From: Amycolatopsis granulosa
GTDB lineage: Bacteria; Actinomycetota; Actinomycetes; Mycobacteriales; Pseudonocardiaceae
DNA: 64,000 nt
NCBI RefSeq assembly: GCF_011758745.1
Contig: NZ_JAANOV010000001.1
Coordinates: forward strand, 4,216,001 to 4,280,000
Direction: 5' to 3'
The notes under the pieces were generated by a model, which saw only the letters and a program-made list of their open reading frames with translations, did no database searches and had not been told where the DNA came from. Position numbers and translations under genes: made by a program. Positions 1 to 64,000 of this stretch are shown one piece after another. Position 1 is the stretch's first letter. Each line of letters begins with the position of its first letter.

Positions 1-18
1 AGCTTAGCCGAACCTAAG
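1..18. promoter_or_regulatory. Possible IdeR/DtxR iron box cut by the window edge
   Basis: The first bases read AGCTTAGCCGAACCTAA. The last 14 differ from the matching part of the IdeR/DtxR consensus (TTAGGCTAACCTAA) at two positions, and the left end of the box lies outside the window. It is about 90 bp upstream of the PHP-domain gene but could equally serve a divergent gene to the left. The complete box at 47300-47318 makes a chance match less likely. Confidence 0.35.
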
Positions 19-107
19 TCGGAAGTGTGACATTCGTTCAGATTCTGGACACGCGGTGGACCGTCCGGCGGCCCGCGACGGTCACCCACCGCTGATGACA
101 TGGCCGC

Positions 108-1640
108 ATGTGCATGAATTGCGGGGTTTCCCGGCGCGGCTTCCTCCAAGCGGCGTCGGTGGCCGGGGCGGTCACGCTCGCGCCGGTGACGTTCGCCGAA
201 GCGGCCGAGGGGCAGGCCGAAACCAGGGTGCTGACCGGCCGGTTCGAACCGGGCACCGCGGACTTCGTCTACCTGCCGGTGGAGGTGCCCGCCGGGGTGA
301 ACCAGCTGTCGGTGGTCTACAGCTACGACAAGCCGGCCGTGCCCAGCGGGACGCCCGGCAACTCGTGCGACATCGGCATCTTCGACAACCGCGGCACCGC
401 GCTCGGCGGTGCCGGCTTCCGCGGCTGGTCCGGCGGTTTCCGCGACCGCTTCACGATCAGCCGCACCGAGGCCACCCCGGGCTACCTGCCCGGTGACATC
501 ACGCCCGGCACGTGGTACATCGTGCTCGGCCCGTACATGATCGCCCCGCAGGGCCTGAACTACCGCGTCGAGGTGACCCTCACCCACGGCCCCGCGGGCG
601 CCGCGTACCGGCCGAACTACCCGCCCGAGCGGACACGGACCCGCGGCCGCCGGTGGTACCGCGGCGACTGCCACCTCCACACCGTCCACTCGGACGGCAA
701 GCGGCTGCCGGCCGAGGTGGCCGCGGGCGCGCGGGCAGCCGGGCTCGACTTCATCACCTCGACCGAGCACAACACGTCCTCGTCCCACGGCGTCTGGGGC
801 GAATTCGCCGGGGACGACCTGCTGATCATGCTCGGCGAGGAGGTCACCACGCGCAACGGGCACTGGCTCGCGCTCGGTCTGCGGCCCGGCCAGTTCGTCG
901 ACTGGCGATACCGGTCCCGGGACGGCAAACTGCCCGAGTACCAGCAGGCGGTGCACCGTTCCGGCGGACTCTGCGTCGCCGCGCACCCGAACGGCCCGTG
1001 GGTCGCGAGCAACTTCAAGTTCGGCTACACCGGCTTCGACGCGGTCGAGGTGTGGAACGGCCCGTGGACGTGGGACGACGAGGCCACATTGGCCGACTGG
1101 GACAACGGCCTGGTGGAATCCCTGCGTGGCAAGGGGAACTGGGTTCCCGCGCTGGGCAACAGCGATGCGCACAGCCCCGACAACACGATCGGGCTGCCGC
1201 AGACCGTCGTCTCCGCCGACGCGCTCACCCGCGACGCGATTCTCGCCGGGATCAAGGCCGGGCGCAGCTGGATCGCCGAATCGGCGGGTGTCGACCTGTC
1301 GCTCGTCGCGACCGGGCCGCGCGGCCAGGCCGCCGGGATCGGTGACCGTCTCCCCGCGGGCGACGCCGACAAGGTGGCCGTGCGCCTGGACGTGTCGGGT
1401 GTGCCGAACGGAACCGTGCGGCTGATCACCGACGAGGGACAGGTGTTCCAGCAGAGCCTGCCCGCTTCCGGGAGCGGCAGCGTGACGTGGCTGACCACGC
1501 CCGCGGTGTCGGCGTACGTGCGTGCCGAGGTGCGTCACCGCCGTGCCGACGGTTCCGCGGGTGCCCCGGCCGTGTCGCCCGAACTGAACTTCGGACCCAT
1601 GGCGGCGATGACCAACCCGATCTTCCTCGGCCGCGCGTGA
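108..1640 (+). CDS. Tat-exported CehA/McbA-type PHP-domain metallohydrolase
   Basis: 510 aa. The N-terminus carries a twin-arginine signal (S-R9-R10-G-F followed by a hydrophobic stretch and an Ala-rich cleavage region), so the folded enzyme is probably exported. The C-terminal two thirds is a PHP metallo-phosphoesterase domain: D-C-H189-L-H191 near residue 187, STEHN, a GEEVT-type acidic strand, AHPNGPW, and GNSDAH near residue 350, which together supply the usual metal ligands. Residues about 40-175 look like a beta-rich N-terminal domain. The family includes CehA/McbA-like hydrolases that split phosphoester or carbamate bonds; the substrate here cannot be read. It stands alone, with a possible iron box upstream. 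Confidence 0.85.
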   Translation: MCMNCGVSRRGFLQAASVAGAVTLAPVTFAEAAEGQAETRVLTGRFEPGTADFVYLPVEVPAGVNQLSVVYSYDKPAVPSGTPGNSCDIGIFDNRGTALGGAGFRGWSGGFRDRFTISRTEATPGYLPGDITPGTWYIVLGPYMIAPQGLNYRVEVTLTHGPAGAAYRPNYPPERTRTRGRRWYRGDCHLHTVHSDGKRLPAEVAAGARAAGLDFITSTEHNTSSSHGVWGEFAGDDLLIMLGEEVTTRNGHWLALGLRPGQFVDWRYRSRDGKLPEYQQAVHRSGGLCVAAHPNGPWVASNFKFGYTGFDAVEVWNGPWTWDDEATLADWDNGLVESLRGKGNWVPALGNSDAHSPDNTIGLPQTVVSADALTRDAILAGIKAGRSWIAESAGVDLSLVATGPRGQAAGIGDRLPAGDADKVAVRLDVSGVPNGTVRLITDEGQVFQQSLPASGSGSVTWLTTPAVSAYVRAEVRHRRADGSAGAPAVSPELNFGPMAAMTNPIFLGRA

Positions 1641-1703
1641 CGTCCTGATGATCCCGCGCGGCCAGGGGCGGCCGCGCGGGATGGGGCGTTGTCCGCGGCC
1701 TGC

Positions 1704-2200
1704 TCAGTGGTCGACGGCCAGCCGGATGCCGAGGCCGATGAAGATGCCACCGCTGGTGACCTCGATGCGGCGCCGTGCGGCGTGTTTGCGGCGCAGCCAC
1801 CCGCCGATGCGGCCGGCCAGGACGCCGACGGTGCCGTCGACGATGAACTCGAAGGCGATCATGATCGCGCCGAGGATCACGAACTGCAACCAGACCCGGC
1901 CCAGCGCCGGGTCGATGAACTGCGGGAGGAACGCGATCGTGAAGGTCACCACCTTCGGGTTGAGCAGGTTGGTCAGCAGGCCGGACAGGTAGGCGCGGCG
2001 CCCCGGGACACCGGTCGTGTGTTCCTCGTCCGCAATGGTGCCGCGCTTGCGGATGGCCTGGACACCGAGGTAGATGAGGTAGGCGGCGCCGACGATCCGG
2101 ACGACGGTGAACGCGACGGGCACGGCGGCGAACAGCGCGGCGAGCCCGGCGGCGACGGCGACGTGCCGCTCGGTGCAGGCGAACCGTTTTCCGCCGGCAC
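1704..2200 (-). pseudogene. 5'-truncated LysE/RhtB-family amino-acid exporter
   Basis: From about 2190 down to 1704 the minus strand encodes a recognisable LysE/RhtB exporter: a VGAAYLIYLGVQAIRKRG segment, the family's LLTNLLNPKVVTF motif, FLPQFIDP, then two hydrophobic helices. Family members are about 205-210 aa and start with a helix containing a TPGP-type motif. About 50 N-terminal residues are missing here, and none of the three upstream frames to the ligB stop (2391) encodes a hydrophobic helix. It is probably a decayed gene. Translation from an internal GTG (HVAVAAGLAALF) would give a protein without helix 1. Confidence 0.7.
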
Positions 2201-2390
2201 CACATCCGGCGGCCGGTCGCCGGCCGGGGCACGGCCGCAACCCCCGGCGGCCATTGCGTCGGGGCACGGCTTGATCATCGTCGCCCGCGCGGAGCGCACC
2301 GGCGGCAAGCCGCCGTGGACGAGACCGGCTGGTCCCGCGTTGTGCCACGCCGAGGTGCACGGAATTAGCCCCGCCACGCACGGCAGTTAT

Positions 2391-3902
2391 TCATCCGCGC
2401 AACGTGGCACGGACCGCGTCGATCGTGTCCGCCTCCCCGGGGTCCTTGTCCGGGCGGTACCGCACCACGCGCGCGAACCGCAGTGCGACGCCACCCGGAT
2501 AGCGGGTGCTCACCTGCGCACCGTCCAATTCGATCTCGACGACCAGCTCCGGCCGGACGTACACCGTCCACCGGTCGCGGTGGGACTCGATCTCCTGGAA
2601 CACCCTGGTCTGCCACGCCAGGAGCTCGTCGGTCAGCCCCTTGAACGTCTTGCCCACCATGATCGGCGGCCCGCCGTCCGGGTCCCGGGCACCGAGGTGC
2701 AGGTTCGACAGGTAACCGGTGCGGCGGCCGTGGCCCCACTCGGCGGCGAGGACGACGAGGTCGAGCGTGTGCACCGGCTTCACCTTCAGCCACGCCCGGC
2801 CCCGCCGCCCCGCCGCGTACGGCGATTCGAGCGCTTTCACCATCACACCCTCGTGCCCGGCATCGAGGGCGGCCGCCAGGATCGCGTCCGGATCGGACGG
2901 TTCGGACCGGCCGGGGATGAGGTGCTCGCCGGCCACCCGGCGCAGCGCCTCGTTGCGGTCCCGCAACGGCTTGTCCAGCAGGTCCGTGCCGTCCAGGTGC
3001 AGGCAGTCGAAGAAGTACGGCCGCAGCAGCAACGCGCGCACCTGCTCCTCGCGCGTGCTGCCGAACCGGCTCATCGTCTCCTGGAACGGCCGGGGCCTGC
3101 CGTCATCGGCCAGCGCGAGCGTCTCGCCGTCGAGCACCACCGACCGGCACGGCAGTGCGCGCACCAGCGACACCAGCTCGCCGACGTGCTGGGTGATCTC
3201 CCGCAGTGTTCTCGTGTAGACGTGCACCTCGTCGCCGTCGCGGTGCACCTGTATCCGCGCTCCGTCCATCTTGTACTCGACGATGGCGGACGGGTGCTCG
3301 CGCACCGCCTCGCCGAGTGATTCCGCCGGGGACGCCAGCATCGGCCGCAGCGGACGCCCCAGCTCGAGCCCGAACCGCCCGAGCGCGGCCTCGCCACCGG
3401 TGACCGCGGCCAGCGCGGTGACCGGCAGCCGCCCGGACAGCATGAACGCGCGCCGGACCGCCTCGGCCGGCACGTTCGCGGCGGCGGCGATGCCGTCCAG
3501 CATCACGCCCTCCAGCGCTCCCTGCCGCAGCTCCCCGGTGAGCAGGCGGAACAGGAACTGCTGTTCGGCCTCGGTGGCGCGGGTGAACAGCTCCGCCAGC
3601 AGACGGGCCCGGCGCCGGGCCGATCCGCTGCCGGAAGCGGCACCCACCTCACCGAGGACCGCGTCGACCTCGGCCACCGTGAGGTTCGCGGTGTCAGCCG
3701 GGCTCGCGCCCAGCTCGGCCAGCGTGCGCCACCCCGTCCCGATCCGGCCCTGGGTGGGCCGTCCGGTCAGGAACGCCACGACGGCTGGCAGCTCCCGCTC
3801 ATCCGCGCGGTTGAGCAGGTCCGCCAGCGTCGTGATCTTCGCCTTGCGTGAGCGGGTGGCCGCTAGCGCGGCGGAGGCGGTGACGACGTCGGCGAGGAAC
3901 AT
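2391..3902 (-). CDS. ligB: ATP-dependent DNA ligase LigB
   Basis: 503 aa from the ATG at 3902 (MFLADVVTAS), which matches the start and length (about 507 aa) of mycobacterial LigB; the reading frame is open for 24 more codons upstream. An N-terminal DNA-binding domain (about 1-180) precedes the nucleotidyltransferase core: motif I is EYKMDGARIQ with the AMP-accepting Lys at 211, followed by VVLDGE, HEGVMVKA and the WLKVKPVHTLDLVVLAAEWG block. A C-terminal OB fold ends in VVRYRPDKDPGEADTIDA. It joins nicks using ATP, beside the NAD-dependent LigA that bacteria need, and is usually dispensable. Its start lies 40 bp inside the end of the upstream transporter gene, so the two are probably co-transcribed. 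Confidence 0.93.
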   Translation of the reverse strand: MFLADVVTASAALAATRSRKAKITTLADLLNRADERELPAVVAFLTGRPTQGRIGTGWRTLAELGASPADTANLTVAEVDAVLGEVGAASGSGSARRRARLLAELFTRATEAEQQFLFRLLTGELRQGALEGVMLDGIAAAANVPAEAVRRAFMLSGRLPVTALAAVTGGEAALGRFGLELGRPLRPMLASPAESLGEAVREHPSAIVEYKMDGARIQVHRDGDEVHVYTRTLREITQHVGELVSLVRALPCRSVVLDGETLALADDGRPRPFQETMSRFGSTREEQVRALLLRPYFFDCLHLDGTDLLDKPLRDRNEALRRVAGEHLIPGRSEPSDPDAILAAALDAGHEGVMVKALESPYAAGRRGRAWLKVKPVHTLDLVVLAAEWGHGRRTGYLSNLHLGARDPDGGPPIMVGKTFKGLTDELLAWQTRVFQEIESHRDRWTVYVRPELVVEIELDGAQVSTRYPGGVALRFARVVRYRPDKDPGEADTIDAVRATLRG

Positions 3903-4792
3903 GCCGACATCATCTCCCGGTCCACCGACAATTTCCGCGGACGGCGCAGGACCACCACCACTGCCGCCAGGCACACCACCAGGCCGAGCAGACCACGCGG
4001 CGTGATCGTGTCACCGAACATGATCCAGGCGAGCACCATCGTCGTCGGCGGGGTGAGGTACAGCAGGGTGGACACGGTGGTCACCGAGCTACGCCGGAGC
4101 ACCAGCCAATAGCAGCCGTATCCCCCGAACGTGGAAAACAGCACGACCCACCCGATCGCGACCCAGAATTCCGGGACCGGCGGCGGGGTCAGCCGGCCGG
4201 TCGCGGCCGCGATGCCGGTGAACAGCACGGCGCTCGTGACGCACTGCACGACGAGACCGTCCATCAGGGGCACGTCCGGCGCCGTGCGGCGTTCGAGGAA
4301 AGTGGCGGCCACCAGGGCCAGCATCGCCAGGAACGGCAACCCGTAGGCCAGTGCCGGGGTGCCCGGGCGTCCCGAGAGGTCGCCGCCCACCACCAGTGCG
4401 ACCCCGGCGAGCCCCGCCACCAGGCCCGCCCATCGCCGCACCCCGGCTCGTTCCCCGAGCACGAACTGCCCGAGCACCACCGCGGCGATCGGCTGCAGCG
4501 CGGCGATCAACGCCGTCGTGCCTGGCGGCACACCGAGATCCGCCGCCGCGTACGTGAAGTACAGGTACGCACCCTGGGAGAGCACGCCGAGACCGACGTG
4601 GACCGCGACGTCGCGTGGCCGCATCGAGCGCCGCCGGACCAGCCACCACGCCCCGAGCAGCAGGCCCACCACGATGAACCGCCAGGCGAGCAGGGTCACC
4701 GGACCGCTGGACCGGGCACCCAGCGTCGCGCCCACGAACCCCGAGCTCCAGAACAGGACGAACCCGGCTCCGGGGATGACGTTCCGGCCCAT
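3863..4792 (-). CDS. EamA/DMT-family transporter
   Basis: 309 aa with about ten predicted membrane helices in two EamA repeats, the usual architecture of drug/metabolite transporters that export amino acids or other small molecules. The N-terminal GFVLFWSSGFVGATLGARSSGP and the ...TTALIAALQPIAAVVLGQF... segments are typical. A strong ribosome-binding site (GGGAGGAG, complement of 4799-4806) precedes the ATG. It is divergent from a TetR gene over a perfect palindrome, so it is probably that regulator's main target. The last 13 codons (SACSSPTSSPPPPR) overlap the start of ligB by 40 bp. The substrate is unknown. Confidence 0.88.
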   Translation of the reverse strand: MGRNVIPGAGFVLFWSSGFVGATLGARSSGPVTLLAWRFIVVGLLLGAWWLVRRRSMRPRDVAVHVGLGVLSQGAYLYFTYAAADLGVPPGTTALIAALQPIAAVVLGQFVLGERAGVRRWAGLVAGLAGVALVVGGDLSGRPGTPALAYGLPFLAMLALVAATFLERRTAPDVPLMDGLVVQCVTSAVLFTGIAAATGRLTPPPVPEFWVAIGWVVLFSTFGGYGCYWLVLRRSSVTTVSTLLYLTPPTTMVLAWIMFGDTITPRGLLGLVVCLAAVVVVLRRPRKLSVDREMMSACSSPTSSPPPPR

Positions 4793-4817
4793 ACGGTCTC
4801 CTCCCAGGTATACAGAT

Positions 4818-4842
4818 CGGTATAGCTACCGTAGCTATACCG
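4818..4842. promoter_or_regulatory. 25-bp palindromic operator between EamA and TetR genes
   Basis: Two 12-nt arms (CGGTATAGCTAC and its exact complement) flank one central C at 4830. The palindrome sits 25 bp from the transporter start and 19 bp from the preferred TetR start. TANNNT-like boxes on both strands (TACCGT, TACGGT) fall at its centre, so a bound dimer would block both promoters. Confidence 0.8.
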
Positions 4843-4861
4843 GTGGGTGTACTGTCAAGCC

Positions 4862-5443
4862 GTGGAGACGAAGAAGCCGCTGACCCCAGCCGCCGAACGG
4901 ATCCTCACGGTCGCCGAGGAACTGTTCTACGCCAACGGGATCCACGCGATCGGCGTCGACACGATCGCCGCCGAGGCGGGGGTCACGAAGAAGACCCTCT
5001 ACGACCGGTTCGGGTCGAAGGCCGAACTGGTCGCGCTCTACCTGCGCCGCCGGGACGAGCGGTGGCGGGAATGGGTGCACGGGTACGCGGACCCGCGCTC
5101 GGCACCGCAGCGCCGCCTCCTGCGCGTGTTCGACGCCCTCGCCGACTGGATGCGCATGGCGAACGCGCGCGGTTGCGCGTTCGTGAACGCGCACGCCGAG
5201 CTGCCCGCGGCCGACCATCCGGCGCAGCAGGTGATCGCGGCCTCCAAGGAGTGGCTGCTGGACTACCTGCGGCAGCTCGCGGCCGAGGCCGGGGCGCGCA
5301 ACCCGGCACGACTGGCGGAGGCGTTGCTGATCCTGATCGAGGGAGCCACGGTGGTGGCTTCGCTGGACGTGCTGCCGACGGCGGTGGCGGCGGCGAAGCG
5401 GGTGGCGAAGTCGCTGATCGACGAGGCGACCGCGGCGCGCTGA
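4862..5443 (+). CDS. TetR-family transcriptional regulator
   Basis: 193 aa from GTG 4862 (VETKKPLTPA); an in-frame GTG at 4847 would add five residues and crowd the operator. The N-terminal HTH is textbook TetR: ILTVAEELFYANGIHAIGVDTIAAEAGVTKKTLYDRF in shortened form reads FYANGI, TIAAEAGVTKKTLY, RFGSK. The C-terminal half is an alpha-helical ligand domain. Its divergent placement over the 4818-4842 palindrome implies that it represses itself and the neighbouring DMT transporter, with a transported compound as a plausible inducer. The ligand is not deducible. Confidence 0.9.
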   Translation: METKKPLTPAAERILTVAEELFYANGIHAIGVDTIAAEAGVTKKTLYDRFGSKAELVALYLRRRDERWREWVHGYADPRSAPQRRLLRVFDALADWMRMANARGCAFVNAHAELPAADHPAQQVIAASKEWLLDYLRQLAAEAGARNPARLAEALLILIEGATVVASLDVLPTAVAAAKRVAKSLIDEATAAR

Positions 5444-5544
5444 CCGGTGGACCAGCCGATCCCGGCCAGGCGGACGGGACGTGCGGTGCTGGTCACCGGG
5501 ATGGCTCTTGCCCCGGCCCGCCGGCGAACCGTACGGTGATCGAG

Positions 5545-5690
5545 CCGTGGTGCTCGGGAAGTCCGGTGAAAAACCGGCGCGGCCCTCGCCACTGTGAACG
5601 GGAAGTCCCGGCCCGGGACAGCCACTGGACGCGAGTCCGGGAAGGCGGGCCGCGGATGTCGATCCGGAGCCAGGAGACCGGCCACGGCGC
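5545..5690 (+). ncRNA. Cobalamin (B12) riboswitch
   Basis: The conserved core is visible in order: GGGAAGTCCGGTGAAAAACC at 5556-5575, GCCACTGTGAACGGGAAG, then AGCCACTG, GTCCGGGAAGG and the B12 box GAGCCAGGAGACCGGCC at 5667-5683. It lies 37 nt upstream of the Ni/Co permease start on the same strand. Adenosylcobalamin binding is expected to switch off the permease when B12 is plentiful. Confidence 0.95.
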
Positions 5691-5726
5691 GAAGGACCAT
5701 CCACGAGGTGCTGGAAGGCGGTCTCC

Positions 5727-6797
5727 ATGGGGACTTCACGCGCGCTGTCCTGGCGTCGGCAGGACACCTACCGAACCGGTCTGCTGCTGCTGGCGATCGT
5801 CGCTGTGCACGTGGTCGCGTTCGGGATCCTCGCGCTGCTCGTCGTGCCCGGCCACTACACGGTCGGCACGCAGGTGTTCGGTTTCGGGCTGGGCATGACC
5901 GCCTACACACTCGGCATGCGGCACGCGTTCGACGCCGACCACATCGCCGCCATCGACAACACCACCCGCAAGCTGATGGCCGAGGGCAAGCGCCCGGTGT
6001 CGGTCGGGTTCTGGTTCGCCCTCGGGCACTCCACGGTGGTCGTCGTGCTGGCCGTGCTGGTCGCGGTCGGCGCGAAGGGGGTTCTGAGCTGGACCGAGGA
6101 GGGCTCCTCGGCCCACCGGGTGCTGGGCTTGGTGTCCACCGGCGCCTCCGGCGGCTTCCTCTACCTGATCGGCGTGCTGAACCTGATCGCGCTGGCCGGT
6201 ATCGCCAAGGTGTGGCGCGAGCTGCGCCGCGGCCGGTTCGACGAGGCCGAGCTGGAGGCCCGGCTCGACTCGCGCGGGTTCGTCAACCGCTTCCTCGGCA
6301 GGCTCACCCGCTCGATCCGCCGTCCGGGTCAGATGTACCTGGTCGGGCTGCTGTTCGGCGTCGGGTTCGACACCGCGACCGAGGTGCTGCTGCTGGCGCT
6401 GGCCGGGTCCGGTGCGGCGGCCGGCCTGCCGTGGTACGCCGTCCTGTGCCTGCCCCTGCTGTTCGCCGCCGGGATGAGCCTGTTCGACACGCTCGACGGC
6501 ACGTTCATGAACTTCGCCTACGACTGGGCCTTCGCCAGTCCGGTGCGCAAGATCTACTACAACCTCGTCATCACCGGGCTGTCCGTCGCGGTGGCATTGA
6601 TCATCGGCACGATCGAGCTGGTCGGTGTCGCGCGGGACGACCTGGGCTGGTCCGGTGCGCTGATCGAGTGGATCGCGGACCTGGACCTGGACAACGTCGG
6701 CTACATCGTCGCCGGGTTGTTCGTCGTGGTGTGGGCGGTGGCGCTCGCGTACTGGCGGCTGGCCCGCGTCGAGCACCGCTGGAGCTCAGCCCAGTGA
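5727..6797 (+). CDS. NiCoT-family nickel/cobalt permease under B12 control
   Basis: 356 aa, about eight membrane helices. The NiCoT signature in helix II is present as RHAFDADHIAAIDN (metal-binding His/Asp), followed by LGHSTVVV, LFGVGFDTATE and GMSLFDTLDG. Such permeases import Ni(II) or Co(II) across the cytoplasmic membrane. The cobalamin riboswitch directly upstream argues that the physiological cargo is cobalt for B12 synthesis. The ATG at 5727 lies a suitable distance after GGAAGGCGG. The last 12 bp overlap the convergent sigC end. Confidence 0.93.
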   Translation: MGTSRALSWRRQDTYRTGLLLLAIVAVHVVAFGILALLVVPGHYTVGTQVFGFGLGMTAYTLGMRHAFDADHIAAIDNTTRKLMAEGKRPVSVGFWFALGHSTVVVVLAVLVAVGAKGVLSWTEEGSSAHRVLGLVSTGASGGFLYLIGVLNLIALAGIAKVWRELRRGRFDEAELEARLDSRGFVNRFLGRLTRSIRRPGQMYLVGLLFGVGFDTATEVLLLALAGSGAAAGLPWYAVLCLPLLFAAGMSLFDTLDGTFMNFAYDWAFASPVRKIYYNLVITGLSVAVALIIGTIELVGVARDDLGWSGALIEWIADLDLDNVGYIVAGLFVVVWAVALAYWRLARVEHRWSSAQ

Positions 6798-7340
6798 CGC
6801 GGCCCGGCGGGCCGGGCTGAGCGCGGCGGTCAGGTCCTCGCGCGCGCGGAACACGCGGGACCGGATGGTGCCGACCGCGCACTCGCACACCGCAGCCGCG
6901 TCCGCATAGGACAGACCGACGACCTGCGTGAGCACGAACGCCTCCCGGCGTTCCGGCTCCAGCCCGGCGATCAGCGTGCGCAGCACGACGAGCCGGCCGT
7001 GGTCCGGCGTGTGCGCGCCGCTCTGTTCGGCGGTCGCGACCCAGTCTTCGACCTGGTTGGTCCGCGGGCGCCGCCGGCCGGTGCGCAGGTGGTCGGCGGC
7101 GACGCGCTTGGCGATCGACAGCAGCCACATCCGGGCCGGTGACCGCCCGGCGAAGGACGGCAGGGCGGCGAAGGCGCGCAGGTAGGTTTCCTGCACGAGG
7201 TCCTCGGCCACGCCGGGGTCGGACAGGTAGGTGAGCAGCCGGTGCAGCTGCCGCTGCGTCGCCGACACGAAGCGCTCGGCGGCCACCTGATCGCCGCGGG
7301 CCGCCAGGAAGGCGTGCCGGGTGATCTCGTCGTCGTCCAC
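6786..7340 (-). CDS. sigC: ECF sigma factor, SigC type
   Basis: 184 aa from GTG 7340, chosen because GGGAGGAA lies six bases upstream; an ATG at 7379 would add 13 residues. Region 2 contains YLSDPGVAEDLVQETYLRAFAALPSFAGRS and ARMWLLSIAKRVAADHLR in shortened form (DLVQETYLRAF, WLLSIAKRVAADH). Region 4 contains REAFVLTQVVGLSYADAA and CAVGTIRSRVFRAR. Length and wording match M. tuberculosis SigC (185 aa), an RNA polymerase subunit tied to metal (copper) acquisition there. It faces a zinc-finger membrane protein across 129 bp, a usual place for an anti-sigma factor. Confidence 0.88.
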   Translation of the reverse strand: MDDDEITRHAFLAARGDQVAAERFVSATQRQLHRLLTYLSDPGVAEDLVQETYLRAFAALPSFAGRSPARMWLLSIAKRVAADHLRTGRRRPRTNQVEDWVATAEQSGAHTPDHGRLVVLRTLIAGLEPERREAFVLTQVVGLSYADAAAVCECAVGTIRSRVFRAREDLTAALSPARRAASLG

Positions 7341-7469
7341 TTCGCGTTCCTCCCGCGAGCTTGATCCTCGGGCGTCCATGGAACCGCACACCCCGGGAAA
7401 TCCCAACCGGTCCCACATCGCGGGGCGGCGCGGCGGAACTATCCCACCGCCCGTGACGACCAGGCAGGT

Positions 7470-8192
7470 ATGGACTGTGCGACCGCGCGCGAGGCGATCT
7501 CGGCCACTCTGGACGGTGAGGACCCCGGGGTGGCTCCCGCCGCGCTGGACGAGCACCTCACGCGCTGCGCGGCATGCGTGGTCTGGCAGGACGAGGCCGC
7601 GGCCGTGACCCGGCTGGTGCGCCTCGAACCGGCCGCCACCGCGCCGGATGTGACCGAGCGTGTGCTGGGCCACGTGCCGTCACGCACCACCGGAGGCGAC
7701 TGGCCGCGCTGGGCACTCGGGCTCGCCGCGGCCGCCCAGATGTCGATCGCCGTGTCGCTGCTGTCCGGGCCGCACGCGATGGCAGGCGGGATGGCGGTCC
7801 AGCCCGGCTCCCACCTGGAGCACGAGTCCGCGGCGTTCAACTTCGCCGTCGCGGTCGCGCTGCTGTGGGCGGCCGTGAAACCGGGGCAGGCCCGCAGCCA
7901 GCTACCGGTGCTGCTCAGCTTCACCGCCGTGCTGGGCGGGCTGTCCCTGCTGGACGCGCTGGGCGGCCGGGTCGGCTGGGAACGCCTGGCCAGTCACCTG
8001 CCGCTGGTGCTCGGCGTGTGCTGCGCGGCGCTGATCGCGCGCCGGGACGGCCGGTGGCCGTGGCCGGGCAACCGGGCGGGCGCCGGGCCCGGGCGCAGAG
8101 CGGGCCGCGGCGGCAGCGCGCACGAGCTCGCCGAGCCGCGCACGCCGTCCCGTGAGCATCAGCCGCCGGCGGCCCGCCGCAGGGTGGCCTGA
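7470..8192 (+). CDS. Zinc-finger membrane protein, candidate SigC anti-sigma/metal sensor
   Basis: 240 aa. The N-terminus is a zinc-binding anti-sigma-like finger: MDCATAREAISATLDGE, then H29-x3-C33-x2-C36. Four hydrophobic segments follow (about 80-100, 121-137, 145-165, 172-188). The loop after the first carries H102, M104, M108, H115 and H118 (PHAMAGGM, SHLEHES), a His/Met cluster that could bind copper outside the membrane. The basic C-terminal tail is low complexity and overlaps the convergent downstream gene by 34 bp. The divergent sigC suggests an anti-SigC role; that is inference from position and the finger. It could also be an unrelated membrane protein with a zf-HC2 motif. Confidence 0.7.
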   Translation: MDCATAREAISATLDGEDPGVAPAALDEHLTRCAACVVWQDEAAAVTRLVRLEPAATAPDVTERVLGHVPSRTTGGDWPRWALGLAAAAQMSIAVSLLSGPHAMAGGMAVQPGSHLEHESAAFNFAVAVALLWAAVKPGQARSQLPVLLSFTAVLGGLSLLDALGGRVGWERLASHLPLVLGVCCAALIARRDGRWPWPGNRAGAGPGRRAGRGGSAHELAEPRTPSREHQPPAARRRVA

Positions 8193-9031
8193 TCGACGTC
8201 CTCGGTGCTGATCCAGCTGGCCAGCAACCCCAGCGCGCGCTCGGACTCCGAGCCCGGCTCCGCCGTGTAGGTGATCAGCGCCTGGTCGGGTTCGTCCGGC
8301 AGGCGGAACGTCTCGTACCGCAGGTGCAGCTCGCCGACCAGCGGGTTGTGGATGAGCTTGTGGCCGTGGGCCTTCTCCCGCACGTGGTGCCCGGCCCACA
8401 GCCGCCGGAACCGGTCGCTGCCCAGCGACAACTCACCGATCAGCTGGGGCAGCCGCGCATCGTCCGGGCACCGGCCAGCCTCGGCCCGCAGGTTCGCCAC
8501 CAGGTCCTGGCAGACCTGGTCGAACTCGGGGTGCAGGGCACGGGCCTCGTCCTCGTTGAGGAAGAACAGCTTGGCCATGTTGCGGTCCTCGGCCCGCACC
8601 GAACCGAAGTCGAAGGTGAGGATGCCGCCGAGGTCGTTCCAGGCCAGCACGTCCAGGTAGCGGCCGAAGACGAACGCGGGCACGGCCAACGCGTCCAGCA
8701 GCTGCTGCAGCGCCGGCCGCACCTGCTGGGCGGGGCACCAGCCCGGCCGTTTGTGCCGCGGGACGGCGAGGTTGTGCAGGTAGGTGCGTTCGTCCGGAGC
8801 CAGCCGCAACGCCCGGGCGAGCGCATCGAGCACCTCGTCCGACACGTTGCGCGCGCGCCCCTGTTCCAGCCGGGTCAGGTAGTCGACGCTGATCCCGGCC
8901 AGCTGGGCCAGCTCCTCGCGCCGCAGCCCGGGCACCCGCCGCCGGGTGACTCCCTCGGGCAGTCCCAGCTCGCGCGGATCCAGCGCCGCGCGCCGCGCCT
9001 TGAGGAATGCCCCGAGATCAGCTCCGTCCAT
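8159..9031 (-). CDS. Helix-turn-helix regulator with MmyB-type ligand domain
   Basis: 290 aa. The N-terminus is an XRE-type HTH (RRVPGLRREELAQLAGIS, DYLTRLEQGR). The rest matches the MmyB-like ligand-binding domain found after such HTHs in actinomycetes: NDLGGILTFDF, a central LRAEAGRCPDD region and the C-terminal YETFRLPDEPDQALITYTAEPGS region in shortened form (FRLPDEPDQ, TYTAEPGSES). Regulators of this type commonly sit next to the oxidoreductase they control. Here the divergent neighbour is an aldo/keto reductase, and paired direct repeats lie between them. The ligand is unknown. Confidence 0.88.
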   Translation of the reverse strand: MDGADLGAFLKARRAALDPRELGLPEGVTRRRVPGLRREELAQLAGISVDYLTRLEQGRARNVSDEVLDALARALRLAPDERTYLHNLAVPRHKRPGWCPAQQVRPALQQLLDALAVPAFVFGRYLDVLAWNDLGGILTFDFGSVRAEDRNMAKLFFLNEDEARALHPEFDQVCQDLVANLRAEAGRCPDDARLPQLIGELSLGSDRFRRLWAGHHVREKAHGHKLIHNPLVGELHLRYETFRLPDEPDQALITYTAEPGSESERALGLLASWISTEDVDQATLRRAAGG

Positions 9032-9059
9032 GCCACCCAGTATCCCAGGGTCGCAGCCC

Positions 9060-9100
9060 GTTGCCTGGTACTGCCGGACCCAGGCTGGACGTTGCCTGGT
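9060..9100. promoter_or_regulatory. Direct-repeat operator candidate (GTTGCCTGGT x2)
   Basis: GTTGCCTGGT occurs at 9060-9069 and again at 9091-9100, 31 bp apart, about three helical turns. A CCAGGC at 9080-9085 forms an inverted match with the first GCCTGG. This is the most ordered sequence in the 128 bp between the MmyB-type regulator and the aldo/keto reductase. Confidence 0.5.
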
Positions 9101-9159
9101 CCGCTCCTCCCGCCGGCGGCAACGTGGTCGGCACAGGCACTACGAGGGAGGAACCCGAC

Positions 9160-10179
9160 ATGCGACGACGGATTCTCGGCGGCACCGGCATCGAGGTCAG
9201 CGAGTACACACTGGGCGCGATGATGTTCGGCGCGTGGGGCAACCAGGATCACGACGAGTCGATCCGGATGATCCACACCGCGCTCGACGCCGGCATCAAC
9301 TTCGTCGACACCGCGGACATCTACTCCGACGGCGAGAGTGAGGTCATCGTCGGCAAGGCGCTGAAGGGGCGCCGCGACGACGTGGTCCTGGCGACCAAGG
9401 GGCACTTCGAAAGACTCGGCGGCAGCGGCAGCAACTCCCGCCGCTGGCTGACCAAGGCACTGGACGCCAGCCTGCGGCGCCTCGGCGTCGACCACGTGGA
9501 CCTGTACCAGGTCCACCGGCCCGACCACCTGACCGACATCGACGAGACCCTGTCCGCGCTCTCGGACTTCGTGCGCGCCGGCAAGGTGCGCGCGATCGGC
9601 TCGTCGGTGTTCCCGGCCGAGCAGATCGTGGAGGCGCAGTGGGTCGCCGAGCGGCGCGGGCACGTGCGGTTCCGCACCGAGCAGCCGCCGTACTCGATCC
9701 TCAACCGGGGCATCGAAGCGCACGTCCTGCCGACCGCCCAGCGTTACGGCATGGGCGTGCTGACCTGGGGACCGCTGGCGGCGGGCTGGCTGTCCGGCCG
9801 GTACTCGGCACCGTCCGATGTGGACCTGCAGGCGGGCCGGGTCGCCCTGCAGAACCACAAGTTCGACCCCGCCATGCCGGGGAACGCGGCGAAGCTGGCG
9901 GCGACGAACGAGCTGAAGAAGGTCGCCGCCGAGCTGGGCCGCCCGCTGACGCACCTGGCGCTGGCGTTCGTCCGCTCGCACCCGGCGGTCACCTCGGCGA
10001 TCATCGGGCCGCGCACGCCGGAGCAGCTCACCGACCTGCTGGCCGGTGCGGACCTGGTGCTCGGCGACGACGTCCTGGACCGGATCGACGAGATCGTCCC
10101 GCCGGGCGTCGACCTCAATGCGGCCGACCCCGACTACACGCCGCCCGCGCTCGCGGAGAAGTCCCTGCGCCGCCGCTGA
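9160..10179 (+). CDS. Aldo/keto reductase
   Basis: 339 aa from ATG 9160, preceded by GGGAGGAA at 9146-9153; the open frame upstream has no ribosome-binding site. The TIM-barrel family hallmarks are present: catalytic D50 and Y55 in NFVDTADIYSDGESE, K80 in LATKGHF, the HxxD of LYQVHRPD, and a C-terminal NADPH-binding region with AIIGPRTPEQL. It is a cytoplasmic NADPH-dependent reductase of carbonyl compounds. The substrate is unknown. Control by the divergent MmyB-type regulator is likely from the arrangement. Confidence 0.9.
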   Translation: MRRRILGGTGIEVSEYTLGAMMFGAWGNQDHDESIRMIHTALDAGINFVDTADIYSDGESEVIVGKALKGRRDDVVLATKGHFERLGGSGSNSRRWLTKALDASLRRLGVDHVDLYQVHRPDHLTDIDETLSALSDFVRAGKVRAIGSSVFPAEQIVEAQWVAERRGHVRFRTEQPPYSILNRGIEAHVLPTAQRYGMGVLTWGPLAAGWLSGRYSAPSDVDLQAGRVALQNHKFDPAMPGNAAKLAATNELKKVAAELGRPLTHLALAFVRSHPAVTSAIIGPRTPEQLTDLLAGADLVLGDDVLDRIDEIVPPGVDLNAADPDYTPPALAEKSLRRR

Positions 10180-10200
10180 CCACGGCGTGCTGACAACGGC

Positions 10201-10230
10201 GTGGAGGCCACCCGCTCGGGTGGCCTCCAC
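10201..10230. terminator. Bidirectional hairpin terminator between AKR and fumC
   Basis: A perfect inverted repeat (GTGGAGGCCACCCG and its complement, two bases between) fills the gap between the convergent AKR and fumC stops. No T-tract follows, as is common in actinomycetes. Confidence 0.8.
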
Positions 10231-10236
10231 GCCGGC

Positions 10237-11634
10237 TCACCTGCCGCCGCGCGCCATCCGGAGCACGTCGAGGGCCTCGTCGAGCTGGGCCTCGGTCAGC
10301 TTGCCCTGCTCGATGTAGCCGCGCTCGACCACGACCTCGCGGATCGTCTTCAGCTCCTTGAGCGCCTGCTTCGCGACCGCGGCGGCCTCTTCGTAACCGA
10401 TGTACTTGTTCAGCGGCGTCACGATCGACGGGGAGCCCTCGGCGTAGGCCCGGGTGCGCTCCCCGTTGACCGTGATCCCGGCGATCACCTTGTCGGCCAG
10501 CAGCCGGGACACCGCGGCCAGCAGGCGCGCCGACTCCAGCACGTTCCGGGCGATGACCGGCAGGTTCACGTTGAGCTGGAAGTTGCCCTGCGAACCGGCG
10601 TAGGCGACGGCCGCGTCGTTGCCGATGACCTGCGCGACGACCTGCAGCGTCGCCTCCGGGATCACCGGGTTGACCTTGCCCGGCATGATCGACGAGCCCG
10701 GCTGCAGGTCGGGCAGCTGCAGCTCGGCCAGACCGGTGCGCGGACCGGAACCCAGCCAGCGCAGGTCGTTGGCGATCTTGGCCAGCGACACCGCGACCGT
10801 CCGCAGGTGACCGGAGGTCTCGACCACGCTGTCCTGGCTGGCCTGCGCCTCGAAGTGGTTGCGCGCCTCGGTCAGCGGCAGCCCGGTGACCGTCGCCAGC
10901 TCCCCGGCGACGGCGGCGCCGAAGCCCTCCGGCGCGTTCAACCCGGACCCGACCGCGGTACCACCGATCGGCAGCTCGCCCAGCCGGCCCAGTCCGGACT
11001 CCAGCCGTTCGATGCCGAAGCGGACCTGCGCCGCCCACGCCCCGGCCTCCTGGCCCAGCGTGATCGGCACCGCGTCCATCAGGTGGGTGCGGCCGGACTT
11101 GACGATGTCCTGCCATTCCCCGGCGCGCCGCTCGATCGTCTCGGCGAGGTGCGTCAGCGCCGGGATGACCTCGGTGAGCACCGCCTCGGTCGCGGCGATG
11201 TGGATCGTCGTCGGGAACGTGTCGTTCGACGACTGCGAGGCGTTGACGTGGTCGTTCGGGTGCACGTCGATGCCCAGCGCGCGGCTCGCCAGGGTCGCGA
11301 TGACCTCGTTGGTGTTCATGTTCGACGAGGTGCCGGAGCCGGTCTGGAACACGTCGATGGGGAAGTGCGCGTCGTGCTTGCCCTCGGCGACCTCGTCGGC
11401 GGCCGCCGCGATCGCGGCCGCCAGGTCGTCGTCGAGCACCCCGAACCGCGCGTTGACCCGCGCCGCGGCGGCTTTGAGCAGGCCGAGCGCGCGGATCTGG
11501 GCGCGCTCGAGGCCCCGGCCGGAGATCGGGAAGTTCTCGACGGCGCGCTGGGTCTGGGCCCGGTACAGCGCGTCCGCGGGCACCCTCACCTCGCCCATCG
11601 TGTCGTGTTCGATCCGGTATTCCTGTTCAGCCAT
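10237..11634 (-). CDS. fumC: Class II fumarate hydratase
   Basis: 465 aa from ATG 11634 ([16 protein letters not shown]). It interconverts fumarate and L-malate in the TCA cycle. Visible family blocks are [16 protein letters not shown] near residue 100, [23 protein letters not shown] and the lyase signature [11 protein letters not shown]. The length is normal for iron-independent class II enzymes. M. tuberculosis also keeps fum and glpX close together. It is divergent from a ferredoxin-NADP reductase gene across 105 bp. Confidence 0.97.
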
Positions 11635-11739
11635 AACCCGAGTCTGGCCCTTCCGCCCGGTGCTCGCTTCGTGTGTTTGCGCACCCGGAATGGTTGAATC
11701 GGACGTGTCCTGGATCACTGCGAAAGGGTGGCCGCGCGG

Positions 11740-12714
11740 ATGGCTCTGTCAGTGGACGTGCTGATCGTGGGGGCGGGTCCGACGGGCCTGTTCGCCGCCT
11801 ACTACGCCGGGTTCCGCGGTCTGTCGACGGCGGTCGTGGACTCGCTGCCCGAGGCAGGCGGTCAGGTCACCGCGATGTACCCGGAGAAGCTGATCTACGA
11901 CGTCGGCGGGTTCCCCGCGGTGCGCGGCCGGGACCTGGTCAAGGGCCTGCTCGAACAGGCCGCGCCGTGGCACCCGCGGTACCTGCTGGGGCGCAAGGCC
12001 GAGGAGTTGCGCCGCGGCGCGGACGGGCTGGACGTGGTGCTCGACGGCGGTGAGGTGGTGCACGCGCGCGCGGTGCTGATCACCGCCGGGATCGGCGAGT
12101 TCACGCCCCGGCCGTTGCCCGCCGGGGACGGCTGGCTCGGCCGCGGCATGGTCCACTTCGTGCCCTCGCTGGACGCGCACGCCGGGCAGGACGTCGTGGT
12201 TGTCGGCGGCGGCGATTCGGCGTTCGACTGGGTGCTGGCGCTGCACCCGCTCGCGGCGAGCGTGACGCTCGTGCACCGCCGGTCGAAGTTCCGCGCGGCC
12301 GAGTCGATCGTCACCCAGGCCCGCGAACTGGGGACGCGGATCATCACCGACGCCGAGGTCACCGCGCTGCGCCCGGGGCCGGACGGCGCGCTCGCCGAGG
12401 TCGAGGTGCGGGTCAAGGACGCGGAGGCGCTGGCGCTGCCCGCGCAGGCGGTGGTGGCCGCGCTCGGGTTCACGGCCGATCTCGGGCCGCTGGAGAACTG
12501 GGGCCTGGACATCCACCAGCGGGCCATCCGCGTCGACTCGACAATGGCGACCGGGGTGGAGCGCGTGTTCGCCGCCGGTGACGTGGCGGCCTACCCCGGC
12601 AAGGTCAAGCTCATCGCGACCGGGTTCGGCGAGGCCGCGACCGCGGTGAACAACATCGCCGTCGCGCTCGACCCCGAGGCCCACCTGTTCCCCGGGCACT
12701 CCAGCAACCCGTGA
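11740..12714 (+). CDS. Thioredoxin-reductase-like ferredoxin--NADP+ reductase
   Basis: 324 aa from ATG 11740, about 11 nt after GAAAGGG; the GTG at 11728 is too close to that site. The FAD-binding motif [14 protein letters not shown] lies at residues 8-21 and the NADP-binding motif [13 protein letters not shown] near 155, with a C-terminal [25 protein letters not shown] region in shortened form ([12 protein letters not shown]). There is no redox-active CxxC between the motifs, which separates this family (YumC-type FNR) from true thioredoxin reductases. It transfers electrons between NADPH and ferredoxin or flavodoxin. Its stop abuts the convergent protease stop with no gap. Confidence 0.88.
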
Positions 12715-13590
12715 TCAGGCCGCCGGCGCCGTGGTCGTCGGCGGCGTGGTCGTCGGCACGGTGGTCGTCGGCGGCGCGGGGCTCGGGGCGGGAGCCGGGC
12801 TGGGTGCCGGCGCGGGTGCGGGTGCCGGGGCGGCCGGCGGGGGAGCGGTCTGCTCGGCGATCCACTGCGTGTACGCCACCGCCGAGGTGTAGATCGACGG
12901 CGCGGTCGTGCAGGTCGAGTCGTTGTTGCCGGAGCGGCTGGTCAGGCCGAGCAGCAGCCACCGGTCACCGGCGCGGAGCAGCTCCGGTCCGCCGGAATCG
13001 CCGTAGCACGCGCCGGACTTGCCGCCCGGGGAGTCCGTGCACAGTTCCGTCGCGGCGTCGATCGCCGCGCACCGCGTCTCCTCGACCAGTGTCGTGTCGA
13101 GCTGCTGCAGACCGGTCGGTGCGGCTCCGCACCCGGGAGCCGGGCAGGTCTGGCCCCAGCCGAGCAGCCGGACCGGCGTGCCGGCCGCGGCCGGCGTACC
13201 CAGCCCGACCGGCGCGGCCTGCACCGGGCTCGCCAGGTGGACCAGCGCGATGTCCCCGCCCGGGCCGTTCGGGTTGTAGTTCGGGTGCGCGACGATCCGG
13301 TCGGGGCGGCCGATCTCGCCGCCCTGCGTGCGATCGTTGCTGCCGACGCGGGCCGTGAACGCGTTCACCGTCTGGTCGTGCACGCAGTGCGCGGCGGTCA
13401 GCAGCCACTGCGGCGCGATCAGCGACGCCCCGCAGAAATGCCGGCCCGCGGTCGTTTGCAGCGACGCCACGAACGGGTAGGACTGGTCCGCGGACACGCC
13501 GCCGACCAGGTCCGGCCGGGCCGCCGCCGGCTGTCCGAGCACGCCCAGGGCGAGCAGGCAGGCGGCGGCGGCCAGCAGGAGTCGTCTCAC
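12715..13590 (-). CDS. Secreted trypsin-like serine protease with Pro/Thr tail
   Basis: 291 aa from GTG 13590. A Sec signal peptide ([19 protein letters not shown], cleavage near A24) is followed by a chymotrypsin-fold protease with the full triad: H68 in LTAAHC, D113 in GGDIALVHL and S199 in GDSGGP. Six or more Cys can form the usual disulphides. Residues 249-291 are an AP-repeat and PTTT-repeat tail, typical of O-mannosylated or wall-associated extracytoplasmic segments; no binding module follows. The start overlaps the glpX stop by 4 bp (GTGA), so it is translationally coupled to a cytoplasmic enzyme with no evident link. Confidence 0.88.
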
Positions 13591-14657
13591 GGCAGCGGGG
13601 GCACCACGTCGTCGTCGGGGGAGCCGGTCAGCACGCCGTCGAAGTCCACCGACGAGTAGGCGCGCAGCTTGGTCAGGCGGTGGTAGCCGTCGATCATCCG
13701 CACCGTGCCCGACTTGGACCGCATCACGATCGACTGGGTCGTCGCGCCGCCGGCGCGGTAGTGCACGCCGCGCAGCAGGTCGCCGTCGGTGACGCCGGTC
13801 GCGCAGAAGAACACGTTGTCGCCGCGCACGAGGTCGTCGGTGGTGAGCACGCGGTCGAGGTCGTGGCCGGCCCCGATCGCCTTCTCGCGCTCGGCGTCGT
13901 CCTTCGGCCACAGCCGGCCCTGCAGCTCCCCGCCCAGGCACTTCATCGCGCAGGCGGTGATGATGCCCTCGGGCGTGCCGCCGATGCCGAGCAGCATGTC
14001 CACGCCGGTGGTCGGGCGGGCCGCGGCGATCGCGCCGGCGACGTCACCGTCGGAGATGAAGCGGATCCGGGCGCCCGCCTCGCGGACCTCCTGGACCAGC
14101 TTCTCGTGCCGCGGCCGGTCCAGGATGCACACCGTCACGTCGGACACGTCGCTGTGCTTGGCCTTCGCGACCCGGCGGATGTTCTCCGCGACCGGCGCGG
14201 ACAGGTCCACCACGCCCGCGGCCTCCGGCCCGACGGCCAGCTTCTCCATGTAGAAGACCGCCGACGGGTCGAACATCGCGCCGCGCTCGGCGACCGCGAG
14301 CACCGCCAGGGCGTTCGGCATGCCCTTCGCCATCAGGGTGGTGCCGTCGATCGGGTCCACGGCGACGTCGCAGGCCGGGCCGTCCCCGTTGCCCACCTCC
14401 TCGCCGTTGTAGAGCATCGGGGCTTCGTCCTTCTCGCCCTCACCGATGACGACGACACCGCGCATCGAGACGGTCGAGATCAGCTGGCGCATCGCGTCGA
14501 CGGCCGCACCGTCGCCGGCGTTCTTGTCACCCTTGCCGACCCACCGTCCCGCCGCCATCGCGGCGGCTTCGGTGACGCGCACCAGTTCCATCGCGAGGTT
14601 GCGATCCGGCGCTTCCCGGCGTCTGGTCGTGCTCGGGGAATGGGTGCCGCTGGTCAT
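13587..14657 (-). CDS. glpX: Class II fructose-1,6-bisphosphatase GlpX
   Basis: 356 aa. It hydrolyses fructose-1,6-bisphosphate to fructose-6-phosphate in gluconeogenesis and is the usual essential FBPase of mycobacteria and relatives. Recognisable blocks are [30 protein letters not shown], the metal-binding [29 protein letters not shown] and [10 protein letters not shown]. The ATG at 14657 has GGAGGG upstream. It lies 85 bp after the xseA-xseB operon on the same strand. Confidence 0.96.
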
Positions 14658-14742
14658 TGCTGCCCTCCACGGTCGTGCTGGCGCGGGTAACGATTCTCGC
14701 AGACTCGCGCGGGCTCGCAGGGCAGCGGCGTGATGGTGAATG

Positions 14743-14958
14743 TCACCCCTCGTCGCCGGTCGAGTCCTCCACGGACTTCAGGGCGTCCTCGATCCGGTGA
14801 CGAGCGCCTTCCAGGTGCCGCTCGCAGAGCTTCGCGAGGTGTTCGCCCTTCTCCCACAGCGCCAGCGACTGCTCCAGGGAAAGGCCGCCCGCCTCCAGCT
14901 CGCGGACGACCTCGATGAGCTGGTCGCGGGCCTGTTCATAGCCGAGTTCTTCGGTCAC
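14743..14958 (-). CDS. xseB: Exodeoxyribonuclease VII small subunit
   Basis: 71 aa from GTG 14958 ([14 protein letters not shown]), chosen for the GAGGAG site nine bases upstream. The family pattern is clear: [40 protein letters not shown] in shortened form ([14 protein letters not shown]). Several copies wrap around one XseA to make exonuclease VII, which degrades single-stranded DNA from both ends. Its start overlaps the stop of the small gene upstream by 4 bp. Confidence 0.95.
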
Positions 14959-15353
14959 CGGGTTGTGCTCCTCGCGGGTCGACGAGCGCACACTACCGCG
15001 CTCGCCATCGCGTGGTCGTACCCGGCGAAGGCGGTCGCGAACTCCTGACCGTCACCTTCGGTGATCGCCAGTTCGATGTCGCTCTGCGCGTGGGCGACCC
15101 GCCTGCGGTGCGGCGCGCCATCGTTGAACCACCACTTCGTGCCCACATACGCCGAGGTCGCCTCGGACAGCTGCCGCAGGCGGACGTCCAGGTCCCAGCG
15201 ACCGGGCACGGCGCACCCGGCCAGCAGCGACACCCAGCAGGCGCCGGCCGCGGCCTCGGCGGCACCGGCCCGGTCGAGGACGGTGCGGGCACCGGCGCGC
15301 GCCGCGGCGTCGGTGGTGAGCGGGAGGAACGTCGCTCGGGCGGAACGCAGCAC
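14955..15353 (-). CDS. Uncharacterised protein encoded between xseA and xseB
   Basis: 132 aa from GTG 15353. It begins three bases after the xseA stop, with GGGGAGTAGGAA as a ribosome-binding region, and its stop overlaps the xseB start (GTGA). This tight packing inside the exonuclease VII operon makes it a real gene. The N-terminal third is Ala-rich and hydrophobic ([16 protein letters not shown]). The C-terminal half holds a distinctive [20 protein letters not shown] segment and an acidic patch. I recognise no domain. A role with exonuclease VII is only suggested by position; M. tuberculosis has no such insert as far as I recall. Confidence 0.72.
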
Positions 15354-15356
15354 TTC

Positions 15357-16595
15357 CTACTCCCCGGGTTCAGTCGAGTGCGCGACCGCGTGCACCGATC
15401 CGTCGACAACGCGCACGCGCAGCGGGGTTCCCTCCACCACTTCGGAGATGTGCCGGAGCACCTGGAGGTTGCCCGCCTCGTCGCGGTACTGCACGACGGC
15501 GTACCCGCGCTCGAGGGTCGCCGCCGGGCCGAGCGCGGCCAGTTTGCCGCGGGCGCCGGCGATGGCGGCCTGTTCGTGCGAGACGAGGTTGAGCATCGCG
15601 CGCCGGCCGCGTTCCCGGTGCAGCTCGATCTCGTCGGCCCGGCGGTCGACCGGGCCCAGCGGATCGGCCAGGACGGGGCGGCTGCGCAGCTGGTCGAGCA
15701 GGCGGCACTGGGTGTCCACCCACCCGTGCAGGGCGCGCCGGGCCCGGTCCCGCAGCTGCCGCACCCGCTCGGTCTCCTCCTTGACGTCCGGCACCACGCG
15801 CTTGCCCGCGTCGGTCGGGGTGGAGCAGCGCACATCGGCGACGTGGTCCAGCAGCGGCGTGTCCGGCTCGTGCCCGATCGCGCTGACCACGGGCGTGCGT
15901 GCCGCCGCGACCGCGCGGCACAGGGTCTCGTCGGAGAACGGGAGCAGGTCCTCCACGCTGCCGCCGCCGCGCGCGATGACGATGACCTCGACGGACGGGT
16001 CGGCGTCCAGCATGTGCAGCGCCTTGACGATCTGTGGCACGGCCTGCACACCCTGCACCGCGGTGTTGACCACCTGGAACGGCGCGGCCGGCCAGCGGGC
16101 GTGGGCGTTGACCAGCACGTCCCGCTCGGCGGCCGACGCGCGGCCGGTGATCAGGCCGATGCCCTTGGGCAGGAACGGCAGGCGGCGCTTGCGTTCCGCG
16201 GCGAACAGGCCCTCGGCGGCGAGCAGGCGGCGCAGCCGTTCGATGCGGGCGAGCAGCTCACCGATGCCGACCGCGCGGATCTCGCTCGCCCGCAGCGAGA
16301 TCGTGCCGCGACCCAGGTAGAACGTCGGTTTGGCGAAGACGACCACGCTCGCGCCGTCCCGCAGCGGCGGTTCGATGCCGCGCAGCAGGCCGGTCGGGCA
16401 GGTGACGGTCATGGACACGTCGGCGGCCGGGTCGCGCAGGGTGAGGAACGCGGTCTGCGTGCCGGGCCGGGCGTTGACCTGGGTGACCTGGCCCTCGACC
16501 CACACCGAGCCGAGCCGGTTGATCCACTCGGCGATCTTGCGGGCGACGGTGCGGACCGGCCACGGGTTCTCCGCGCTGGTGGGTTCGGCGCTCAC
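15357..16595 (-). CDS. xseA: Exodeoxyribonuclease VII large subunit
   Basis: 412 aa from a GTG that overlaps the upstream stop (GTGA). An N-terminal OB fold ([32 protein letters not shown]) is followed by the catalytic region with [41 protein letters not shown] and [18 protein letters not shown] in shortened form ([26 protein letters not shown]). A helical C-terminal part follows with LERGYAVV. It is the catalytic subunit for ssDNA degradation and lesion tolerance. The operon order LDAP-xseA-orf-xseB matches M. tuberculosis Rv1109c-Rv1107c except for the extra gene. Confidence 0.96.
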
Positions 16596-17197
16596 TCCGC
16601 GTCGGCGTCCCCGGTGGCGTTGGCGCGCTGCACGTTGGTGATGCGCCGGGCCAGCATGCCCACGAACTGCGCGCGGTTGGCGTGGGCGCGCTCGTAGGCC
16701 AGCAGTTCCTCGAGCTCGTCCAGGGAGAAGCGGCGCAGCCGGGCGCGCAGCTGGGGCAGCGTGAGCTCGTCGTAGTTGTCCAGGCCGAGCGGGCCGTCGC
16801 CGGTGCCGGCCGGGCTGTCGAACTCGCCCTCGGCGTGCTCCTCACCCAGGGCGCGTTCCTCCTGCTCCCAGGGGCTGTCGGCGACATCGGCGAGGACGGC
16901 GTCCGGGCGGTGGCCGTTGCCGAGCGGTTCCTCGGCCGGCGACTGGTCCGTGGTCAGGTCCTCGTCGAAGGTGGCCCAGCTGGGCGCCTCCTCGACCGGA
17001 CGGAGTGACGAGAGGGCGTCGTCACCGCGGATGGCGAGCTCGGTGATCTGCTGCTGCATGCGCATGGAGAACTGGAGCACGCCGGAGATCACCGTGACGG
17101 GCAGGCCGAGCAGCGTCTTCGGCAGGTCACGGGCACGCTCGGCGGCGGTCACGGCGAGGCCTGCGGCGACGCGGAGGGGAAGCGGGAACGGCTTCAT
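16592..17197 (-). CDS. Lipid droplet-associated protein-like (Rv1109c family)
   Basis: 201 aa from ATG 17197 ([20 protein letters not shown]). The N-terminus is an amphipathic or hydrophobic stretch ([20 protein letters not shown]), the middle is acidic and disordered, and the C-terminus ([26 protein letters not shown] in shortened form: [21 protein letters not shown]) resembles a small helical motif seen in envelope-associated actinobacterial proteins. Position between xseA and ispH equals Rv1109c, whose family is annotated as lipid droplet-associated. Molecular function is unproven. Confidence 0.7.
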
Positions 17198-17321
17198 GGG
17201 TACAGCGTGCCGCACCTGGGCCGGTCAGCCCAACCGGCGCGGCGGGCAGAGGTGACCGGACGCACAGATTCCGGGTGGGAAGCTGGCCGGTGGGGGCACG
17301 GGCGGGGCGGGCGGCGGCCCG

Positions 17322-17327
17322 TACCCT
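17322..17327 (+). promoter_or_regulatory. -10 box of leaderless ispH
   Basis: TACCCT fits the actinobacterial TANNNT -10 consensus and ends 8 nt before the ATG at 17335. The GGAGG next to the ATG is only 1-2 nt away, too close to work as a ribosome-binding site. Confidence 0.6.
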
Positions 17328-17334
17328 TGGAGGT

Positions 17335-18288
17335 ATGACTGCTGTCTCCGAGCCCGTCAAGCGTGTGCTGCTGGCCAAGCCGCGCGGCTACTGCGCCGGT
17401 GTCGACCGGGCCGTGGTCGCCGTGGAGAAGGCGCTCGAGTTGTACGGGCCGCCGGTGTACGTGCGCAAGGAGATCGTGCACAACCGCCACGTGGTGGAAT
17501 CGCTGCGTGCGCGGGGGGTCGTCTTCGTGGACGACACGTCCGAGGTGCCCGAGGGTGAGCTCGTGGTGTTCTCCGCGCACGGCGTGTCCCCGGCCGTGCG
17601 CGCCGAGGCGGAGGAGCGCAACCTGCGCACCATCGACGCGACGTGCCCCCTGGTGACCAAGGTGCACAAGGAGGTCAACCGGTTCGCCGGCCAGGACTAC
17701 GACATCCTGCTCATCGGGCACGAGGGGCACGAGGAGGTCGAGGGCACCGCGGGCGAGGCGCCCACGCACGTGCAGCTGGTGGACACGGCCGAGGACGCGG
17801 CGAAGGTCGAGGTGCGTGACCCGTCGAAGGTCGTGTGGCTGTCGCAGACCACGTTGAGCGTGGACGAGACGATGGAGCGCGTCGACCAGCTCAAGGGCCG
17901 CTTCCCCAACCTGATGGACCCGCCCAGCGACGACATCTGCTACGCCACGTCGAATCGGCAGACGGCCGTGAAGGCGATGGCCCCGGAGTGCGACCTGGTG
18001 CTGGTGGTGGGCTCGACGAACTCGTCGAACTCGCAGCGCCTGGTCGAGGTGGCCAAGCAGGCCGGCGCGAAGGACGCGCACCTGATCGACTTCGCCCACG
18101 AGGTGGATGAGTCGTGGCTGGCGGACGTGACGACGGTCGGTGTCACGAGTGGCGCCTCGGTGCCCGACGTGCTGGTGATGGACCTGCTGAGCTGGCTGGC
18201 GGACCGCGGCTGGGGCGAGGTCGAGGAGGTCACCACCGCCAACGAGAAGATCGCCTTCGCCCTGCCCCGGGAACTGCGCCGCGCCTGA
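17335..18288 (+). CDS. ispH: 4-hydroxy-3-methylbut-2-enyl diphosphate reductase
   Basis: 317 aa. It makes IPP and DMAPP in the last step of the MEP isoprenoid pathway. The three cluster-binding cysteines are present: C20 ([13 protein letters not shown]), C104 ([11 protein letters not shown]) and C202 ([14 protein letters not shown]), as are HNRHVV, HGV and SSNSQRL. It carries the [4Fe-4S] cluster in the cytoplasm. The ATG at 17335 gives the usual N-terminus and is probably a leaderless start. Divergent LDAP and neighbouring xse genes match M. tuberculosis lytB2. Confidence 0.97.
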
Positions 18289-19243
18289 GCGGAGCTCGCT
18301 GCCACGGCCGCGTCGCCGCTGTCGCGGGTTGCCGGCCACCGCGGCACCGAGGTGACGCGTCGGGGCTGCTGGTCGGCCCGCGGTGCGCGACCGTGGGTGC
18401 TTGCTCGGCGGTGAGGTGTGGCGCGTGCGGTGCTGCTCGTGGGTCTGTGGGGCGCCGGCCTGGTGGCTTGTTCCCAGCGCCTCGGGTAGCCCTGCTGAGT
18501 CGCTGGCCGGGGCTCCGCGCTCCGCGCGCACTCGTGTGCTGATCTCGGCTGCGCCCCTGCTCGGTGCGCGTCTGGCTTGGCAGGCGCTGCTGTGGGCCGA
18601 CCTCGTTGGCGCCCCGACGGCCGCTGCGGTGAGCCGCATCCTGATGCCGGGGTGGCCGCTGCGAGAGTCGTGGCCGGTGCCGGGTAGCTCGCTGGGCACG
18701 AGCCTTGCGGCGTGCCCGTGCAGCTGTGAGCCCACGCGGTGCGGGTTTGTCGACACGGGGAGTGCGCGACGAGCCTCGCGGCGCCTCGTCGCCGGCGCTG
18801 CTCTCCGCCTGCCTGGTGGGAGCCGGTTGGTCGCCGCGGTGAGCCTTCGTGGTGCCCCGTGGCCGCTCCTCACCGCTGCGTGCCGCGGGAGTGTGCTCGG
18901 CCGTCGGTTCGGGCGGCCGGGTTGTCGCGTGCTTGGCCGCGCGGCTTCTGGGCACCGCGCGGTACGAACTGCCGCTGCCGGCCGGGAGCGCGGCCGCGGC
19001 GCACGTCGTCCGAGGAATCGAGGAGCATCGCCGCGGCCCGGGGAGCGTACGCGGCGGCTCGCACCAGCCCGATCAGCCGCTGAGCCTGCGCCGCAGCGTG
19101 CGTCACGCCGACCAGGGACCGTGCACGCGAAGGCTCGTGGACCCGGTCAGCGGCGCGCCCTCCCCAGCACAGGACCTACGGCCCGTCGATGACCCGGCAC
19201 CATGCCGTTCCGCGCAGCTCGCTCTCGGGCTTGTTGGCGGAGG
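18289..19243. other. 955-bp stretch with no convincing gene
   Basis: Open frames exist on both strands, but they are rich in Arg, Pro, Cys and Trp, show no domain, and have third-position GC well below neighbouring genes. The minus frame 18230-18955 is the least bad (disordered, Arg/Ser/Pro-rich). No tRNA, riboswitch or insertion sequence is recognisable. It may be a decayed gene or long untranslated DNA downstream of both ispH and the DUF6542 gene. Confidence 0.5.
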
Positions 19244-20254
19244 TCAGGCGTCGTCGTCCCAGGGGCGGCGGCGTGGCGGGGTTCCGCGGCGGCCTTGTGG
19301 GGCGCGGCGTGGCTCCTGGACCGGGTCGCCTGCCCGCGGTGGGACCCGCCGGGCACGGTTGGCGGCACCGCCGGACCGCGGCTCGCCGCCGCGGCGATCG
19401 TCCTCCTCCGGCGGCACGCCCCGCTGACGAGGGCGCCGGCCCACCGACGGTGTCTTACCGCCGCGCGCCGCGGGATCCCGGCGCGGCTCGTCCTCCCCGG
19501 CGCGGCGACCACCGGAGTCCCCGCCGGCACGCCCCCGCCGAGGGGTGTCCGTGGCGCGACGAGGGTCGTCCTCCGGCGGCAGCCGGCGTCCCGGGCGTCG
19601 CCCGGCCGACGCGCGGCCGGCAGCCGCCGCACCACCGGTGCGACCCTCCTTCGAGCCGCCGGCGCGGTCCTCGGCGCCGCCGGGCCGGTCGGCGGCCGGC
19701 CGCCGACCACTTGATCCGGCGTCGCCGCGACCCGCGCCACCAGGACGCTTCGGGTCCGTCGGCCGCTTGCCGTCCCCGGTTTTGGCTGTCAGATCCGGGT
19801 TTCGCTCGCGGTAGATGCGCACGATGCCCAGTACCAGGGTGCAACCCGTGGTGACCGCCATCGTCGGAAACCCGTTGATCAGCGGCGTCCCGATGGCCAG
19901 CGCCTTACTCAGCATGTCGCTGTTCTCCGGCATCCCGGACACCATCAGCACCACTCCGGGCACCGTGATTCCGAGGATGAGCGGAGGCTGCACCATCGGC
20001 CCGAACAGGCTGCGCCGCTGCACAGCGCAGACCGCCGCGACCGCGCCGATGAAGTACGCGCCCTTGAACAGCCATCCCAGCTCATGCCGGGTCTGCATGT
20101 CGATGACCGCACCGGCCACCGCCAGCCCGAAGGCGAGGAGCACAGCACCCCACCACGGCAAGCCGCGGCGGTCACCGACGATGGGACGCTGATCCCACGG
20201 CAGCGGCACGTCGTCGGCGTCGGAATCGCTCCGGCGATCGGGAATGGCGGTCAC
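19244..20254 (-). CDS. DUF6542-type membrane protein with long disordered tail
   Basis: 336 aa from GTG 20254. Four hydrophobic segments occupy residues about 33-150 (WWGAVLLAFGLAVAGAVID, GAYFIGAVAAVCAV, ILGITVPGVVLMVSG, MAVTTGCTLVLGIVRIY). Residues 165-336 are a highly charged Arg/Gly/Asp/Pro tail ending in RRRPWDDDA, predicted disordered and cytoplasmic. Its location between ispH and ychF matches Rv1111c. The family is uncharacterised; tail composition suggests a scaffold or nucleic-acid/membrane tether, but nothing here proves it. It is probably leaderless: TACGGT (20268-20263, minus) ends 9 nt before the GTG. Confidence 0.75.
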   Translation of the reverse strand: MTAIPDRRSDSDADDVPLPWDQRPIVGDRRGLPWWGAVLLAFGLAVAGAVIDMQTRHELGWLFKGAYFIGAVAAVCAVQRRSLFGPMVQPPLILGITVPGVVLMVSGMPENSDMLSKALAIGTPLINGFPTMAVTTGCTLVLGIVRIYRERNPDLTAKTGDGKRPTDPKRPGGAGRGDAGSSGRRPAADRPGGAEDRAGGSKEGRTGGAAAAGRASAGRRPGRRLPPEDDPRRATDTPRRGRAGGDSGGRRAGEDEPRRDPAARGGKTPSVGRRPRQRGVPPEEDDRRGGEPRSGGAANRARRVPPRAGDPVQEPRRAPQGRRGTPPRRRPWDDDA

Positions 20255-20262
20255 GAGGCAAC

Positions 20263-20268
20263 ACCGTA
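20263..20268 (-). promoter_or_regulatory. -10 box of leaderless DUF6542 gene
   Basis: TACGGT on the minus strand ends 9 nt before GTG 20254, and there is no purine-rich ribosome-binding site in between. Confidence 0.5.
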
Positions 20269-20291
20269 ACCTGTAGCGCGCATCACCGGCT

Positions 20292-20313
20292 CCCCATCCC
20301 GCCGAGGATGGGG
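20292..20313 (-). terminator. Hairpin terminator downstream of rmuC
   Basis: CCCCATCC and its exact complement flank a 6-nt loop, about 95 bp past the rmuC stop and before the DUF6542 promoter. Confidence 0.6.
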
Positions 20314-20407
20314 TCAGGCCACTGCTTCGGCCCGCCCGGAACGGGCCTGATCAGCGGTTTCGGCGCCGATGACCGTGTTGGCGGGCCGCCGGTAGCCCAG
20401 GATTTCG

Positions 20408-21325
20408 CTAACTCGCTGCGATCTCGTCCCCCCTCCGGATGGGGGCGACCTCGGTGGGGCTCCCTGCCGCGTCCGACAGCGGCGCCACCGCTGCCCGGAA
20501 CCCTTCGAGCGCATCCAGCTCCCGCCGTCGCGCCGACAGAAACCGCTGCAGGTGGGTGCTGCTGAGGTTGAGCGCTTCGACCGCGTTTCCTGCCGCCCGG
20601 TGTGCCGTCGCCGCACCGGCCCGCACCCGCTCGATGTCCTCCACGACCGCCCGGTCGCTCGCGGCGAACAGCGCGGCAGACGCCACCACCGCGAACCCGG
20701 TCGGCCCGCACAGGAACACCCGCCGGTCGAGCATCCAGCGCAGCAGTTCCGGATCGGTGTCCAGCGCCGCCACCACGGCCGCGTCGGAGGGCACGAACAT
20801 CACCGTGCCGTAGATCGCGTCGGCCCAGCGCTGGTATCCCTTGCCGGCCAGTTCGGCGGCCCGGGACCGCAGGTTGCGGACGTGCACCCGCAGCGCGTCC
20901 ATGCGCTCGTCCGGATCGTCGGTCTCGACCGCTTCCGCCCAGCACGCGAGGCTGGCCTTCGCGTCGACGGGCACACTGCGGTCGCCACCGACCCGCAGCA
21001 CCATGTCGGGTTTGGCCGAGCCACCGCCGCCCAGGTCGGTCTGCAGTGTGTAGTGCAGCCCCTCGCGCAGCCCCAGCGCCCGCGCCGTCTCGGCCAGGAC
21101 CTGCTCACCCAGCTCGCCCCGGCCGCTGATCGAGGCGAACGCGACCTCGTACCTGCGCAGCGCCGCCTGGTGCTGATCCACGCGTGACCGCTCGGCTTCG
21201 ACCAGGCGAGCCGCGGCGTCGGCGCGGCGCACGCTGTCGCCGTAGAGCCGCCACAGCAGGGCGATCGCCACGACCAGGACCACAGCGATCGCGACGGCTG
21301 CCGTGGTGATCACGGTGGAGGCCAC
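20408..21325 (-). CDS. rmuC: DNA recombination protein RmuC
   Basis: 305 aa from GTG 21325 with AGGAGGG upstream. An N-terminal membrane anchor (VAIAVVLVVAIALLWRLYG) and coiled-coil segment precede the RmuC nuclease-like domain: GRGELGEQVLAETARALGL, PDMVLRVGGDRSVPVDAK with the PD-(D/E)xK-like VDAK, and TVMFVPSDAAVVAAL. The family limits inversion between short repeats and recombination at stalled forks. The gene is divergent from sbcDC over a LexA-like box, which suggests common DNA-damage control. It is shorter than E. coli RmuC (475 aa), as is usual in actinomycetes. Confidence 0.88.
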   Translation of the reverse strand: MASTVITTAAVAIAVVLVVAIALLWRLYGDSVRRADAAARLVEAERSRVDQHQAALRRYEVAFASISGRGELGEQVLAETARALGLREGLHYTLQTDLGGGGSAKPDMVLRVGGDRSVPVDAKASLACWAEAVETDDPDERMDALRVHVRNLRSRAAELAGKGYQRWADAIYGTVMFVPSDAAVVAALDTDPELLRWMLDRRVFLCGPTGFAVVASAALFAASDRAVVEDIERVRAGAATAHRAAGNAVEALNLSSTHLQRFLSARRRELDALEGFRAAVAPLSDAAGSPTEVAPIRRGDEIAAS

Positions 21326-21414
21326 TGCCGCCCTCCTTTCTTGATCGTCGAGAACGTGACCGCATCATGGCGGAGGGCACCGACAAAAACCGGGCCCGCC
21401 CTTCCCGATCTTCT

Positions 21415-21430
21415 CCGAACGCACGTTCGG
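21415..21430. promoter_or_regulatory. LexA/SOS box between rmuC and sbcD
   Basis: CCGAACGCACGTTCGG has the GAAC-N4-GTTC core of the actinobacterial SOS box TCGAAC-N4-GTTCGA with symmetrical changes only at the outermost bases. It is 60 bp from the sbcD start and 90 bp from the rmuC start. Confidence 0.75.
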
Positions 21431-21476
21431 GTGAAGCTGAGCGGTGTGTCTGCGGGTTTCTGTCGGACCCTCCTCC

Positions 21477-21482
21477 TAACTT
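21477..21482 (+). promoter_or_regulatory. -10 box of leaderless sbcD
   Basis: TAACTT ends 8 nt before GTG 21490 with no ribosome-binding site between, and the SOS box lies about 45 bp upstream. Confidence 0.55.
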
Positions 21483-21489
21483 GGGCCAC

Positions 21490-22641
21490 GTGAGACTCCT
21501 GCACACCTCCGACTGGCACGTCGGACGCACCTTCCACGGGCTGGACCTGCTCGCCGAGCAGGACGCCGTGCTCGCGCACCTCGCGGACCTCGTGGCCGCC
21601 GAGGGGGTCGACGTCGTCCTCGTCTCGGGCGACATCTACGACCGGGCCGTGCCCTCGGCCGAGGCCGTGCAGGTCGCCAACCGCGCTCTCGGGCGCCTCC
21701 GGCACGCGGGTGCGCAGCTGGTCCTCACGTCCGGCAACCACGACTCCGCGCCACGGCTCGGTGCGTTCGGCGAGTTCGCCGCGGCCGGCGGCCTGCACCT
21801 GCGCACCACCATCGATCGGATCGCCGATCCGGTCGTGCTCGACGATGCCCACGGTGCGGTCGCGATCTACGGCATCCCCTACCTGGAGCCGGAACCGGCC
21901 CGGCAGGCGCTCGGCGTGACGGGTGCGCGCGGGCACACGGCCGTGCTCACCGAAGCGATGCGACGGATCCGGGCCGATCTCGCGGAACGGCCGCCGGGAA
22001 CGCGGTCGGTCGTGCTCGCGCACGCGTTCGTCACCGGGGCCGCGCCCACCGAATCGGAACGCTCCATCGCTGTCGGCGGGGTCGAACAGGTGCCGGGTTC
22101 GGTGTTCGACGGGGCCGACTACGTCGCGCTGGGGCATCTGCACGGGCCGCAGACGCTCGCCGAGCACCTGCGGTACTCGGGCAGCCCCGTCGCCTACTCG
22201 TTTTCCGAGGCACAGCAACGGAAATCGGTCTGGATAGTCGATCTCGACGGCTCGGGCCTGGCGGATGTCCGGCGGCACGAGCTGCCGGTCCCGCGCCGGC
22301 TGGCCAAGCTCACCGGCCGCCTGGCGGACCTGCTGGCCGACCCGGCGCACGACGAGCTGGCCGAGTGCTATCTCTCGGTCACGCTCACCGATCCGGTGCG
22401 TCCCGTCGAGGCGATGCGGTCCTTGCGCGACCGCTTTCCACACGCAGTCCACCTGGAATGGCAGCCGGAGAACGGGAAGACATCGTCGGCGCTGCGGTAC
22501 GCGGCCGCCGTGCGCGGGCGTTCGGACCAGGAGATCGCCCGTGGCTTCCTCGACGACTGCCGCGGGGCGCCGCCGAACGAGCGGGAGGCCGGGTTGCTGC
22601 GCGCGGCCCTGGAGAAGGCGGACCGGGAGGACGCGGCATGA
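21490..22641 (+). CDS. sbcD: Exonuclease SbcD
   Basis: 383 aa from GTG 21490 (VRLLHTSDWHVGRTFHG). The Mre11-type metallophosphoesterase motifs are complete: D8-W-H10 in TSDWHVG, VSGDIYDRAVP, SGNHDSAPRLG, LAHAFV and ALGHLHGPQ. With SbcC it forms the ATP-dependent double-strand exonuclease/hairpin endonuclease that processes blocked DNA ends. Its TGA overlaps the sbcC ATG by 4 bp. Start choice follows the family N-terminus and the leaderless -10 box. Confidence 0.95.
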   Translation: MRLLHTSDWHVGRTFHGLDLLAEQDAVLAHLADLVAAEGVDVVLVSGDIYDRAVPSAEAVQVANRALGRLRHAGAQLVLTSGNHDSAPRLGAFGEFAAAGGLHLRTTIDRIADPVVLDDAHGAVAIYGIPYLEPEPARQALGVTGARGHTAVLTEAMRRIRADLAERPPGTRSVVLAHAFVTGAAPTESERSIAVGGVEQVPGSVFDGADYVALGHLHGPQTLAEHLRYSGSPVAYSFSEAQQRKSVWIVDLDGSGLADVRRHELPVPRRLAKLTGRLADLLADPAHDELAECYLSVTLTDPVRPVEAMRSLRDRFPHAVHLEWQPENGKTSSALRYAAAVRGRSDQEIARGFLDDCRGAPPNEREAGLLRAALEKADREDAA

Positions 22642-25601
22642 GACTGCACCGGCTGGAGGTGGCGGCCTTCGGCCCGTACCGGTCCCGGCAGGTCGTCGAT
22701 TTCGACGCGCTCGGGGCCGACGGGCTGTTCCTCCTGCACGGCGACACCGGCGCGGGCAAGACCACGCTGCTGGACGCGGTGGCGTTCGCCTTGTTCGGCA
22801 CCGTTCCCGGCGCGCGTGGGCAGGTCAAGCGGTTGCGCTGCGACCTCGCGGATCCGGAGGAGCCGACCGAGGTCGTGCTCGAGCTCACCGTGCAGGGGCA
22901 GCGGTTGCGCATCGCGCGCAGCCCGGAGTACCAGCGTCCGAAGCGGCGGGGCGAGGGGACCACCACTCAGCAAGCGAAGGCCGTGCTCACATGGATCGGT
23001 GTACCGCCCGCCGGTCAGCCGGCCGAGGGACTGACGCGCATCGACGAGGTCGGGCGCACGGTGCAACGCCTGCTGGGGATGAGCGCGGATCAGTTCTTCC
23101 AGGTCGTGTTGCTGCCGCAGGGCGAGTTCGCCCGTTTCCTGCGCGCCGACACCGACGAGCGCGAGAAGCTGCTGGAAAGGCTGTTCGGCACCAAGCGGTT
23201 CGCCGACGTCGAGGCGTGGTTCCGCGAACGGCGGGCGGAGCAACGGCGCGAACTCGATCAGCAGCGCCAGGAGCTGCGCGAGTGGACCGCCCGATTCGCC
23301 CAGGTGGCCGGTGCGGACGCGCCCGAGGAGGACGTCGCGGGCTGGGTCGCGCGGACCGGCGAGCGGATCCGGGCCACGGTTGAGCGGGCGCGGGAGGACG
23401 AGCAGCGTGCGCGAGCCGCGCGCGAGTCGGCCGACGAGCTGCTGGCCGAGCGGCTGTCGGCCGCCGAGCGGGTGCGCCGGGTCCGGGAGGCGCACCAGCG
23501 GCTCGCGGTGCTGGCCGAGCAGGAGGACGAACGCGCCCGCTGGGCGGAGGAACTCGCCGCGGCGCGGCGAGCGGCGACCGTCGTGGCGGTCGCGGCACAG
23601 GCCGACCGGTGCGCGACGCAGCTCGACGAAGCCCGGCTCGCCGAGGATCACAAGGCCCAGGCGCTGGCGGCGACCGGTTTCGTGAACGCGGAGGTGGACA
23701 CCGCGGAACTGCGCAAGCTGTCCGGGCAGTTGCGTGAGGAGGCCGGCGCACTGGCCGGACTCGTCGCCGAGGCCGAACAGCAGGCGCGGGATCAGCGGGA
23801 CATCGAGCGCTTCGCCGAGACGGCGGCGGACGCGCGAGCGCGGGTCGAGGTGCTCGGCGAAAAGCTCGCCGGTATCCCGGAGCGCGCACGGGATCTGCGG
23901 GAGCGCCTCGACGTCGCGATCGACGCCGAAGCGAAGCTCGGTGAGGTTCGCAAACGGGAGGCCGACCTGGTCGCTGCTGTCGCGGACGCGGAGCGCCTGC
24001 CCGCGGCGCGGCGAGCCCTGGCCGACGCGGAAGCGGCTGCCCGGGAGGCGATCGACCGGCATCAGGAGGCACGCGAACGGTTTCTCGAGCTGCGCCGGTG
24101 GCGGCTGGACGGCATGGCGGCCGAGCTCGCCGCGCGTCTGACATCCGGATCGCCGTGCCCGGTGTGTGGTTCCTCCGACCACCCGGCACCCGCGATCGCG
24201 GCGCCCGAGGCCGTCTCACCGGAGCAGGAGCACGCAGCCGAGGAGGCCGAGGCCCGGGCGGAGCGGCAGCGCAAGGTGGCCGAGGCGGCCCGGTACAACG
24301 CGGAAACCAAGCTGGCCGCGCTGCGCGAACGCTTGCGGGGCCGGGATGGCGCTCAGCTGGGCGAGGAGCTGTCCGCGTTGCGCAAGGAAATCGCCGGATT
24401 GGATGCGCTGGCGGAACAACGTGCCGCACTGGCCAAGCAGGTGCAGGCGACCGAGACCGAGCAGCGGGAACTCGAAGGGAAACGTGCGGCGGAACTGCAG
24501 AAGGCCACCGCGGCGGAAACCCAGCGGCAGGCGTTGACCGAGCGCGTCGCCGAGCGTGCGCGACGGCTCGACGCGGCACGCGGCGAGCACACGGACGTCG
24601 GCGCGCGGCGTGCCCATCTGACCGGGATCGTGCGGGCACTGGACGAACTGGCCGAGGCGCGTGCCGCCACCGCGAGCGCAGCCGGGCAGCTCGAGCGTCA
24701 GCGCGTCGAGGTGGGGGAAGCCCTGCGCCGCGCCGGCTTCGAGACGGTTGCGGAGATGCGGGCCGCCGCGCGGGACGAGGTGACGATCCGCGACCTCGAG
24801 CGGCGCCTCGCCGAGGCCGATGCTGCCGAGGCGGCCGCGCGGGCCACCCTGAGCGAGCCGGACCTGTCGGGGGTCGGGCCGGACGACGAGGTCGACGTCG
24901 CTTCGGCGAAGGCCGGGGCCCAGTCGGCGCGAGAACGGGCCGAAGCCGCGTTCGCCGTCCTGCGATCGGCGGACGCACAGGCGGACGCGCTCGGCACGCT
25001 CGCCGAACGCCTGAGCGCCGCGACCGAGCGGTTACGCCCGCTGGAGGAGGAGTTCGCCGAGCTCGACGCTCTGACCGACGTGGTCAACGGGCGCGGGCAG
25101 AACGCGCGGAAGATGTCGCTGCGGTCGTACGTCCTGGCGGCTCGGCTGGAAGAGGTCGCCCTCGCCGCTACGGCGCGGTTGCAGACGATGAGTCAGGGAC
25201 GCTACTCGTTCGTGCACTCCGACGCCGCCGGATCGCACGGCACGAGGGGTGGCCTGGGACTGGACGTACTGGACGACTTCTCCGGCACGGTCCGGCCGGC
25301 CAAGACCCTGTCCGGCGGGGAGTCGTTCCTCGCGTCGCTGGCGCTGGCCCTGGGGCTGGCGGATGTGGTCGCCGCGGGGACCGGTGGCTCGCTGCTGGAC
25401 ACGCTGTTCGTCGACGAGGGGTTCGGCACCCTCGACTCGGAGACGCTCGACGTGGTGATGAACATCCTCGACGAGCTGCGGGCCGGGGGCCGGGTGGTCG
25501 GCCTGGTGTCCCATGTGGAGGAATTGCGGCAGCGGATCCCGACCCGGCTGCGGGTGCGCAAGTCCCGCACCGGGTCGAGTTTGGAGCTGCAGATGGCCTG
25601 A
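22638..25601 (+). CDS. sbcC: Exonuclease subunit SbcC (SMC-like ATPase)
   Basis: 987 aa. Walker A is GDTGAGKTT at residues 35-43. Long coiled coils flank a zinc hook with C507-P-V-C510 (SPCPVCGSSDHPAP). The C-terminal half-domain has the ABC signature LSGGESFLASLALALGLADVV in shortened form (LSGGESFLASLALAL) and Walker B LFVDEGFGTLD. It is the Rad50-like partner of SbcD, coupled to it by an ATGA overlap. An upstream in-frame extension is just the shadow of sbcD. Confidence 0.95.
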   Translation: MRLHRLEVAAFGPYRSRQVVDFDALGADGLFLLHGDTGAGKTTLLDAVAFALFGTVPGARGQVKRLRCDLADPEEPTEVVLELTVQGQRLRIARSPEYQRPKRRGEGTTTQQAKAVLTWIGVPPAGQPAEGLTRIDEVGRTVQRLLGMSADQFFQVVLLPQGEFARFLRADTDEREKLLERLFGTKRFADVEAWFRERRAEQRRELDQQRQELREWTARFAQVAGADAPEEDVAGWVARTGERIRATVERAREDEQRARAARESADELLAERLSAAERVRRVREAHQRLAVLAEQEDERARWAEELAAARRAATVVAVAAQADRCATQLDEARLAEDHKAQALAATGFVNAEVDTAELRKLSGQLREEAGALAGLVAEAEQQARDQRDIERFAETAADARARVEVLGEKLAGIPERARDLRERLDVAIDAEAKLGEVRKREADLVAAVADAERLPAARRALADAEAAAREAIDRHQEARERFLELRRWRLDGMAAELAARLTSGSPCPVCGSSDHPAPAIAAPEAVSPEQEHAAEEAEARAERQRKVAEAARYNAETKLAALRERLRGRDGAQLGEELSALRKEIAGLDALAEQRAALAKQVQATETEQRELEGKRAAELQKATAAETQRQALTERVAERARRLDAARGEHTDVGARRAHLTGIVRALDELAEARAATASAAGQLERQRVEVGEALRRAGFETVAEMRAAARDEVTIRDLERRLAEADAAEAAARATLSEPDLSGVGPDDEVDVASAKAGAQSARERAEAAFAVLRSADAQADALGTLAERLSAATERLRPLEEEFAELDALTDVVNGRGQNARKMSLRSYVLAARLEEVALAATARLQTMSQGRYSFVHSDAAGSHGTRGGLGLDVLDDFSGTVRPAKTLSGGESFLASLALALGLADVVAAGTGGSLLDTLFVDEGFGTLDSETLDVVMNILDELRAGGRVVGLVSHVEELRQRIPTRLRVRKSRTGSSLELQMA

Positions 25602-25605
25602 TTTC

Positions 25606-26115
25606 TCAAGCGCGATAAGGGGTTTCGTGGTCGAGCAGCCAGCGCTTGACATCGACACCCCAGCGGAAGCCACCCAGCGCGCCACCGATGCGGAGCACGC
25701 GGTGGCAGGGCACGAACAGCGCCGCCGCGTTGCGAGCGCAGGCCGAAGCCGCGGCCCGGACAGCGGCGGGACGGCCGGCAAGCGCGGCGTACTCGCTGTA
25801 GGTGACCGGCTTTCCGGCGGGCACGGTGCGCAGCACGTCCCACGCGTGCTGCAGGAACTCGCCGGACCGCTGGCGCACCGGAATGTCGTCGATCGCGTCC
25901 AGTTCGCCCTCGTGGTAGCGGCGGACCGCGGTGCTCACCGCGCCGAGGTCACGCTTCTCCTGCAGGCCGGACGGGCGCAGTGCGGGGGAGATCTGGGGAG
26001 TCAGCAGGTCCAGGTCGGCCGTCCAGCCGGAGGCCAGCACGGCCCCGTCGCCGGCGACGATGGCGGTGAACGGGCCGATCGGGGTGTCGGTGGTGGCCCA
26101 GTGGGCGATGCTCAT
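25606..26115 (-). CDS. ogt: Methylated-DNA--protein-cysteine methyltransferase
   Basis: 169 aa from ATG 26115 with AAGGAGAA upstream. The suicide acceptor is C137 in the PCHRV motif (LFVPCHRVLRIGG), preceded by the HTH region GKPVTYSEYAALAGRPAAVR and followed by LGGFRWGVDVKRWLL. It removes O6-methyl groups from guanine. The alkA-ada gene ends 20 bp upstream on the same strand, reproducing the M. tuberculosis pair Rv1317c (alkA)-Rv1316c (ogt), which makes up the adaptive response to alkylation. Confidence 0.95.
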   Translation of the reverse strand: MSIAHWATTDTPIGPFTAIVAGDGAVLASGWTADLDLLTPQISPALRPSGLQEKRDLGAVSTAVRRYHEGELDAIDDIPVRQRSGEFLQHAWDVLRTVPAGKPVTYSEYAALAGRPAAVRAAASACARNAAALFVPCHRVLRIGGALGGFRWGVDVKRWLLDHETPYRA

Positions 26116-26135
26116 GTCGGTTCTCCTTGCGGGTT

Positions 26136-27638
26136 TCAGGCTTGGCTCGAGCGCCACAGGTACATGCCGGCGTAGGACCGCCAGGGCCGCCATGCCTGCG
26201 CTCGTTCGGTCAGTGCGGGGATGTCGTCGGCGATGCCGAGGGCGGCCGCGCCTTTGCGGAGCACGAGGTCGCCGGTGAGCAGCACGTCGGGAACGCCGAG
26301 GACGCGCATCAGCACGTAGTCCGCCGTCCACGGCCCGACGCCGGTGAGCTCGAGCAGTTCGGCCCGCAGTTCGGCGGAGTCGCGGCCGACGTGCACGTCC
26401 ACCTCGCCGGAAGCGAGCGCGGCGGCGGCGGCCAGGATGGCGTCCACGCGGCGCTTCGGGCCGCGGAGCACCTCGTGACCTCGCTCGGCGACCGCCTCGG
26501 CGGTGGGGAACAGCAGCACCCCGTCCTGCCATGGGACCGGATCACCGAGCGCGGCGGTGAGCCGGGCCGCGGCGGTGCGCGCGGCGGCGACCGACACCTG
26601 CTGGCCGAGCATCGCGCGCAGCACCAGCTCGGGACCGTCGGCCGCGCCCGGGACCCGGATACCCGGGGTCGCCGCGACGGCGGGCGCCAGCGCGGGGTCC
26701 GCGCCGAGCACGCGCGACACGGCCTCGGGGTCGGCGTCGAGGTCCAGCAGGCGCCGCGCGCGGGTGACGGCGGCCCCCAGGTCGCGGACGTCGGCGAGCT
26801 GCAGGTCGCAGCGCACGTGCCCGTCCCGTGGCGTCAGTGTCACGGACGCGGCGCCGTGCGGGAGCCGCAGGGTGCGGGCGTAGCTGTGCTCGTCGGCGTA
26901 CTCGACGCCGGGCACCGCCCGTGCGGCGAAGAAGCCGAGTAGCCCGGCCGCGTCGAACGGCGGGCGGAACGGCAGCCGCAGGGACAGCCGGGTCCCGGCG
27001 GTGCCCGCCTCGGGCTCGACGGCACCCGCGCGCCGCCGAGCCGCGGCGGCTGCGGCGCGCAGCTGCGACGGCGTGCGGGCGAAGACCTCGCGGATGGTGT
27101 CGTTGAACTGCCGGATGCTCGCGAACCCGGCGGCGAAGGCGACGTCGGCCAGCGGCAGCTCGGACAGCTCGATGAGCAGCCGCGCCGAATGCGCCCGGTG
27201 GGCCCGGGCCAGGGCCAGCGGTCCCGCGCCGAGCTCGGCGGTCAGGACCCGGCCGAGCTGCCGCTCGGAGTAGCCGAGCCGGCGGGCCAGGCCGGGCACG
27301 CCTTCACGCTCGATGACGCCGTCCGCGATCAGCCGCATCGCCCGCGCGGCGAGGTCGGCCCGCACGTTCCACTCCGGCGAGCCGGGCACGGCGTCGGGCA
27401 GGCAGCGCCGGCAGGCGCGGAAACCCGCGGTCTGGGCCGCGGCCGCGGTCGGGTAGAACCGCACGTTCTCCTGCCGCGGCGTGAGCGCCGGGCAGGACGG
27501 CCGGCAGTAGATGCCGGTCGTGCGCACGGCCGTGATGAACTGGCCGTCGAAGCGGGCGTCGCGCGAGGCGACCGCGCGGTAGCAGCGCTCGGCGTCCCGC
27601 CAGAGAGCCTGGTCGGCTGGTGCCACGGTGGCTGTCAT
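26136..27638 (-). CDS. alkA: Ada-type regulator fused to AlkA 3-methyladenine glycosylase
   Basis: 500 aa. Three parts follow in order. An Ada zinc/methyl-acceptor domain has C45, C49, C76 and C79 (GIYCRPSCPALTP, RACRRCLPD), the same spacing as E. coli Ada C38/42/69/72. An AraC-type HTH covers about 90-200 (LARRLGYSERQLGRVL, AFAAGFASIRQFNDTIRE in shortened form). An AlkA glycosylase follows with HhH-GPD LTGVGPWTADYVLMRVLG and the catalytic Asp in TGDLVLRKG. The protein should sense methyl phosphotriesters, activate repair genes and excise alkylated bases. The missing Ada C-terminal methyltransferase is the next gene. Confidence 0.95.
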   Translation of the reverse strand: MTATVAPADQALWRDAERCYRAVASRDARFDGQFITAVRTTGIYCRPSCPALTPRQENVRFYPTAAAAQTAGFRACRRCLPDAVPGSPEWNVRADLAARAMRLIADGVIEREGVPGLARRLGYSERQLGRVLTAELGAGPLALARAHRAHSARLLIELSELPLADVAFAAGFASIRQFNDTIREVFARTPSQLRAAAAAARRRAGAVEPEAGTAGTRLSLRLPFRPPFDAAGLLGFFAARAVPGVEYADEHSYARTLRLPHGAASVTLTPRDGHVRCDLQLADVRDLGAAVTRARRLLDLDADPEAVSRVLGADPALAPAVAATPGIRVPGAADGPELVLRAMLGQQVSVAAARTAAARLTAALGDPVPWQDGVLLFPTAEAVAERGHEVLRGPKRRVDAILAAAAALASGEVDVHVGRDSAELRAELLELTGVGPWTADYVLMRVLGVPDVLLTGDLVLRKGAAALGIADDIPALTERAQAWRPWRSYAGMYLWRSSQA

Positions 27639-27731
27639 GGGTTCGATACTGCCAGCAGGTCAGCCGCTCGACTGGCGGAAATCCGACATAGGCGTGAACG
27701 GGCGGCCGGGCCGGGTGCGGGACCCGCCCCG

Positions 27732-27737
27732 TAGACT
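27732..27737 (+). promoter_or_regulatory. -10 box of leaderless ychF
   Basis: TAGACT ends 8 nt before GTG 27745, with only TCGGGCC between. Confidence 0.65.
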
Positions 27738-27744
27738 TCGGGCC

Positions 27745-28827
27745 GTGAGTCTGACCCTCGGTATCGTCGGCCTGCCCAACGTCGGCAAGTCGACCCTGTT
27801 CAACGCGCTGACCCGCAACGACGTGCTCGCGGCGAACTACCCGTTCGCGACGATCGAGCCGAACGTGGGCGTCGTGCCGCTGCCCGACGAGCGGCTGGAC
27901 AAGCTCGCCGAGATGTTCGCCTCCGCTCGCACCGTACCGGCGACGGTATCCTTTGTGGACATCGCGGGAATCGTGAAGGGTGCCTCCGAGGGGGCCGGAC
28001 TTGGCAACAAGTTCCTCGCCAACATCCGCGAGGCCAACGCGATCTGCCAGGTCATCCGGGTGTTCGACGACCCCGACGTGGTGCACGTCGACGGACGGGT
28101 CGACCCGTCGTCCGACATCGAGACGATCAACACCGAGCTGATTCTCGCCGATCTGCAGACCCTGGAGAAGGCGCTGCCGCGGCTGGAGAAGGAAGCCCGG
28201 ACGAAGAAGGAGAACCGGCCGGCGCTGGAGGCCGCGCAGAAGGCGAAGGAGATCCTCGACGGCGGCCGGACGTTGTTCTCCGCCCAGCAGGAGGTCGACT
28301 CGTCGCTGCTGCGCGAGCTGAGCCTGCTGACCCTCAAGCCGTTCCTGTACGTGTTCAACGCCGACGAGGGTGTGCTGACCGACCAGGCCAAGCGCGAGGA
28401 ACTGACCAAGCTGGTGGCTCCGGCGGACGCCGTCTTCCTGGACGCGAAGGTCGAAGCCGAGCTGCTCGAGCTCGACGACGAGGAGTCGGTGCGGGAGCTG
28501 CTGGAGTCGGTCGGCCAGGCCGAGCCCGGCCTGCACGCGCTCGCCCGCGCCGGCTTCCACACGCTGGGCTTGCAGACCTACCTGACTGCCGGTCCGAAGG
28601 AGTCGCGTGCGTGGACGATCCCGCAGGGCGCCACCGCGCCGCAGGCCGCGGGCGTCATCCACACCGACTTCGAACGGGGCTTCATCAAGGCCGAGGTCGT
28701 CTCGTTCGACGACCTGATGGAAGCCGGTTCGATGGCGGCCGCGCGCGCAGCCGGCAAGGTCCGGATGGAAGGCAAGGACTACGTCATGGCCGACGGCGAC
28801 GTGGTCGAATTCCGCTTCAACGTTTAG
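27745..28827 (+). CDS. ychF: Redox-regulated ATPase YchF
   Basis: 360 aa from GTG 27745. The P-loop GLPNVGKST is at residues 9-17, DIAGIVKGASEGAGLGNKFL gives the G3 region, and FNADEG replaces the usual NKxD, which is why this Obg-like protein prefers ATP. A coiled-coil insert and the C-terminal TGS-like domain (TFTAGPKE-type AGPKESRAWTIPQGATAPQAA region, shortened) complete it. It binds ribosomes and moderates stress responses. The homologue Rv1112 lies at the same place in M. tuberculosis. Confidence 0.96.
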   Translation: MSLTLGIVGLPNVGKSTLFNALTRNDVLAANYPFATIEPNVGVVPLPDERLDKLAEMFASARTVPATVSFVDIAGIVKGASEGAGLGNKFLANIREANAICQVIRVFDDPDVVHVDGRVDPSSDIETINTELILADLQTLEKALPRLEKEARTKKENRPALEAAQKAKEILDGGRTLFSAQQEVDSSLLRELSLLTLKPFLYVFNADEGVLTDQAKREELTKLVAPADAVFLDAKVEAELLELDDEESVRELLESVGQAEPGLHALARAGFHTLGLQTYLTAGPKESRAWTIPQGATAPQAAGVIHTDFERGFIKAEVVSFDDLMEAGSMAAARAAGKVRMEGKDYVMADGDVVEFRFNV

Positions 28828-28866
28828 CGGGTGACATACCGCCACCACGTCGCCGCTCTGACTGAA

Positions 28867-28903
28867 GGGGTCCGACTCGTTGGAGTCGGGCCCCTGGTTT
28901 TTC
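28867..28903 (+). terminator. Rho-independent terminator of ychF
   Basis: GGGGTCCGACTC pairs with GAGTCGGGCCCC (one G-U pair) around a GTTG loop, followed by TGGTTTTT, forty bases after the ychF stop. Confidence 0.85.
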
Positions 28904-28904
28904 C

Positions 28905-28926
28905 CGTGCTGGGATCGTGCTGGGAG
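28905..28926. repeat. Two tandem 11-bp repeats
   Basis: CGTGCTGGGAT is followed at once by CGTGCTGGGAG. It lies directly after the ychF terminator at the edge of the putative island. From here to 29254 no gene can be supported. Confidence 0.5.
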
Positions 28927-29254
28927 GCCGGTGAGACTCCCGTGCTGGTTCGTGGGCCGCCACTCCGGCAAGTGGGGGTGCGAGTGCCGCCGAGTAGCCG
29001 GCGCTGTGCAGGAGCGCTTCGACCGGCTGGTAGTCGGCCCAGGGGCCGGAGCCGGTGAGGTAGGCGCTGCGCCGTCCTCGCCCGCATCGCCTGCAGCCAC
29101 TTGTTCCTGGCGGGTGCCGTGGCGCTGGCCGTCACCGTGCTCGTGGCCGGTCCGCGCACCCTCGCCCTGAGCGACGCCGACCACCCCGCGGACGCCCGCC
29201 CGTCGCGGGACCGTACAGGGCCGGTCGGCGAGGAAGGTGTGGCTGCTGGGCGCG

Positions 29255-29539
29255 CTACGCGGCCGGTGCCGCCACGCGGAAGCCCACGCCGATCGCTTCC
29301 AGGTCCGGCTCGTAGGCGCCGTGCCGACAGGCGCACCGGGCCAGGTCCCGGTCGTGGCGGAACGCGCCGCCTCCGGTGATGTGGCGGTCGAAGGCCCGGT
29401 CTCCGGTGCTCCCTACCCCTGCGGGCGCGCCGGGGTAGGGAGCGTAAAGGGTGGAGGTCCACTCGTCGGCGTTACCCGCCATGTCCAGCACACCGTTGCC
29501 CCTCAACCACGACACCGATCTCGATGAGGAGCGAAACAC
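29255..29539 (-). pseudogene. C-terminal fragment of a formylglycine-generating-enzyme (SUMF1) protein
   Basis: The minus-strand frame reads GNGVLDMAGNADEWTSTLY, then HITGGGAFRHDRD, RCACRHGAYEPDLEAIGVGFRVA, shortened here. These match the end of SUMF1/FGE-sulfatase domains (LYDMxGNVxEWT ... RGGSW ... GFR). Such domains are about 250 aa; only the last 80 or so remain, and the sequence upstream of GNGV loses similarity. It is a remnant at the left border of the island. Confidence 0.7.
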
Positions 29540-29664
29540 TGACGAGCGCCTGATGAACCGGAAGGCGTGGCGGGATCGCCGCCCGCTCTGGCAGGACTCC
29601 CTAGAGCTACCGAGCCGGACTCCGGTTTCGCACCTTCGTGATCACGCCTCGCCTCGTCATGGCC

Positions 29665-30930
29665 CTAGCGCACCTTGCGGATGCGGGCCAGGACGGGCCA
29701 GCCGAGCAGGGATAGTGCACCGCTGATGAGGAACAGGGCCGTGTAGTTGGAGCCGTGGCCGATGGCGAGAGCGGCGGGGGCGGCGAACGGCACGAGTGAG
29801 AACGGCAGTGTCAGGGCGACGTTGACGAGGCCGAGGTCGCGAGCGACGTTGGTGCTGTTCGGGAGGGTGGCCATGGCGAAGCTGAGGTAGATGCCCGACA
29901 GGCTTCCGTAGCCGGCGCCGACCAGGGCGATGCCGGCGTAGAGCCAGGGCATGCTGCCGCCGAGGACCATCAGCGTGATGCCCGCCGTGACGAGGACGGC
30001 GGCGAGCGCGAACAGGGGTTTGCGTCTGCCGAGGCGGTCCGAGACGTAGCCGGAGAGGAAGGACACCGCGGTGTTGACGGCCATCAGCACCAGGTTGGCG
30101 CGGAATGCGGCGCTCGCCAGGTCGGCGGCGGCGATGTTCAGCCGGTCTTCCAGGAAGTACACGAGGTAGGTACTGACCACGCCGATGCCGATACAGATCA
30201 GGAACAGGGACAGCAGGAACCAGGCGAAGTCGGGGGCCCGGCGCGGGTTGATCCAGAAGGTCCCGGCGAATTCCTTGGCGCTGAAGTCGGGGCGTTCGGC
30301 CTTGTTCAGCCGGCGGTCCTTCAGCTGGGCGGCGAACAGCGCGAAGAAGATCAGTGCGGCGGCGACGGGGATGCCCATCTGCAGCAGCGGCTGGGTGGGG
30401 AACAGCTGGACGAAGAAGGTGCCGAGGACCACGGAGCCGCCGCTGGTCATCCCGGCCAGGCCGCCCATCAGGCCCTGCTGTTCCTCGGGCACCTGATCGC
30501 CCATGACGGCGAACGTGCTGGCGATGGCGGCGTTGGCGAAGGCCTGCATCAGCACCCAGCCGACGATGACGCCGGTGAGGCCGGTGCTGAGCCCGACGAT
30601 CACCGCGCCGACCGCGGTGCCGAGGATGCCGATGATCATCCAGGGGCGGCGCATGCCGAAGCGGCTGATGGTGCGGTCGCTCAGTCTGCCGAAGAGGGGG
30701 TTGGCGATGACCGCGATCAGGGTGCCGATGCCGCTGACCATCGAGTAGCTGGTGTTCTTTCCGGTGGGATCGACGTCACCGACGCGGAGCGCCAGCGTCA
30801 CCATCGCCGGTGTGTTGATGGCCATCCAGATGCCCAGGGTGGCCAGCGTGAACAGAACGATGAAGCGGGCGCCGACCCGGGGCGGTGCGGGCTCGGAGGA
30901 CGCGGCCTCGGCGCTCAGTGGTGTGCTCAT
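29665..30930 (-). CDS. MFS transporter, probably for sugars or glycosides
   Basis: 421 aa with 12 membrane helices. An MFS loop 2-3 motif is visible (NPLFGRLSDRTISRFGMRRPW in shortened form: GRLSDRTISRFGMRR) with a second SGYVSDRLGRRKPLF between helices 8 and 9. ATG 30930 has AAGGAGAA upstream. It begins 66 bp after the GH3 glycosidase on the same strand, so both should form an operon under the LacI-type regulator. Import of the glycoside cleaved by the GH3 enzyme is the natural reading; the substrate is not known. Confidence 0.88.
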   Translation of the reverse strand: MSTPLSAEAASSEPAPPRVGARFIVLFTLATLGIWMAINTPAMVTLALRVGDVDPTGKNTSYSMVSGIGTLIAVIANPLFGRLSDRTISRFGMRRPWMIIGILGTAVGAVIVGLSTGLTGVIVGWVLMQAFANAAIASTFAVMGDQVPEEQQGLMGGLAGMTSGGSVVLGTFFVQLFPTQPLLQMGIPVAAALIFFALFAAQLKDRRLNKAERPDFSAKEFAGTFWINPRRAPDFAWFLLSLFLICIGIGVVSTYLVYFLEDRLNIAAADLASAAFRANLVLMAVNTAVSFLSGYVSDRLGRRKPLFALAAVLVTAGITLMVLGGSMPWLYAGIALVGAGYGSLSGIYLSFAMATLPNSTNVARDLGLVNVALTLPFSLVPFAAPAALAIGHGSNYTALFLISGALSLLGWPVLARIRKVR

Positions 30931-30996
30931 GGGAGTTTCTCCTTCGACACTGCCATGGACAGATACGGCTGGGGCGGGTCGGGGGTGAGGCGTGTG

Positions 30997-32775
30997 TCAC
31001 TTGCCGTAGTGGAGGCCGAAGCCGAAGCGGTGCAGGGGCTCGTTCGTGTCGAAGGGGGTGTCCTCGCGGGAGGCGGCGACGGCTTCGGCGGAGGAGGGCA
31101 GGTCGAAGGGCAGGCTGCCGCGGGGTTCAGCGGCGCCGGTGAGGATGTCGGCGAGGGCCGTGTCGTTGCTGCCGAAGTCGCCGAGCACGGCGGTGGCGGC
31201 CGTTTCGATGCTGGTCAGCACGGCGGGGCGTTCCAGGTAGACCGAGACGACGGTGGGGACCTGCTTGGCGAGCTGTCGCACGTTTTCGGTCTGCGCGGCG
31301 GGGAATTCGAGGGTGCCGCGGTGGAAGAAGGAGGCGATGCCCTCCTGGTCGGGGTCGTAGGGGGCGTGCAGCCGCACGACGGCGACGTCGGCGTCCTCGG
31401 GGGATGACACGGTGGTGGCGCGGCCTGCGAAGGCGGCGGTGTCGATGCCCTCGGCGTAGACGCGCGTGCCGGGGCGAAGGGGCAGCAGTGAGCCGTCGTT
31501 CTTCAGCAGTACGACGGAGTCGCGCTGGGCGGCTTCGCCGCGCTCGCGCAGGGGGGCGGCGCCCACGATTTCGGCGGCTTTGTCCGGGTCGACGTAGCGG
31601 TGCTCGAAGAGACCCATGCGGAACTTCTCGCGCAGTACGCGGCGCACGGAGGTGTCGATGCGTGCTTCGTCGACGCGGCCGTCGCGGACCAGTTCCACGA
31701 TCAGTTCGGTGCAGCGGTCGCCGCCGAACTGGTCGACCCCGGCGTCCAGGGCACGCTCGATGCGCTCGGCCGGGGAGGCGTCCTCCAGGCCGTATGCGTT
31801 GGGGCCGAAGCTGATGCCGCCCATGGAGGTGGAGCCGATGACGTGCCAGTCGGTGCAGACGATGCCGTCGAAGCCGAGCTGCTCGCGCAGCAATCCCTGC
31901 ACGACGGGCCGGTTGAACGCGAAGCCGACTTCGTCCCAGCCGCCGGCGCCGAGCGGGCGGCCGTAGTAGGTCATCACCTGCCGGGCGCCGGCCTCGATGG
32001 AGGCGCGGAACGGCTCCAGGTGCAGTTCCTGCTGGCCGCCGGGGTAGACCTGGTCGGGGTAGCGGGAGTCGTGGGCGTCTTCGCCGTCCTTCTGCGGGCC
32101 GCCGCCGGGGAAGTGCTTGACCATCGCCGCCACCGATTCCGGGCCGGGGCCGGGGCCCTGGAGGCCGCGGATGAAGGCGGCGGACAGGCGGGCGACGGTG
32201 GCCGGGTCCTCGCCGAAGGTTCCGGAGCCGCGTGACCAGCGGGGGTCGCTGAAGATGTCGGCCATCGGGCCGAGCGCGACACGGATGCCGAGGGCCAGGT
32301 ACTCGCGGCGGACGATGTCGCCGTACTCCTCGACACGCCGTTCGGCGTCGGGAAGGGCCGCCAGGCCCGAGTGCTCGGGCCAGCGGGACAGCGCCTGCGT
32401 GGACATGCCGGTCAGCGGCGAGGAGAAGACACCGTGGCGCGGGTCGGTCGACACGGTGACCGGGATAGCCAGCCGGGTCCCGGCTGCCTGCTCCTGGAGC
32501 CGGTTGTGCCACTGCGCGATCGTCCGGGCGTCACCGCCGTTGATCAGGTTCATGTGCGTGATGTGGCGCTCGACGACCAGCTCGTGGGTCGTGGGCATGC
32601 CGTAGCCGGGCCGCGGCTCCTCGAGCAGCGTGCCGTCATCGCTCATCAGCGTGCCCGGATGAAAGAGCTGGCCCGCCTTCTCCTCAAGGGTCATCCGGGC
32701 CAACAGGTCCTCGACGCGCTCGTCGATCGGGGCCTCGGGGTCGAGGTAGCGGGGTGCGGGGGAGGCGGCAGCCAT
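30997..32775 (-). CDS. Glycoside hydrolase family 3 enzyme
   Basis: 592 aa from ATG 32775 with TAGGAGCG upstream. No signal peptide, so it is probably cytoplasmic. The GH3 N-terminal barrel shows RMTLEEKAGQLFH, TVSTDPRHG, ALGPMADIFSDPRWSRGSGTFGEDP, VKHFPGGGPQKDGEDAH and the nucleophile-bearing FDGIVCTDWHV (Asp in TDW), given here in pieces. A C-terminal alpha/beta sandwich follows. GH3 enzymes remove beta-glucose, xylose or N-acetylglucosamine units; the specificity cannot be fixed from motifs. A 20-bp LacI-type operator lies 27 bp upstream. Confidence 0.92.
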   Translation of the reverse strand: MAAASPAPRYLDPEAPIDERVEDLLARMTLEEKAGQLFHPGTLMSDDGTLLEEPRPGYGMPTTHELVVERHITHMNLINGGDARTIAQWHNRLQEQAAGTRLAIPVTVSTDPRHGVFSSPLTGMSTQALSRWPEHSGLAALPDAERRVEEYGDIVRREYLALGIRVALGPMADIFSDPRWSRGSGTFGEDPATVARLSAAFIRGLQGPGPGPESVAAMVKHFPGGGPQKDGEDAHDSRYPDQVYPGGQQELHLEPFRASIEAGARQVMTYYGRPLGAGGWDEVGFAFNRPVVQGLLREQLGFDGIVCTDWHVIGSTSMGGISFGPNAYGLEDASPAERIERALDAGVDQFGGDRCTELIVELVRDGRVDEARIDTSVRRVLREKFRMGLFEHRYVDPDKAAEIVGAAPLRERGEAAQRDSVVLLKNDGSLLPLRPGTRVYAEGIDTAAFAGRATTVSSPEDADVAVVRLHAPYDPDQEGIASFFHRGTLEFPAAQTENVRQLAKQVPTVVSVYLERPAVLTSIETAATAVLGDFGSNDTALADILTGAAEPRGSLPFDLPSSAEAVAASREDTPFDTNEPLHRFGFGLHYGK

Positions 32776-32802
32776 GACGCTCCTAGTGTCGATGAGGAAC
32801 AT

Positions 32803-32822
32803 TTCCGGAATCGATTCCGGAA
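32803..32822. promoter_or_regulatory. Perfect 20-bp LacI-type operator
   Basis: TTCCGGAATCGATTCCGGAA is fully self-complementary with a central CG, the hallmark of LacI/GalR operators. It lies 27 bp upstream of the GH3 start, between it and the divergent lacI-type gene. Confidence 0.85.
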
Positions 32823-32899
32823 TCGGCGTCACCGTAGCCTCGCGGTGGACCCTCGACAAGGCACTGTGACCAGCATCGCTGCTGATAGGTTCGAAAGGC

Positions 32900-32911
32900 C
32901 GTTCCGGAACG
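32900..32911. promoter_or_regulatory. Secondary half-size operator near the LacI gene
   Basis: CGTTCCGGAACG repeats the TTCCGGAA core of the main operator, 51 bp from the regulator's start. It could serve autoregulation or looping. Confidence 0.45.
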
Positions 32912-32961
32912 CGCCGGAGTTCGGCCGCTGTACGCCCGTCGAGACCGAAGAGAGGTGGACT

Positions 32962-34071
32962 GTGACCCGGACCTGGCGCAAAGACACCGCACATCCCGAG
33001 GCGCCGCCCAGGAGTCGCACCACCATCGCGGACATCGCCGAGGCCGCCGGGGTCAGCAAACCGACCGTCTCACGCGTCCTCAACCAGCGCGGCGACGTCG
33101 CCCCCGCCACCCGCCGCAAGGTTGAGGAAGTCGCGGCCGAGCTCGGCTACGTGCCCAGCCCGGGCGCCCGGGCCCTGCGCACCGGCCGGCACGGCGCCCT
33201 CGGCCTGCTGCTGCCGCCCGAACCGTGGGGCGGCCTCGTGGACGTCGTCTACGGCGTCTCCGAGGAAGCGGCCGCGCGCCAGATGAACGTGATGGTGTTC
33301 CCGCTGCCTGCTGAGCGGGAAGCCCAGCGCAGGTTCGCCACCACGACGCTCCCCCACCTGCCCATCGACGGCCTCGTGGCGCTCATGCCCGACGGCATGC
33401 TCCTGCACCGCGGCGCTATCCCGCTGTCCGGGGCGCGGATCGTGGCCTTCGACGACCGTGGCATCCGACCGGGCATTCCGTACGTGGAGACCACCAACCG
33501 GGAGGGCGTGCGCGACGTTGTCGGCCACCTCGTCGCGCACGGCTGTCGTCGCATCGCGTTCACCGGTGGCACGGCCGAACTCGCCTTCGCCCAGGCCCGC
33601 TACGAGGGCTACCTGGACGGATTGCGCGACGCCGGCCTCCCGTACGTACCGGACAGGGTGCTCCGCAGCGACGACGACGTGCCCTCCGAAGTGGAGATCC
33701 GCCGGCTGCTCACCGCCGAGGAGCCTGACGGGCCGCCCGACGCCGTCGTCGCCGCGTGGGACGAGATCGCCACAGCCGTCGGCCACGTCGCCTACGAGCT
33801 CGGACTCCGGCCGGGCCGGGACCTGGCGCTCACCGGTTTCGACGACCGCCCCGAGGTCGAGCTCATGTTCAACGGCCTCACCACCGTCCATCAGCCGCTG
33901 CGCGAGATGGGCCAGGCCTCCGTCCGGCTGCTTCTGGAGATCCTCGACCACGGCCCGGGCCCCGGCAACGCCACCGTCCCCACCCATCTGGTCGTCCGTG
34001 AGAGTTGCGGCCCCCACGCCGCCGATGGCACTCCCCTGCCGCTCAAGTCCCCCTTGCAGAACGAATCCTGA
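32962..34071 (+). CDS. LacI-family transcriptional regulator
   Basis: 369 aa from GTG 32962. The HTH and hinge are standard: TTIADIAEAAGVSKPTVSRVLNQ (in pieces TIADIAEAAGVS, PTVSRVLNQ) and YVPSPGARALRTGR. A periplasmic-binding-protein-like sensor domain follows, with GFDDRPEVELMFNGLTTVHQP in shortened form (TGFDDRPE, LTTVHQPLREMG). Divergent from the GH3-MFS operon over a perfect palindrome, it should repress that operon until a sugar binds. Confidence 0.92.
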   Translation: MTRTWRKDTAHPEAPPRSRTTIADIAEAAGVSKPTVSRVLNQRGDVAPATRRKVEEVAAELGYVPSPGARALRTGRHGALGLLLPPEPWGGLVDVVYGVSEEAAARQMNVMVFPLPAEREAQRRFATTTLPHLPIDGLVALMPDGMLLHRGAIPLSGARIVAFDDRGIRPGIPYVETTNREGVRDVVGHLVAHGCRRIAFTGGTAELAFAQARYEGYLDGLRDAGLPYVPDRVLRSDDDVPSEVEIRRLLTAEEPDGPPDAVVAAWDEIATAVGHVAYELGLRPGRDLALTGFDDRPEVELMFNGLTTVHQPLREMGQASVRLLLEILDHGPGPGNATVPTHLVVRESCGPHAADGTPLPLKSPLQNES

Positions 34072-34157
34072 CGCGCGGCCCCCGTTCCGGGCGCTGTTTC
34101 TCGGGCCTCCCGCCGGGAAAGGGCCGTTGAAGTCAGTCTCGCCCCAGGGGGCGTGGG

Positions 34158-34240
34158 GACCTGACGAACGCGGAGTGGAAACGGCTGAACGAGTTCCTGC
34201 CGCGCGGAGGAATGCGTAGAAGCCGGTGGAGTGATCCGCA
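34158..34240 (+). mobile_element. N-terminal remnant of an IS5-type transposase
   Basis: The plus strand reads DLTNAEWKRLNEFLPRGG then MRRSRWSDP, matching the opening of IS5-family (DUF4096) transposases (DLTDxEWxxLxPLLP...). The frame then loses similarity; no inverted repeats or catalytic DDE part remain. It marks the right border of the putative island. Confidence 0.65.
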
Positions 34241-34334
34241 CGGTGGCACCCGGGCATCGAACAGTTCGCCGGCCTCGGCGTCGAATCCGCGACGGCCCGG
34301 CGCACCGGATGCCCAGCACCGGCCTGGACGGCAC

Positions 34335-34367
34335 GGAACGCCCAGGCCGGGGATGCCTGGGCGTTCC
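34335..34367 (-). terminator. Hairpin terminator of the VanY-like gene
   Basis: A perfect 13-bp stem (GGAACGCCCAGGC and complement) around a 7-nt loop, 12 bp past the stop at 34380. Confidence 0.8.
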
Positions 34368-34379
34368 GCACCACCGAGG

Positions 34380-35054
34380 TCAGCAGGTCACGTTCACGGT
34401 GCCGCTCGGTTCGAAGGAGACGTGCACGTGGTCGTAGTGGTTGGCCGTGGCGTCGCCGCGGTCTTCCATCGCCGACCAGCCGCTGCCGTCGTTGTAGCGC
34501 TGCCGCCAGATCACGTACTTGACGTTGAACTCCGCCCGGTGGGCCAGCACGTAGTCGGCGATGGCGTTGCCCTTCGCCGTGTCCACCATGAAGTCCAGGG
34601 CCAGTCCGCTCGGGTGGTCGCTCGTGCCGGAGCGGCCCGCCCGGCCGCCCACCTCGGCCACGTCGAACTTCGCCTTGATGTGGTTGCCCACCTTCGCCAC
34701 GTGGGGCAGCGTCCCGGCCAGCACCGGGGAACACGCGTTCGCCGCCGTGGTCGTGGTTGTCGGCGTCGTCGTGCTGGACTTCAGGGTCGCGGTGGTCGTG
34801 GTGGTCGTCGTGGGGACCGGGGGTGGCGGCGTGGTCGTCGCTGGGGGAGGTGGCGGGGTGGTTGTCACGACCGGGGCCGGGGTGGTGGTAGCCGGCGGCG
34901 GCAACGGCGCCATCTGCGCCGCCAGGCCGGAGGTGTCCGTCCGGCCGAGGTTGCCGGTCAGCCACACGGCGAGGCCCAGCACGAGTGCCGCGGCCAAGCC
35001 GATAACCAGCGGAACCGTCAAGGATTGCGTTTTGGATCTATGTCGACCTGCCAT
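34380..35054 (-). CDS. Membrane-anchored ARB_07466/M15-like domain protein
   Basis: 224 aa. A basic N-terminus (MAGRHRSKTQ) and one membrane helix (LVIGLAAALVLGLAVWL) precede a long Pro/Thr linker (residues about 50-105, TTTPAP and PTTTTT repeats), then a compact C-terminal domain with DHPSGLALDFMV, KYVIWRQRYN and NHYDHVHVSF. The His/Asp pattern resembles the ARB_07466/M15 D,D-carboxypeptidase fold. It is probably surface exposed, reaching the cell wall through the linker. Whether it is a peptidase or a binding protein is open. Confidence 0.82.
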   Translation of the reverse strand: MAGRHRSKTQSLTVPLVIGLAAALVLGLAVWLTGNLGRTDTSGLAAQMAPLPPPATTTPAPVVTTTPPPPPATTTPPPPVPTTTTTTTATLKSSTTTPTTTTTAANACSPVLAGTLPHVAKVGNHIKAKFDVAEVGGRAGRSGTSDHPSGLALDFMVDTAKGNAIADYVLAHRAEFNVKYVIWRQRYNDGSGWSAMEDRGDATANHYDHVHVSFEPSGTVNVTC

Positions 35055-35176
35055 TGCGGAAGATCACCAATTTCGGGGAGGGGACTTATTCAGCCATTCG
35101 GGGGATGGCGCCGGTCAGATTACGAACCGGGCACGAAGAAGTCACCGGCGAGTGGCTAGGCACACAGATCATCAGC

Positions 35177-35223
35177 GCCGGAAAAACGGCCCGCCGGAAG
35201 TTCCGGCGGGCCGTTTTTCCGGC
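35177..35223. terminator. 47-bp perfect palindrome, bidirectional terminator
   Basis: Two 23-nt arms (35177-35199 and 35201-35223) flank one G. The core is GGCCCGCCGGAA with a run of five A on the left and five T on the right, so a GC stem followed by U5 forms in either direction. It lies just past the stop of the 34-aa ORF. Confidence 0.85.
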
Positions 35224-35228
35224 TGGGC

Positions 35229-35333
35229 TCAGCCCAGAACGGCGAGTGCGAGGACGGCGACCAGGGTGATGGCGGTGGCCAGTCCGGTGACCCAGGCGCG
35301 CTGGACGGGCGACAGGGCGGGCGTGCTGTGCAT
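35229..35333 (-). CDS. 34-aa single-helix membrane microprotein
   Basis: ATG 35333 opens a 34-aa frame with GAGG five bases upstream. It starts MHSTPALSPVQRAW and continues with one hydrophobic helix (ITLVAVLALAVLG at the end). The gene fits exactly between an upstream GAGG and a strong terminator beginning six bases past its stop. Synonymous third positions are nearly all G or C. The function is unknown; small actinobacterial membrane proteins of this size are usually missed by gene callers. Confidence 0.6.
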   Translation of the reverse strand: MHSTPALSPVQRAWVTGLATAITLVAVLALAVLG

Positions 35334-35422
35334 GGCGACCTCGGGGGTGAGCAGGTACTTCCGCGCGTGACAGCGCCCGCGGGGCCCCGGTTGTTACGGC
35401 CCGGTCGCCGGTGTGACCTAAT

Positions 35423-35644
35423 TCACTCCTGAGATCCTCGATGTCGGGCGGTGTACCAGAACACCCCGCCCGCCGCGGCGATCATCAACCCGAACGACAG
35501 CACCGCGACGACGACCGCCTGCGTCTCGCCCGCGGCGCTGCCGTGATCGGACGGCGTGACCGCCTGCGCCGTCCCGGCCAGTACTGTCAGCAACAAGGCG
35601 ACCGCGGCTCCCAAGCCGGCCAGTCGCGCGACAACCTTTCCCAT
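35423..35644 (-). CDS. Small exported membrane protein
   Basis: 73 aa from ATG 35644 with GGAGGGAA upstream. A signal peptide (MGKVVARLAGLGAAVALLLTV, cleaved near AQA-V) is followed by a short polar segment (TPSDHGSAAGE) and one membrane helix (VVVAVLSFGLMIAAAGGVFWY) with a basic tail RHRGSQE. I recognise no family. It may be expressed with the 34-aa microprotein downstream. Confidence 0.68.
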   Translation of the reverse strand: MGKVVARLAGLGAAVALLLTVLAGTAQAVTPSDHGSAAGETQAVVVAVLSFGLMIAAAGGVFWYTARHRGSQE

Positions 35645-35707
35645 GGTGCGTTCCCTCCAGCCTGGAAACGCACCGGGCCGGCCCCGGAGTTGCCGGTCCG
35701 ACGCAGA

Positions 35708-35998
35708 TCACAACGCGTCGATCGTGCTGTCGATCTGCCCGGCCAGCGACACGTCCTGGGCGGTGATCCCGCCCGCCGAGTGCGTGCTGCACCGGAACGT
35801 GACGGTGCGCCACCGGATGTCGATGTCGGGGTGGTGGTTCACGCTCTCCGCGATCTCGGCGACCCGGTTCACCACCGCGATCGCCTGCGCGAAGTCGGCC
35901 AGCTCGGCCGTGCGCTCCAGCACGTCGCCCGAGCGCTGCCAGTACGGCAGTTTGTTGAGGGCTTCGGAGATCTCCGTGTCGCTCAGTAGTTCCGCCAT
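35708..35998 (-). CDS. 4a-hydroxytetrahydrobiopterin dehydratase (PCD/DCoH)
   Basis: 96 aa from ATG 35998, with GGAG four bases upstream inside an alternative ATG at 36007. The active-site motif is ESVNHHPDIDIRW, preceded by the LPYWQRSGDVLERT strand. PCD dehydrates 4a-hydroxypterins during pterin-dependent hydroxylation and recurs in molybdopterin or pterin metabolism. The length is exactly that of the family. It is divergent from the thiamine operon. Confidence 0.93.
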   Translation of the reverse strand: MAELLSDTEISEALNKLPYWQRSGDVLERTAELADFAQAIAVVNRVAEIAESVNHHPDIDIRWRTVTFRCSTHSAGGITAQDVSLAGQIDSTIDAL

Positions 35999-36042
35999 GT
36001 GCTCCATGGTGGTACCGCGCCGGGTACGCTGCACGGTTGCCA

Positions 36043-36128
36043 CGGGAGTCCGGGTTGTCCGGGCTGAGAGGCGGGCCCGTCCCGCGACCGTTCGCACCTG
36101 ATCCGGATCATGCCGGCGCAGGGAGGCC
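36043..36128 (+). ncRNA. TPP riboswitch (thi box)
   Basis: The two conserved strands are CTGAGAGGCGGGCCCG at 36064-36079 and ACCTGATCCGGATCATGCCG at 36096-36115, ending GCGCAGGGAGG, with the P1-closing GGGAGTCC on the left. It is 35 nt upstream of thiB. Confidence 0.96.
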
Positions 36129-36130
36129 CG

Positions 36131-36158
36131 ACTCCTCTCGCCGGCCCGAGCGAGGAGT
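36131..36158 (+). promoter_or_regulatory. Ribosome-binding-site sequestering hairpin of the TPP riboswitch
   Basis: ACTCCTC (36131-36137) is the exact complement of GAGGAGT (36152-36158), the thiB ribosome-binding site. This points to translational control when TPP is bound. Confidence 0.65.
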
Positions 36159-36162
36159 GGTC

Positions 36163-37203
36163 ATGAAGTTCCGCACGGGCGTCCTGGTGGGCCTGGTCGC
36201 CGCCCTGACCGCCGGTTGCACGCTGGCCGGCAACGACAGCGCCTCCGGCCCGTCCACGGTCACGCTCGTCACCCACGACTCGTTCGCCGCGCCGCAGCAG
36301 GTGCTCGACGCGTTCCAGCAGCAGACCGGCATCAAGATCAACGTGGTGAAGAAGGGCGATGCCGGCGCGCTCACCAACACGCTCGTGCTCACGAAGGCCA
36401 ACCCGATCGGCGACGCCGCGTTCGGCGTCGACTCGACATTCGCGTCCCGCGCGCTGAGCGAGGGCGTCTTCGCGCCCTACACCAGCCCCGAGGCCGACCG
36501 CGGCCCGCAGCGCTACGCCGTGGACTCCGAGCACCGCCTCTCCGCGGTCGACCTGGGTGACGTGTGCCTCAACATCGACACCGGCTGGTTCGCCCAGCAC
36601 GGCGTCCCGGCGCCGGCGACCTACGACGACCTGGTCAAGCCCCAGTACAAGGACCTGCTGGTCGTGGAGAACCCGGCCACCAGCTCGCCGGGGCTGGCCT
36701 TCCTGCTCGGCACCGTCGCCCGCTACGGCGAGCAGAACTGGCAGCACTACTGGACCCAGCTCCAGGCCAACGGCATGCGGGCCGACGCGGGCTGGGAGGA
36801 GGCGTACGGGCAGGACTTCTCCGGCTCCTCGGGCAAGGGCCCGCGGCCGATCGTGGTGTCCTACGCGTCGTCGCCCGCGGCGGAGATCGGCGATGACGGC
36901 AAACCGCGCACGAAGGCGCTGCTGGACACCTGCTACCGCCAGGTCGAGTACGCCGGTGTGCTGGCCGGCTCGCCCAACGCGGCCAACGCGCAGAAGGTGA
37001 TCGACTTCCTGCTGTCCCAGCAGTTCCAGGCGACGGTGGCGGAGAACATGTACGTCTACCCGGCCCGCGAAGGCGTGCCGCTGCCCGCGTCCTGGACGAC
37101 GGCCGCCCCGCTGCCGCCCAACCCGGCGAGCCTGCCCGCGGCGACCGTGCAGTCCGGGCGTGAGCAGTGGATCTCACAGTGGCGCTCGTTGCTCGGCCAG
37201 TGA
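36163..37203 (+). CDS. thiB: Thiamine ABC transporter substrate-binding lipoprotein
   Basis: 346 aa. A lipoprotein signal with lipobox LTAGC (C near residue 19) is followed by a class II periplasmic-binding fold: VTLVTHDSFAAPQQVLDAFQQQTGI, VFGVDSTF-type FGVDSTFASRAL, GDVCLNIDTGWF and PATSSPGLAFLL, in shortened form. These are characteristic of ThiB. It captures thiamine or its phosphates outside the membrane. It is under a TPP riboswitch and overlaps thiP by 4 bp. Confidence 0.94.
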   Translation: MKFRTGVLVGLVAALTAGCTLAGNDSASGPSTVTLVTHDSFAAPQQVLDAFQQQTGIKINVVKKGDAGALTNTLVLTKANPIGDAAFGVDSTFASRALSEGVFAPYTSPEADRGPQRYAVDSEHRLSAVDLGDVCLNIDTGWFAQHGVPAPATYDDLVKPQYKDLLVVENPATSSPGLAFLLGTVARYGEQNWQHYWTQLQANGMRADAGWEEAYGQDFSGSSGKGPRPIVVSYASSPAAEIGDDGKPRTKALLDTCYRQVEYAGVLAGSPNAANAQKVIDFLLSQQFQATVAENMYVYPAREGVPLPASWTTAAPLPPNPASLPAATVQSGREQWISQWRSLLGQ

Positions 37204-38801
37204 GCCGCGCCGGGCTCGGGCTGGCGGCACTGGCCGTGCTGCCCCTCGGGTTCCTGGTGGTGTTCTTCGCGTGGCCCGTCGGGGCGATCCTGCGGCTGGG
37301 GTTTGCCGGCGGCGGGGTGTTCGCCGCGCTGGCCGAGGGCGAGACCTGGCGGCTGGCCTGGTTCACGCTCGCCCAGGCCGCCGGCTCGACCCTGGTCGCG
37401 GTGGCCGCGGGCATGCCGGTGGCGTTCCTGCTGGCGCGCGTGCGGCTGCCCGGGGTCGGGATCGCGCGCACGCTCGTGCTGGTGCCGTTCGTGCTGCCCA
37501 CGGTGGTGGTCGGCCTGGCGTTCCGCGCCCTGTGGGCCGACGGTGGCTGGTTGTCGATCGTGCTGGCCAACGCGTTCTTCAACGTCGCGGTGGTGGGCCG
37601 GACGGTCGGCGGGCTGTGGGCACTGCTCGACTCGCGTGCCGAGGACGCCGCCCGCGCGCTGGGCGCCTCCCGGTGGCGGGCGTTCCGCTCGGTGACGCTG
37701 CCCGCGTTGATGCCGGCGATCACGTCCGCGGCAGCGGTGGTGTTCCTGTTCTGCGCCACCAGTTTCGGCGTGGTCCTGATCCTCGGCGGCGCGCGCTACC
37801 GGACGCTGGAGACCGAGATCTACCTGCGAACCGAGAACCTGCTCGACCTGACGGGCGCGGCGGCGCTGTCGCTGGTGCAGATCGCCGCCGTGCTGGCCGT
37901 GCTGCTCCTCGGCGCGGCGGCGCGCCGGCGCCGGGAGGGCGCGTTGCGGCTGCGGTCCCGCCGGGAGACCGCGCGCCGCCCGGTCGGTGGTGAGTGGGCG
38001 GTGGTAGCGGCCGCGGTGGCGGTGCTCGGGCTGTTGCTGACCCCGATCGTCGCGTTGCTGGTGCGCTCGGTGTCCACCGGCGGCGGCTGGAGCCTGGCCG
38101 GCTACCGGGCGCTGGCGGGCACCGGCAACGACGGCACGTTGCAGGTGTCCGGCTGGGATGCGGCGCTGAACTCGCTGCGCACCGCCACCGACGCGACGGT
38201 TCTCGCGATGGTCGTCGGTGTGTCGGCGTCGGTGCTGCTGGTCGCGTTGCGGCGGTCGCCGGGGCGGGTGGCGCGCGGGGTCGGCGAGTCGATGGACGCC
38301 GCGCTGATGCTGCCGCTCGGCGTGTCCGCGGTGACCGTCGGTTTCGGGTACCTGGTGACGCTCGACGCGCTGCCCGGCGACCTGCGCCGGTCGCCGCTGC
38401 TGGTGCCGCTGGCGCAGGCGCTGGTGGTGATTCCCCTGGTGGTCCGGACCGTGCTGCCGGTGGTCCGCTCGATCGACGACCGCCTGCGGCAGGCGGCGGC
38501 GACGCTCGGTGCGAGCCCGCCACGGGTGTGGCGGGAGATCGACGTGCCGCTGGCGATGCGCGCGGTGATCGCGGCGGCGGGTTTCGGCTACGTGGTCGCC
38601 CTCGGCGAGTTCGGCGCGACGAGTTTCCTCGCGCGCCCGCAGACGCCGACGCTGCCGGTCGCGATCGCGGCGCTCATCGCGCGGCCCGGGCAGCTCAACA
38701 ACCAGATGGCTTACGCGGCCTGCGCGCAGCTCATGCTGGTCACCGCGGCCGCGGTGATCGTGATCGACCGGCTCGCGTCCGGCCGGGTGGGGGAGTTCTA
38801 G
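37200..38801 (+). CDS. thiP: Thiamine ABC transporter permease
   Basis: 533 aa from GTG 37200, overlapping the thiB stop (GTGA). It is a fused duplicated permease with about 12 helices and two EAA-type cytoplasmic loops: EDAARALGASRWRAFRSVTLP and RQAAATLGASPPRVWREIDVP, given in part. The first half contains LVPFVLPTVVVGLAFRALW. It forms the channel with ThiQ. Confidence 0.94.
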   Translation: MSRAGLGLAALAVLPLGFLVVFFAWPVGAILRLGFAGGGVFAALAEGETWRLAWFTLAQAAGSTLVAVAAGMPVAFLLARVRLPGVGIARTLVLVPFVLPTVVVGLAFRALWADGGWLSIVLANAFFNVAVVGRTVGGLWALLDSRAEDAARALGASRWRAFRSVTLPALMPAITSAAAVVFLFCATSFGVVLILGGARYRTLETEIYLRTENLLDLTGAAALSLVQIAAVLAVLLLGAAARRRREGALRLRSRRETARRPVGGEWAVVAAAVAVLGLLLTPIVALLVRSVSTGGGWSLAGYRALAGTGNDGTLQVSGWDAALNSLRTATDATVLAMVVGVSASVLLVALRRSPGRVARGVGESMDAALMLPLGVSAVTVGFGYLVTLDALPGDLRRSPLLVPLAQALVVIPLVVRTVLPVVRSIDDRLRQAAATLGASPPRVWREIDVPLAMRAVIAAAGFGYVVALGEFGATSFLARPQTPTLPVAIAALIARPGQLNNQMAYAACAQLMLVTAAAVIVIDRLASGRVGEF

Positions 38802-38803
38802 CG

Positions 38804-39814
38804 ATGGCGTTGACCGTGTCCGGCCTGACCGTGCGGTACGGCCCGTTCACCGCCGTCACCGGCGTGGACCTGGAGATCGCCGACGGCGAGGTGCTCGCGC
38901 TGCTCGGCCCGTCGGGGTCGGGCAAGTCGACTCTGCTGCGCGCGATCACCGGCCTGGAACCGATCAGCGCGGGCAGTGTGCGGTGGGACGGCGCGGACCT
39001 CGCCCGCGTACCGGTGCACCGGCGCGGGTTCGGGCTGGTGTTCCAGGACGGTCAGCTGTTCCCGCACCGCGACGTCGCCGGGAACATCGCGTTCGGGCCG
39101 CGCATGCACGGCGTGCCGGCCGCGGAGCGGGCGGAGCGGGTGAGCCGGCTGCTGGACCTGGTCGGCCTGGCCGGTTACCAGCGACGTCGCGTCACCGAGC
39201 TGTCCGGTGGTGAGGCGCAACGCGTGGCGCTGGCCCGTGCGCTGGCGCCCGAGCCGCGCCTGCTGCTGCTGGACGAGCCGCTGTCCGGGCTGGATGCGGG
39301 GCTGCGCGAGCAGCTGGCCGTGGACCTGGCCGAGGTGCTGCGCACCGCGAAGATCACCGCACTGCTGGTCACGCACGACCAGGAGGAGGCGTTCACGCTG
39401 GCCGACCGGGTGGCCGTGTTGCAGGCCGGGCGGATCCGTCAGGTCGGCGCGGTGCGGGAGGTGTGGCGCCGTCCCGCCGACGAGAACGTGGCCCGCTTCC
39501 TGGGTGTCACCACCGTGACCGGCGGCGAGGCGGCGGCCGGAGTCGTGCGGTGCGCCTTCGGCGAGGTCGCGGTGCCCGACGCGGCGGACGGGCCGGTGCG
39601 GCTGGGGCTGCGCCCGAACGGCTTGCGGCTGGCGGCGGACGGCGTCGCCGGTGCGGTGCTGAGCAAGGTGCACCGCCGCGACCACGTCCGGCTGTCGGTG
39701 CGCACCGGCGCGGGCACGGTGGACGCGGTCGCGGCGGTGTCCGCCGACGTGAACCCGGGCGACGAGGTCCGGCTCGCACCCGACGCGGACGGCGTGGCCC
39801 TGCTCGGCGACTAA
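38804..39814 (+). CDS. thiQ: Thiamine ABC transporter ATP-binding protein
   Basis: 336 aa. Walker A is LLGPSGSGKST, the Q-loop is VFQDGQLFPHRDV, the signature LSGGEAQRVALARAL and Walker B LLLLDEPLSGLD, with the switch His in VTHDQEEA. A C-terminal TOBE-like domain (about 240-336) gives it the length of the MalK/ThiQ group. Two bases separate it from thiP. Its stop overlaps the convergent permease stop (CTAA). Confidence 0.92.
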   Translation: MALTVSGLTVRYGPFTAVTGVDLEIADGEVLALLGPSGSGKSTLLRAITGLEPISAGSVRWDGADLARVPVHRRGFGLVFQDGQLFPHRDVAGNIAFGPRMHGVPAAERAERVSRLLDLVGLAGYQRRRVTELSGGEAQRVALARALAPEPRLLLLDEPLSGLDAGLREQLAVDLAEVLRTAKITALLVTHDQEEAFTLADRVAVLQAGRIRQVGAVREVWRRPADENVARFLGVTTVTGGEAAAGVVRCAFGEVAVPDAADGPVRLGLRPNGLRLAADGVAGAVLSKVHRRDHVRLSVRTGAGTVDAVAAVSADVNPGDEVRLAPDADGVALLGD

Positions 39815-40680
39815 CCGTCCTTCGTGGACAGCCGGGCGTAGGCCAGGGACAGGCCGATCACGATGTAGCAAGCGGCCCGGATCGCGCCCTCGGTCAGCTG
39901 GCCGGTGGGTATCGGATCGCGCAGGAGGTCGGCGAGCCCGTTCCACGACTTCGGCAGCAGGAACGGGTGCAGCCAGTCCACCGCCGACAGCAGGAGCAGC
40001 ACCGTCGACACCACCGTCCCGGCCAGCACCGACACCACCACCAGCATCGGGTGCTCGGTGCACGCCGAGATCGCCAGTGCGATCGCCCCGACCGCCCACA
40101 GCTGCAACGTCACCCAGGCCGCGGCCAGCGCGACGCGCCCCAGGGCGTCTACAAAGGACAGTGTGTTGCCGGACAGGGTGAACAGGGACCCGGTTCCGTT
40201 GATGACCAGCCCGGTCAGCATCGCGACCACGGCCATCAGCAGCGCGGCGGCCAGCGTGAAGGTCGCCACCCCGAGCGACTTCATCAGCAGCAGCCTGCCC
40301 CGGCTGACCGGGGCGAGCAGCAACCCGCGCAGGGTGCCCACCGACGATTCACCGGCCAGTGCGTCGCCCGCCGACATCGCGGTGATCAGCGGCAGCAGCA
40401 GGTTCAGCGTGAGGCCGAGCGTGGCCACCGGCAGGACCAGCGCGTTCCCGGCCGCGGTGGTGAGCAGTGAATCGCCGCCACCGTTCCCGCCGCCCGGGCC
40501 GGCGCCGGTGTTCGCCGCGATGGTCAGGCCGATGCCGATGATCACCGGGATCAGTGCGAGCAGGCCCAGCACGATCAGCGTGCGGGGGCGGCGGAAGATC
40601 CACCGCAGCTCGGCGCGGTAGAGCCGGTGGAACGGCACACTCCACCGCTCCACCGGCGCCGCGTCCAGTGTCGCCGGCAT
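39811..40680 (-). CDS. ABC-2 type exporter permease
   Basis: 289 aa from ATG 40680, chosen for AAGGAGG five bases upstream. An in-frame ATG at 40740 would add MSELASESSNTMPAGRQGGG, which is a copy of the upstream micro-ORF. About six helices: one near 32-55, a GNALVLPVATLGLTLNLLLP segment, and the ABC-2 hallmark ESSVGTLRGLLLAPVSRGRLLLMK in shortened form (TLRGLLLAPVSRGRLL). It is the membrane part of an exporter whose ATPase is encoded immediately upstream. Substrate unknown. Confidence 0.88.
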   Translation of the reverse strand: MPATLDAAPVERWSVPFHRLYRAELRWIFRRPRTLIVLGLLALIPVIIGIGLTIAANTGAGPGGGNGGGDSLLTTAAGNALVLPVATLGLTLNLLLPLITAMSAGDALAGESSVGTLRGLLLAPVSRGRLLLMKSLGVATFTLAAALLMAVVAMLTGLVINGTGSLFTLSGNTLSFVDALGRVALAAAWVTLQLWAVGAIALAISACTEHPMLVVVSVLAGTVVSTVLLLLSAVDWLHPFLLPKSWNGLADLLRDPIPTGQLTEGAIRAACYIVIGLSLAYARLSTKDG

Positions 40681-40700
40681 GCCGCCTCCTTGTCGGCCCG

Positions 40701-40843
40701 CGGGCATGGTGTTCGATGATTCGCTCGCAAGCTCGCTCATGCCGCCTCCTTGTCGGTCGCGGCAAGCCGCGGCAGTGTCATTACGTCGGCGGGCATGGTG
40801 TTCGATGATTCGCTCGCAAGCTCGCTCATGCCGCCCCCTCGTC
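40701..40843. repeat. Tandem duplication between exporter ATPase and permease genes
   Basis: About 53 bp at 40701-40754 recur at 40790-40843, offset by 89 bp; the first 44 bases are identical. Each copy carries the ATG and the MSELASESSNTMPA codons on the minus strand. Confidence 0.85.
40737..40829 (-). CDS. 30-aa micro-ORF produced by the duplication
   Basis: ATG 40829 overlaps the ATPase stop (ATGA). The frame runs MSELASESSNTMPADVMTLP, then ten residues, and ends on TGA that overlaps the second copy's ATG (ATGA). It is thus coupled on both sides. No family is recognised. It may be a translational relay between ATPase and permease or a scar left by loss of a second permease gene. Confidence 0.45.
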   Translation of the reverse strand: MSELASESSNTMPADVMTLPRLAATDKEAA

Positions 40844-41830
40844 CACATCCGGCAGGCCGCCGGGCTCGGCATCGCGCTGCGTCAGCCGCGCGAACAGGTC
40901 CTCCAGCCCGGTGCGGGCCCGTTTCGCCTCGTGCACGGCGATCCCGGCCCGCACCAGCACCTCGATCACCTGCGGCGCGGTGGCCGCGGTCAGGTCCGCG
41001 CGCACCCCTTCCGGCGTGAGCCGGGCCGCGATCCGGTTGTCGCGCAGGGCGCCGAGCGCCCGGTCACCGTCCGGAGTGGACACCGCCAGCGACGGGGTGC
41101 CGGATTCCAGCAGGTCGGCCAGTTCCCCCTGCGCCACAACCGTGCCGTCGTGCAGGACGGCCACGTGCGTGCACGTCGCCTCCACCTCGGCGAGCAGGTG
41201 CGAGGACACCAGCACCGTGACGCCTTCGGCGTGCAGCTCCGCGATGATGTTGCGGATCTCCCGGGTGCCGGCGGGGTCCAGGCCGTTCGTCGGCTCGTCC
41301 AGCACCACCATCCGCCGCGGCACCAGCAGCGCGGAGGCGAGCCCCAGCCGCTGCTTCATGCCCAGCGAGTACCCCCGGTAACGCCGGTGCGCCGCGTGCC
41401 CCAGCCCGACCCGTTCCAGCGCGTTCTCGACCGCCCGCGGGATCGCCGCCGACGACAGCCGCGGCTCGGCCGCGGCGACCCGGCGCAGGTTCTCCCGCCC
41501 GGACAGGAACGGGTGGAAACCGGGCCCCTCGACCAGGGCGCCGACCTCCGGCAGGGCGCGCGGCGCGCCCTCCGGGATCCGGTGACCGAGCAGCTGCACC
41601 TCACCTTCGGTGGGGCGGACCAGGCCGAGCAGCATCCGGATCGTGGTGGTCTTGCCCGACCCGTTCGGGCCGAGCATGCCCAGCACCGCGCCTTCCGGCA
41701 CGTCCAGATCGACCTGGTCCACCGCGACCGCGGTCCGGTACACCTTGCGCAACCCCCTGGTTCGCGCGGCCAGTGCCGGACCCGCCGTGGGTGCCCCGGC
41801 CGGGGCACCCACGGGCAGTGTCTCCGTCAT
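40826..41830 (-). CDS. ABC exporter ATP-binding protein
   Basis: 334 aa. Walker A MLGPNGSGKTTTIRMLLGL, signature YSLGMKQRLGLASALL, Walker B MVVLDEPTNGLDPAG, switch His in VSSHLLAEVE. The N-terminal 25 residues are a Pro/Ala leader and the C-terminal domain (about 230-334) resembles the DrrA/CcmA group. It overlaps the LolA-like gene upstream by ATGA and the micro-ORF downstream. It probably works with the LolA-like protein in moving a lipophilic or envelope molecule. Confidence 0.92.
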   Translation of the reverse strand: MTETLPVGAPAGAPTAGPALAARTRGLRKVYRTAVAVDQVDLDVPEGAVLGMLGPNGSGKTTTIRMLLGLVRPTEGEVQLLGHRIPEGAPRALPEVGALVEGPGFHPFLSGRENLRRVAAAEPRLSSAAIPRAVENALERVGLGHAAHRRYRGYSLGMKQRLGLASALLVPRRMVVLDEPTNGLDPAGTREIRNIIAELHAEGVTVLVSSHLLAEVEATCTHVAVLHDGTVVAQGELADLLESGTPSLAVSTPDGDRALGALRDNRIAARLTPEGVRADLTAATAPQVIEVLVRAGIAVHEAKRARTGLEDLFARLTQRDAEPGGLPDVDEGAA

Positions 41831-42885
41831 TTCGCTCCCAGCGCCTCGGTGAGCACCTGCTCGGGCACCGCGCCGACGGCGAAGCGGCCGTCGTCGGTGA
41901 CCAGTGCGGTGGCGACCTTGGTGGTGATCACGTAGCCGGTGCCGAAGGCGCCGCTGACCGGCTTGCCGAGCCGGGCGAGCAGGGCCCTCGGGTCGACGCT
42001 CTGCCCGCCGCCGTTCTGCTGCGGGGCGAGCGCCTGCGCCGGCAGCGTGCCGGTGAGCACGGTGTCCCAGCCGTCGCCGTGGGCCTGGACGGCGTTGTCG
42101 GTGCCGGTGCCGTCCGGGCGGCCGGCGGGCGGCTGCTCCTCGGTCACCTTCGCACCCTGCGGCGGCGTGAACTGGAAATCGCTCGCCGGCTGCGGGGTGA
42201 ACGCGATGTCGCTGAACGCCACCTGGAACGCCGGGTCGGCGGTGCCGTAGGTCATCACGGCCAGCCGCAGCGGCACCCGCTTCTCGGCGTCCACCGCGAC
42301 GCGCACCTCGCGCAGCAGCGTCCGCTCGGTGGGCTTGGGCGTCAGCACCAGCTCGTAGGCCGGGCGATCGGCGACCCGGGCGGTGCCCTCGACCGTCACG
42401 GTGCTGCTCTCCCGGACCTTGGCGAGCAGCTGTGCCGCGGCCGTGGCCGGGTCGCTCAGCTGATACTGCTGCGGCTTCTGCAGCGCCTCGGCCGGAACGG
42501 TGGTCTTGGTGGCCGCGTTCTTCGCCGAGTCGTAGGTCCACAGCGTGGTGCCGTTGCGCACGATCGTGTGCACGTTCGCGCCCTGCTCGATCGAGACCTT
42601 GCTGTCGCCGGCCCCGTCGTTGACCACGCGCGCCCCGTCGATGTTGAGGTCGATGCCGCCGGGCAGGCTCGAGACCGGCAGCCCGAGGTTGTTCGTCACC
42701 GCGACCGACCCGGCCAGCGCCGGGGTCTTCGTGGTGACCACCGACTGCACCAGCTCCTCGGCGCTGATGGACGGCAGCTGGGGCGCTTCACCGGCGGTGG
42801 CCGGCATGGCGAGCCAGGCGAGCCCGGCGGCGCCGAGCGCGCACCCGCTGACCGCGGCGGTGATGGCCTTCGTCTTCGGCTGCAT
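41827..42885 (-). CDS. LolA-like/DUF2092 exported protein
   Basis: 352 aa from ATG 42885 with GGGAGA upstream. The signal region (ITAAVSGCALGAAGLAWLAMP, cut at ATA-GEA) is followed by a beta-rich LolA/RseB-like fold: LPGGIDLNIDGARVVNDG, TTLWTYDSAKNAATKT, PTERTLLREVRVAVDAEKRV, each a family landmark. The C-terminal GYVITTKVATALVTDDGRFAVGAV is typical of the actinobacterial group. Such proteins bind lipophilic ligands or lipids outside the membrane. It leads an operon with an ABC-2 exporter, divergent from a two-component system. Confidence 0.85.
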   Translation of the reverse strand: MQPKTKAITAAVSGCALGAAGLAWLAMPATAGEAPQLPSISAEELVQSVVTTKTPALAGSVAVTNNLGLPVSSLPGGIDLNIDGARVVNDGAGDSKVSIEQGANVHTIVRNGTTLWTYDSAKNAATKTTVPAEALQKPQQYQLSDPATAAAQLLAKVRESSTVTVEGTARVADRPAYELVLTPKPTERTLLREVRVAVDAEKRVPLRLAVMTYGTADPAFQVAFSDIAFTPQPASDFQFTPPQGAKVTEEQPPAGRPDGTGTDNAVQAHGDGWDTVLTGTLPAQALAPQQNGGGQSVDPRALLARLGKPVSGAFGTGYVITTKVATALVTDDGRFAVGAVPEQVLTEALGAK

Positions 42886-42951
42886 TGCTTCTCCCTGTGT
42901 CAACGAGCACCAGTGTGCTCCTTCCCCGCCGCAGACACTCCACTCTTGGTC

Positions 42952-42987
42952 CTGAGATGGGACTGAGATGCTGAGAGAGCGCTGAGA
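42952..42987. promoter_or_regulatory. Response-regulator boxes: four CTGAGA repeats
   Basis: CTGAGA starts at 42952, 42963, 42971 and 42982. The 11-bp spacing inside each pair is the one-turn spacing of OmpR/PhoB-type tandem sites, and on the other strand the units read TCTCAG, like the CTCAG repeats of the mycobacterial MprA box. Confidence 0.7.
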
Positions 42988-43028
42988 GCAGGCGCCCCGG
43001 CGGGGGAAACCGGGCATGCTTGGGCACT

Positions 43029-43733
43029 GTGAACCCACGGATCCTGGTCGTGGACGACGAGCCTGGCGTGCGCAAGGCCCTGCACCGCGGGCTGCGTGCG
43101 GAAGGCATGGACGTCGTCACCGCCGCGGACGGCCCGAGCGGGCTGCGCCTGGCGCAGACCGGCTCGTTCGACGTGCTGCTGCTGGACATCATGCTGCCCG
43201 GGCTGTCCGGGTACCGGGTCCTGCAGGCGCTGCGCGCGCAGGGCGTCACCACACCGGTTCTGCTGGTGTCCGCCAAGGACGGTGAGGTCGACCAGGCCGA
43301 CGGTCTCGACCTCGGGGCGGACGGATACCTGGTCAAGCCGTTCTCGTTCGTCGTGCTGGTCGCGCAGATCCGGGCGGTGCTGCGCCGGGCCGCGGCGGAC
43401 GGGTCGCGCGGGCCGTTGCGCCTCGGCGGTCTGGTGGTCGACCGTGCCACGCGCGAGGTGCGCTGGCACGACGACCCGGTCCCGCTGAGCCCGCGCGAGT
43501 TCAGCCTCCTCGAGGTGCTGGTCGGGCGTGCCGGGACGGTGGTCACGAAGGACGAGCTGCTGCGCGCGGTGTGGGGTGACGCGCAGGCCGCGACCCGCAA
43601 CGTCGTCGAGGTCTACGTCGGGTACGTGCGCCGTAAGCTGGACGCGGTCGGCGCCGGTGCCCTGGTGCGCACCGTGCGCGGCCACGGCTACCTCGCCTCC
43701 GACGCCGCACTGGACGAGGTCCTGCCCGGGTGA
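43029..43733 (+). CDS. OmpR-family response regulator
   Basis: 234 aa from GTG 43029 ([18 protein letters not shown]). The receiver has the acidic pair in VVDDE, phospho-acceptor D53 in LLLDIMLPG, and VSAKDGEVD with the conserved Lys. The C-terminal winged helix shows [33 protein letters not shown] and [10 protein letters not shown]. It should be phosphorylated by the overlapping kinase and bind the CTGAGA repeats upstream, controlling itself and the divergent LolA-ABC operon. Confidence 0.92.
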
Positions 43734-45061
43734 GCTACCTGCGCCGGTGGTGGGAACGCCGGTCCATGCAGTTCCGGATCACGGCGCCGGCCGCCGCGGT
43801 CACGCTGCTGTTCCTGCTGGGCCTCGCCGTCGTGGCCGGGCGGGGGCTGGGCCCGCTGCGCGATTCGTCCGTCGACACCGAGCTGTCCGAGGCGCTGGGT
43901 CCGGCGGCCGTGGCCGTGTCGGCGGGGCGGGTGCCCGCGCCGCCGGACGGGGTGGTCCTGCGCGTGCTGGACACCGCGGGCGCGCCGGTCGACGCCGGGC
44001 CGCCGCCCGGGCTCGGGCCGGGCGAGGTGCGCGCTCTGGAGGCCGGCCAGCCGGTCACCGTGGCACGGATGCGGTGGCTGGGCTCGGTGGTGACCGCACC
44101 GGGCGGCCAGTTGCGGCTCGTCGCCGCCGGCACCGGGCTGGTCGGCCAGCGGGCGGCGGTGCAGCGGGCGGCCGGGTGGCTGCTGGGGGCGGCCGGGATA
44201 GGCGCCGTGTTCGCCGCCGTCGCGACCTGGCTGGTGGTGCGGTTCGCATTGCGGCGCGTCAGCGGCCTGCGCCGGACGGTCCGCGCGTTGCCGCCGGGCG
44301 AGCGGGTGCCGCTGCCGGAGGCCGACGACGAGCTGCGTGCCCTGGCCGCGGACTTCAACGCGTTGCTGGCACGGCAGGAGGAGGCGAACCAGCGGTTGCG
44401 GCGGTTCACCGGGGACGCCGCGCACGAGCTGCGTTCGCCCGTCGCGTCGATCCGGGTGCAGGCCGAGGTCGCGGTGGCCAATCCGGATCCGGAGCTGGCG
44501 CAGGAGACGCTGGCCGACATCCTCGCCGAGGCGGAGCGGCTGTCGGCGTTGCTGGACGGGTTGCTGACGCTGGCCCGGTCGGATGCCGGTGAGCTGCCCC
44601 CGGCCGAGGCGGTCGAGCTGCTCACCGAGGCGCGGGCCGCCGCGGATCGCCTGCCGCCCGGTTCACCCGCCGTGCGCGTCACCGGCGTGGTCGGCCAGGC
44701 TTGGGCGCACGCGGCGCACTCCGAGGTGGAGCTGGTGCTGAACAACCTGCTGCGCAACGCCTGCCGGTACGCCGCCGCGCAGATCGTGGTGTCGGTGCTG
44801 CCCGGGCACGCCACCGTGCGGCTGGTGGTGGACGACGACGGGCCGGGTATCCCGCCCGAGCACCGCGACCGCGTGTTCGACCGGTTCTACCGCGTCGGCG
44901 ACGACCGGGCCCGCACCTCCGGCGGGACGGGACTCGGGCTCGCCATGGTCGCCGAGGCGGTGCGGCGGCGCGGCGGCCGGGTGTCGGTGGGCGAATCTCC
45001 CGAGGGCGGCGCCCGTTTCCAGGTCGTGTGGCGGTCGGCCGGTAACGTCTCGGCCTCGTGA
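43730..45061 (+). CDS. Sensor histidine kinase
   Basis: 443 aa from GTG 43730, overlapping the regulator stop (GTGA). Two membrane helices (about 18-38 and 148-172) enclose a 110-residue extracytoplasmic sensor. A HAMP-like linker leads to the H box with H232 ([15 protein letters not shown]), then N box [12 protein letters not shown]1 [10 protein letters not shown] box FDRFYR and G2 GGTGLGLAM. All catalytic motifs are intact. The signal is unknown; the regulated operon suggests envelope stress or a lipophilic compound. Confidence 0.93.
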
Positions 45062-45465
45062 AGGTGATCGTGGGAGCGGCCATCGTGCGGGACAGGTCCC
45101 TGCTCGCGCAGCAGCGCGCGTATCCGCGTGAAGTGGCGGGCCTGTGGGAACTGCCGGGCGGCCGGGTCGAACCCGGGGAGTCCGAAGTGGACGCCCTGCG
45201 CCGGGAGTGCCGCGAGGAGCTCGGGGTGTCGGTCGCCGTCGGCGACCGGGTGGGGCCGGACGTGCCGCTGCGAGCCGGACTGGTGCTGCGGGTGTTCGCC
45301 GCGGAGCTGGTCGAGCGCCACGCGCGGCCGCGGGCGCTGGACCACCGGGCGCTGCGCTGGCTGGACGCCGCCGGCCTGGACACCGTCGAGTGGCTGCCCG
45401 CGGACCAGGTGCTGCTTCCCGAACTGCGGCACCTCCTCGGGTCCGGACACGCCGGCGGCGGATGA
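45058..45465 (+). CDS. NUDIX pyrophosphohydrolase (MutT-like)
   Basis: 135 aa from GTG 45058, overlapping the kinase stop (GTGA). The NUDIX box [20 protein letters not shown] then ELGV fits Gx5Ex7REUxEExGU exactly. Small size and the [20 protein letters not shown] region place it near MutT-type enzymes that hydrolyse 8-oxo-dGTP or other NTPs. It is the third gene of the two-component operon. Confidence 0.92.
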
Positions 45466-45552
45466 AGCCCAGGCGTTGCACCTGCCACGTCCGGTTCTGC
45501 TCCGCGCCCTGCCGCCACCGGCCCCGCGCCTGTTTCGCTGCTCGGTGCCCGC

Positions 45553-46518
45553 TCAGGTACCCGCGCCGATCAGCCGCATCGCCGAGCTCAGCCGGTGCTC
45601 ACCCCGCTCGGCGGCGCGGGCCGCGCCCGCCTTGCGGATCCGCGTCAGCTCGCCCGGGTCGTCCAGCAGCTCCACCGTGCGTTCCCGGACCGGGCGCAGC
45701 TCCTCGATCACCGCCTCGGCCACGGCTTCCTTGAGCGCGCCGTAGCTGGAGAACTCCGCCGCCAGGTCGGCGGGCCGGCCGCCACGGCAACCGGCCAGGA
45801 TCTCCAGCAGGTTGGCCACCCCCGGGCGTTCCCCGGGCGCGTACTCGACGCCGGTGAACCCGTCCGTCACGGCGCGCCGCACCTTGCGCCGGATCAGGTC
45901 GGGCTCGTCCAGCACGAACACCACGCCCGCCGCGTCCGCAGCCGACTTCGACATCTTGCTCGCCGGGTCGCCGAGGTCCCGCACCCGTGCCCCGGCTGGT
46001 GGCAGCACCGCGCGTGGCACCGTGAACACCTCGCCGTAGGTCCCGTTGAACCGGCGGGCCAGCGCCCGCGCCAGCTCGACGTGCTGGTTCTGGTCCTCGC
46101 CCACCGGAACCTCCGCCGCGCCCTGCAGCAGGATGTCCGCCGCCATCAGCACCGGGTAGGTGAGCAGGCTCAGCCGCACGCCCGGCTGCCCGCTGCCCTT
46201 CTCCTTGAACTGGATCATCCGCGCGGCCTCGCCGTAGCTGCAGGTGCACTCCAGGATCCAGGTCAGCGCGCCCAGCTCGCGGGACAGGTCCGACTGCACG
46301 AACAACCGCTCGGCCGGGATACCGGACGCGACCAGGATCGCGAGCATCTCGCTGGTGCGCGCCCGCAGCCTGGCCGGGTTGTGGGTGGTCGTCATCGCGT
46401 GCAGGTCGGATACGAAGTACAGGTCGTCCGGTCCGCCGCCGGACGCCCAGCGCTGCACGGCACCCAGGTAGTTGCCGAGGTGGGTGTGGCCGGACGGGGT
46501 GATCCCGGAGAGTCGCAT
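45553..46518 (-). CDS. trpS: Tryptophanyl-tRNA synthetase
   Basis: 321 aa from ATG 46518 with GAGGAA upstream. Class I signatures are PSGHTHLGNYLGA (HIGH) near residue 8 and KMSKS near 190; LYFVSDLHAMTT, MAADILLQGAAEVPVGEDQNQH in part, and LTRIRKAGAARAA complete the family pattern. It charges tRNA-Trp. A Trp-Trp leader peptide and hairpin upstream indicate that its expression responds to Trp-tRNA supply. Confidence 0.95.
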   Translation of the reverse strand: MRLSGITPSGHTHLGNYLGAVQRWASGGGPDDLYFVSDLHAMTTTHNPARLRARTSEMLAILVASGIPAERLFVQSDLSRELGALTWILECTCSYGEAARMIQFKEKGSGQPGVRLSLLTYPVLMAADILLQGAAEVPVGEDQNQHVELARALARRFNGTYGEVFTVPRAVLPPAGARVRDLGDPASKMSKSAADAAGVVFVLDEPDLIRRKVRRAVTDGFTGVEYAPGERPGVANLLEILAGCRGGRPADLAAEFSSYGALKEAVAEAVIEELRPVRERTVELLDDPGELTRIRKAGAARAAERGEHRLSSAMRLIGAGT

Positions 46519-46564
46519 CGAGGGTTCCTCAGGTCGGTGACCGCCCCGCCCGGACCCCGGAACC

Positions 46565-46594
46565 GCCGAAGGCCGCCTGCGCGGGCGGCCTTCG
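46565..46594 (-). terminator. Attenuator hairpin in the trpS leader
   Basis: CCGAAGGCCGCC pairs with GGCGGCCTTCGG around a 6-nt loop, between the leader peptide stop and the trpS start. GGCCGCC next to the Trp codons (minus strand, about 46641-46635) can compete for the same GGCGGCC. Confidence 0.75.
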
Positions 46595-46607
46595 GGTTGG
46601 CTGATCT

Positions 46608-46667
46608 TCAGCGCACGTCGGAGGGACCGCCTGCCGGCGGCCACCACGAGCTCACGTTCGTGCGCAT
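46608..46667 (-). CDS. trpS leader peptide with tandem Trp codons
   Basis: A 19-codon frame, MRTNVSSWWPPAGGPSDVR, starts at ATG 46667 and stops 41 nt before the hairpin's far end. Two adjacent TGG codons in so short a peptide, placed before a stable hairpin and a Trp-tRNA synthetase gene, are the mark of ribosome-mediated attenuation. TACCCT (46679-46674, minus) ends 7 nt before the ATG, so the peptide is probably translated from a leaderless transcript. Confidence 0.8.
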   Translation of the reverse strand: MRTNVSSWWPPAGGPSDVR

Positions 46668-46673
46668 GCGGTC

Positions 46674-46679
46674 AGGGTA
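46674..46679 (-). promoter_or_regulatory. -10 box of the trpS leader transcript
   Basis: TACCCT on the minus strand, 7 nt before the leader ATG. Confidence 0.6.
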
Positions 46680-46802
46680 GCAGCGCCCGGGAGTAAGCTC
46701 ACCATTGCACTTCGAAAAGCCATTCTTTGGAATGTGGTACCGGTGTTGCACAAGTTACCGAAAAGCCGGCGGGAAAGATTTCCCGGGGGTCGTTTTCGGG
46801 TC

Positions 46803-46808
46803 TACCGT
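46803..46808 (+). promoter_or_regulatory. -10 box of the YciI gene
   Basis: TACCGT ends 7 nt before ATG 46815. Confidence 0.5.
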
Positions 46809-46814
46809 GGAGTT

Positions 46815-47114
46815 ATGTTCATCGTGCTGATCGACTACACGGCTCCGGTGGAAGAAGTCGACTACCTCCTCGCTGACCACGCGAAATGGCTGGATCGCCA
46901 CTTCGGCGCGGGCGAGTTCCTGGCCGCCGGGCGGCGCGCCCCGCACTCCGGGTGCGTCATCGTGACCAGGCCGATGCCCCAGGTGAAACTGGAGGCGATT
47001 CTCGCCGCGAACCCGATCGTGCAGCGGCGTCTGGCGCAGTTCCGGATCATCGAATTTAACGCCACCCGGACCGCGCCGGAGCTCCGTCTGGTGAACGAGG
47101 CCCTGGTCGTCTAG
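46815..47114 (+). CDS. YciI-family protein
   Basis: 99 aa from ATG 46815 (MFIVLIDYTAPVEEVDYLL). The YciI ferredoxin-like fold is visible in HAKWLDRHFGAGEFLAAGRR (the invariant His/Asp region), SGCVIVTRP and the C-terminal NPIVQRRLAQFRIIEFN. Family members are small cytoplasmic proteins with a conserved His-Asp pair; some act as dehydrochlorinases or muconolactone-type isomerases, most are uncharacterised. The stop shares CTAG with the convergent small gene. Confidence 0.88.
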   Translation: MFIVLIDYTAPVEEVDYLLADHAKWLDRHFGAGEFLAAGRRAPHSGCVIVTRPMPQVKLEAILAANPIVQRRLAQFRIIEFNATRTAPELRLVNEALVV

Positions 47115-47269
47115 GCGGCTGCCTTCCCCAGGTCCGCCTTCGCCCGCTGGAGTGCGAGAACCGGGCACTTCTTGCAGCGCGGCCGCGAGCGGCAGCACTT
47201 CTTCTTGACCTTGCCGGCCTTCATGAGCTTGCGGACGACCTTGCGCGGGTCCGCGGTCTTCTTGCCCAC
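47111..47269 (-). CDS. 52-aa Cys/Lys-rich protein under an iron box
   Basis: GTG 47269 opens a 52-codon frame with GGAG upstream (complement of about 47275-47278). A basic N-terminus (ADPRKVVRKLMKAGKVK) leads to KKKCCRSRPRCKKCP with C25, C26, C32 and C35, a likely Zn or Fe-S site, then a short helix. Codon third positions are almost all G/C and the stop overlaps YciI by 3 bp. Such Lys/Cys-rich microproteins are conserved in actinomycetes as far as I recall, without assigned function. An IdeR/DtxR-type box covers its -10 region, so it should be expressed when iron is scarce. Confidence 0.75.
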   Translation of the reverse strand: MGKKTADPRKVVRKLMKAGKVKKKCCRSRPRCKKCPVLALQRAKADLGKAAA

Positions 47270-47299
47270 ACGCCACTCCACATGTCGGGGGTCGTCCCC

Positions 47300-47318
47300 T
47301 TAGGTTAGGTGAACCTAA
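47300..47318. promoter_or_regulatory. IdeR/DtxR iron box
   Basis: TTAGGTTAGGTGAACCTAA matches 17 of 19 positions of the consensus TTAGGTTAGGCTAACCTAA, differing only in the two central bases. On the minus strand it contains TAACCT (47307-47302), the probable -10 of the 52-aa gene 33 bp downstream. It is 114 bp from typA. Confidence 0.88.
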
Positions 47319-47359
47319 GTGTTCTCCCACCGTGGGCCTGGTCACAGCGGGGCACCAGG

Positions 47360-47365
47360 TATCCT
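47360..47365 (+). promoter_or_regulatory. -10 box of typA
   Basis: TATCCT fits TANNNT and would give a 5' leader of about 60 nt before GTG 47432. Confidence 0.45.
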
Positions 47366-47431
47366 GAACGGGATCGCGTATGCCACAGCGGGCCCGCGAT
47401 TCATCCCTTCGAAATGTTCAGGAGCCCTCGC

Positions 47432-49336
<1,905 letters not shown>

Positions 49337-49535
49337 TTCCGCCCGGCCGTGGCAGGGGACGTTCATGCGATGGACGTCCCCTGTTTCCGTCGGGGAGGGG
49401 AACCCGGGCACCCTCCGCGACGTCCTCCTTTCGGCGGTACCTGATCCGGTGACAGCGCGTCCCGGTCGGTCTGGCACTCTCGGTACCGCGGCCAGTGGCC
49501 TTGTGACACCATCATGGGCTCATCAGGGAGGCAGC

Positions 49536-51263
49536 GTGCGGACGAGCGGTAAAACGGCGGCACTGATCACGGTGCTGCTGACCGCGTTGGCCGCCTGCAC
49601 CAGTACCCCGCCGCCCCCGGTCGTGACGTCACCGGTGGCCCAGTCGTCGACCCCCGCGGTGCCGGCCGCCTCGCAGATCGTGATCGGCGTGGACGACATC
49701 GGGGGTGGCTACAACCCGCACAACCTCGCCGACCAGTCGACGATCACCACCGCGCTGTCGCAAATGCTGCTGCCGTCGGTGTTCCGGCCCGACGAGCAGG
49801 GCGAGTACCAGCTCGACACCACACTGATGCGCTCGGCGGAGGTCACCTCTACCGAGCCGTTCACGGTCACCTACCTGATCCGGCCGGACGCGTCGTGGTC
49901 CGACGGCGCGCCGATCGCGGTGGAGGACTTCGTCTACCTGGCCGACTCGATGCGCGACCAGCCCGGTGCCGTGCAGCCCGCCGGCTACCGGCTGATCAGC
50001 AACATCCAGCCCAGCGAGGGCGGCAAGGGCGTCCAGGTGACGTTCTCCCAGCCCTACCCCGGCTGGAAGACGCTGTTTTCGAACCTGCTGCCGCAGCACC
50101 TGCTCAAGGACGCGCCCGGCGGCTGGCAGAGCGCGCTGCAGGACAGCTTCCCGGCCTACGGCGGCCCGTTCTCGATCAAGATCCGGGACAACGCGCGCGG
50201 CGAGATCATCCTGGAGCGCAACGAGCGCTACTGGGACAAGCCGGCCGCGGTGGACCAGATCGTGCTGCGCCGCTCCGACGCCGCCGGTCTCGCCGGTGCC
50301 TTGCGCAGCGGCAACGACCAGTTCGTCATGTCCCGCACGGACGCCGCTGGTCTGAACCAGTTCCAGGCGCTCGGCCCGGCTGTCCGGCTGCAGACCGTGG
50401 CGAGCCCGCGGCTGGCCGAGGTGCTGCTGCGCCCGGCGAACGGCCCCCTGGTCGACGAACGCGTCCGCGAGGCCGTGGCCGCGATCATCGACCGCGGCAA
50501 GCTCATCGACGAGGGTGCCGACGGCGGCCCGTCAGCCGGCCTGCGCGCCGACGCCCAGGTGCTGGCCCCCTCGTGGCCGGGCTACGCGCCGACCATCCCG
50601 GCCGGGTACGGCGTACCGGATCCGGCGAAGGCCGAGCGGTTGCTGACCGAGGCGGGGTACGTCAAGGAAGCCGGGATCTGGCGCAAGGACGGCAAGGCGC
50701 TCACGCTCGTCGTGGCCTCGCCCGGGCAGCAGGAACCGTACGCGGGCATGGCCAAGGAGCTGAGCACCGAGCTGATCGCGGCGGGTGTCCAGGTGAACCG
50801 GCTGAACCCCCAGCCGCGGGACCTGTTCGCCAACCTGCTGGCGTTGCCGGTCAGCCAGGGCTCGACCACCCCGACGGGCAACACGGGCGCGGTCGGGGTC
50901 GACATCGCGGTCGTGCCGGTGCCGGCGGGTGGTGACCCGGCGACGGTGCTCGCCTCGACGTTCGGGTGCCGTCCCGGCCAGTCCACCCCGTCGGCGAACG
51001 TCTCGGTGATCCCGGCCAACCCGGCCGCGATCTGTGACGAGAGCCTGCAGAAGACGATCGAGGAGGCGCTGACCGGTGCGAAACCGCTGCCGGAGGCGCT
51101 GACCGAGCTGGAGCCGAAGCTGTGGGCCCAGCACGTCGCGGTCCCGTTGTTCCAGCTGGCCGACACGCTCGCCACCGGGCAGGGGATCTCGGGACTGACC
51201 GCGGGCCCGCCGATGCTGGGTCCGTTCGGCGAAGCCGTGAACTGGACACGCATCGGCCGCTGA
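49536..51263 (+). CDS. lpqW: LpqW-like substrate-binding-protein-fold lipoprotein
   Basis: 575 aa from GTG 49536 with GGGAGG seven bases upstream. A lipobox LTALAAC (C near residue 21) and a Pro/Thr linker are followed by an oligopeptide-binding-protein (family 5) fold: GGGYNPHNLADQSTI, TYLIRPDASWSDGAPI, GGPFSIKIRDNARGEIILER, shortened. No transporter genes accompany it. In M. tuberculosis the gene after typA is lpqW, which steers PIM/lipoarabinomannan synthesis rather than transport. The same envelope role is a reasonable transfer. Confidence 0.85.
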   Translation: MRTSGKTAALITVLLTALAACTSTPPPPVVTSPVAQSSTPAVPAASQIVIGVDDIGGGYNPHNLADQSTITTALSQMLLPSVFRPDEQGEYQLDTTLMRSAEVTSTEPFTVTYLIRPDASWSDGAPIAVEDFVYLADSMRDQPGAVQPAGYRLISNIQPSEGGKGVQVTFSQPYPGWKTLFSNLLPQHLLKDAPGGWQSALQDSFPAYGGPFSIKIRDNARGEIILERNERYWDKPAAVDQIVLRRSDAAGLAGALRSGNDQFVMSRTDAAGLNQFQALGPAVRLQTVASPRLAEVLLRPANGPLVDERVREAVAAIIDRGKLIDEGADGGPSAGLRADAQVLAPSWPGYAPTIPAGYGVPDPAKAERLLTEAGYVKEAGIWRKDGKALTLVVASPGQQEPYAGMAKELSTELIAAGVQVNRLNPQPRDLFANLLALPVSQGSTTPTGNTGAVGVDIAVVPVPAGGDPATVLASTFGCRPGQSTPSANVSVIPANPAAICDESLQKTIEEALTGAKPLPEALTELEPKLWAQHVAVPLFQLADTLATGQGISGLTAGPPMLGPFGEAVNWTRIGR

Positions 51264-51373
51264 CCCCCCGCCGGCAAACACGCCACCACCACCGGCGAAC
51301 ACGCCGCCGCGAGCGTGTTTGCCGGTTCGGGTGGTGAGTTGGGCGTTCCGGGCGGTGAGTTGGCCGCCCGGCG
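51264..51373. repeat. Mosaic intergenic repeat with long hairpin
   Basis: CCGGCAAACACGC (51271-51283) has an exact inverted copy at 51313-51325 and a near-direct copy (CCGGCGAACACGCC, 51292-51305) inside the loop. Beyond it GGTGAGTTGG occurs twice (51332 and 51353 regions). The patchwork resembles a dispersed intergenic element and lies between convergent lpqW and the peptide transporter operon, where it may also terminate transcription. Confidence 0.6.
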
Positions 51374-52426
51374 TCAGATCAGCTGCCGCGCCTCGGCGTA
51401 GTGACAGGCCGACGGGTGTCCCTGCCCGTGGTCGACGAGCAACGGCTCCTCGTCGATGCACTTCGTCCGCTCGGCGTCCGACAGCTCGTTCGCGAACTTC
51501 GGGCACCGCGTGCGGAACCGGCAGCCGCTGGGCGGGTTCGCCGGGCTGGGCACGTCACCGGTGATCACGATCCGCTCCCGGCTGCGCTCCTTGCGCGGGT
51601 CGGGCACCGGGATCGCCGAGATCAGCGCCTGGGTGTACGGGTGCGCCGGATTGGAGAACAGCTCCTCCGACGGCGCCATCTCCACGATCTTGCCGAGGTA
51701 CATCACCGCGATGCGGTTGGCGATGTGCCGGACCACGGACAGGTCGTGCGAGACGAACAGGTACGACAGGCCGAACTCCGCCTGCAGGTCCTGCAGCAGG
51801 TTCAGCACACCGGCCTGGATGGACACGTCCAGCGCGGACACCGGCTCGTCCAGCACCAGCAGCTTCGGCTGCAGTGCGAGCGCCCTGGCGATGCCGATGC
51901 GCTGCCGCTGGCCGCCGGAGAACTCGTGCGGGTACCGGTTGCCGTGCTCGGGCCGCAGGCCGACCGTGGCGAGCAGCTCGCGCACCCGCTCCCGGCCGCC
52001 CTTCTCGTACAGCCCGTGGATGCGCAGCGGCTCGGCGATGATCTCGTTGACCGGCATGCGCGGGTCGACCGACGCGTACGGGTCCTGGAACACGATCTGC
52101 ATCTGGCGGCGCAGGGTCTGCATCTGCTTGCGGTTCAGCTTGTGCAGCTCGGTGCCTTCGAAGAACACCTCGCCGCCGGTGGCCGGCTGCAGGTTCAGCA
52201 CCACGCGCGCGGTGGTCGACTTGCCGCAGCCGGACTCGCCGACCAGGGCGAGCGTCTCGCGCTCGAAGATGTCGAACGACACCCCGGACACGGCCTGGAC
52301 CTCGCCGATCTGGCGCCGGATCAGCCCGCCGCTGCGCACCGGGAAGTGCTTGACGACGTTGCGGGCGGACAGCACCGGGGTCCGCTGGTGCTGCTCGGGC
52401 AGCACGCCGGTCGCGCTCTCGCTCAT
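51374..52426 (-). CDS. Oligopeptide/dipeptide ABC importer ATPase (OppF/DppF type)
   Basis: 350 aa. Walker [20 protein letters not shown]-loop [15 protein letters not shown], signature [15 protein letters not shown] and Walker [13 protein letters not shown]. The C-terminal OppF extension has the cysteine motif [11 protein letters not shown] plus further Cys (KCIDEE, SACHYAE), which binds an Fe-S cluster in related proteins. It overlaps the upstream ATPase gene (ATGA) and ends the five-gene operon. Confidence 0.94.
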
Positions 52427-53508
52427 TCGGTCTTCTCCCCGGGGATCACCGCGGCCACCGCGTCGACGTCGTCGACCGAGGTGGGGTTGAACAGATCAGT
52501 GGCGTCACGGCCGGCCAGCTGGTCGCTGAAGTGGCAGGCTGCGGTGTGCCGGTCGTCGGTGGTCGGTTCGAGCACCGGCTCCTCCTGGTCGCAGATTTCC
52601 GCGGCCATCGGGCAGCGCGGGCTGAACGGGCAGCCCGGCGGCATGTTCACCACCGACGGCGGTGAGCCGGCGATCGGGGTGAGCCGGTCGGTTTTGATGT
52701 CCAGCCGCGGCAGGCTGCCGAGCAGTCCCAGCGTGTAGGGCATGCGCGGGGTGTAGAAGATGTCGTCGACCGTGCCGGACTCGACCACCTTGCCCGCGTA
52801 CATGACCTGCACCCGGTCCGCTTGCCCGGCGATGACGCCCAGGTCGTGCGTGATGAGCACCATCGCGGCGCCGGTCTCCTGCTTCGCTGCCTGCAGCGCG
52901 TCCAGGACCTGCGCCTGCACGGTCACGTCCAGCGCGGTGGTCGGCTCGTCGGCGATGATCACCTCTGGCCGGTTGGCGATCGCGATCGCGATCACCACGC
53001 GCTGCCGCATGCCGCCCGAGAGCTGGTGCGGGTACTCCGTCGCCCGCTGCTTCGGGTTCGGGATGCGGACCAGGTCGAGCAGCTCCACGGCCTGCTTGCG
53101 GGCCCGGTCCTTGCGCACGTCGTGGTGCGCGGTGATGGCTTCGGCGATCTGGTCGCCCACCGGGTACACCGGGTTCAGCGATGTCATCGGGTCCTGGAAG
53201 ACCATCGCGATACCGCTGCCGCGGACCCGGGTCATCTCCTTCTCGGAGAGCGCGAGCAGGTTCCGGCCCTTGAAGTCGATCCGGCCCTCGACCCGCGCGG
53301 TGCGGGGCAGCAGGCCCATGATCGCCATCGAGGTCACCGACTTGCCGGAACCGGACTCACCGACCACGCCCAGCACCTCACCGCGGCCGAGCTGGTAGCT
53401 CACGCCGCGGACGGCCTGCACCGGGCCGTCGTCGCTGGGGAACGTAACGGACAGGTCCTCCACCGAGAGGACGGGGTCGGCCGTCGTCCTGGAGTCGAAC
53501 GAAGTCAT
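52423..53508 (-). CDS. Oligopeptide/dipeptide ABC importer ATPase (OppD/DppD type)
   Basis: 361 aa. Walker [19 protein letters not shown], signature [15 protein letters not shown], Walker [17 protein letters not shown], and the C-terminal [20 protein letters not shown]-type Cys motif (in part). The tail after 330 is acidic. It overlaps the permease upstream and the second ATPase downstream by 4 bp each, forming a tightly coupled importer operon. Confidence 0.94.
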
Positions 53509-54446
53509 GCGCGCACCTTCGTCTGCTGGGGGTCGAACGCGTCGCGGAGCCCGTCCCCGATGAAGTTGATCGTCAGCGCGATCAGGATGATGAACAGGCC
53601 CGGGAAGTAGAACAGCCACGGGCGGGTGTCGACCGCGGTCTGCGCGGCGCTCACGAGCAGGCCGAGCGAGGTGTCCGGCGGCCGCACGCCGAAGCCGAGG
53701 AACGACAGCGCGGTCTCCAGCAGGATGCCGATGGACACCAGGATCGTCGCGTTCACGATCACCGAGCCCAGTGCATTGGGCACGAGGTGCCGGAAGATGA
53801 TCCGGGCGTCGCCGGCGCCGAGCGCGCGGGCCGCCTCGACGAACTCCTTCTCCCGCAGCGACAGCACCACGCCACGGGCGACCCGGGACACGTAGGCCCA
53901 GTACAGGCCGGCGATGACGACCGCGATCAGCCACCAGCTGCCGCCCACGTTGTGCGCGAGCACGGCGGCGACGGCGAGCAGCGGCAGCGTGAGCACCAGG
54001 TCGGAGATGCGCATCAGCACGGTGTCGATCCAGCCGCGGTAGTACCCGGCGACCGCGCCCCAGATGGTGCCGACGACCGTCGAGAAGATCGCCACCAGCA
54101 CGGAGATCTGCAGCGAGATCTGGGTTCCGCGCAGGACGTTCGCGAGCATGTCCTTGCCGACCGCATCGGTGCCGAACGGGTGCGCCCCCGACGGCGGCTG
54201 CGAGTTGTCGGGTGTGATGTCGTCCGGTCCGTACTTCCACAGCCAGCCGCCGACGTAGGCCAGCAGCACGATCAGCAGCAGGAGGACGAGGCTGGCCACC
54301 GCCAGCCGGTGCTGCAGGAACCGGCGCAGGACGAGCTGGAACTGGCCGCGTTCCCGGACGGTGAACTCGCGCTCGACCTGCGGTTTCGGTGCGTTGTCCG
54401 CGAGCTGGGCGGTCGCGGCGGTCTCGGTCGTTGAGCGCTCAGGCAT
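53505..54446 (-). CDS. Peptide ABC importer permease (OppC/DppC type)
   Basis: 313 aa from ATG 54446, overlapping the preceding permease by 8 bp. About 80 cytoplasmic and first-helix residues are followed by the family's HPFGTDAVGKDMLANVLRGT and the EAA loop EFVEAARALGAGDARIIFRH region (EAARALGAGDARII). Six helices. It pairs with the OppB-type permease. Confidence 0.94.
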   Translation of the reverse strand: MPERSTTETAATAQLADNAPKPQVEREFTVRERGQFQLVLRRFLQHRLAVASLVLLLLIVLLAYVGGWLWKYGPDDITPDNSQPPSGAHPFGTDAVGKDMLANVLRGTQISLQISVLVAIFSTVVGTIWGAVAGYYRGWIDTVLMRISDLVLTLPLLAVAAVLAHNVGGSWWLIAVVIAGLYWAYVSRVARGVVLSLREKEFVEAARALGAGDARIIFRHLVPNALGSVIVNATILVSIGILLETALSFLGFGVRPPDTSLGLLVSAAQTAVDTRPWLFYFPGLFIILIALTINFIGDGLRDAFDPQQTKVRA

Positions 54447-55419
54447 GGCGGATCCTCGGGTCGAGCACGCCGTACAGCAGGTCGGCGACAAGGTTGAACA
54501 GGATGACGAAGGTCGCCGAGATGAGCAGCCACGCTTCGACGGCGTACACGTCGCTCTGGGAGATGGCGTCGAGCAGGAAACTGCCCGCGCCCTGCCACTG
54601 GAACACCTTCTCGGTCACCACGGCGCCGGAGATGATGGACGCCAGGTCGAGCGCGGTGACCGTGGTCAGCGGGATGAGGGCGTTGCGGAGCGCGTGCCGC
54701 CGCATCACCACGCCACTCGGCAGGCCCTTGGCGCGGGCGAGCCGCACGTAGTCGCTGTTGAGCACCTCGAGCATGGAGCCGCGCTGGAACCGGCTCCACG
54801 ACGCGTAGGAGATCAGCGCCAGCGAGATGGTCGGCAGGATCATGTGCCCCAGCACGTCGCCGAGATGGGCCCAGAAGCCACCCTGCACGTAGATCGAGCT
54901 CGCGCCGATCGTGTAGAAGACCTGGCCACCGGTGCTGTTGTTGATCGAGATCCCGGCCTGCTTGAGGAGCACCGCGAGCCAGAACGCGGGCATCGACAGG
55001 AAGAGGAAGCCGAAGAAGGTGGCGGTGTAGTCCAGCTTCGAGTACTGCTTCACGGCGCTCACGGCACCGACGACGATCGCCAGGATCAGCGCGATGATCA
55101 TCGCGAGGAAGATCAGGCGGAAGGTGACGCCGAAGCGGGAGAGGATCTCGTGCCCGATGTTCATCGTGGAGTTCACGGACGGGCCGAAGTCGCCGCGGAA
55201 GATGCCGGTGATCCAGTTCCAGTAGCGCTCCATGAGCGGCTGGTCCAGGTGCAGCCGGTGGGCCTCGGCGGCGAGGGTCTGCGGTGGTGGGGGTGGGTTC
55301 CGCGTGATGAGGGGATCGAGCGGGTTGGCCGACAGCGACACCATCACGAAGACGAGGAACGTCGACAGGACGAGGATCGGCACCGACACGAGCAGCCGGC
55401 GCAAGGCGAAGGCGAGCAT
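54439..55419 (-). CDS. Peptide ABC importer permease (OppB/DppB type)
   Basis: 326 aa from ATG 55419 with AGGAAG upstream. Typical start MLAFALRRLLVSVPILVLST, then GDFGPSVNSTMNIGHEILSR, and the EAA loop DYVRLARAKGLPSGVVMRRH in part. Six helices. The gap of 169 bp to the binding-protein gene holds two hairpins. Confidence 0.94.
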   Translation of the reverse strand: MLAFALRRLLVSVPILVLSTFLVFVMVSLSANPLDPLITRNPPPPPQTLAAEAHRLHLDQPLMERYWNWITGIFRGDFGPSVNSTMNIGHEILSRFGVTFRLIFLAMIIALILAIVVGAVSAVKQYSKLDYTATFFGFLFLSMPAFWLAVLLKQAGISINNSTGGQVFYTIGASSIYVQGGFWAHLGDVLGHMILPTISLALISYASWSRFQRGSMLEVLNSDYVRLARAKGLPSGVVMRRHALRNALIPLTTVTALDLASIISGAVVTEKVFQWQGAGSFLLDAISQSDVYAVEAWLLISATFVILFNLVADLLYGVLDPRIRHA

Positions 55420-55518
55420 GGAGGTCTTCCTGCTGAAGTGCGACCAGCACGCCGCTCGTGACGGCGGAACCGGGCGGCGCGATCTGTCGAGTTGTGGTGG
55501 TTGAGTGCGGGGCGGGGG

Positions 55519-55551
55519 GTGGGGGAGACCGGCGCCGCCGGCCTCCCCCAC
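55519..55551 (-). terminator. Intercistronic hairpin below the binding-protein gene
   Basis: GTGGGGGAG pairs with CTCCCCCAC, with a further CCGGC/GCCGG inside. It lies between the binding-protein stop and the first permease. A weaker hairpin, ACATTAC and GTAATGT, follows at 55553-55572. Confidence 0.6.
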
Positions 55552-55588
55552 GACATTACTTCTCGGTAATGTACTCCCGTCCAGGCGA

Positions 55589-57340
55589 TCAGCCCTTCCG
55601 GATGCCCCATTCCTGCATGTTGTAGACCGGCCCGTCGAGGGTCGAGTTGTTGCGGACGTTGGCGATGTTGTCGTACAACGCGATGAAGGTCGGCTTCTGG
55701 TACAGCGGAAGCACGTAGGCGTCCTGGGTCATCAGCTGGTCGGACTGGTTGAGCTCGTCCGTCGCCTTGGCCTGGTCGGTCTCGGTGTTGGCCTGCGCGA
55801 TGAGGTTGTCGACCTGCGGGCTGCTGTACTTGCCGTAGTTGCTGGCGGAGTTCGAGACCCAGTTCTGCGCGGCGTTGCCGAACGGGAACGGCGAGGCGAC
55901 CCACGCGAACACGATCACGTCGAAGTCGCCGCTGCTGGTCGTCTTGCCCAGGGAGTCGGTCGGCACGATGTCGACCTTGACGCCCAGCTGGCTCGCGGCC
56001 TGCTGGAACAGCTCGCACTCGTTCTGGCGGATCTGGTTGCCCACCGTGTAGCGCATGCGCAGGGTCGGAATGGGCGCACCGCTGGGGTCGATCAGCTGGT
56101 TGCCCTGCAGCTTGTATCCGGCGCTGGTGAGGATCTGCTTCGCCTTGTTGATGTCACCGGAGCCCTGGCCGGTGGCGGACACGACGTCCTTGTAACCGTC
56201 CTGGCCCGGCACGAAGTTGTGGCTCCCCAGCGGCTTCACCTTGTTGGTGAACTGGCCGACGGTCTTGTTGATCATGGCCTGGACATCGACCGCGGTGAAC
56301 AGCGCCTCGCGCAGTGGCTTGTTGGCCAGCGCCGGGTTCTTCAGGTTGAAGTCGATGTGCTCCCAGGTCAGGCCGAGGCCGATGTAGGAGGACACGTTCG
56401 GGATGTTGCGCACCTGGTTGACCAGGTCGACCTGCGGCTGCGGGTACAGGACCTGCACCTCGTGGTTCTGCAGGGCCGTCGGCTCCTGCGAGGCGTCGGT
56501 GATGATCCGGAAGATCACGCGCGACAGGTGCGGCTTGGCGCCCCACCAGGCCGGGTTCGGCACCACCGTCAGCGACACGTTGTTCTGGAAGTTGTCCACC
56601 TTCCAGGGGCCGCCGGACCACGTCGGGACGGTCTCGCCGAACCACTTGTAAGCCGCGGCCAGGCCGGCCGGGCTGTTCAGGTCACCGTGCTGGGCGGCCA
56701 GGTGCGCGGGGTACATCGCACCGCTCGAGCTCCACAGGTTCTTCCAGTCGGTGTACGGCTTGGCGAAGGTCACGGTGACCGTCTTGCCGTTGTCCGAGCC
56801 GACCACCGAGGAGATCTGCTCGTAACCGGAGGTGTTGGCGGGCGCGCAGTCCGGGCAGTCCTTGCCGTTCTGGACCTTCCAGTTGTAGATGAAGTCGTCG
56901 GCGTTGATCGGGGTGCCGTCCGACCAGACCGCCTTCGGGTTGATCTTGTAGACCACCGTCTGCGGGTTAGTGCTGGTGATGTCCGCCGAGGTCACGAAGT
57001 CCTGGTTGAGGGCCGGCTTGAGGTCCGGGGTCGTGTAGAAGGCGTAGGGCAGGAAACCCTTGGTCACCAGCCCGGTCTCGAGGACGTTGCCTTCGGCCGA
57101 GGTCACGTTCCAGTTCGCGATGTTCTTCTCGATCGCCATCGTGACGTCACCGCCGTCCTGCAACTGGTCGGCGGCGGCCGAGTTGCAGGTGTTCGGGCTG
57201 GAGTCGCACTGGGCGAAGGTCTGCCCGGTCTGCACGCCGCTGTTGCCCCCACCGCCACCGCCGCACGCGGCGAGGACCAGCGCTGCGGTCGCGGCCAGCG
57301 CGCCGATACCGGCGGCGCGTGACTTCGTCTTCCCTAACAT
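55589..57340 (-). CDS. Peptide ABC importer substrate-binding lipoprotein
   Basis: 583 aa from ATG 57340 with AAGGAG upstream. Lipobox LVLAAC followed by a Gly run. Family 5 solute-binding landmarks are YKINPKAVWSDGTPINADDF, SGPWKV-type GGPWKVDNFQNNVSLTVV and IDFNLKNPALANKPLREALF, given in part. Residues 150-160 hold a small CPDC. It binds peptides or similar solutes for the four transport genes downstream and is expected to be made in excess of them. Confidence 0.93.
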   Translation of the reverse strand: MLGKTKSRAAGIGALAATAALVLAACGGGGGGNSGVQTGQTFAQCDSSPNTCNSAAADQLQDGGDVTMAIEKNIANWNVTSAEGNVLETGLVTKGFLPYAFYTTPDLKPALNQDFVTSADITSTNPQTVVYKINPKAVWSDGTPINADDFIYNWKVQNGKDCPDCAPANTSGYEQISSVVGSDNGKTVTVTFAKPYTDWKNLWSSSGAMYPAHLAAQHGDLNSPAGLAAAYKWFGETVPTWSGGPWKVDNFQNNVSLTVVPNPAWWGAKPHLSRVIFRIITDASQEPTALQNHEVQVLYPQPQVDLVNQVRNIPNVSSYIGLGLTWEHIDFNLKNPALANKPLREALFTAVDVQAMINKTVGQFTNKVKPLGSHNFVPGQDGYKDVVSATGQGSGDINKAKQILTSAGYKLQGNQLIDPSGAPIPTLRMRYTVGNQIRQNECELFQQAASQLGVKVDIVPTDSLGKTTSSGDFDVIVFAWVASPFPFGNAAQNWVSNSASNYGKYSSPQVDNLIAQANTETDQAKATDELNQSDQLMTQDAYVLPLYQKPTFIALYDNIANVRNNSTLDGPVYNMQEWGIRKG

Positions 57341-57673
57341 TCATTCTCCTTGCTCGACGCCGTCGTGGGTTCCGAGGCGGCCTCGTCCTGTGGCGGCGAA
57401 CTGTCGAGGTGATCGAGTTTGCTCACCGTAGTCGTGCAACGTAGGCAGAGGAACAGCTCGAGCGGCCACTCAGCGTGAGATTGTGATGGAACAGTGACGC
57501 GCGGTCTCTCACTCGAACGGGTGACGGAGGCCACCGCTCGTGGTTGCCGGACCTGCCCCCCGGAACTCGGCGCACGGCCACCCCTTCGTGGATATCCCCT
57601 GCTACGGCGCGGTGCGTAGCTCGGGGGAGAATAACCGACGGATCCCACTTTGTGGACCCCCGCGAAAGGACTA
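57341..57673. promoter_or_regulatory. Divergent upstream region of peptide importer and mshB
   Basis: No gene is supported here. A weak promoter for the importer is TTCCTC-17-TACGGT on the minus strand, with the -10 at 57430-57425, about 85 bp before the binding-protein ATG. Confidence 0.3.
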
Positions 57674-57689
57674 GTCACAAGCCTGTGAC
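57674..57689. promoter_or_regulatory. Inverted repeat upstream of mshB
   Basis: GTCACA-AGCC-TGTGAC lies just upstream of the expected -35 region of mshB, a usual activator position. Confidence 0.45.
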
Positions 57690-57713
57690 CACAACGCCAC
57701 ACAATCGCCGAAT

Positions 57714-57719
57714 TAACCT
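57714..57719 (+). promoter_or_regulatory. -10 box of leaderless mshB
   Basis: TAACCT ends 7 nt before GTG 57726. Confidence 0.6.
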
Positions 57720-57725
57720 GATCCC

Positions 57726-58556
57726 GTGACCGCTACTGCTGACCGCCGGCTTCTCCTCGTGCACGCCCACCCCGACGACGAGAGCATCACCACCGGTGGG
57801 ACCATCGCCCGCTACGCCGCCGAAGGGGTCGACGTGACCCTGGTGACCTGCACACTTGGCGAGGAGGGGGAGATCATTCCGAAGGGTCTGGACCAGCTTG
57901 GCGCGTGGGCGGGGGACCAGCTGGGCGGCTACCGCTCCGGCGAGCTGGCGGCGGCCGGCCGGGCGCTGGGGTTGACCCGGCAGTGTTTTCTGGGGGGTAT
58001 CGGCCGGTGGCGTGATTCGGGCATGGCGGGCACGCCGTCGGCGGAGCACCCGCGTGCCTTTTCCGGAGGAGATCCACATGCGCAGGCGGCCCAGTTGCGG
58101 GCCGTTCTGGACGAGGTGCGGCCCCAGGTGGTCGTCACCTACGACGCCGTCGGCGGGTACGGGCACCCGGACCACATCCGGGCACACGCAGTAACCATGA
58201 TCGCGGTCGGGGATGCCCCGTACGTGCGACGCGTCTTCCACATCGCCGCCTCCCGCGAGGCGCTCGCCCGCGGCGTCGCGCGGTTGCGCGCGGAGCACGG
58301 CCTGTCGTGGCGGTTGCCGGCCGAGGGCGAGCTGCCCACCACCCCGGACGAGGAGATCACCACCGCGATCGACGTGCGCGACCACCTCGATGCCAAGATC
58401 GCCGCACTGGCGGCGCACGAGACGCAGGTCAGCGTGCGCCCGCCGGCGTTCGCGCTGTCCAACGGCATCGCGCAGCCGATCGGCGAGGTCGAGCACTACG
58501 TCCTCGTGCACGGCCCGGCCGAAGGTGCCGGGCACGACCTGTTCGGAGGGCTGTAG
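57726..58556 (+). CDS. mshB: GlcNAc-Ins deacetylase of mycothiol synthesis
   Basis: 276 aa from GTG 57726. The zinc site is HAHPDDES (H15, D18) with the third His in GGYGHPDHIRAH near residue 145; GEEGEIIPK and FLGGIGRWRDSGMAGT in part are typical of MshB. It deacetylates 1-O-myo-inosityl-GlcNAc, the second specific step towards mycothiol, the low-molecular thiol of actinomycetes. The small membrane protein gene begins directly after its stop, as Rv1171 follows Rv1170. Confidence 0.94.
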   Translation: MTATADRRLLLVHAHPDDESITTGGTIARYAAEGVDVTLVTCTLGEEGEIIPKGLDQLGAWAGDQLGGYRSGELAAAGRALGLTRQCFLGGIGRWRDSGMAGTPSAEHPRAFSGGDPHAQAAQLRAVLDEVRPQVVVTYDAVGGYGHPDHIRAHAVTMIAVGDAPYVRRVFHIAASREALARGVARLRAEHGLSWRLPAEGELPTTPDEEITTAIDVRDHLDAKIAALAAHETQVSVRPPAFALSNGIAQPIGEVEHYVLVHGPAEGAGHDLFGGL

Positions 58557-58928
58557 GTGTCCAGGCTGGTGCTCGTGCTGCTGGTGATCGACGCGGCGCT
58601 GCTGGCGGTGCTCGAGCTGTTCTTCCTGCCGCTCCGCATCGCCGGGACGATCCCGTTCCCGGTCACCGCGCTGGTCGCGGCGGTCACCACCCCGCTGCTG
58701 GTGCGGCTCGCCGGACGGCTCGTCGCGCCACGCGCGGCGTTTGCACCGCTTGTCGTGTGGGTACTGGTGGTGGTGATCGTCGGGTTGTTCGGGCCCGGCG
58801 GTGATCTCGTGCTGCTGCAGGACTGGCGGGCGTTGCTGCTCATCGCCGGCGGGGCACTCCCCGCGGCCATGAGCCTGGGCGGCGTGCTCGCCCTCCCGTC
58901 GAAGAGAGGTGCTGCCGGTCGTGGGTGA
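58557..58928 (+). CDS. Conserved membrane protein (Rv1171-like position)
   Basis: 123 aa from GTG 58557, immediately after the mshB stop. Four hydrophobic helices cover nearly all of it (LVLLVIDAALLAVLELFFLP, FPVTALVAAVTTPLLVRLA, PLVVWVLVVVIVGLFG, ALLLIAGGALPAAMSLGGVL). The arginine between them is sparse. No function is known. It is co-transcribed with mshB and overlaps the next gene. Confidence 0.75.
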   Translation: MSRLVLVLLVIDAALLAVLELFFLPLRIAGTIPFPVTALVAAVTTPLLVRLAGRLVAPRAAFAPLVVWVLVVVIVGLFGPGGDLVLLQDWRALLLIAGGALPAAMSLGGVLALPSKRGAAGRG

Positions 58929-59631
58929 AGCGATATCCGATCGCCAGGTCGTCGCCGTACTGCGCCCGGTCGTGCGTGCGTCCGGTCCCGTGCTGCACGC
59001 GTTGCGCACGCCCGGCCGCCTGGAAGGACTGGCGTCGGTCCGGGTACCGGGATCGGCCGCGTGGGAGGCGACGGACCGCGCGGGGCACGTGGACTGGTGG
59101 GTCAACCGGCTGGGCCGGCTGACCGCGCTGGTCACCGCGATCCCCGGGCTCGGCGGCGCGCTCGCCGACCGGCTGCCGGTGCAGGACGCGCTCGGCACGG
59201 CCGCGCAGGCGCTGCTGCTCACCGCGATCGCGGAGGAGTACGGCGTGCGCGACATCGGTGACAAGGTGCGGCTGGTCGCGTGGGTGCTGTTCGGCCGGGA
59301 CATCGACGCGGCGCTGGCCGCGGGCAAGCACGACGAGTACGACCCGGCCGAGGAGGACGCCGAGACCGCGAAGCTGGCCGGCGAGTTCTCGCAGATGGAG
59401 CACCGGCCGCGGCGGATCTCGCTCAAGTCGGCGGGCAAGACGCTGTGGCGGATGGGCCGCGCGCTCATGGCGATCACCGGCGAGCTGGAGAAGCGCCCGC
59501 ACGGCCGGTTCTACCACCGCGCCGTGGGGATGCTGCCGGTGGTCGGTGTGGTCGGGGACTACCTGGGCGAGCGCAGCGGGCTCAAACGGGTCCGCCGCCG
59601 CGCGGACGACTGGCTGGCCCGCGCGGCCTGA
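58921..59631 (+). CDS. EcsC-like protein of unknown function
   Basis: 236 aa from GTG 58921, after GAAGAGAGG; it overlaps the previous stop by 8 bp. The centre (DALGTAAQALLLTAIAEEYG, then LVAWVLFGRDID) resembles the EcsC family's IAxxYG region, and the C-terminal MLPVVGVVGDYLGERSGLKR would fit its membrane-associating helices. Resemblance is faint and rests on pattern only. An acidic stretch (DEYDPAEEDAETAK) lies near residue 140. Confidence 0.6.
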   Translation: MGEAISDRQVVAVLRPVVRASGPVLHALRTPGRLEGLASVRVPGSAAWEATDRAGHVDWWVNRLGRLTALVTAIPGLGGALADRLPVQDALGTAAQALLLTAIAEEYGVRDIGDKVRLVAWVLFGRDIDAALAAGKHDEYDPAEEDAETAKLAGEFSQMEHRPRRISLKSAGKTLWRMGRALMAITGELEKRPHGRFYHRAVGMLPVVGVVGDYLGERSGLKRVRRRADDWLARAA

Positions 59632-59634
59632 CGC

Positions 59635-60396
59635 CTACCGCCAGAACTGGAAGGTCTGGCCGCCGAGCCGTGCCATGTAGGCGTTGCCGCCGCACACCCC
59701 GTAGAGCCAGTACACGACTTCCCAGAACGTGGCGCCGACGGTGGGTACCGCGAACAGCAGGGCGAACAGGATCAGCGGAGCCCAGGGGCGGGCCTTCGCG
59801 CCGAACTCGCGCGCGTCGGGGGACAGGTAGGGCTCGATCGCGCCGTACCCGTCCAGGCCCGGCACCGGCAGGATGTTCAGCACGAACGTCGCGATCTGCA
59901 GCAGGGACAGGAACGACAGTCCGATGAACAGGGTGACCGGCATCGGCACCAGCTGCACCACCACGGCCAGCGCGATGCCGAACAGCAGGTTCGTCAGGGG
60001 GCCGGCCAGCGAGGTCCAGGACGCGAACGCGCGGTTGCGCAGTGCCCACCGGTTGATCCACACCGCGCCGCCGGGGAGCGGGATCCCGCCGATGAGGAGG
60101 AAGAGCAGCGGCAGCAGCAGGGACAGGACCGGGTCGGTGTAACGGCGGACGTCCATGTTCAGGTAGCCCTTGGAAACGACCTCGTAGTCACCCCCTTTGT
60201 AGGCCACGAAGGCGTGCCCGAACTCGTGCAGCGTGAGGGACAGCGCCCATCCGCCGACGACGAGGATGAAGACGCCCGCCACCGTCATGGTGTCGTCGGT
60301 GCGGGGCTCGCCGAACGCCGCGAGTAGGCCACCCACCACGGTGAGTGCGAGAATGCCGAAGAAGACGGGACTGGGTCGGACCGCGGATCGTTGCAC
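59635..60396 (-). CDS. M50-family site-2 membrane metalloprotease
   Basis: 253 aa from GTG 60396. Zinc-binding HEFGH at residues 57-61 inside a membrane helix, with the third ligand D182 in NILPVPGLDGYGAIEP. Six helices. It belongs to the short, PDZ-less M50B group. Such intramembrane proteases cut membrane-bound regulators; no anti-sigma partner is encoded next to it. It converges on the EcsC-like gene with 3 bp between stops. Confidence 0.9.
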   Translation of the reverse strand: MQRSAVRPSPVFFGILALTVVGGLLAAFGEPRTDDTMTVAGVFILVVGGWALSLTLHEFGHAFVAYKGGDYEVVSKGYLNMDVRRYTDPVLSLLLPLLFLLIGGIPLPGGAVWINRWALRNRAFASWTSLAGPLTNLLFGIALAVVVQLVPMPVTLFIGLSFLSLLQIATFVLNILPVPGLDGYGAIEPYLSPDAREFGAKARPWAPLILFALLFAVPTVGATFWEVVYWLYGVCGGNAYMARLGGQTFQFWR

Positions 60397-60487
60397 GTGG
60401 TCCAGTCTCCCGCATCCCGGCGAGTTGATGTTCGGCGTGTCCGCTTGCGCACCGGGCGGGAAGCATCCCCCAACCTCGCTACTCCGC

Positions 60488-60516
60488 TTGACCTAGCCTC
60501 ATTACACGGGTGTAAT
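60488..60516 (+). promoter_or_regulatory. whmD: whmD promoter overlapped by a 16-bp palindrome
   Basis: TTGACC (60488-60493), 17 bases, TGTAAT (60511-60516) make a near-ideal housekeeping promoter. ATTACACGGGTGTAAT (60501-60516), two 7-nt arms around GG, covers the spacer and the -10, so a bound protein would block it. Confidence 0.7.
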
Positions 60517-60609
60517 CACAGTGCTGTTATTCGTTGCTGCAAGGGGGCGACGGGTACGGCGATGCAAGACCGCCAGCCTGGGGAGTGCGTGGAAGCAGAG
60601 GAGGCGGAC

Positions 60610-60933
60610 GTGCGGTTGGAATCCGGCGGAAGGGATTGGGGGAACGTCGTGGAGTGGCGAGAAGGCCCAGAGGTGGAGCTGGGCGAGCTCGTCGACCTCT
60701 TCGACAACGACGAGCCCCCCGAGTGGCAGGACCGCGCCCTGTGCGCGCAAACCGACCCGGAGGCGTTCTTCCCGGAGAAGGGCGGCTCGACCCGTGAGGC
60801 GAAGCGAATCTGCCAGGGCTGCGAAGTGAAGGGCGAATGCCTGGAGTACGCGCTGGCCCACGACGAGCGCTTCGGCATCTGGGGCGGTCTGTCCGAACGG
60901 GAGCGTCGCAAGCTCAAAAAGCGGGCCGTCTAA
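60610..60933 (+). CDS. whmD: WhiB-family Fe-S regulator, WhmD/WhiB2 type
   Basis: 107 aa from GTG 60610, chosen for GAGGAGG upstream; an ATG at 60562 gives 123 aa. The four cluster cysteines are C45 (ALCAQTDPEAFFPEKGG), C68, C71 and C77 (RICQGCEVKGEC), with the GIWGG turn at 89-93 and the basic tail RERRKLKKRAV. The wording is that of mycobacterial WhiB2/WhmD, a regulator of septation, and Streptomyces WhiB. Its [4Fe-4S] cluster binds in the cytoplasm and it contacts the primary sigma factor. Confidence 0.93.
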   Translation: MRLESGGRDWGNVVEWREGPEVELGELVDLFDNDEPPEWQDRALCAQTDPEAFFPEKGGSTREAKRICQGCEVKGECLEYALAHDERFGIWGGLSERERRKLKKRAV

Positions 60934-61013
60934 AGGGATTTCACGCCTGCTTCACAACGGGGTGGCAGGTCTGTGGCTGCTCGTGCAGTGCGCGGGGTGA
61001 CTCCCGGCTCGGC

Positions 61014-61019
61014 TAGGCT
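61014..61019 (+). promoter_or_regulatory. -10 box for the large membrane protein
   Basis: TAGGCT, about 48 nt before TTG 61068. Confidence 0.35.
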
Positions 61020-61067
61020 GGCGCGGCAGAAGATCCGCATCGGTCGCCGCCGCCCACTGGAGAAGCC

Positions 61068-63005
61068 TTGCCCGACAACGTGAATGTCCCGGACAAGACC
61101 TCGGCGGTGGCCAGGAACGCCCCTGTGGCGGGCGTTTTCGTGGTGCTCGCCGCGCTGGCACTGTCGGTGAACGCGGGACGGCTCGGGTTGGACCTCGCCG
61201 GCGGACGGCTGTTGCCGGCCGGTTCGCTGAGCGAGGTCTGGTCGGCCTACCTCGCGAACTGGCACCCCGTCGGCGGCGGCACCGCGAGTGCGCCACCTGC
61301 CGCGCTGGCGGTGCTCGGGATCTTCGGCGCGCTCTGCACCCCGCACGGTTTCGTGTCCGTGCTGATGATCGCCGACGCTCCGCTCGCCGGGGTGTCGTCG
61401 TACTTCGCGACGCGCCGGCTGCCGGTGCAGCCGTGGGTGCGGGCGGTGGCCGCCGGTGCCTACGGGCTGCTGCCGGCCGCGACCGCCGCGGTCGCGCAGG
61501 GCCGGCTCGACGTCGTGGCGGCCCACATCCTGCTGCCGCCGGTGATCGCCGGGATCGCCGGTGTACTGGCCGGTCCGGGGCAGCGCTGGCTGCATTCGTC
61601 GTCGTTGTGCGCGCTCGGCCTCGCCGCGCTCGGCGCGTTCTCGCCGCTGGCGCACCTGCTGGCGCTCACCGGTCTGGTCGCCGGGTTCGTGGTGCTGCCC
61701 TCGGCCGCGCCGTTGGTCAAGCGGGCCGCGGCGGTGGTCATCGTGGTGCTGGTGCCGCTGGCGCTGCTGATGCCGTGGCCGACCGTGCTGGTCAACCACC
61801 CGGCGCTGGTGCTGCACGGGCTGAGCGGCCCCGGTGATCCGGTCACCGCGGGCGAACTGGCCGGGCTGGACCCGGGCGGCGCCGGGGCGTGGCCGGCCGG
61901 GCTCGCCGTGCTGCTGGCCGCCGTGATCGCGTTCGCGGTGCGGCCCGGGCGCGCGGCCGCGGCGGGTCTTGCGGTGGTGGTGCTGGGGATCGCGGGCCTG
62001 GCGCTGGTGCGGCTGGTCGCCGTGACGCCCCTGCAGGGCGGGCCGGTGTCGGCGGGGTTCGCCGGGGTGCCGCTGCTGGTCGTCGGGGCCGGGCTGCTGT
62101 GGATCGTGCTGTCCGCCTGCCGTGGCGACCTGGGTAAACCCGTGCTGGCCGGTGGGGCGGTGCTGGTCGTCGCGCTGGCCGTGGGCGTCGTGGTGGCCGG
62201 CAGCGGTGGGCCGCTGCGGTCCGGCGGTCCGGCGCTGGCCCCGGACCAGGCCGACGAGCTGGCGCGCACCGGCCGGTCGGTCCTGGTCCTCGGCGGGGGT
62301 GGGACACCCGCGATGCAGACGGGCGGCCGGATGCCCCGGTTCGGCGACGAGCAGCTGGCGGTGAGCCCGGCAACGCCCGCGCGCCTCGCGGACTGGCAGG
62401 AAGCGCTGACGGCTGCGGATCCGGGACGCATCCGGGCGGCGCTGTCCGGCGCCGCGGCGTCCGGCGCGTTGTTCGTGGTGCTCCCGGCGGGCACGGAGCC
62501 CGGCCCGATCGTGGCGAGCGCCCCCGCCCTCGCGTCCGCGGTCGCGCCGGCCAGCGACGGCCGGGCCGTGCTGCGGTTGCTGGAGCCCGCTGGCCAGGTC
62601 GTGCTGATCCCGCCCGGGGTGGCCCGGCAGGCGGTGACGTCCCAGGCCCCGGCGAGCACCCTGGGCGTGACACCGGTGGACGCGCGGCTGCCCGACGTGC
62701 GGGTGCGCGTATCGGACGGGGTGCCCGGACGGCTGCTGGTGCTGGCCGCCGAGTACGAGGACGGCTGGCGCGCCCGGGTCGACGGCCGCGCGGTGCCGGT
62801 CGTGCCGGCGTGGGGGCACCAGGTGGCGGTCGCGGTGCCGACCGCGCAGGCGGACGTGACCGTGGAGCACCCCGCCACCCTGCGGGACGTGCTGTTGCTG
62901 GTCCAGGTAGCGGCTGCGTTGTTCACCCTGCTCACCGCGGTGCCGACCGGGATCGGTGCGGCTCGCCCGCGGCGGCCGCAGCCGGTGGGGACGGCCGGAT
63001 CGTGA
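61068..63005 (+). CDS. Large membrane protein, GT2-associated C-terminal type
   Basis: 645 aa from TTG 61068 (GGAG five bases upstream); GTG 61080 is the alternative. About ten helices fill residues 20-400, starting with VFVVLAALALSVNAG and WSAYLANWHPVGGGTASAPP, followed by a 200-residue extracytoplasmic domain (from LAPDQADELARTG) and a last helix near 610. The same membrane plus C-terminal block occurs at the end of large actinobacterial family 2 glycosyltransferases, but no catalytic GT2 domain precedes it. It probably serves envelope glycan assembly or transport; this is inference. Confidence 0.68.
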   Translation: MPDNVNVPDKTSAVARNAPVAGVFVVLAALALSVNAGRLGLDLAGGRLLPAGSLSEVWSAYLANWHPVGGGTASAPPAALAVLGIFGALCTPHGFVSVLMIADAPLAGVSSYFATRRLPVQPWVRAVAAGAYGLLPAATAAVAQGRLDVVAAHILLPPVIAGIAGVLAGPGQRWLHSSSLCALGLAALGAFSPLAHLLALTGLVAGFVVLPSAAPLVKRAAAVVIVVLVPLALLMPWPTVLVNHPALVLHGLSGPGDPVTAGELAGLDPGGAGAWPAGLAVLLAAVIAFAVRPGRAAAAGLAVVVLGIAGLALVRLVAVTPLQGGPVSAGFAGVPLLVVGAGLLWIVLSACRGDLGKPVLAGGAVLVVALAVGVVVAGSGGPLRSGGPALAPDQADELARTGRSVLVLGGGGTPAMQTGGRMPRFGDEQLAVSPATPARLADWQEALTAADPGRIRAALSGAAASGALFVVLPAGTEPGPIVASAPALASAVAPASDGRAVLRLLEPAGQVVLIPPGVARQAVTSQAPASTLGVTPVDARLPDVRVRVSDGVPGRLLVLAAEYEDGWRARVDGRAVPVVPAWGHQVAVAVPTAQADVTVEHPATLRDVLLLVQVAAALFTLLTAVPTGIGAARPRRPQPVGTAGS

Positions 63006-63015
63006 GCGGCGGGAG

Positions 63016-63480
63016 CTACTCGCCCTCGATGACGTCCGGTTCGACGCCCAGGTAACCCGCCACCTGCTCGACCAGCACGTCGTGCACCAGGTCCGCCAGT
63101 TCGCCCGGGTCCTTGGCGCGCGCCTCGAGGGGCCGGCGGTACAGCACGATCCGCGCGCGCGTCGGCAGGCCCGTCCGGTCGACACCCGCCGGGACCAGCC
63201 GGGACAGCGGCACGGCCCCGTCGTGCAGCACCCCGTCGTCCTCGGGGGCACCGCCGCCGCGGATCTCCGGGACGTCGTCGACCGCGACGTCGAGCTTCGT
63301 CAGCTGGTCCCGCCACCGGGCCTCGATCGGCTCCAGCGCGTCGAGCACGAGCTGGTCGAACTTCTCCGCACGGCTGGCCGCGGCGGGCAGGCTCGCCGGG
63401 TACAGCGGCCCGCGCAGCCCGCGACCGTGCCGGTCCCGGCGGACACGCCGCCGATGCCGGGAACTTCGAGCCATGGACAC
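63016..63480 (-). CDS. Metallopeptidase-family protein (Rv3259-like) with degenerate motif
   Basis: 154 aa. GTG 63480 is preferred as a leaderless start; ATG 63474 is two codons in. A basic N-terminus is followed by FDQLVLDALEPIEARW, IVLYRRPLEARAKDPGELAD and VHDVLVEQVAGYLGVEPDVI. Members of this zincin-like group normally carry HExxH; here the place holds HDVLVEQVAGYLG, lacking the Glu next to the first His, so peptidase activity is doubtful. It is divergent from DUF3499 as in the M. tuberculosis Rv3259/Rv3258c pair. Confidence 0.82.
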   Translation of the reverse strand: MSMARSSRHRRRVRRDRHGRGLRGPLYPASLPAAASRAEKFDQLVLDALEPIEARWRDQLTKLDVAVDDVPEIRGGGAPEDDGVLHDGAVPLSRLVPAGVDRTGLPTRARIVLYRRPLEARAKDPGELADLVHDVLVEQVAGYLGVEPDVIEGE

Positions 63481-63487
63481 ATCCGGA

Positions 63488-63493
63488 AGGTTA
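63488..63493 (-). promoter_or_regulatory. -10 box of the metallopeptidase-like gene
   Basis: TAACCT on the minus strand ends 8 nt before GTG 63480. Confidence 0.55.
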
Positions 63494-63556
63494 CGCGTTG
63501 GCCTCGGCCCGTGGCGTCCACCGGTGCGCCTGCGCGCAGTTGCCGGGGGGAAGCGC

Positions 63557-63562
63557 TATCGT
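63557..63562 (+). promoter_or_regulatory. -10 box of the DUF3499 gene
   Basis: TATCGT ends 9 nt before GTG 63571. Confidence 0.5.
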
Positions 63563-63570
63563 CTGCGATC

Positions 63571-63927
63571 GTGTCGAGCGTACGAAAGTGTTCGCGAACG
63601 GGGTGCCTGAACCCGGCCGTCGCCACGCTTACCTACGCCTACAGCGATTCGACCGCGGTGGTCGGTCCCCTCGCGACGGCGTCCGAGCCGCATTCCTACG
63701 ACCTGTGCGAGGAACACGCGCTCCGGCTGACCGCACCCCGGGGCTGGGAGGTCGTCCGGCACGAGGGCGAGTTCGCCGCGCCGGACCGCTCCGACGACGA
63801 GCTCACGGCGCTGGCCGAGGCCGTCCGTGAGGCGGGCCGGTCCGACAGACCCGCCCCACCACCGGAACCGGAGAGCTCCTCCGGTCGGCGTGGGCACCTG
63901 CGGGTGCTGCCCGACCCGATCTCGTAG
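63571..63927 (+). CDS. DUF3499 zinc-ribbon-like protein
   Basis: 118 aa from GTG 63571 (VSSVRKCSRTGCLNPAVATL). Cysteines in RKCSRTGC and the DLCEEHALRL motif form a probable zinc ribbon in the first half; the second half is acidic and disordered, ending RGHLRVLPDPIS. DUF3499 is conserved across actinomycetes (Rv3258c) next to phosphomannomutase manB, but its function is unknown. Confidence 0.88.
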   Translation: MSSVRKCSRTGCLNPAVATLTYAYSDSTAVVGPLATASEPHSYDLCEEHALRLTAPRGWEVVRHEGEFAAPDRSDDELTALAEAVREAGRSDRPAPPPEPESSSGRRGHLRVLPDPIS

Positions 63928-63982
63928 GTCACGCCGCATCCGCCCCGTGTTCCCCCGGTAGGCTCTCGGGTATCCGCAGTCC

Positions 63983-64000
63983 ATGGACAACTCCCGGGGA
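63983..64000 (+). CDS. Possible start of the next gene, cut by the window end
   Basis: ATG 63983 opens MDNSRG and runs off the window; TAGGCT at 63959-63964 could be its -10. By synteny with M. tuberculosis the next gene would be phosphomannomutase manB, but six codons cannot confirm this. Confidence 0.25.

Follow-up and report, generated by a model that had tools for sequence, protein, structure and literature searches.

The described systems that come closest to the locus examined here are the Bfd protein, which serves the heme bacterioferritins, and FhuF. Bfd is required in P. aeruginosa to mobilise the iron of BfrB (PMC7760384), and bfd may be expressed differently from bfr despite the adjacency of the two genes (PMC7762939). 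The bfd gene of M. tuberculosis is located divergently to bfrA and is regulated by IdeR (PMC5218490), which in this species acts as a repressor where a gene has one box overlapping its promoter, but activates bfrB from four tandem boxes (PMC9132128). The E. coli FhuF protein is a protein of iron starvation with [2Fe-2S] ligands in the arrangement C-C-x10-C-x2-C (PMC8068687). Going by the parts of three papers drawn on here, the return of iron from heme-free ferritins is much less clear than that from the heme bacterioferritins served by Bfd (PMC7760384, PMC5218490, PMC7762939).

The window, which is the whole stretch of 64,000 nucleotides from Amycolatopsis granulosa that was analysed, contains a gene for a basic, cysteine-bearing microprotein that is preceded by an iron box of the IdeR/DtxR type. 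The box was scored against TTAGGTTAGGCTAACCTAA, which we take to be the IdeR/DtxR consensus. The features of the locus are as follows:

46815..47114, plus strand: YciI-like gene, convergent neighbour (Pfam YCII, 1.7e-06), not part of the system
47111..47269, minus strand: 52-codon microprotein gene, from the open reading frame and its translation, the homologues and their starts, and a summed pN/pS of 0.25 for its codons in 9 chosen comparisons with relatives
47276..47279, minus strand: GGAG, probable Shine-Dalgarno sequence read from the sequence, 6 nt before the start codon
47300..47318, minus strand: IdeR/DtxR box TTAGGTTAGGTGAACCTAA, identical to the consensus at 17 of 19 positions (2 mismatches) and conserved before homologues
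47302..47307, minus strand: TAACCT within the box, probable -10 element of the microprotein gene
47432..49336, plus strand: typA/bipA, divergent neighbour outside the system (Pfam GTP_EFTU, BipA_C and others)

The microprotein gene starts with the GTG codon at positions 47269 to 47267 and ends with the stop codon at positions 47113 to 47111. An alternative in-frame GTG codon located upstream, at 47281, would give 56 codons, but the start at 47269 is favoured by the N-termini of the homologues, which read V/M/L-G-K or V/M-S-K, and by the GGAG motif ahead of it. Judging from the codon comparisons and the homologues, the 52-codon gene is a real gene, and its codons are under purifying selection. 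The protein has a core of the form K-K-K-C-C-x5-C-x2-C-P, and 19 of its 52 residues are Lys or Arg, compared with 2 Asp, which bears out the claim of the initial annotation that a CCx5CxxC motif is located in a strongly basic protein of 52 amino acids. Lys-rich tails were identified in several genera, and the predicted microproteins of genus g17 are only about 30 to 40 residues in length, with little beyond the core and a basic tail. The CC-bearing rows of the alignments (A1 to A3) were chosen by a regular expression, and the apparent invariance of the cysteines is partly due to this choice; one match in the same family (L255) contained CR in place of CC, and the six g5 loci contained CCx6CxxC instead of CCx5CxxC.

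Profile and sequence searches gave no Pfam, NCBIfam or PDB family that covered the microprotein, and the search of the PDB with profile A1 gave no match to a solved structure, the best E-value being 0.42. No copies were identified on plasmids or phages at E-values up to 0.01, and no structured RNA in Rfam was matched within positions 46400 to 47600. A likeness to FeoC in 2 of 19 members (E 0.035) was judged to be due to chance.

The box sits 30 nt upstream of the microprotein gene. The 19-bp IdeR/DtxR-like box claimed by the initial annotation was recovered as one of 7 places in the 5.62-Mb genome with at most 3 mismatches, corresponding to 6 forward and 6 reverse matches, while the reversed pattern gave 0 matches in the whole genome at the same threshold. 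Two proteins of the DtxR family (Fe_dep_repr_C) that scored above the cut-off are encoded in the genome, and either could be IdeR. The neighbours were inspected at five of the six other places, the sixth being genome position 4650169. A FecCD permease gene with a divergent gene for a periplasmic binding protein was located at one box (L001), and genes for a DUF2470 protein (L002), a FecCD permease (L004) and a FhuF_C protein (L006) were located near three others, all of which fit a use of iron or heme. A box with 2 mismatches (L003, genome positions 3939940 to 3939958) was located near an arylamine N-acetyltransferase gene, and no evident iron gene was identified alongside it. It was also noted that a second box with 2 mismatches straddles the left edge of the window (window positions 1 to 17, genome positions 4215999 to 4216017) and adjoins a FecCD permease gene located mostly outside the window.

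The TAACCT hexamer has the form TAnnnT, and from the sequence it is plausible that the box overlaps the -10 element of the microprotein promoter. In several relatives, belonging to several families, the start codon abuts, closely follows or overlaps the box, which fits a leaderless mRNA with the -10 element inside the box. When 73 distinct sites were aligned with the box as anchor, the core AGG...CCT stood out from nearly flat flanks and no conserved -35 element was seen, the columns having been built from the best-matching stretches, which inflates their information content. Just upstream of the box, at positions 47331 to 47346 on the minus strand, we noted a Crp/GlxR-like dyad, TGTGACCAGGCCCACG, which may serve either typA or the microprotein. 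The pattern GTGNNC-N4/5-CCAC occurred in the 60 nt preceding the box at 27 of the 73 distinct family sites, compared with 0.8 expected from shuffles.

Of 200 genomes from the same family, 142 gave the microprotein in a single-sequence search, and all of the 142 loci were read; the counts ignore the relatedness of the genomes. The CCx5CxxC motif was present in 135 loci, and a box within 5 mismatches preceded the gene in 112 of these. Such a box occurred in 1 of 1,350 first-order shuffles and in none of the 135 regions when they were reversed. The best site in the 135 loci had 2 mismatches in 13 loci, 3 in 32, 4 in 46, 5 in 21 and 6 in 9, with a weaker end at 7 (2 loci), 8 (3), 9 (5) and 10 (4) mismatches. 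At least one box within 5 mismatches was found in 31 of the 33 genera with the motif, and the 23 loci with more than 5 mismatches included all of the g36 and g46 loci and 3 of the 4 g25 loci. The g5 loci, with their longer spacing, contained a box with 4 mismatches in 5 cases and one with 7 mismatches in the sixth, and the CR variant L255 contained a box with 6 mismatches. Conservation of the box before orthologues, a check that the initial annotation had set beforehand, was thus observed both in the CCx5CxxC loci and in g5, and control of the microprotein by the iron box is strongly supported by these comparisons.

Two Saccharopolyspora species (L115 and L116) contained the microprotein gene with a box within 4 mismatches, and Saccharopolyspora erythraea presumably belongs to the same GTDB-style family as the window genome. 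A study of IdeR in that species predicted 37 sites (23 clusters), including bacterioferritins and "ferredoxins", and typA is absent from its main text, as far as the parts drawn on here extend (PMC8464063). The Saccharopolyspora site may already stand among the predicted IdeR targets in Table S2 of that study (PMC8464063).

The box is located between divergent genes. The typA gene was divergent to the microprotein gene in 130 of the 142 family loci, including 123 of the 135 CCx5CxxC loci and 7 of the 7 others, and the YciI-like gene adjoined many of the homologues. The twelve family loci in which typA was missing from the fetched stretch included all nine of the g42 loci, and a box within 5 mismatches was present in 9 of 9 of these loci with typA not alongside. 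As a general feature, the typA neighbourhood proposed by the initial annotation did not hold, since the nine g42 loci as well as loci in other families have kept the gene without typA. Conversely, typA was found in all of the 25 family genomes for which the earlier searches had given no copy of the microprotein. Three of these (L170 to L172) contained a diverged microprotein after all, with a box of 4 or 5 mismatches. The other 22 are those with listed handles among a total of 58 misses in the 200 genomes. A broader profile identified the microprotein in 0 of these 22 genomes, and in 21 of them the best site in the 1,500 nt before typA had 7 or more mismatches; in the gene-less genome L159, a box with 5 mismatches preceded typA. 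Because the box has been lost together with the microprotein gene and retained in the absence of typA, we conclude from the comparative sequence data that the box belongs to the microprotein and that typA is incidental; the idea that the box acts on typA was rejected on the same grounds. In one g42 locus (L335, positions 3956 to 6477), the microprotein gene was divergent from a gene for a lipoprotein. This lipoprotein resembles the substrate-binding protein whose gene follows typA in the window, and the arrangement looks like the outcome of a loss of typA from between the two genes.

Profile matches were found in 102 of 298 genomes of the order and in 14 of 396 of the phylum. A broader profile gave 29 of 396 phylum genomes at E-values up to 0.01, with the CC motif only in the better matches, and 76 of 394 genomes for the class at E-values up to 1e-5; two borderline phylum matches beyond the CC-bearing loci were left out. 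The carriers include Amycolatopsis, Actinokineospora, Saccharopolyspora, Saccharothrix, Prauserella, Microlunatus and Corynebacterium. Boxes in the other families were counted within 6 mismatches and in the 200 nt upstream only. Outside the family of the window genome and family f8, such a box was present in 40 of 69 loci, compared with 2 of 1,380 shuffles. The loci with a box were distributed over f16 (17 of 18), f21 (9 of 16), f105 (3 of 14), f20 and f4 (2 of 3 each), f2 (2 of 2), f56 (2 of 4), f35 (1 of 2), f3 and f121 (1 of 1 each), and none were found in f22, f48 and f104 (0 of 1 each) or f99 (0 of 2). In f8, a box was present within 6 mismatches in 2 of 16 loci and within 5 mismatches in 0 of 16 (200 nt), so that this family has kept the protein largely without the box; the gene was located beside typA in 13 of its 16 loci. 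The typA gene was not located beside the microprotein gene in f16, f21, f20, f105 and the other loci examined. Furthermore, a locus in Microlunatus speluncae (L099, about positions 2868 to 3135) contained a microprotein copy of Pseudonocardiaceae type that has a box of 4 mismatches and was possibly transferred as a unit of box plus gene, and neither typA nor ferritin was detected in this 6-kb locus.

The strongest functional clue, which was absent from the initial annotation, is the ferritin neighbourhood in other families. A gene for a non-heme, BfrB-like ferritin was located beside the microprotein gene in 34 of the 69 loci outside the own family and f8. These loci belong to six families: f16 (18 of the 18 loci examined, with 27 f16 matches in the order-level profile search), f21 (10 of 16), f2 (2 of 2), f56 (2 of 4), f20 (1 of 3) and f48 (1 of 1). 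The divergent neighbours in f16 (G347) and f2 (G276) were identified as proteins of the Pfam family Ferritin. The two genes were divergent in 26 of the 34 loci, followed each other on the same strand with the microprotein gene first and ferritin directly after it in 6 (five in f21 and one in f20) and with the ferritin gene first in 1, and were convergent in 1; loci within one family are not independent, and L441 and L442 are near copies. The variation in orientation across families argues for a functional tie rather than a single inherited neighbourhood. No ferritin gene was located beside the microprotein gene in the own family (0 of 142 loci), in f8 (0 of 16), f105 (0 of 14), f4 (0 of 3), f35 and f99 (0 of 2 each) or in the single loci of f3, f22, f121 and f104.

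Within the own family, ferritin was present in 37 of the 37 tested genomes that contained the microprotein, and the 5 of 59 family genomes that lacked ferritin all lacked the microprotein. Ferritin was kept in 17 of the 22 genomes without the microprotein, and the tie is therefore one-sided, in that ferritin does not need the microprotein. Taken as a comparative result, the link to ferritin is well supported.

The ferritin of the window genome is close to BfrB of M. tuberculosis (1.5e-54) and is encoded elsewhere in the genome, where its gene is preceded by two box-like sites about 35 nt apart, one with 4 mismatches and the other with 5. The other match to the Ferritin family in this genome is Dps. 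No free-standing Bfd was found in the window genome, in which every match to the Bfd domain lay within a large protein, in one case at the C-terminus of a 492-residue oxidoreductase reading frame. In the six same-strand loci with the microprotein gene first, the ferritin gene is located downstream of the same box, and it would thus be iron-repressed as well unless it has a promoter of its own. In L451 and L453, the same-strand pair was preceded by two box-like sites 20 nt apart, in the stretch between 90 and 50 nt before the CC codons, and these loci may differ in regulation from those with a single box.

The best reading of the sequence data is that the microprotein has a metal-binding role and is a member of the IdeR regulon, and to this extent the interpretation in the initial annotation is supported. 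As to what the protein does, we propose, at about even chances of being correct, that it is an iron-repressed protein with four cysteines, probably of the [2Fe-2S] type, that acts as a partner of non-heme ferritin in a role like that of Bfd with an unrelated sequence. The proposal is made by analogy with the Bfd precedent, in which a tiny [2Fe-2S] protein of iron starvation can be needed for the release of stored iron. When iron is plentiful, IdeR-Fe2+ bound to the box would block the microprotein promoter, and under iron starvation the microprotein would be made. Its four cysteines would bind a redox cluster, for which the [2Fe-2S] type found in FhuF is the most likely, and its basic chain would dock on ferritin, to which it may pass electrons or from which it may take iron, so that stored Fe3+ would be released as Fe2+. 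The type of cluster, the docking on ferritin and the release of iron are what we infer from these precedents, and the CCx5CxxC motif could instead hold zinc. Given the two box-like sites before the separately located ferritin gene of the window genome, a single regulator could there act in opposite directions on the storage protein and the release protein. More tentatively, and with somewhat less than an even chance, the proposal may extend to an actinobacterial family of IdeR-repressed microproteins with about 30 to 100 residues and four cysteines, which would serve non-heme ferritin as its own reductant or as a partner dedicated to iron release.

Several other explanations were weighed against a partnership with ferritin. 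A zinc- or iron-binding microprotein might bind nucleic acids or the ribosome during iron starvation, for example by adjusting translation beside TypA, and such a role would draw on the very basic chain with its Lys-rich tails in several genera, on the divergent typA gene in the 130 family loci and 13 f8 loci, and on an N-terminal helix that is faintly like ribosomal protein L19e (non-significant, E 0.42 to 0.55; 0.051). We regard it as unlikely, with typA absent beside the gene in g42, f16, f21, f20, f105 and others, where ferritin is often found, and with no RNA- or ribosome-binding family matched significantly; for the ribosome or RNA binding suggested by the initial annotation, nothing was found in support beyond the high charge. 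The microprotein might also be a chaperone or buffer for iron or Fe-S clusters that delivers iron from siderophore, haem or ferritin to Fe-S assembly rather than serving as a reductant. Control by the box is common to siderophore transport and FhuF_C genes, and the four conserved cysteines and the ferritin neighbourhood would fit an iron carrier as well, but no Suf/Isc or siderophore neighbours were identified in twelve longer stretches with partly identified reading frames, and we consider this role unlikely as well.

A regulator or assembly factor on the side of ferritin, in the form of a zinc-stabilised peptide acting on ferritin pores or on ferritin mRNA or DNA to limit iron loading during starvation, would be consistent with a ferritin neighbourhood that is both divergent and on the same strand, with a basic charge that would seek pores or acid patches, and with the co-expression of both genes expected from the same-strand order. 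Nothing specific speaks against it beyond the vicinal CC pair, which matches the Fe-S precedent; in our view it is improbable. A conserved vicinal pair of cysteines is unusual for structural zinc. Finally, the position of the box between divergent genes could mean that it serves typA, or that it is a chance match, with the small gene as a bystander. This explanation is hardly credible, being already contradicted by the comparative data on co-loss of the box with the microprotein, its retention without typA and the shuffle controls, and by the shorter distance from the box to the microprotein gene, with a median of 34 nt from the end of the box to the start of the gene versus 118 nt from the start of typA to the box in 84 loci.

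The microprotein family appears to be undescribed in the libraries and literature searched. The core peptide strings were absent from the paper texts searched, and a literature search, with supplements outside its scope, identified no IdeR-controlled small protein or ferritin-associated partner like the microprotein. The response to iron starvation hereby gains a protein family that lacks annotation and has what may be a minimal Fe-S motif; its members may help cells to withdraw stored iron under scarcity. With a conserved iron-box microprotein repeatedly located beside a heme-free ferritin, the question of how iron is returned from such ferritins becomes directly testable in actinomycetes that are harmless laboratory strains.

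In comparison with known systems, the microprotein resembles the Fe-S loop of MutY/EndoIII in its local letters and in a weak, non-significant match to the NCBIfam mutY model (E 0.075). It differs from this loop in that a cysteine pair replaces the usual fourth cysteine, and membership was rejected with a score of 12.6 bits compared with a cut-off of 286.5 and with no glycosylase domain. With FhuF_C (PF11575) it shares the vicinal Cys-Cys followed by CxxC, but the spacing is x5 (x6 in g5) rather than x10 and the microprotein is free-standing; membership was likewise rejected, with no match to PF11575 in 19 members at E-values up to 10. Like Bfd (PF04324, Fer2_BFD), the microprotein is a small protein with four cysteines and a predicted expression in iron starvation, and its gene is located beside an iron-storage gene in a part of the family (34 of 69 loci in other families, 0 of 142 in its own). 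It differs in the CCx5CxxC spacing and the strongly basic chain, and in that its neighbour is a non-heme BfrB-like ferritin rather than a heme bacterioferritin. Membership in the Bfd family was ruled out, as PF04324 was matched in 0 of 19 members at E-values up to 10. If the proposed role is correct, the problem solved by Bfd would have a further and unrelated solution in the microprotein, which would rely on CCx5CxxC as a minimal cluster motif, be even smaller than Bfd and act on a ferritin without heme.
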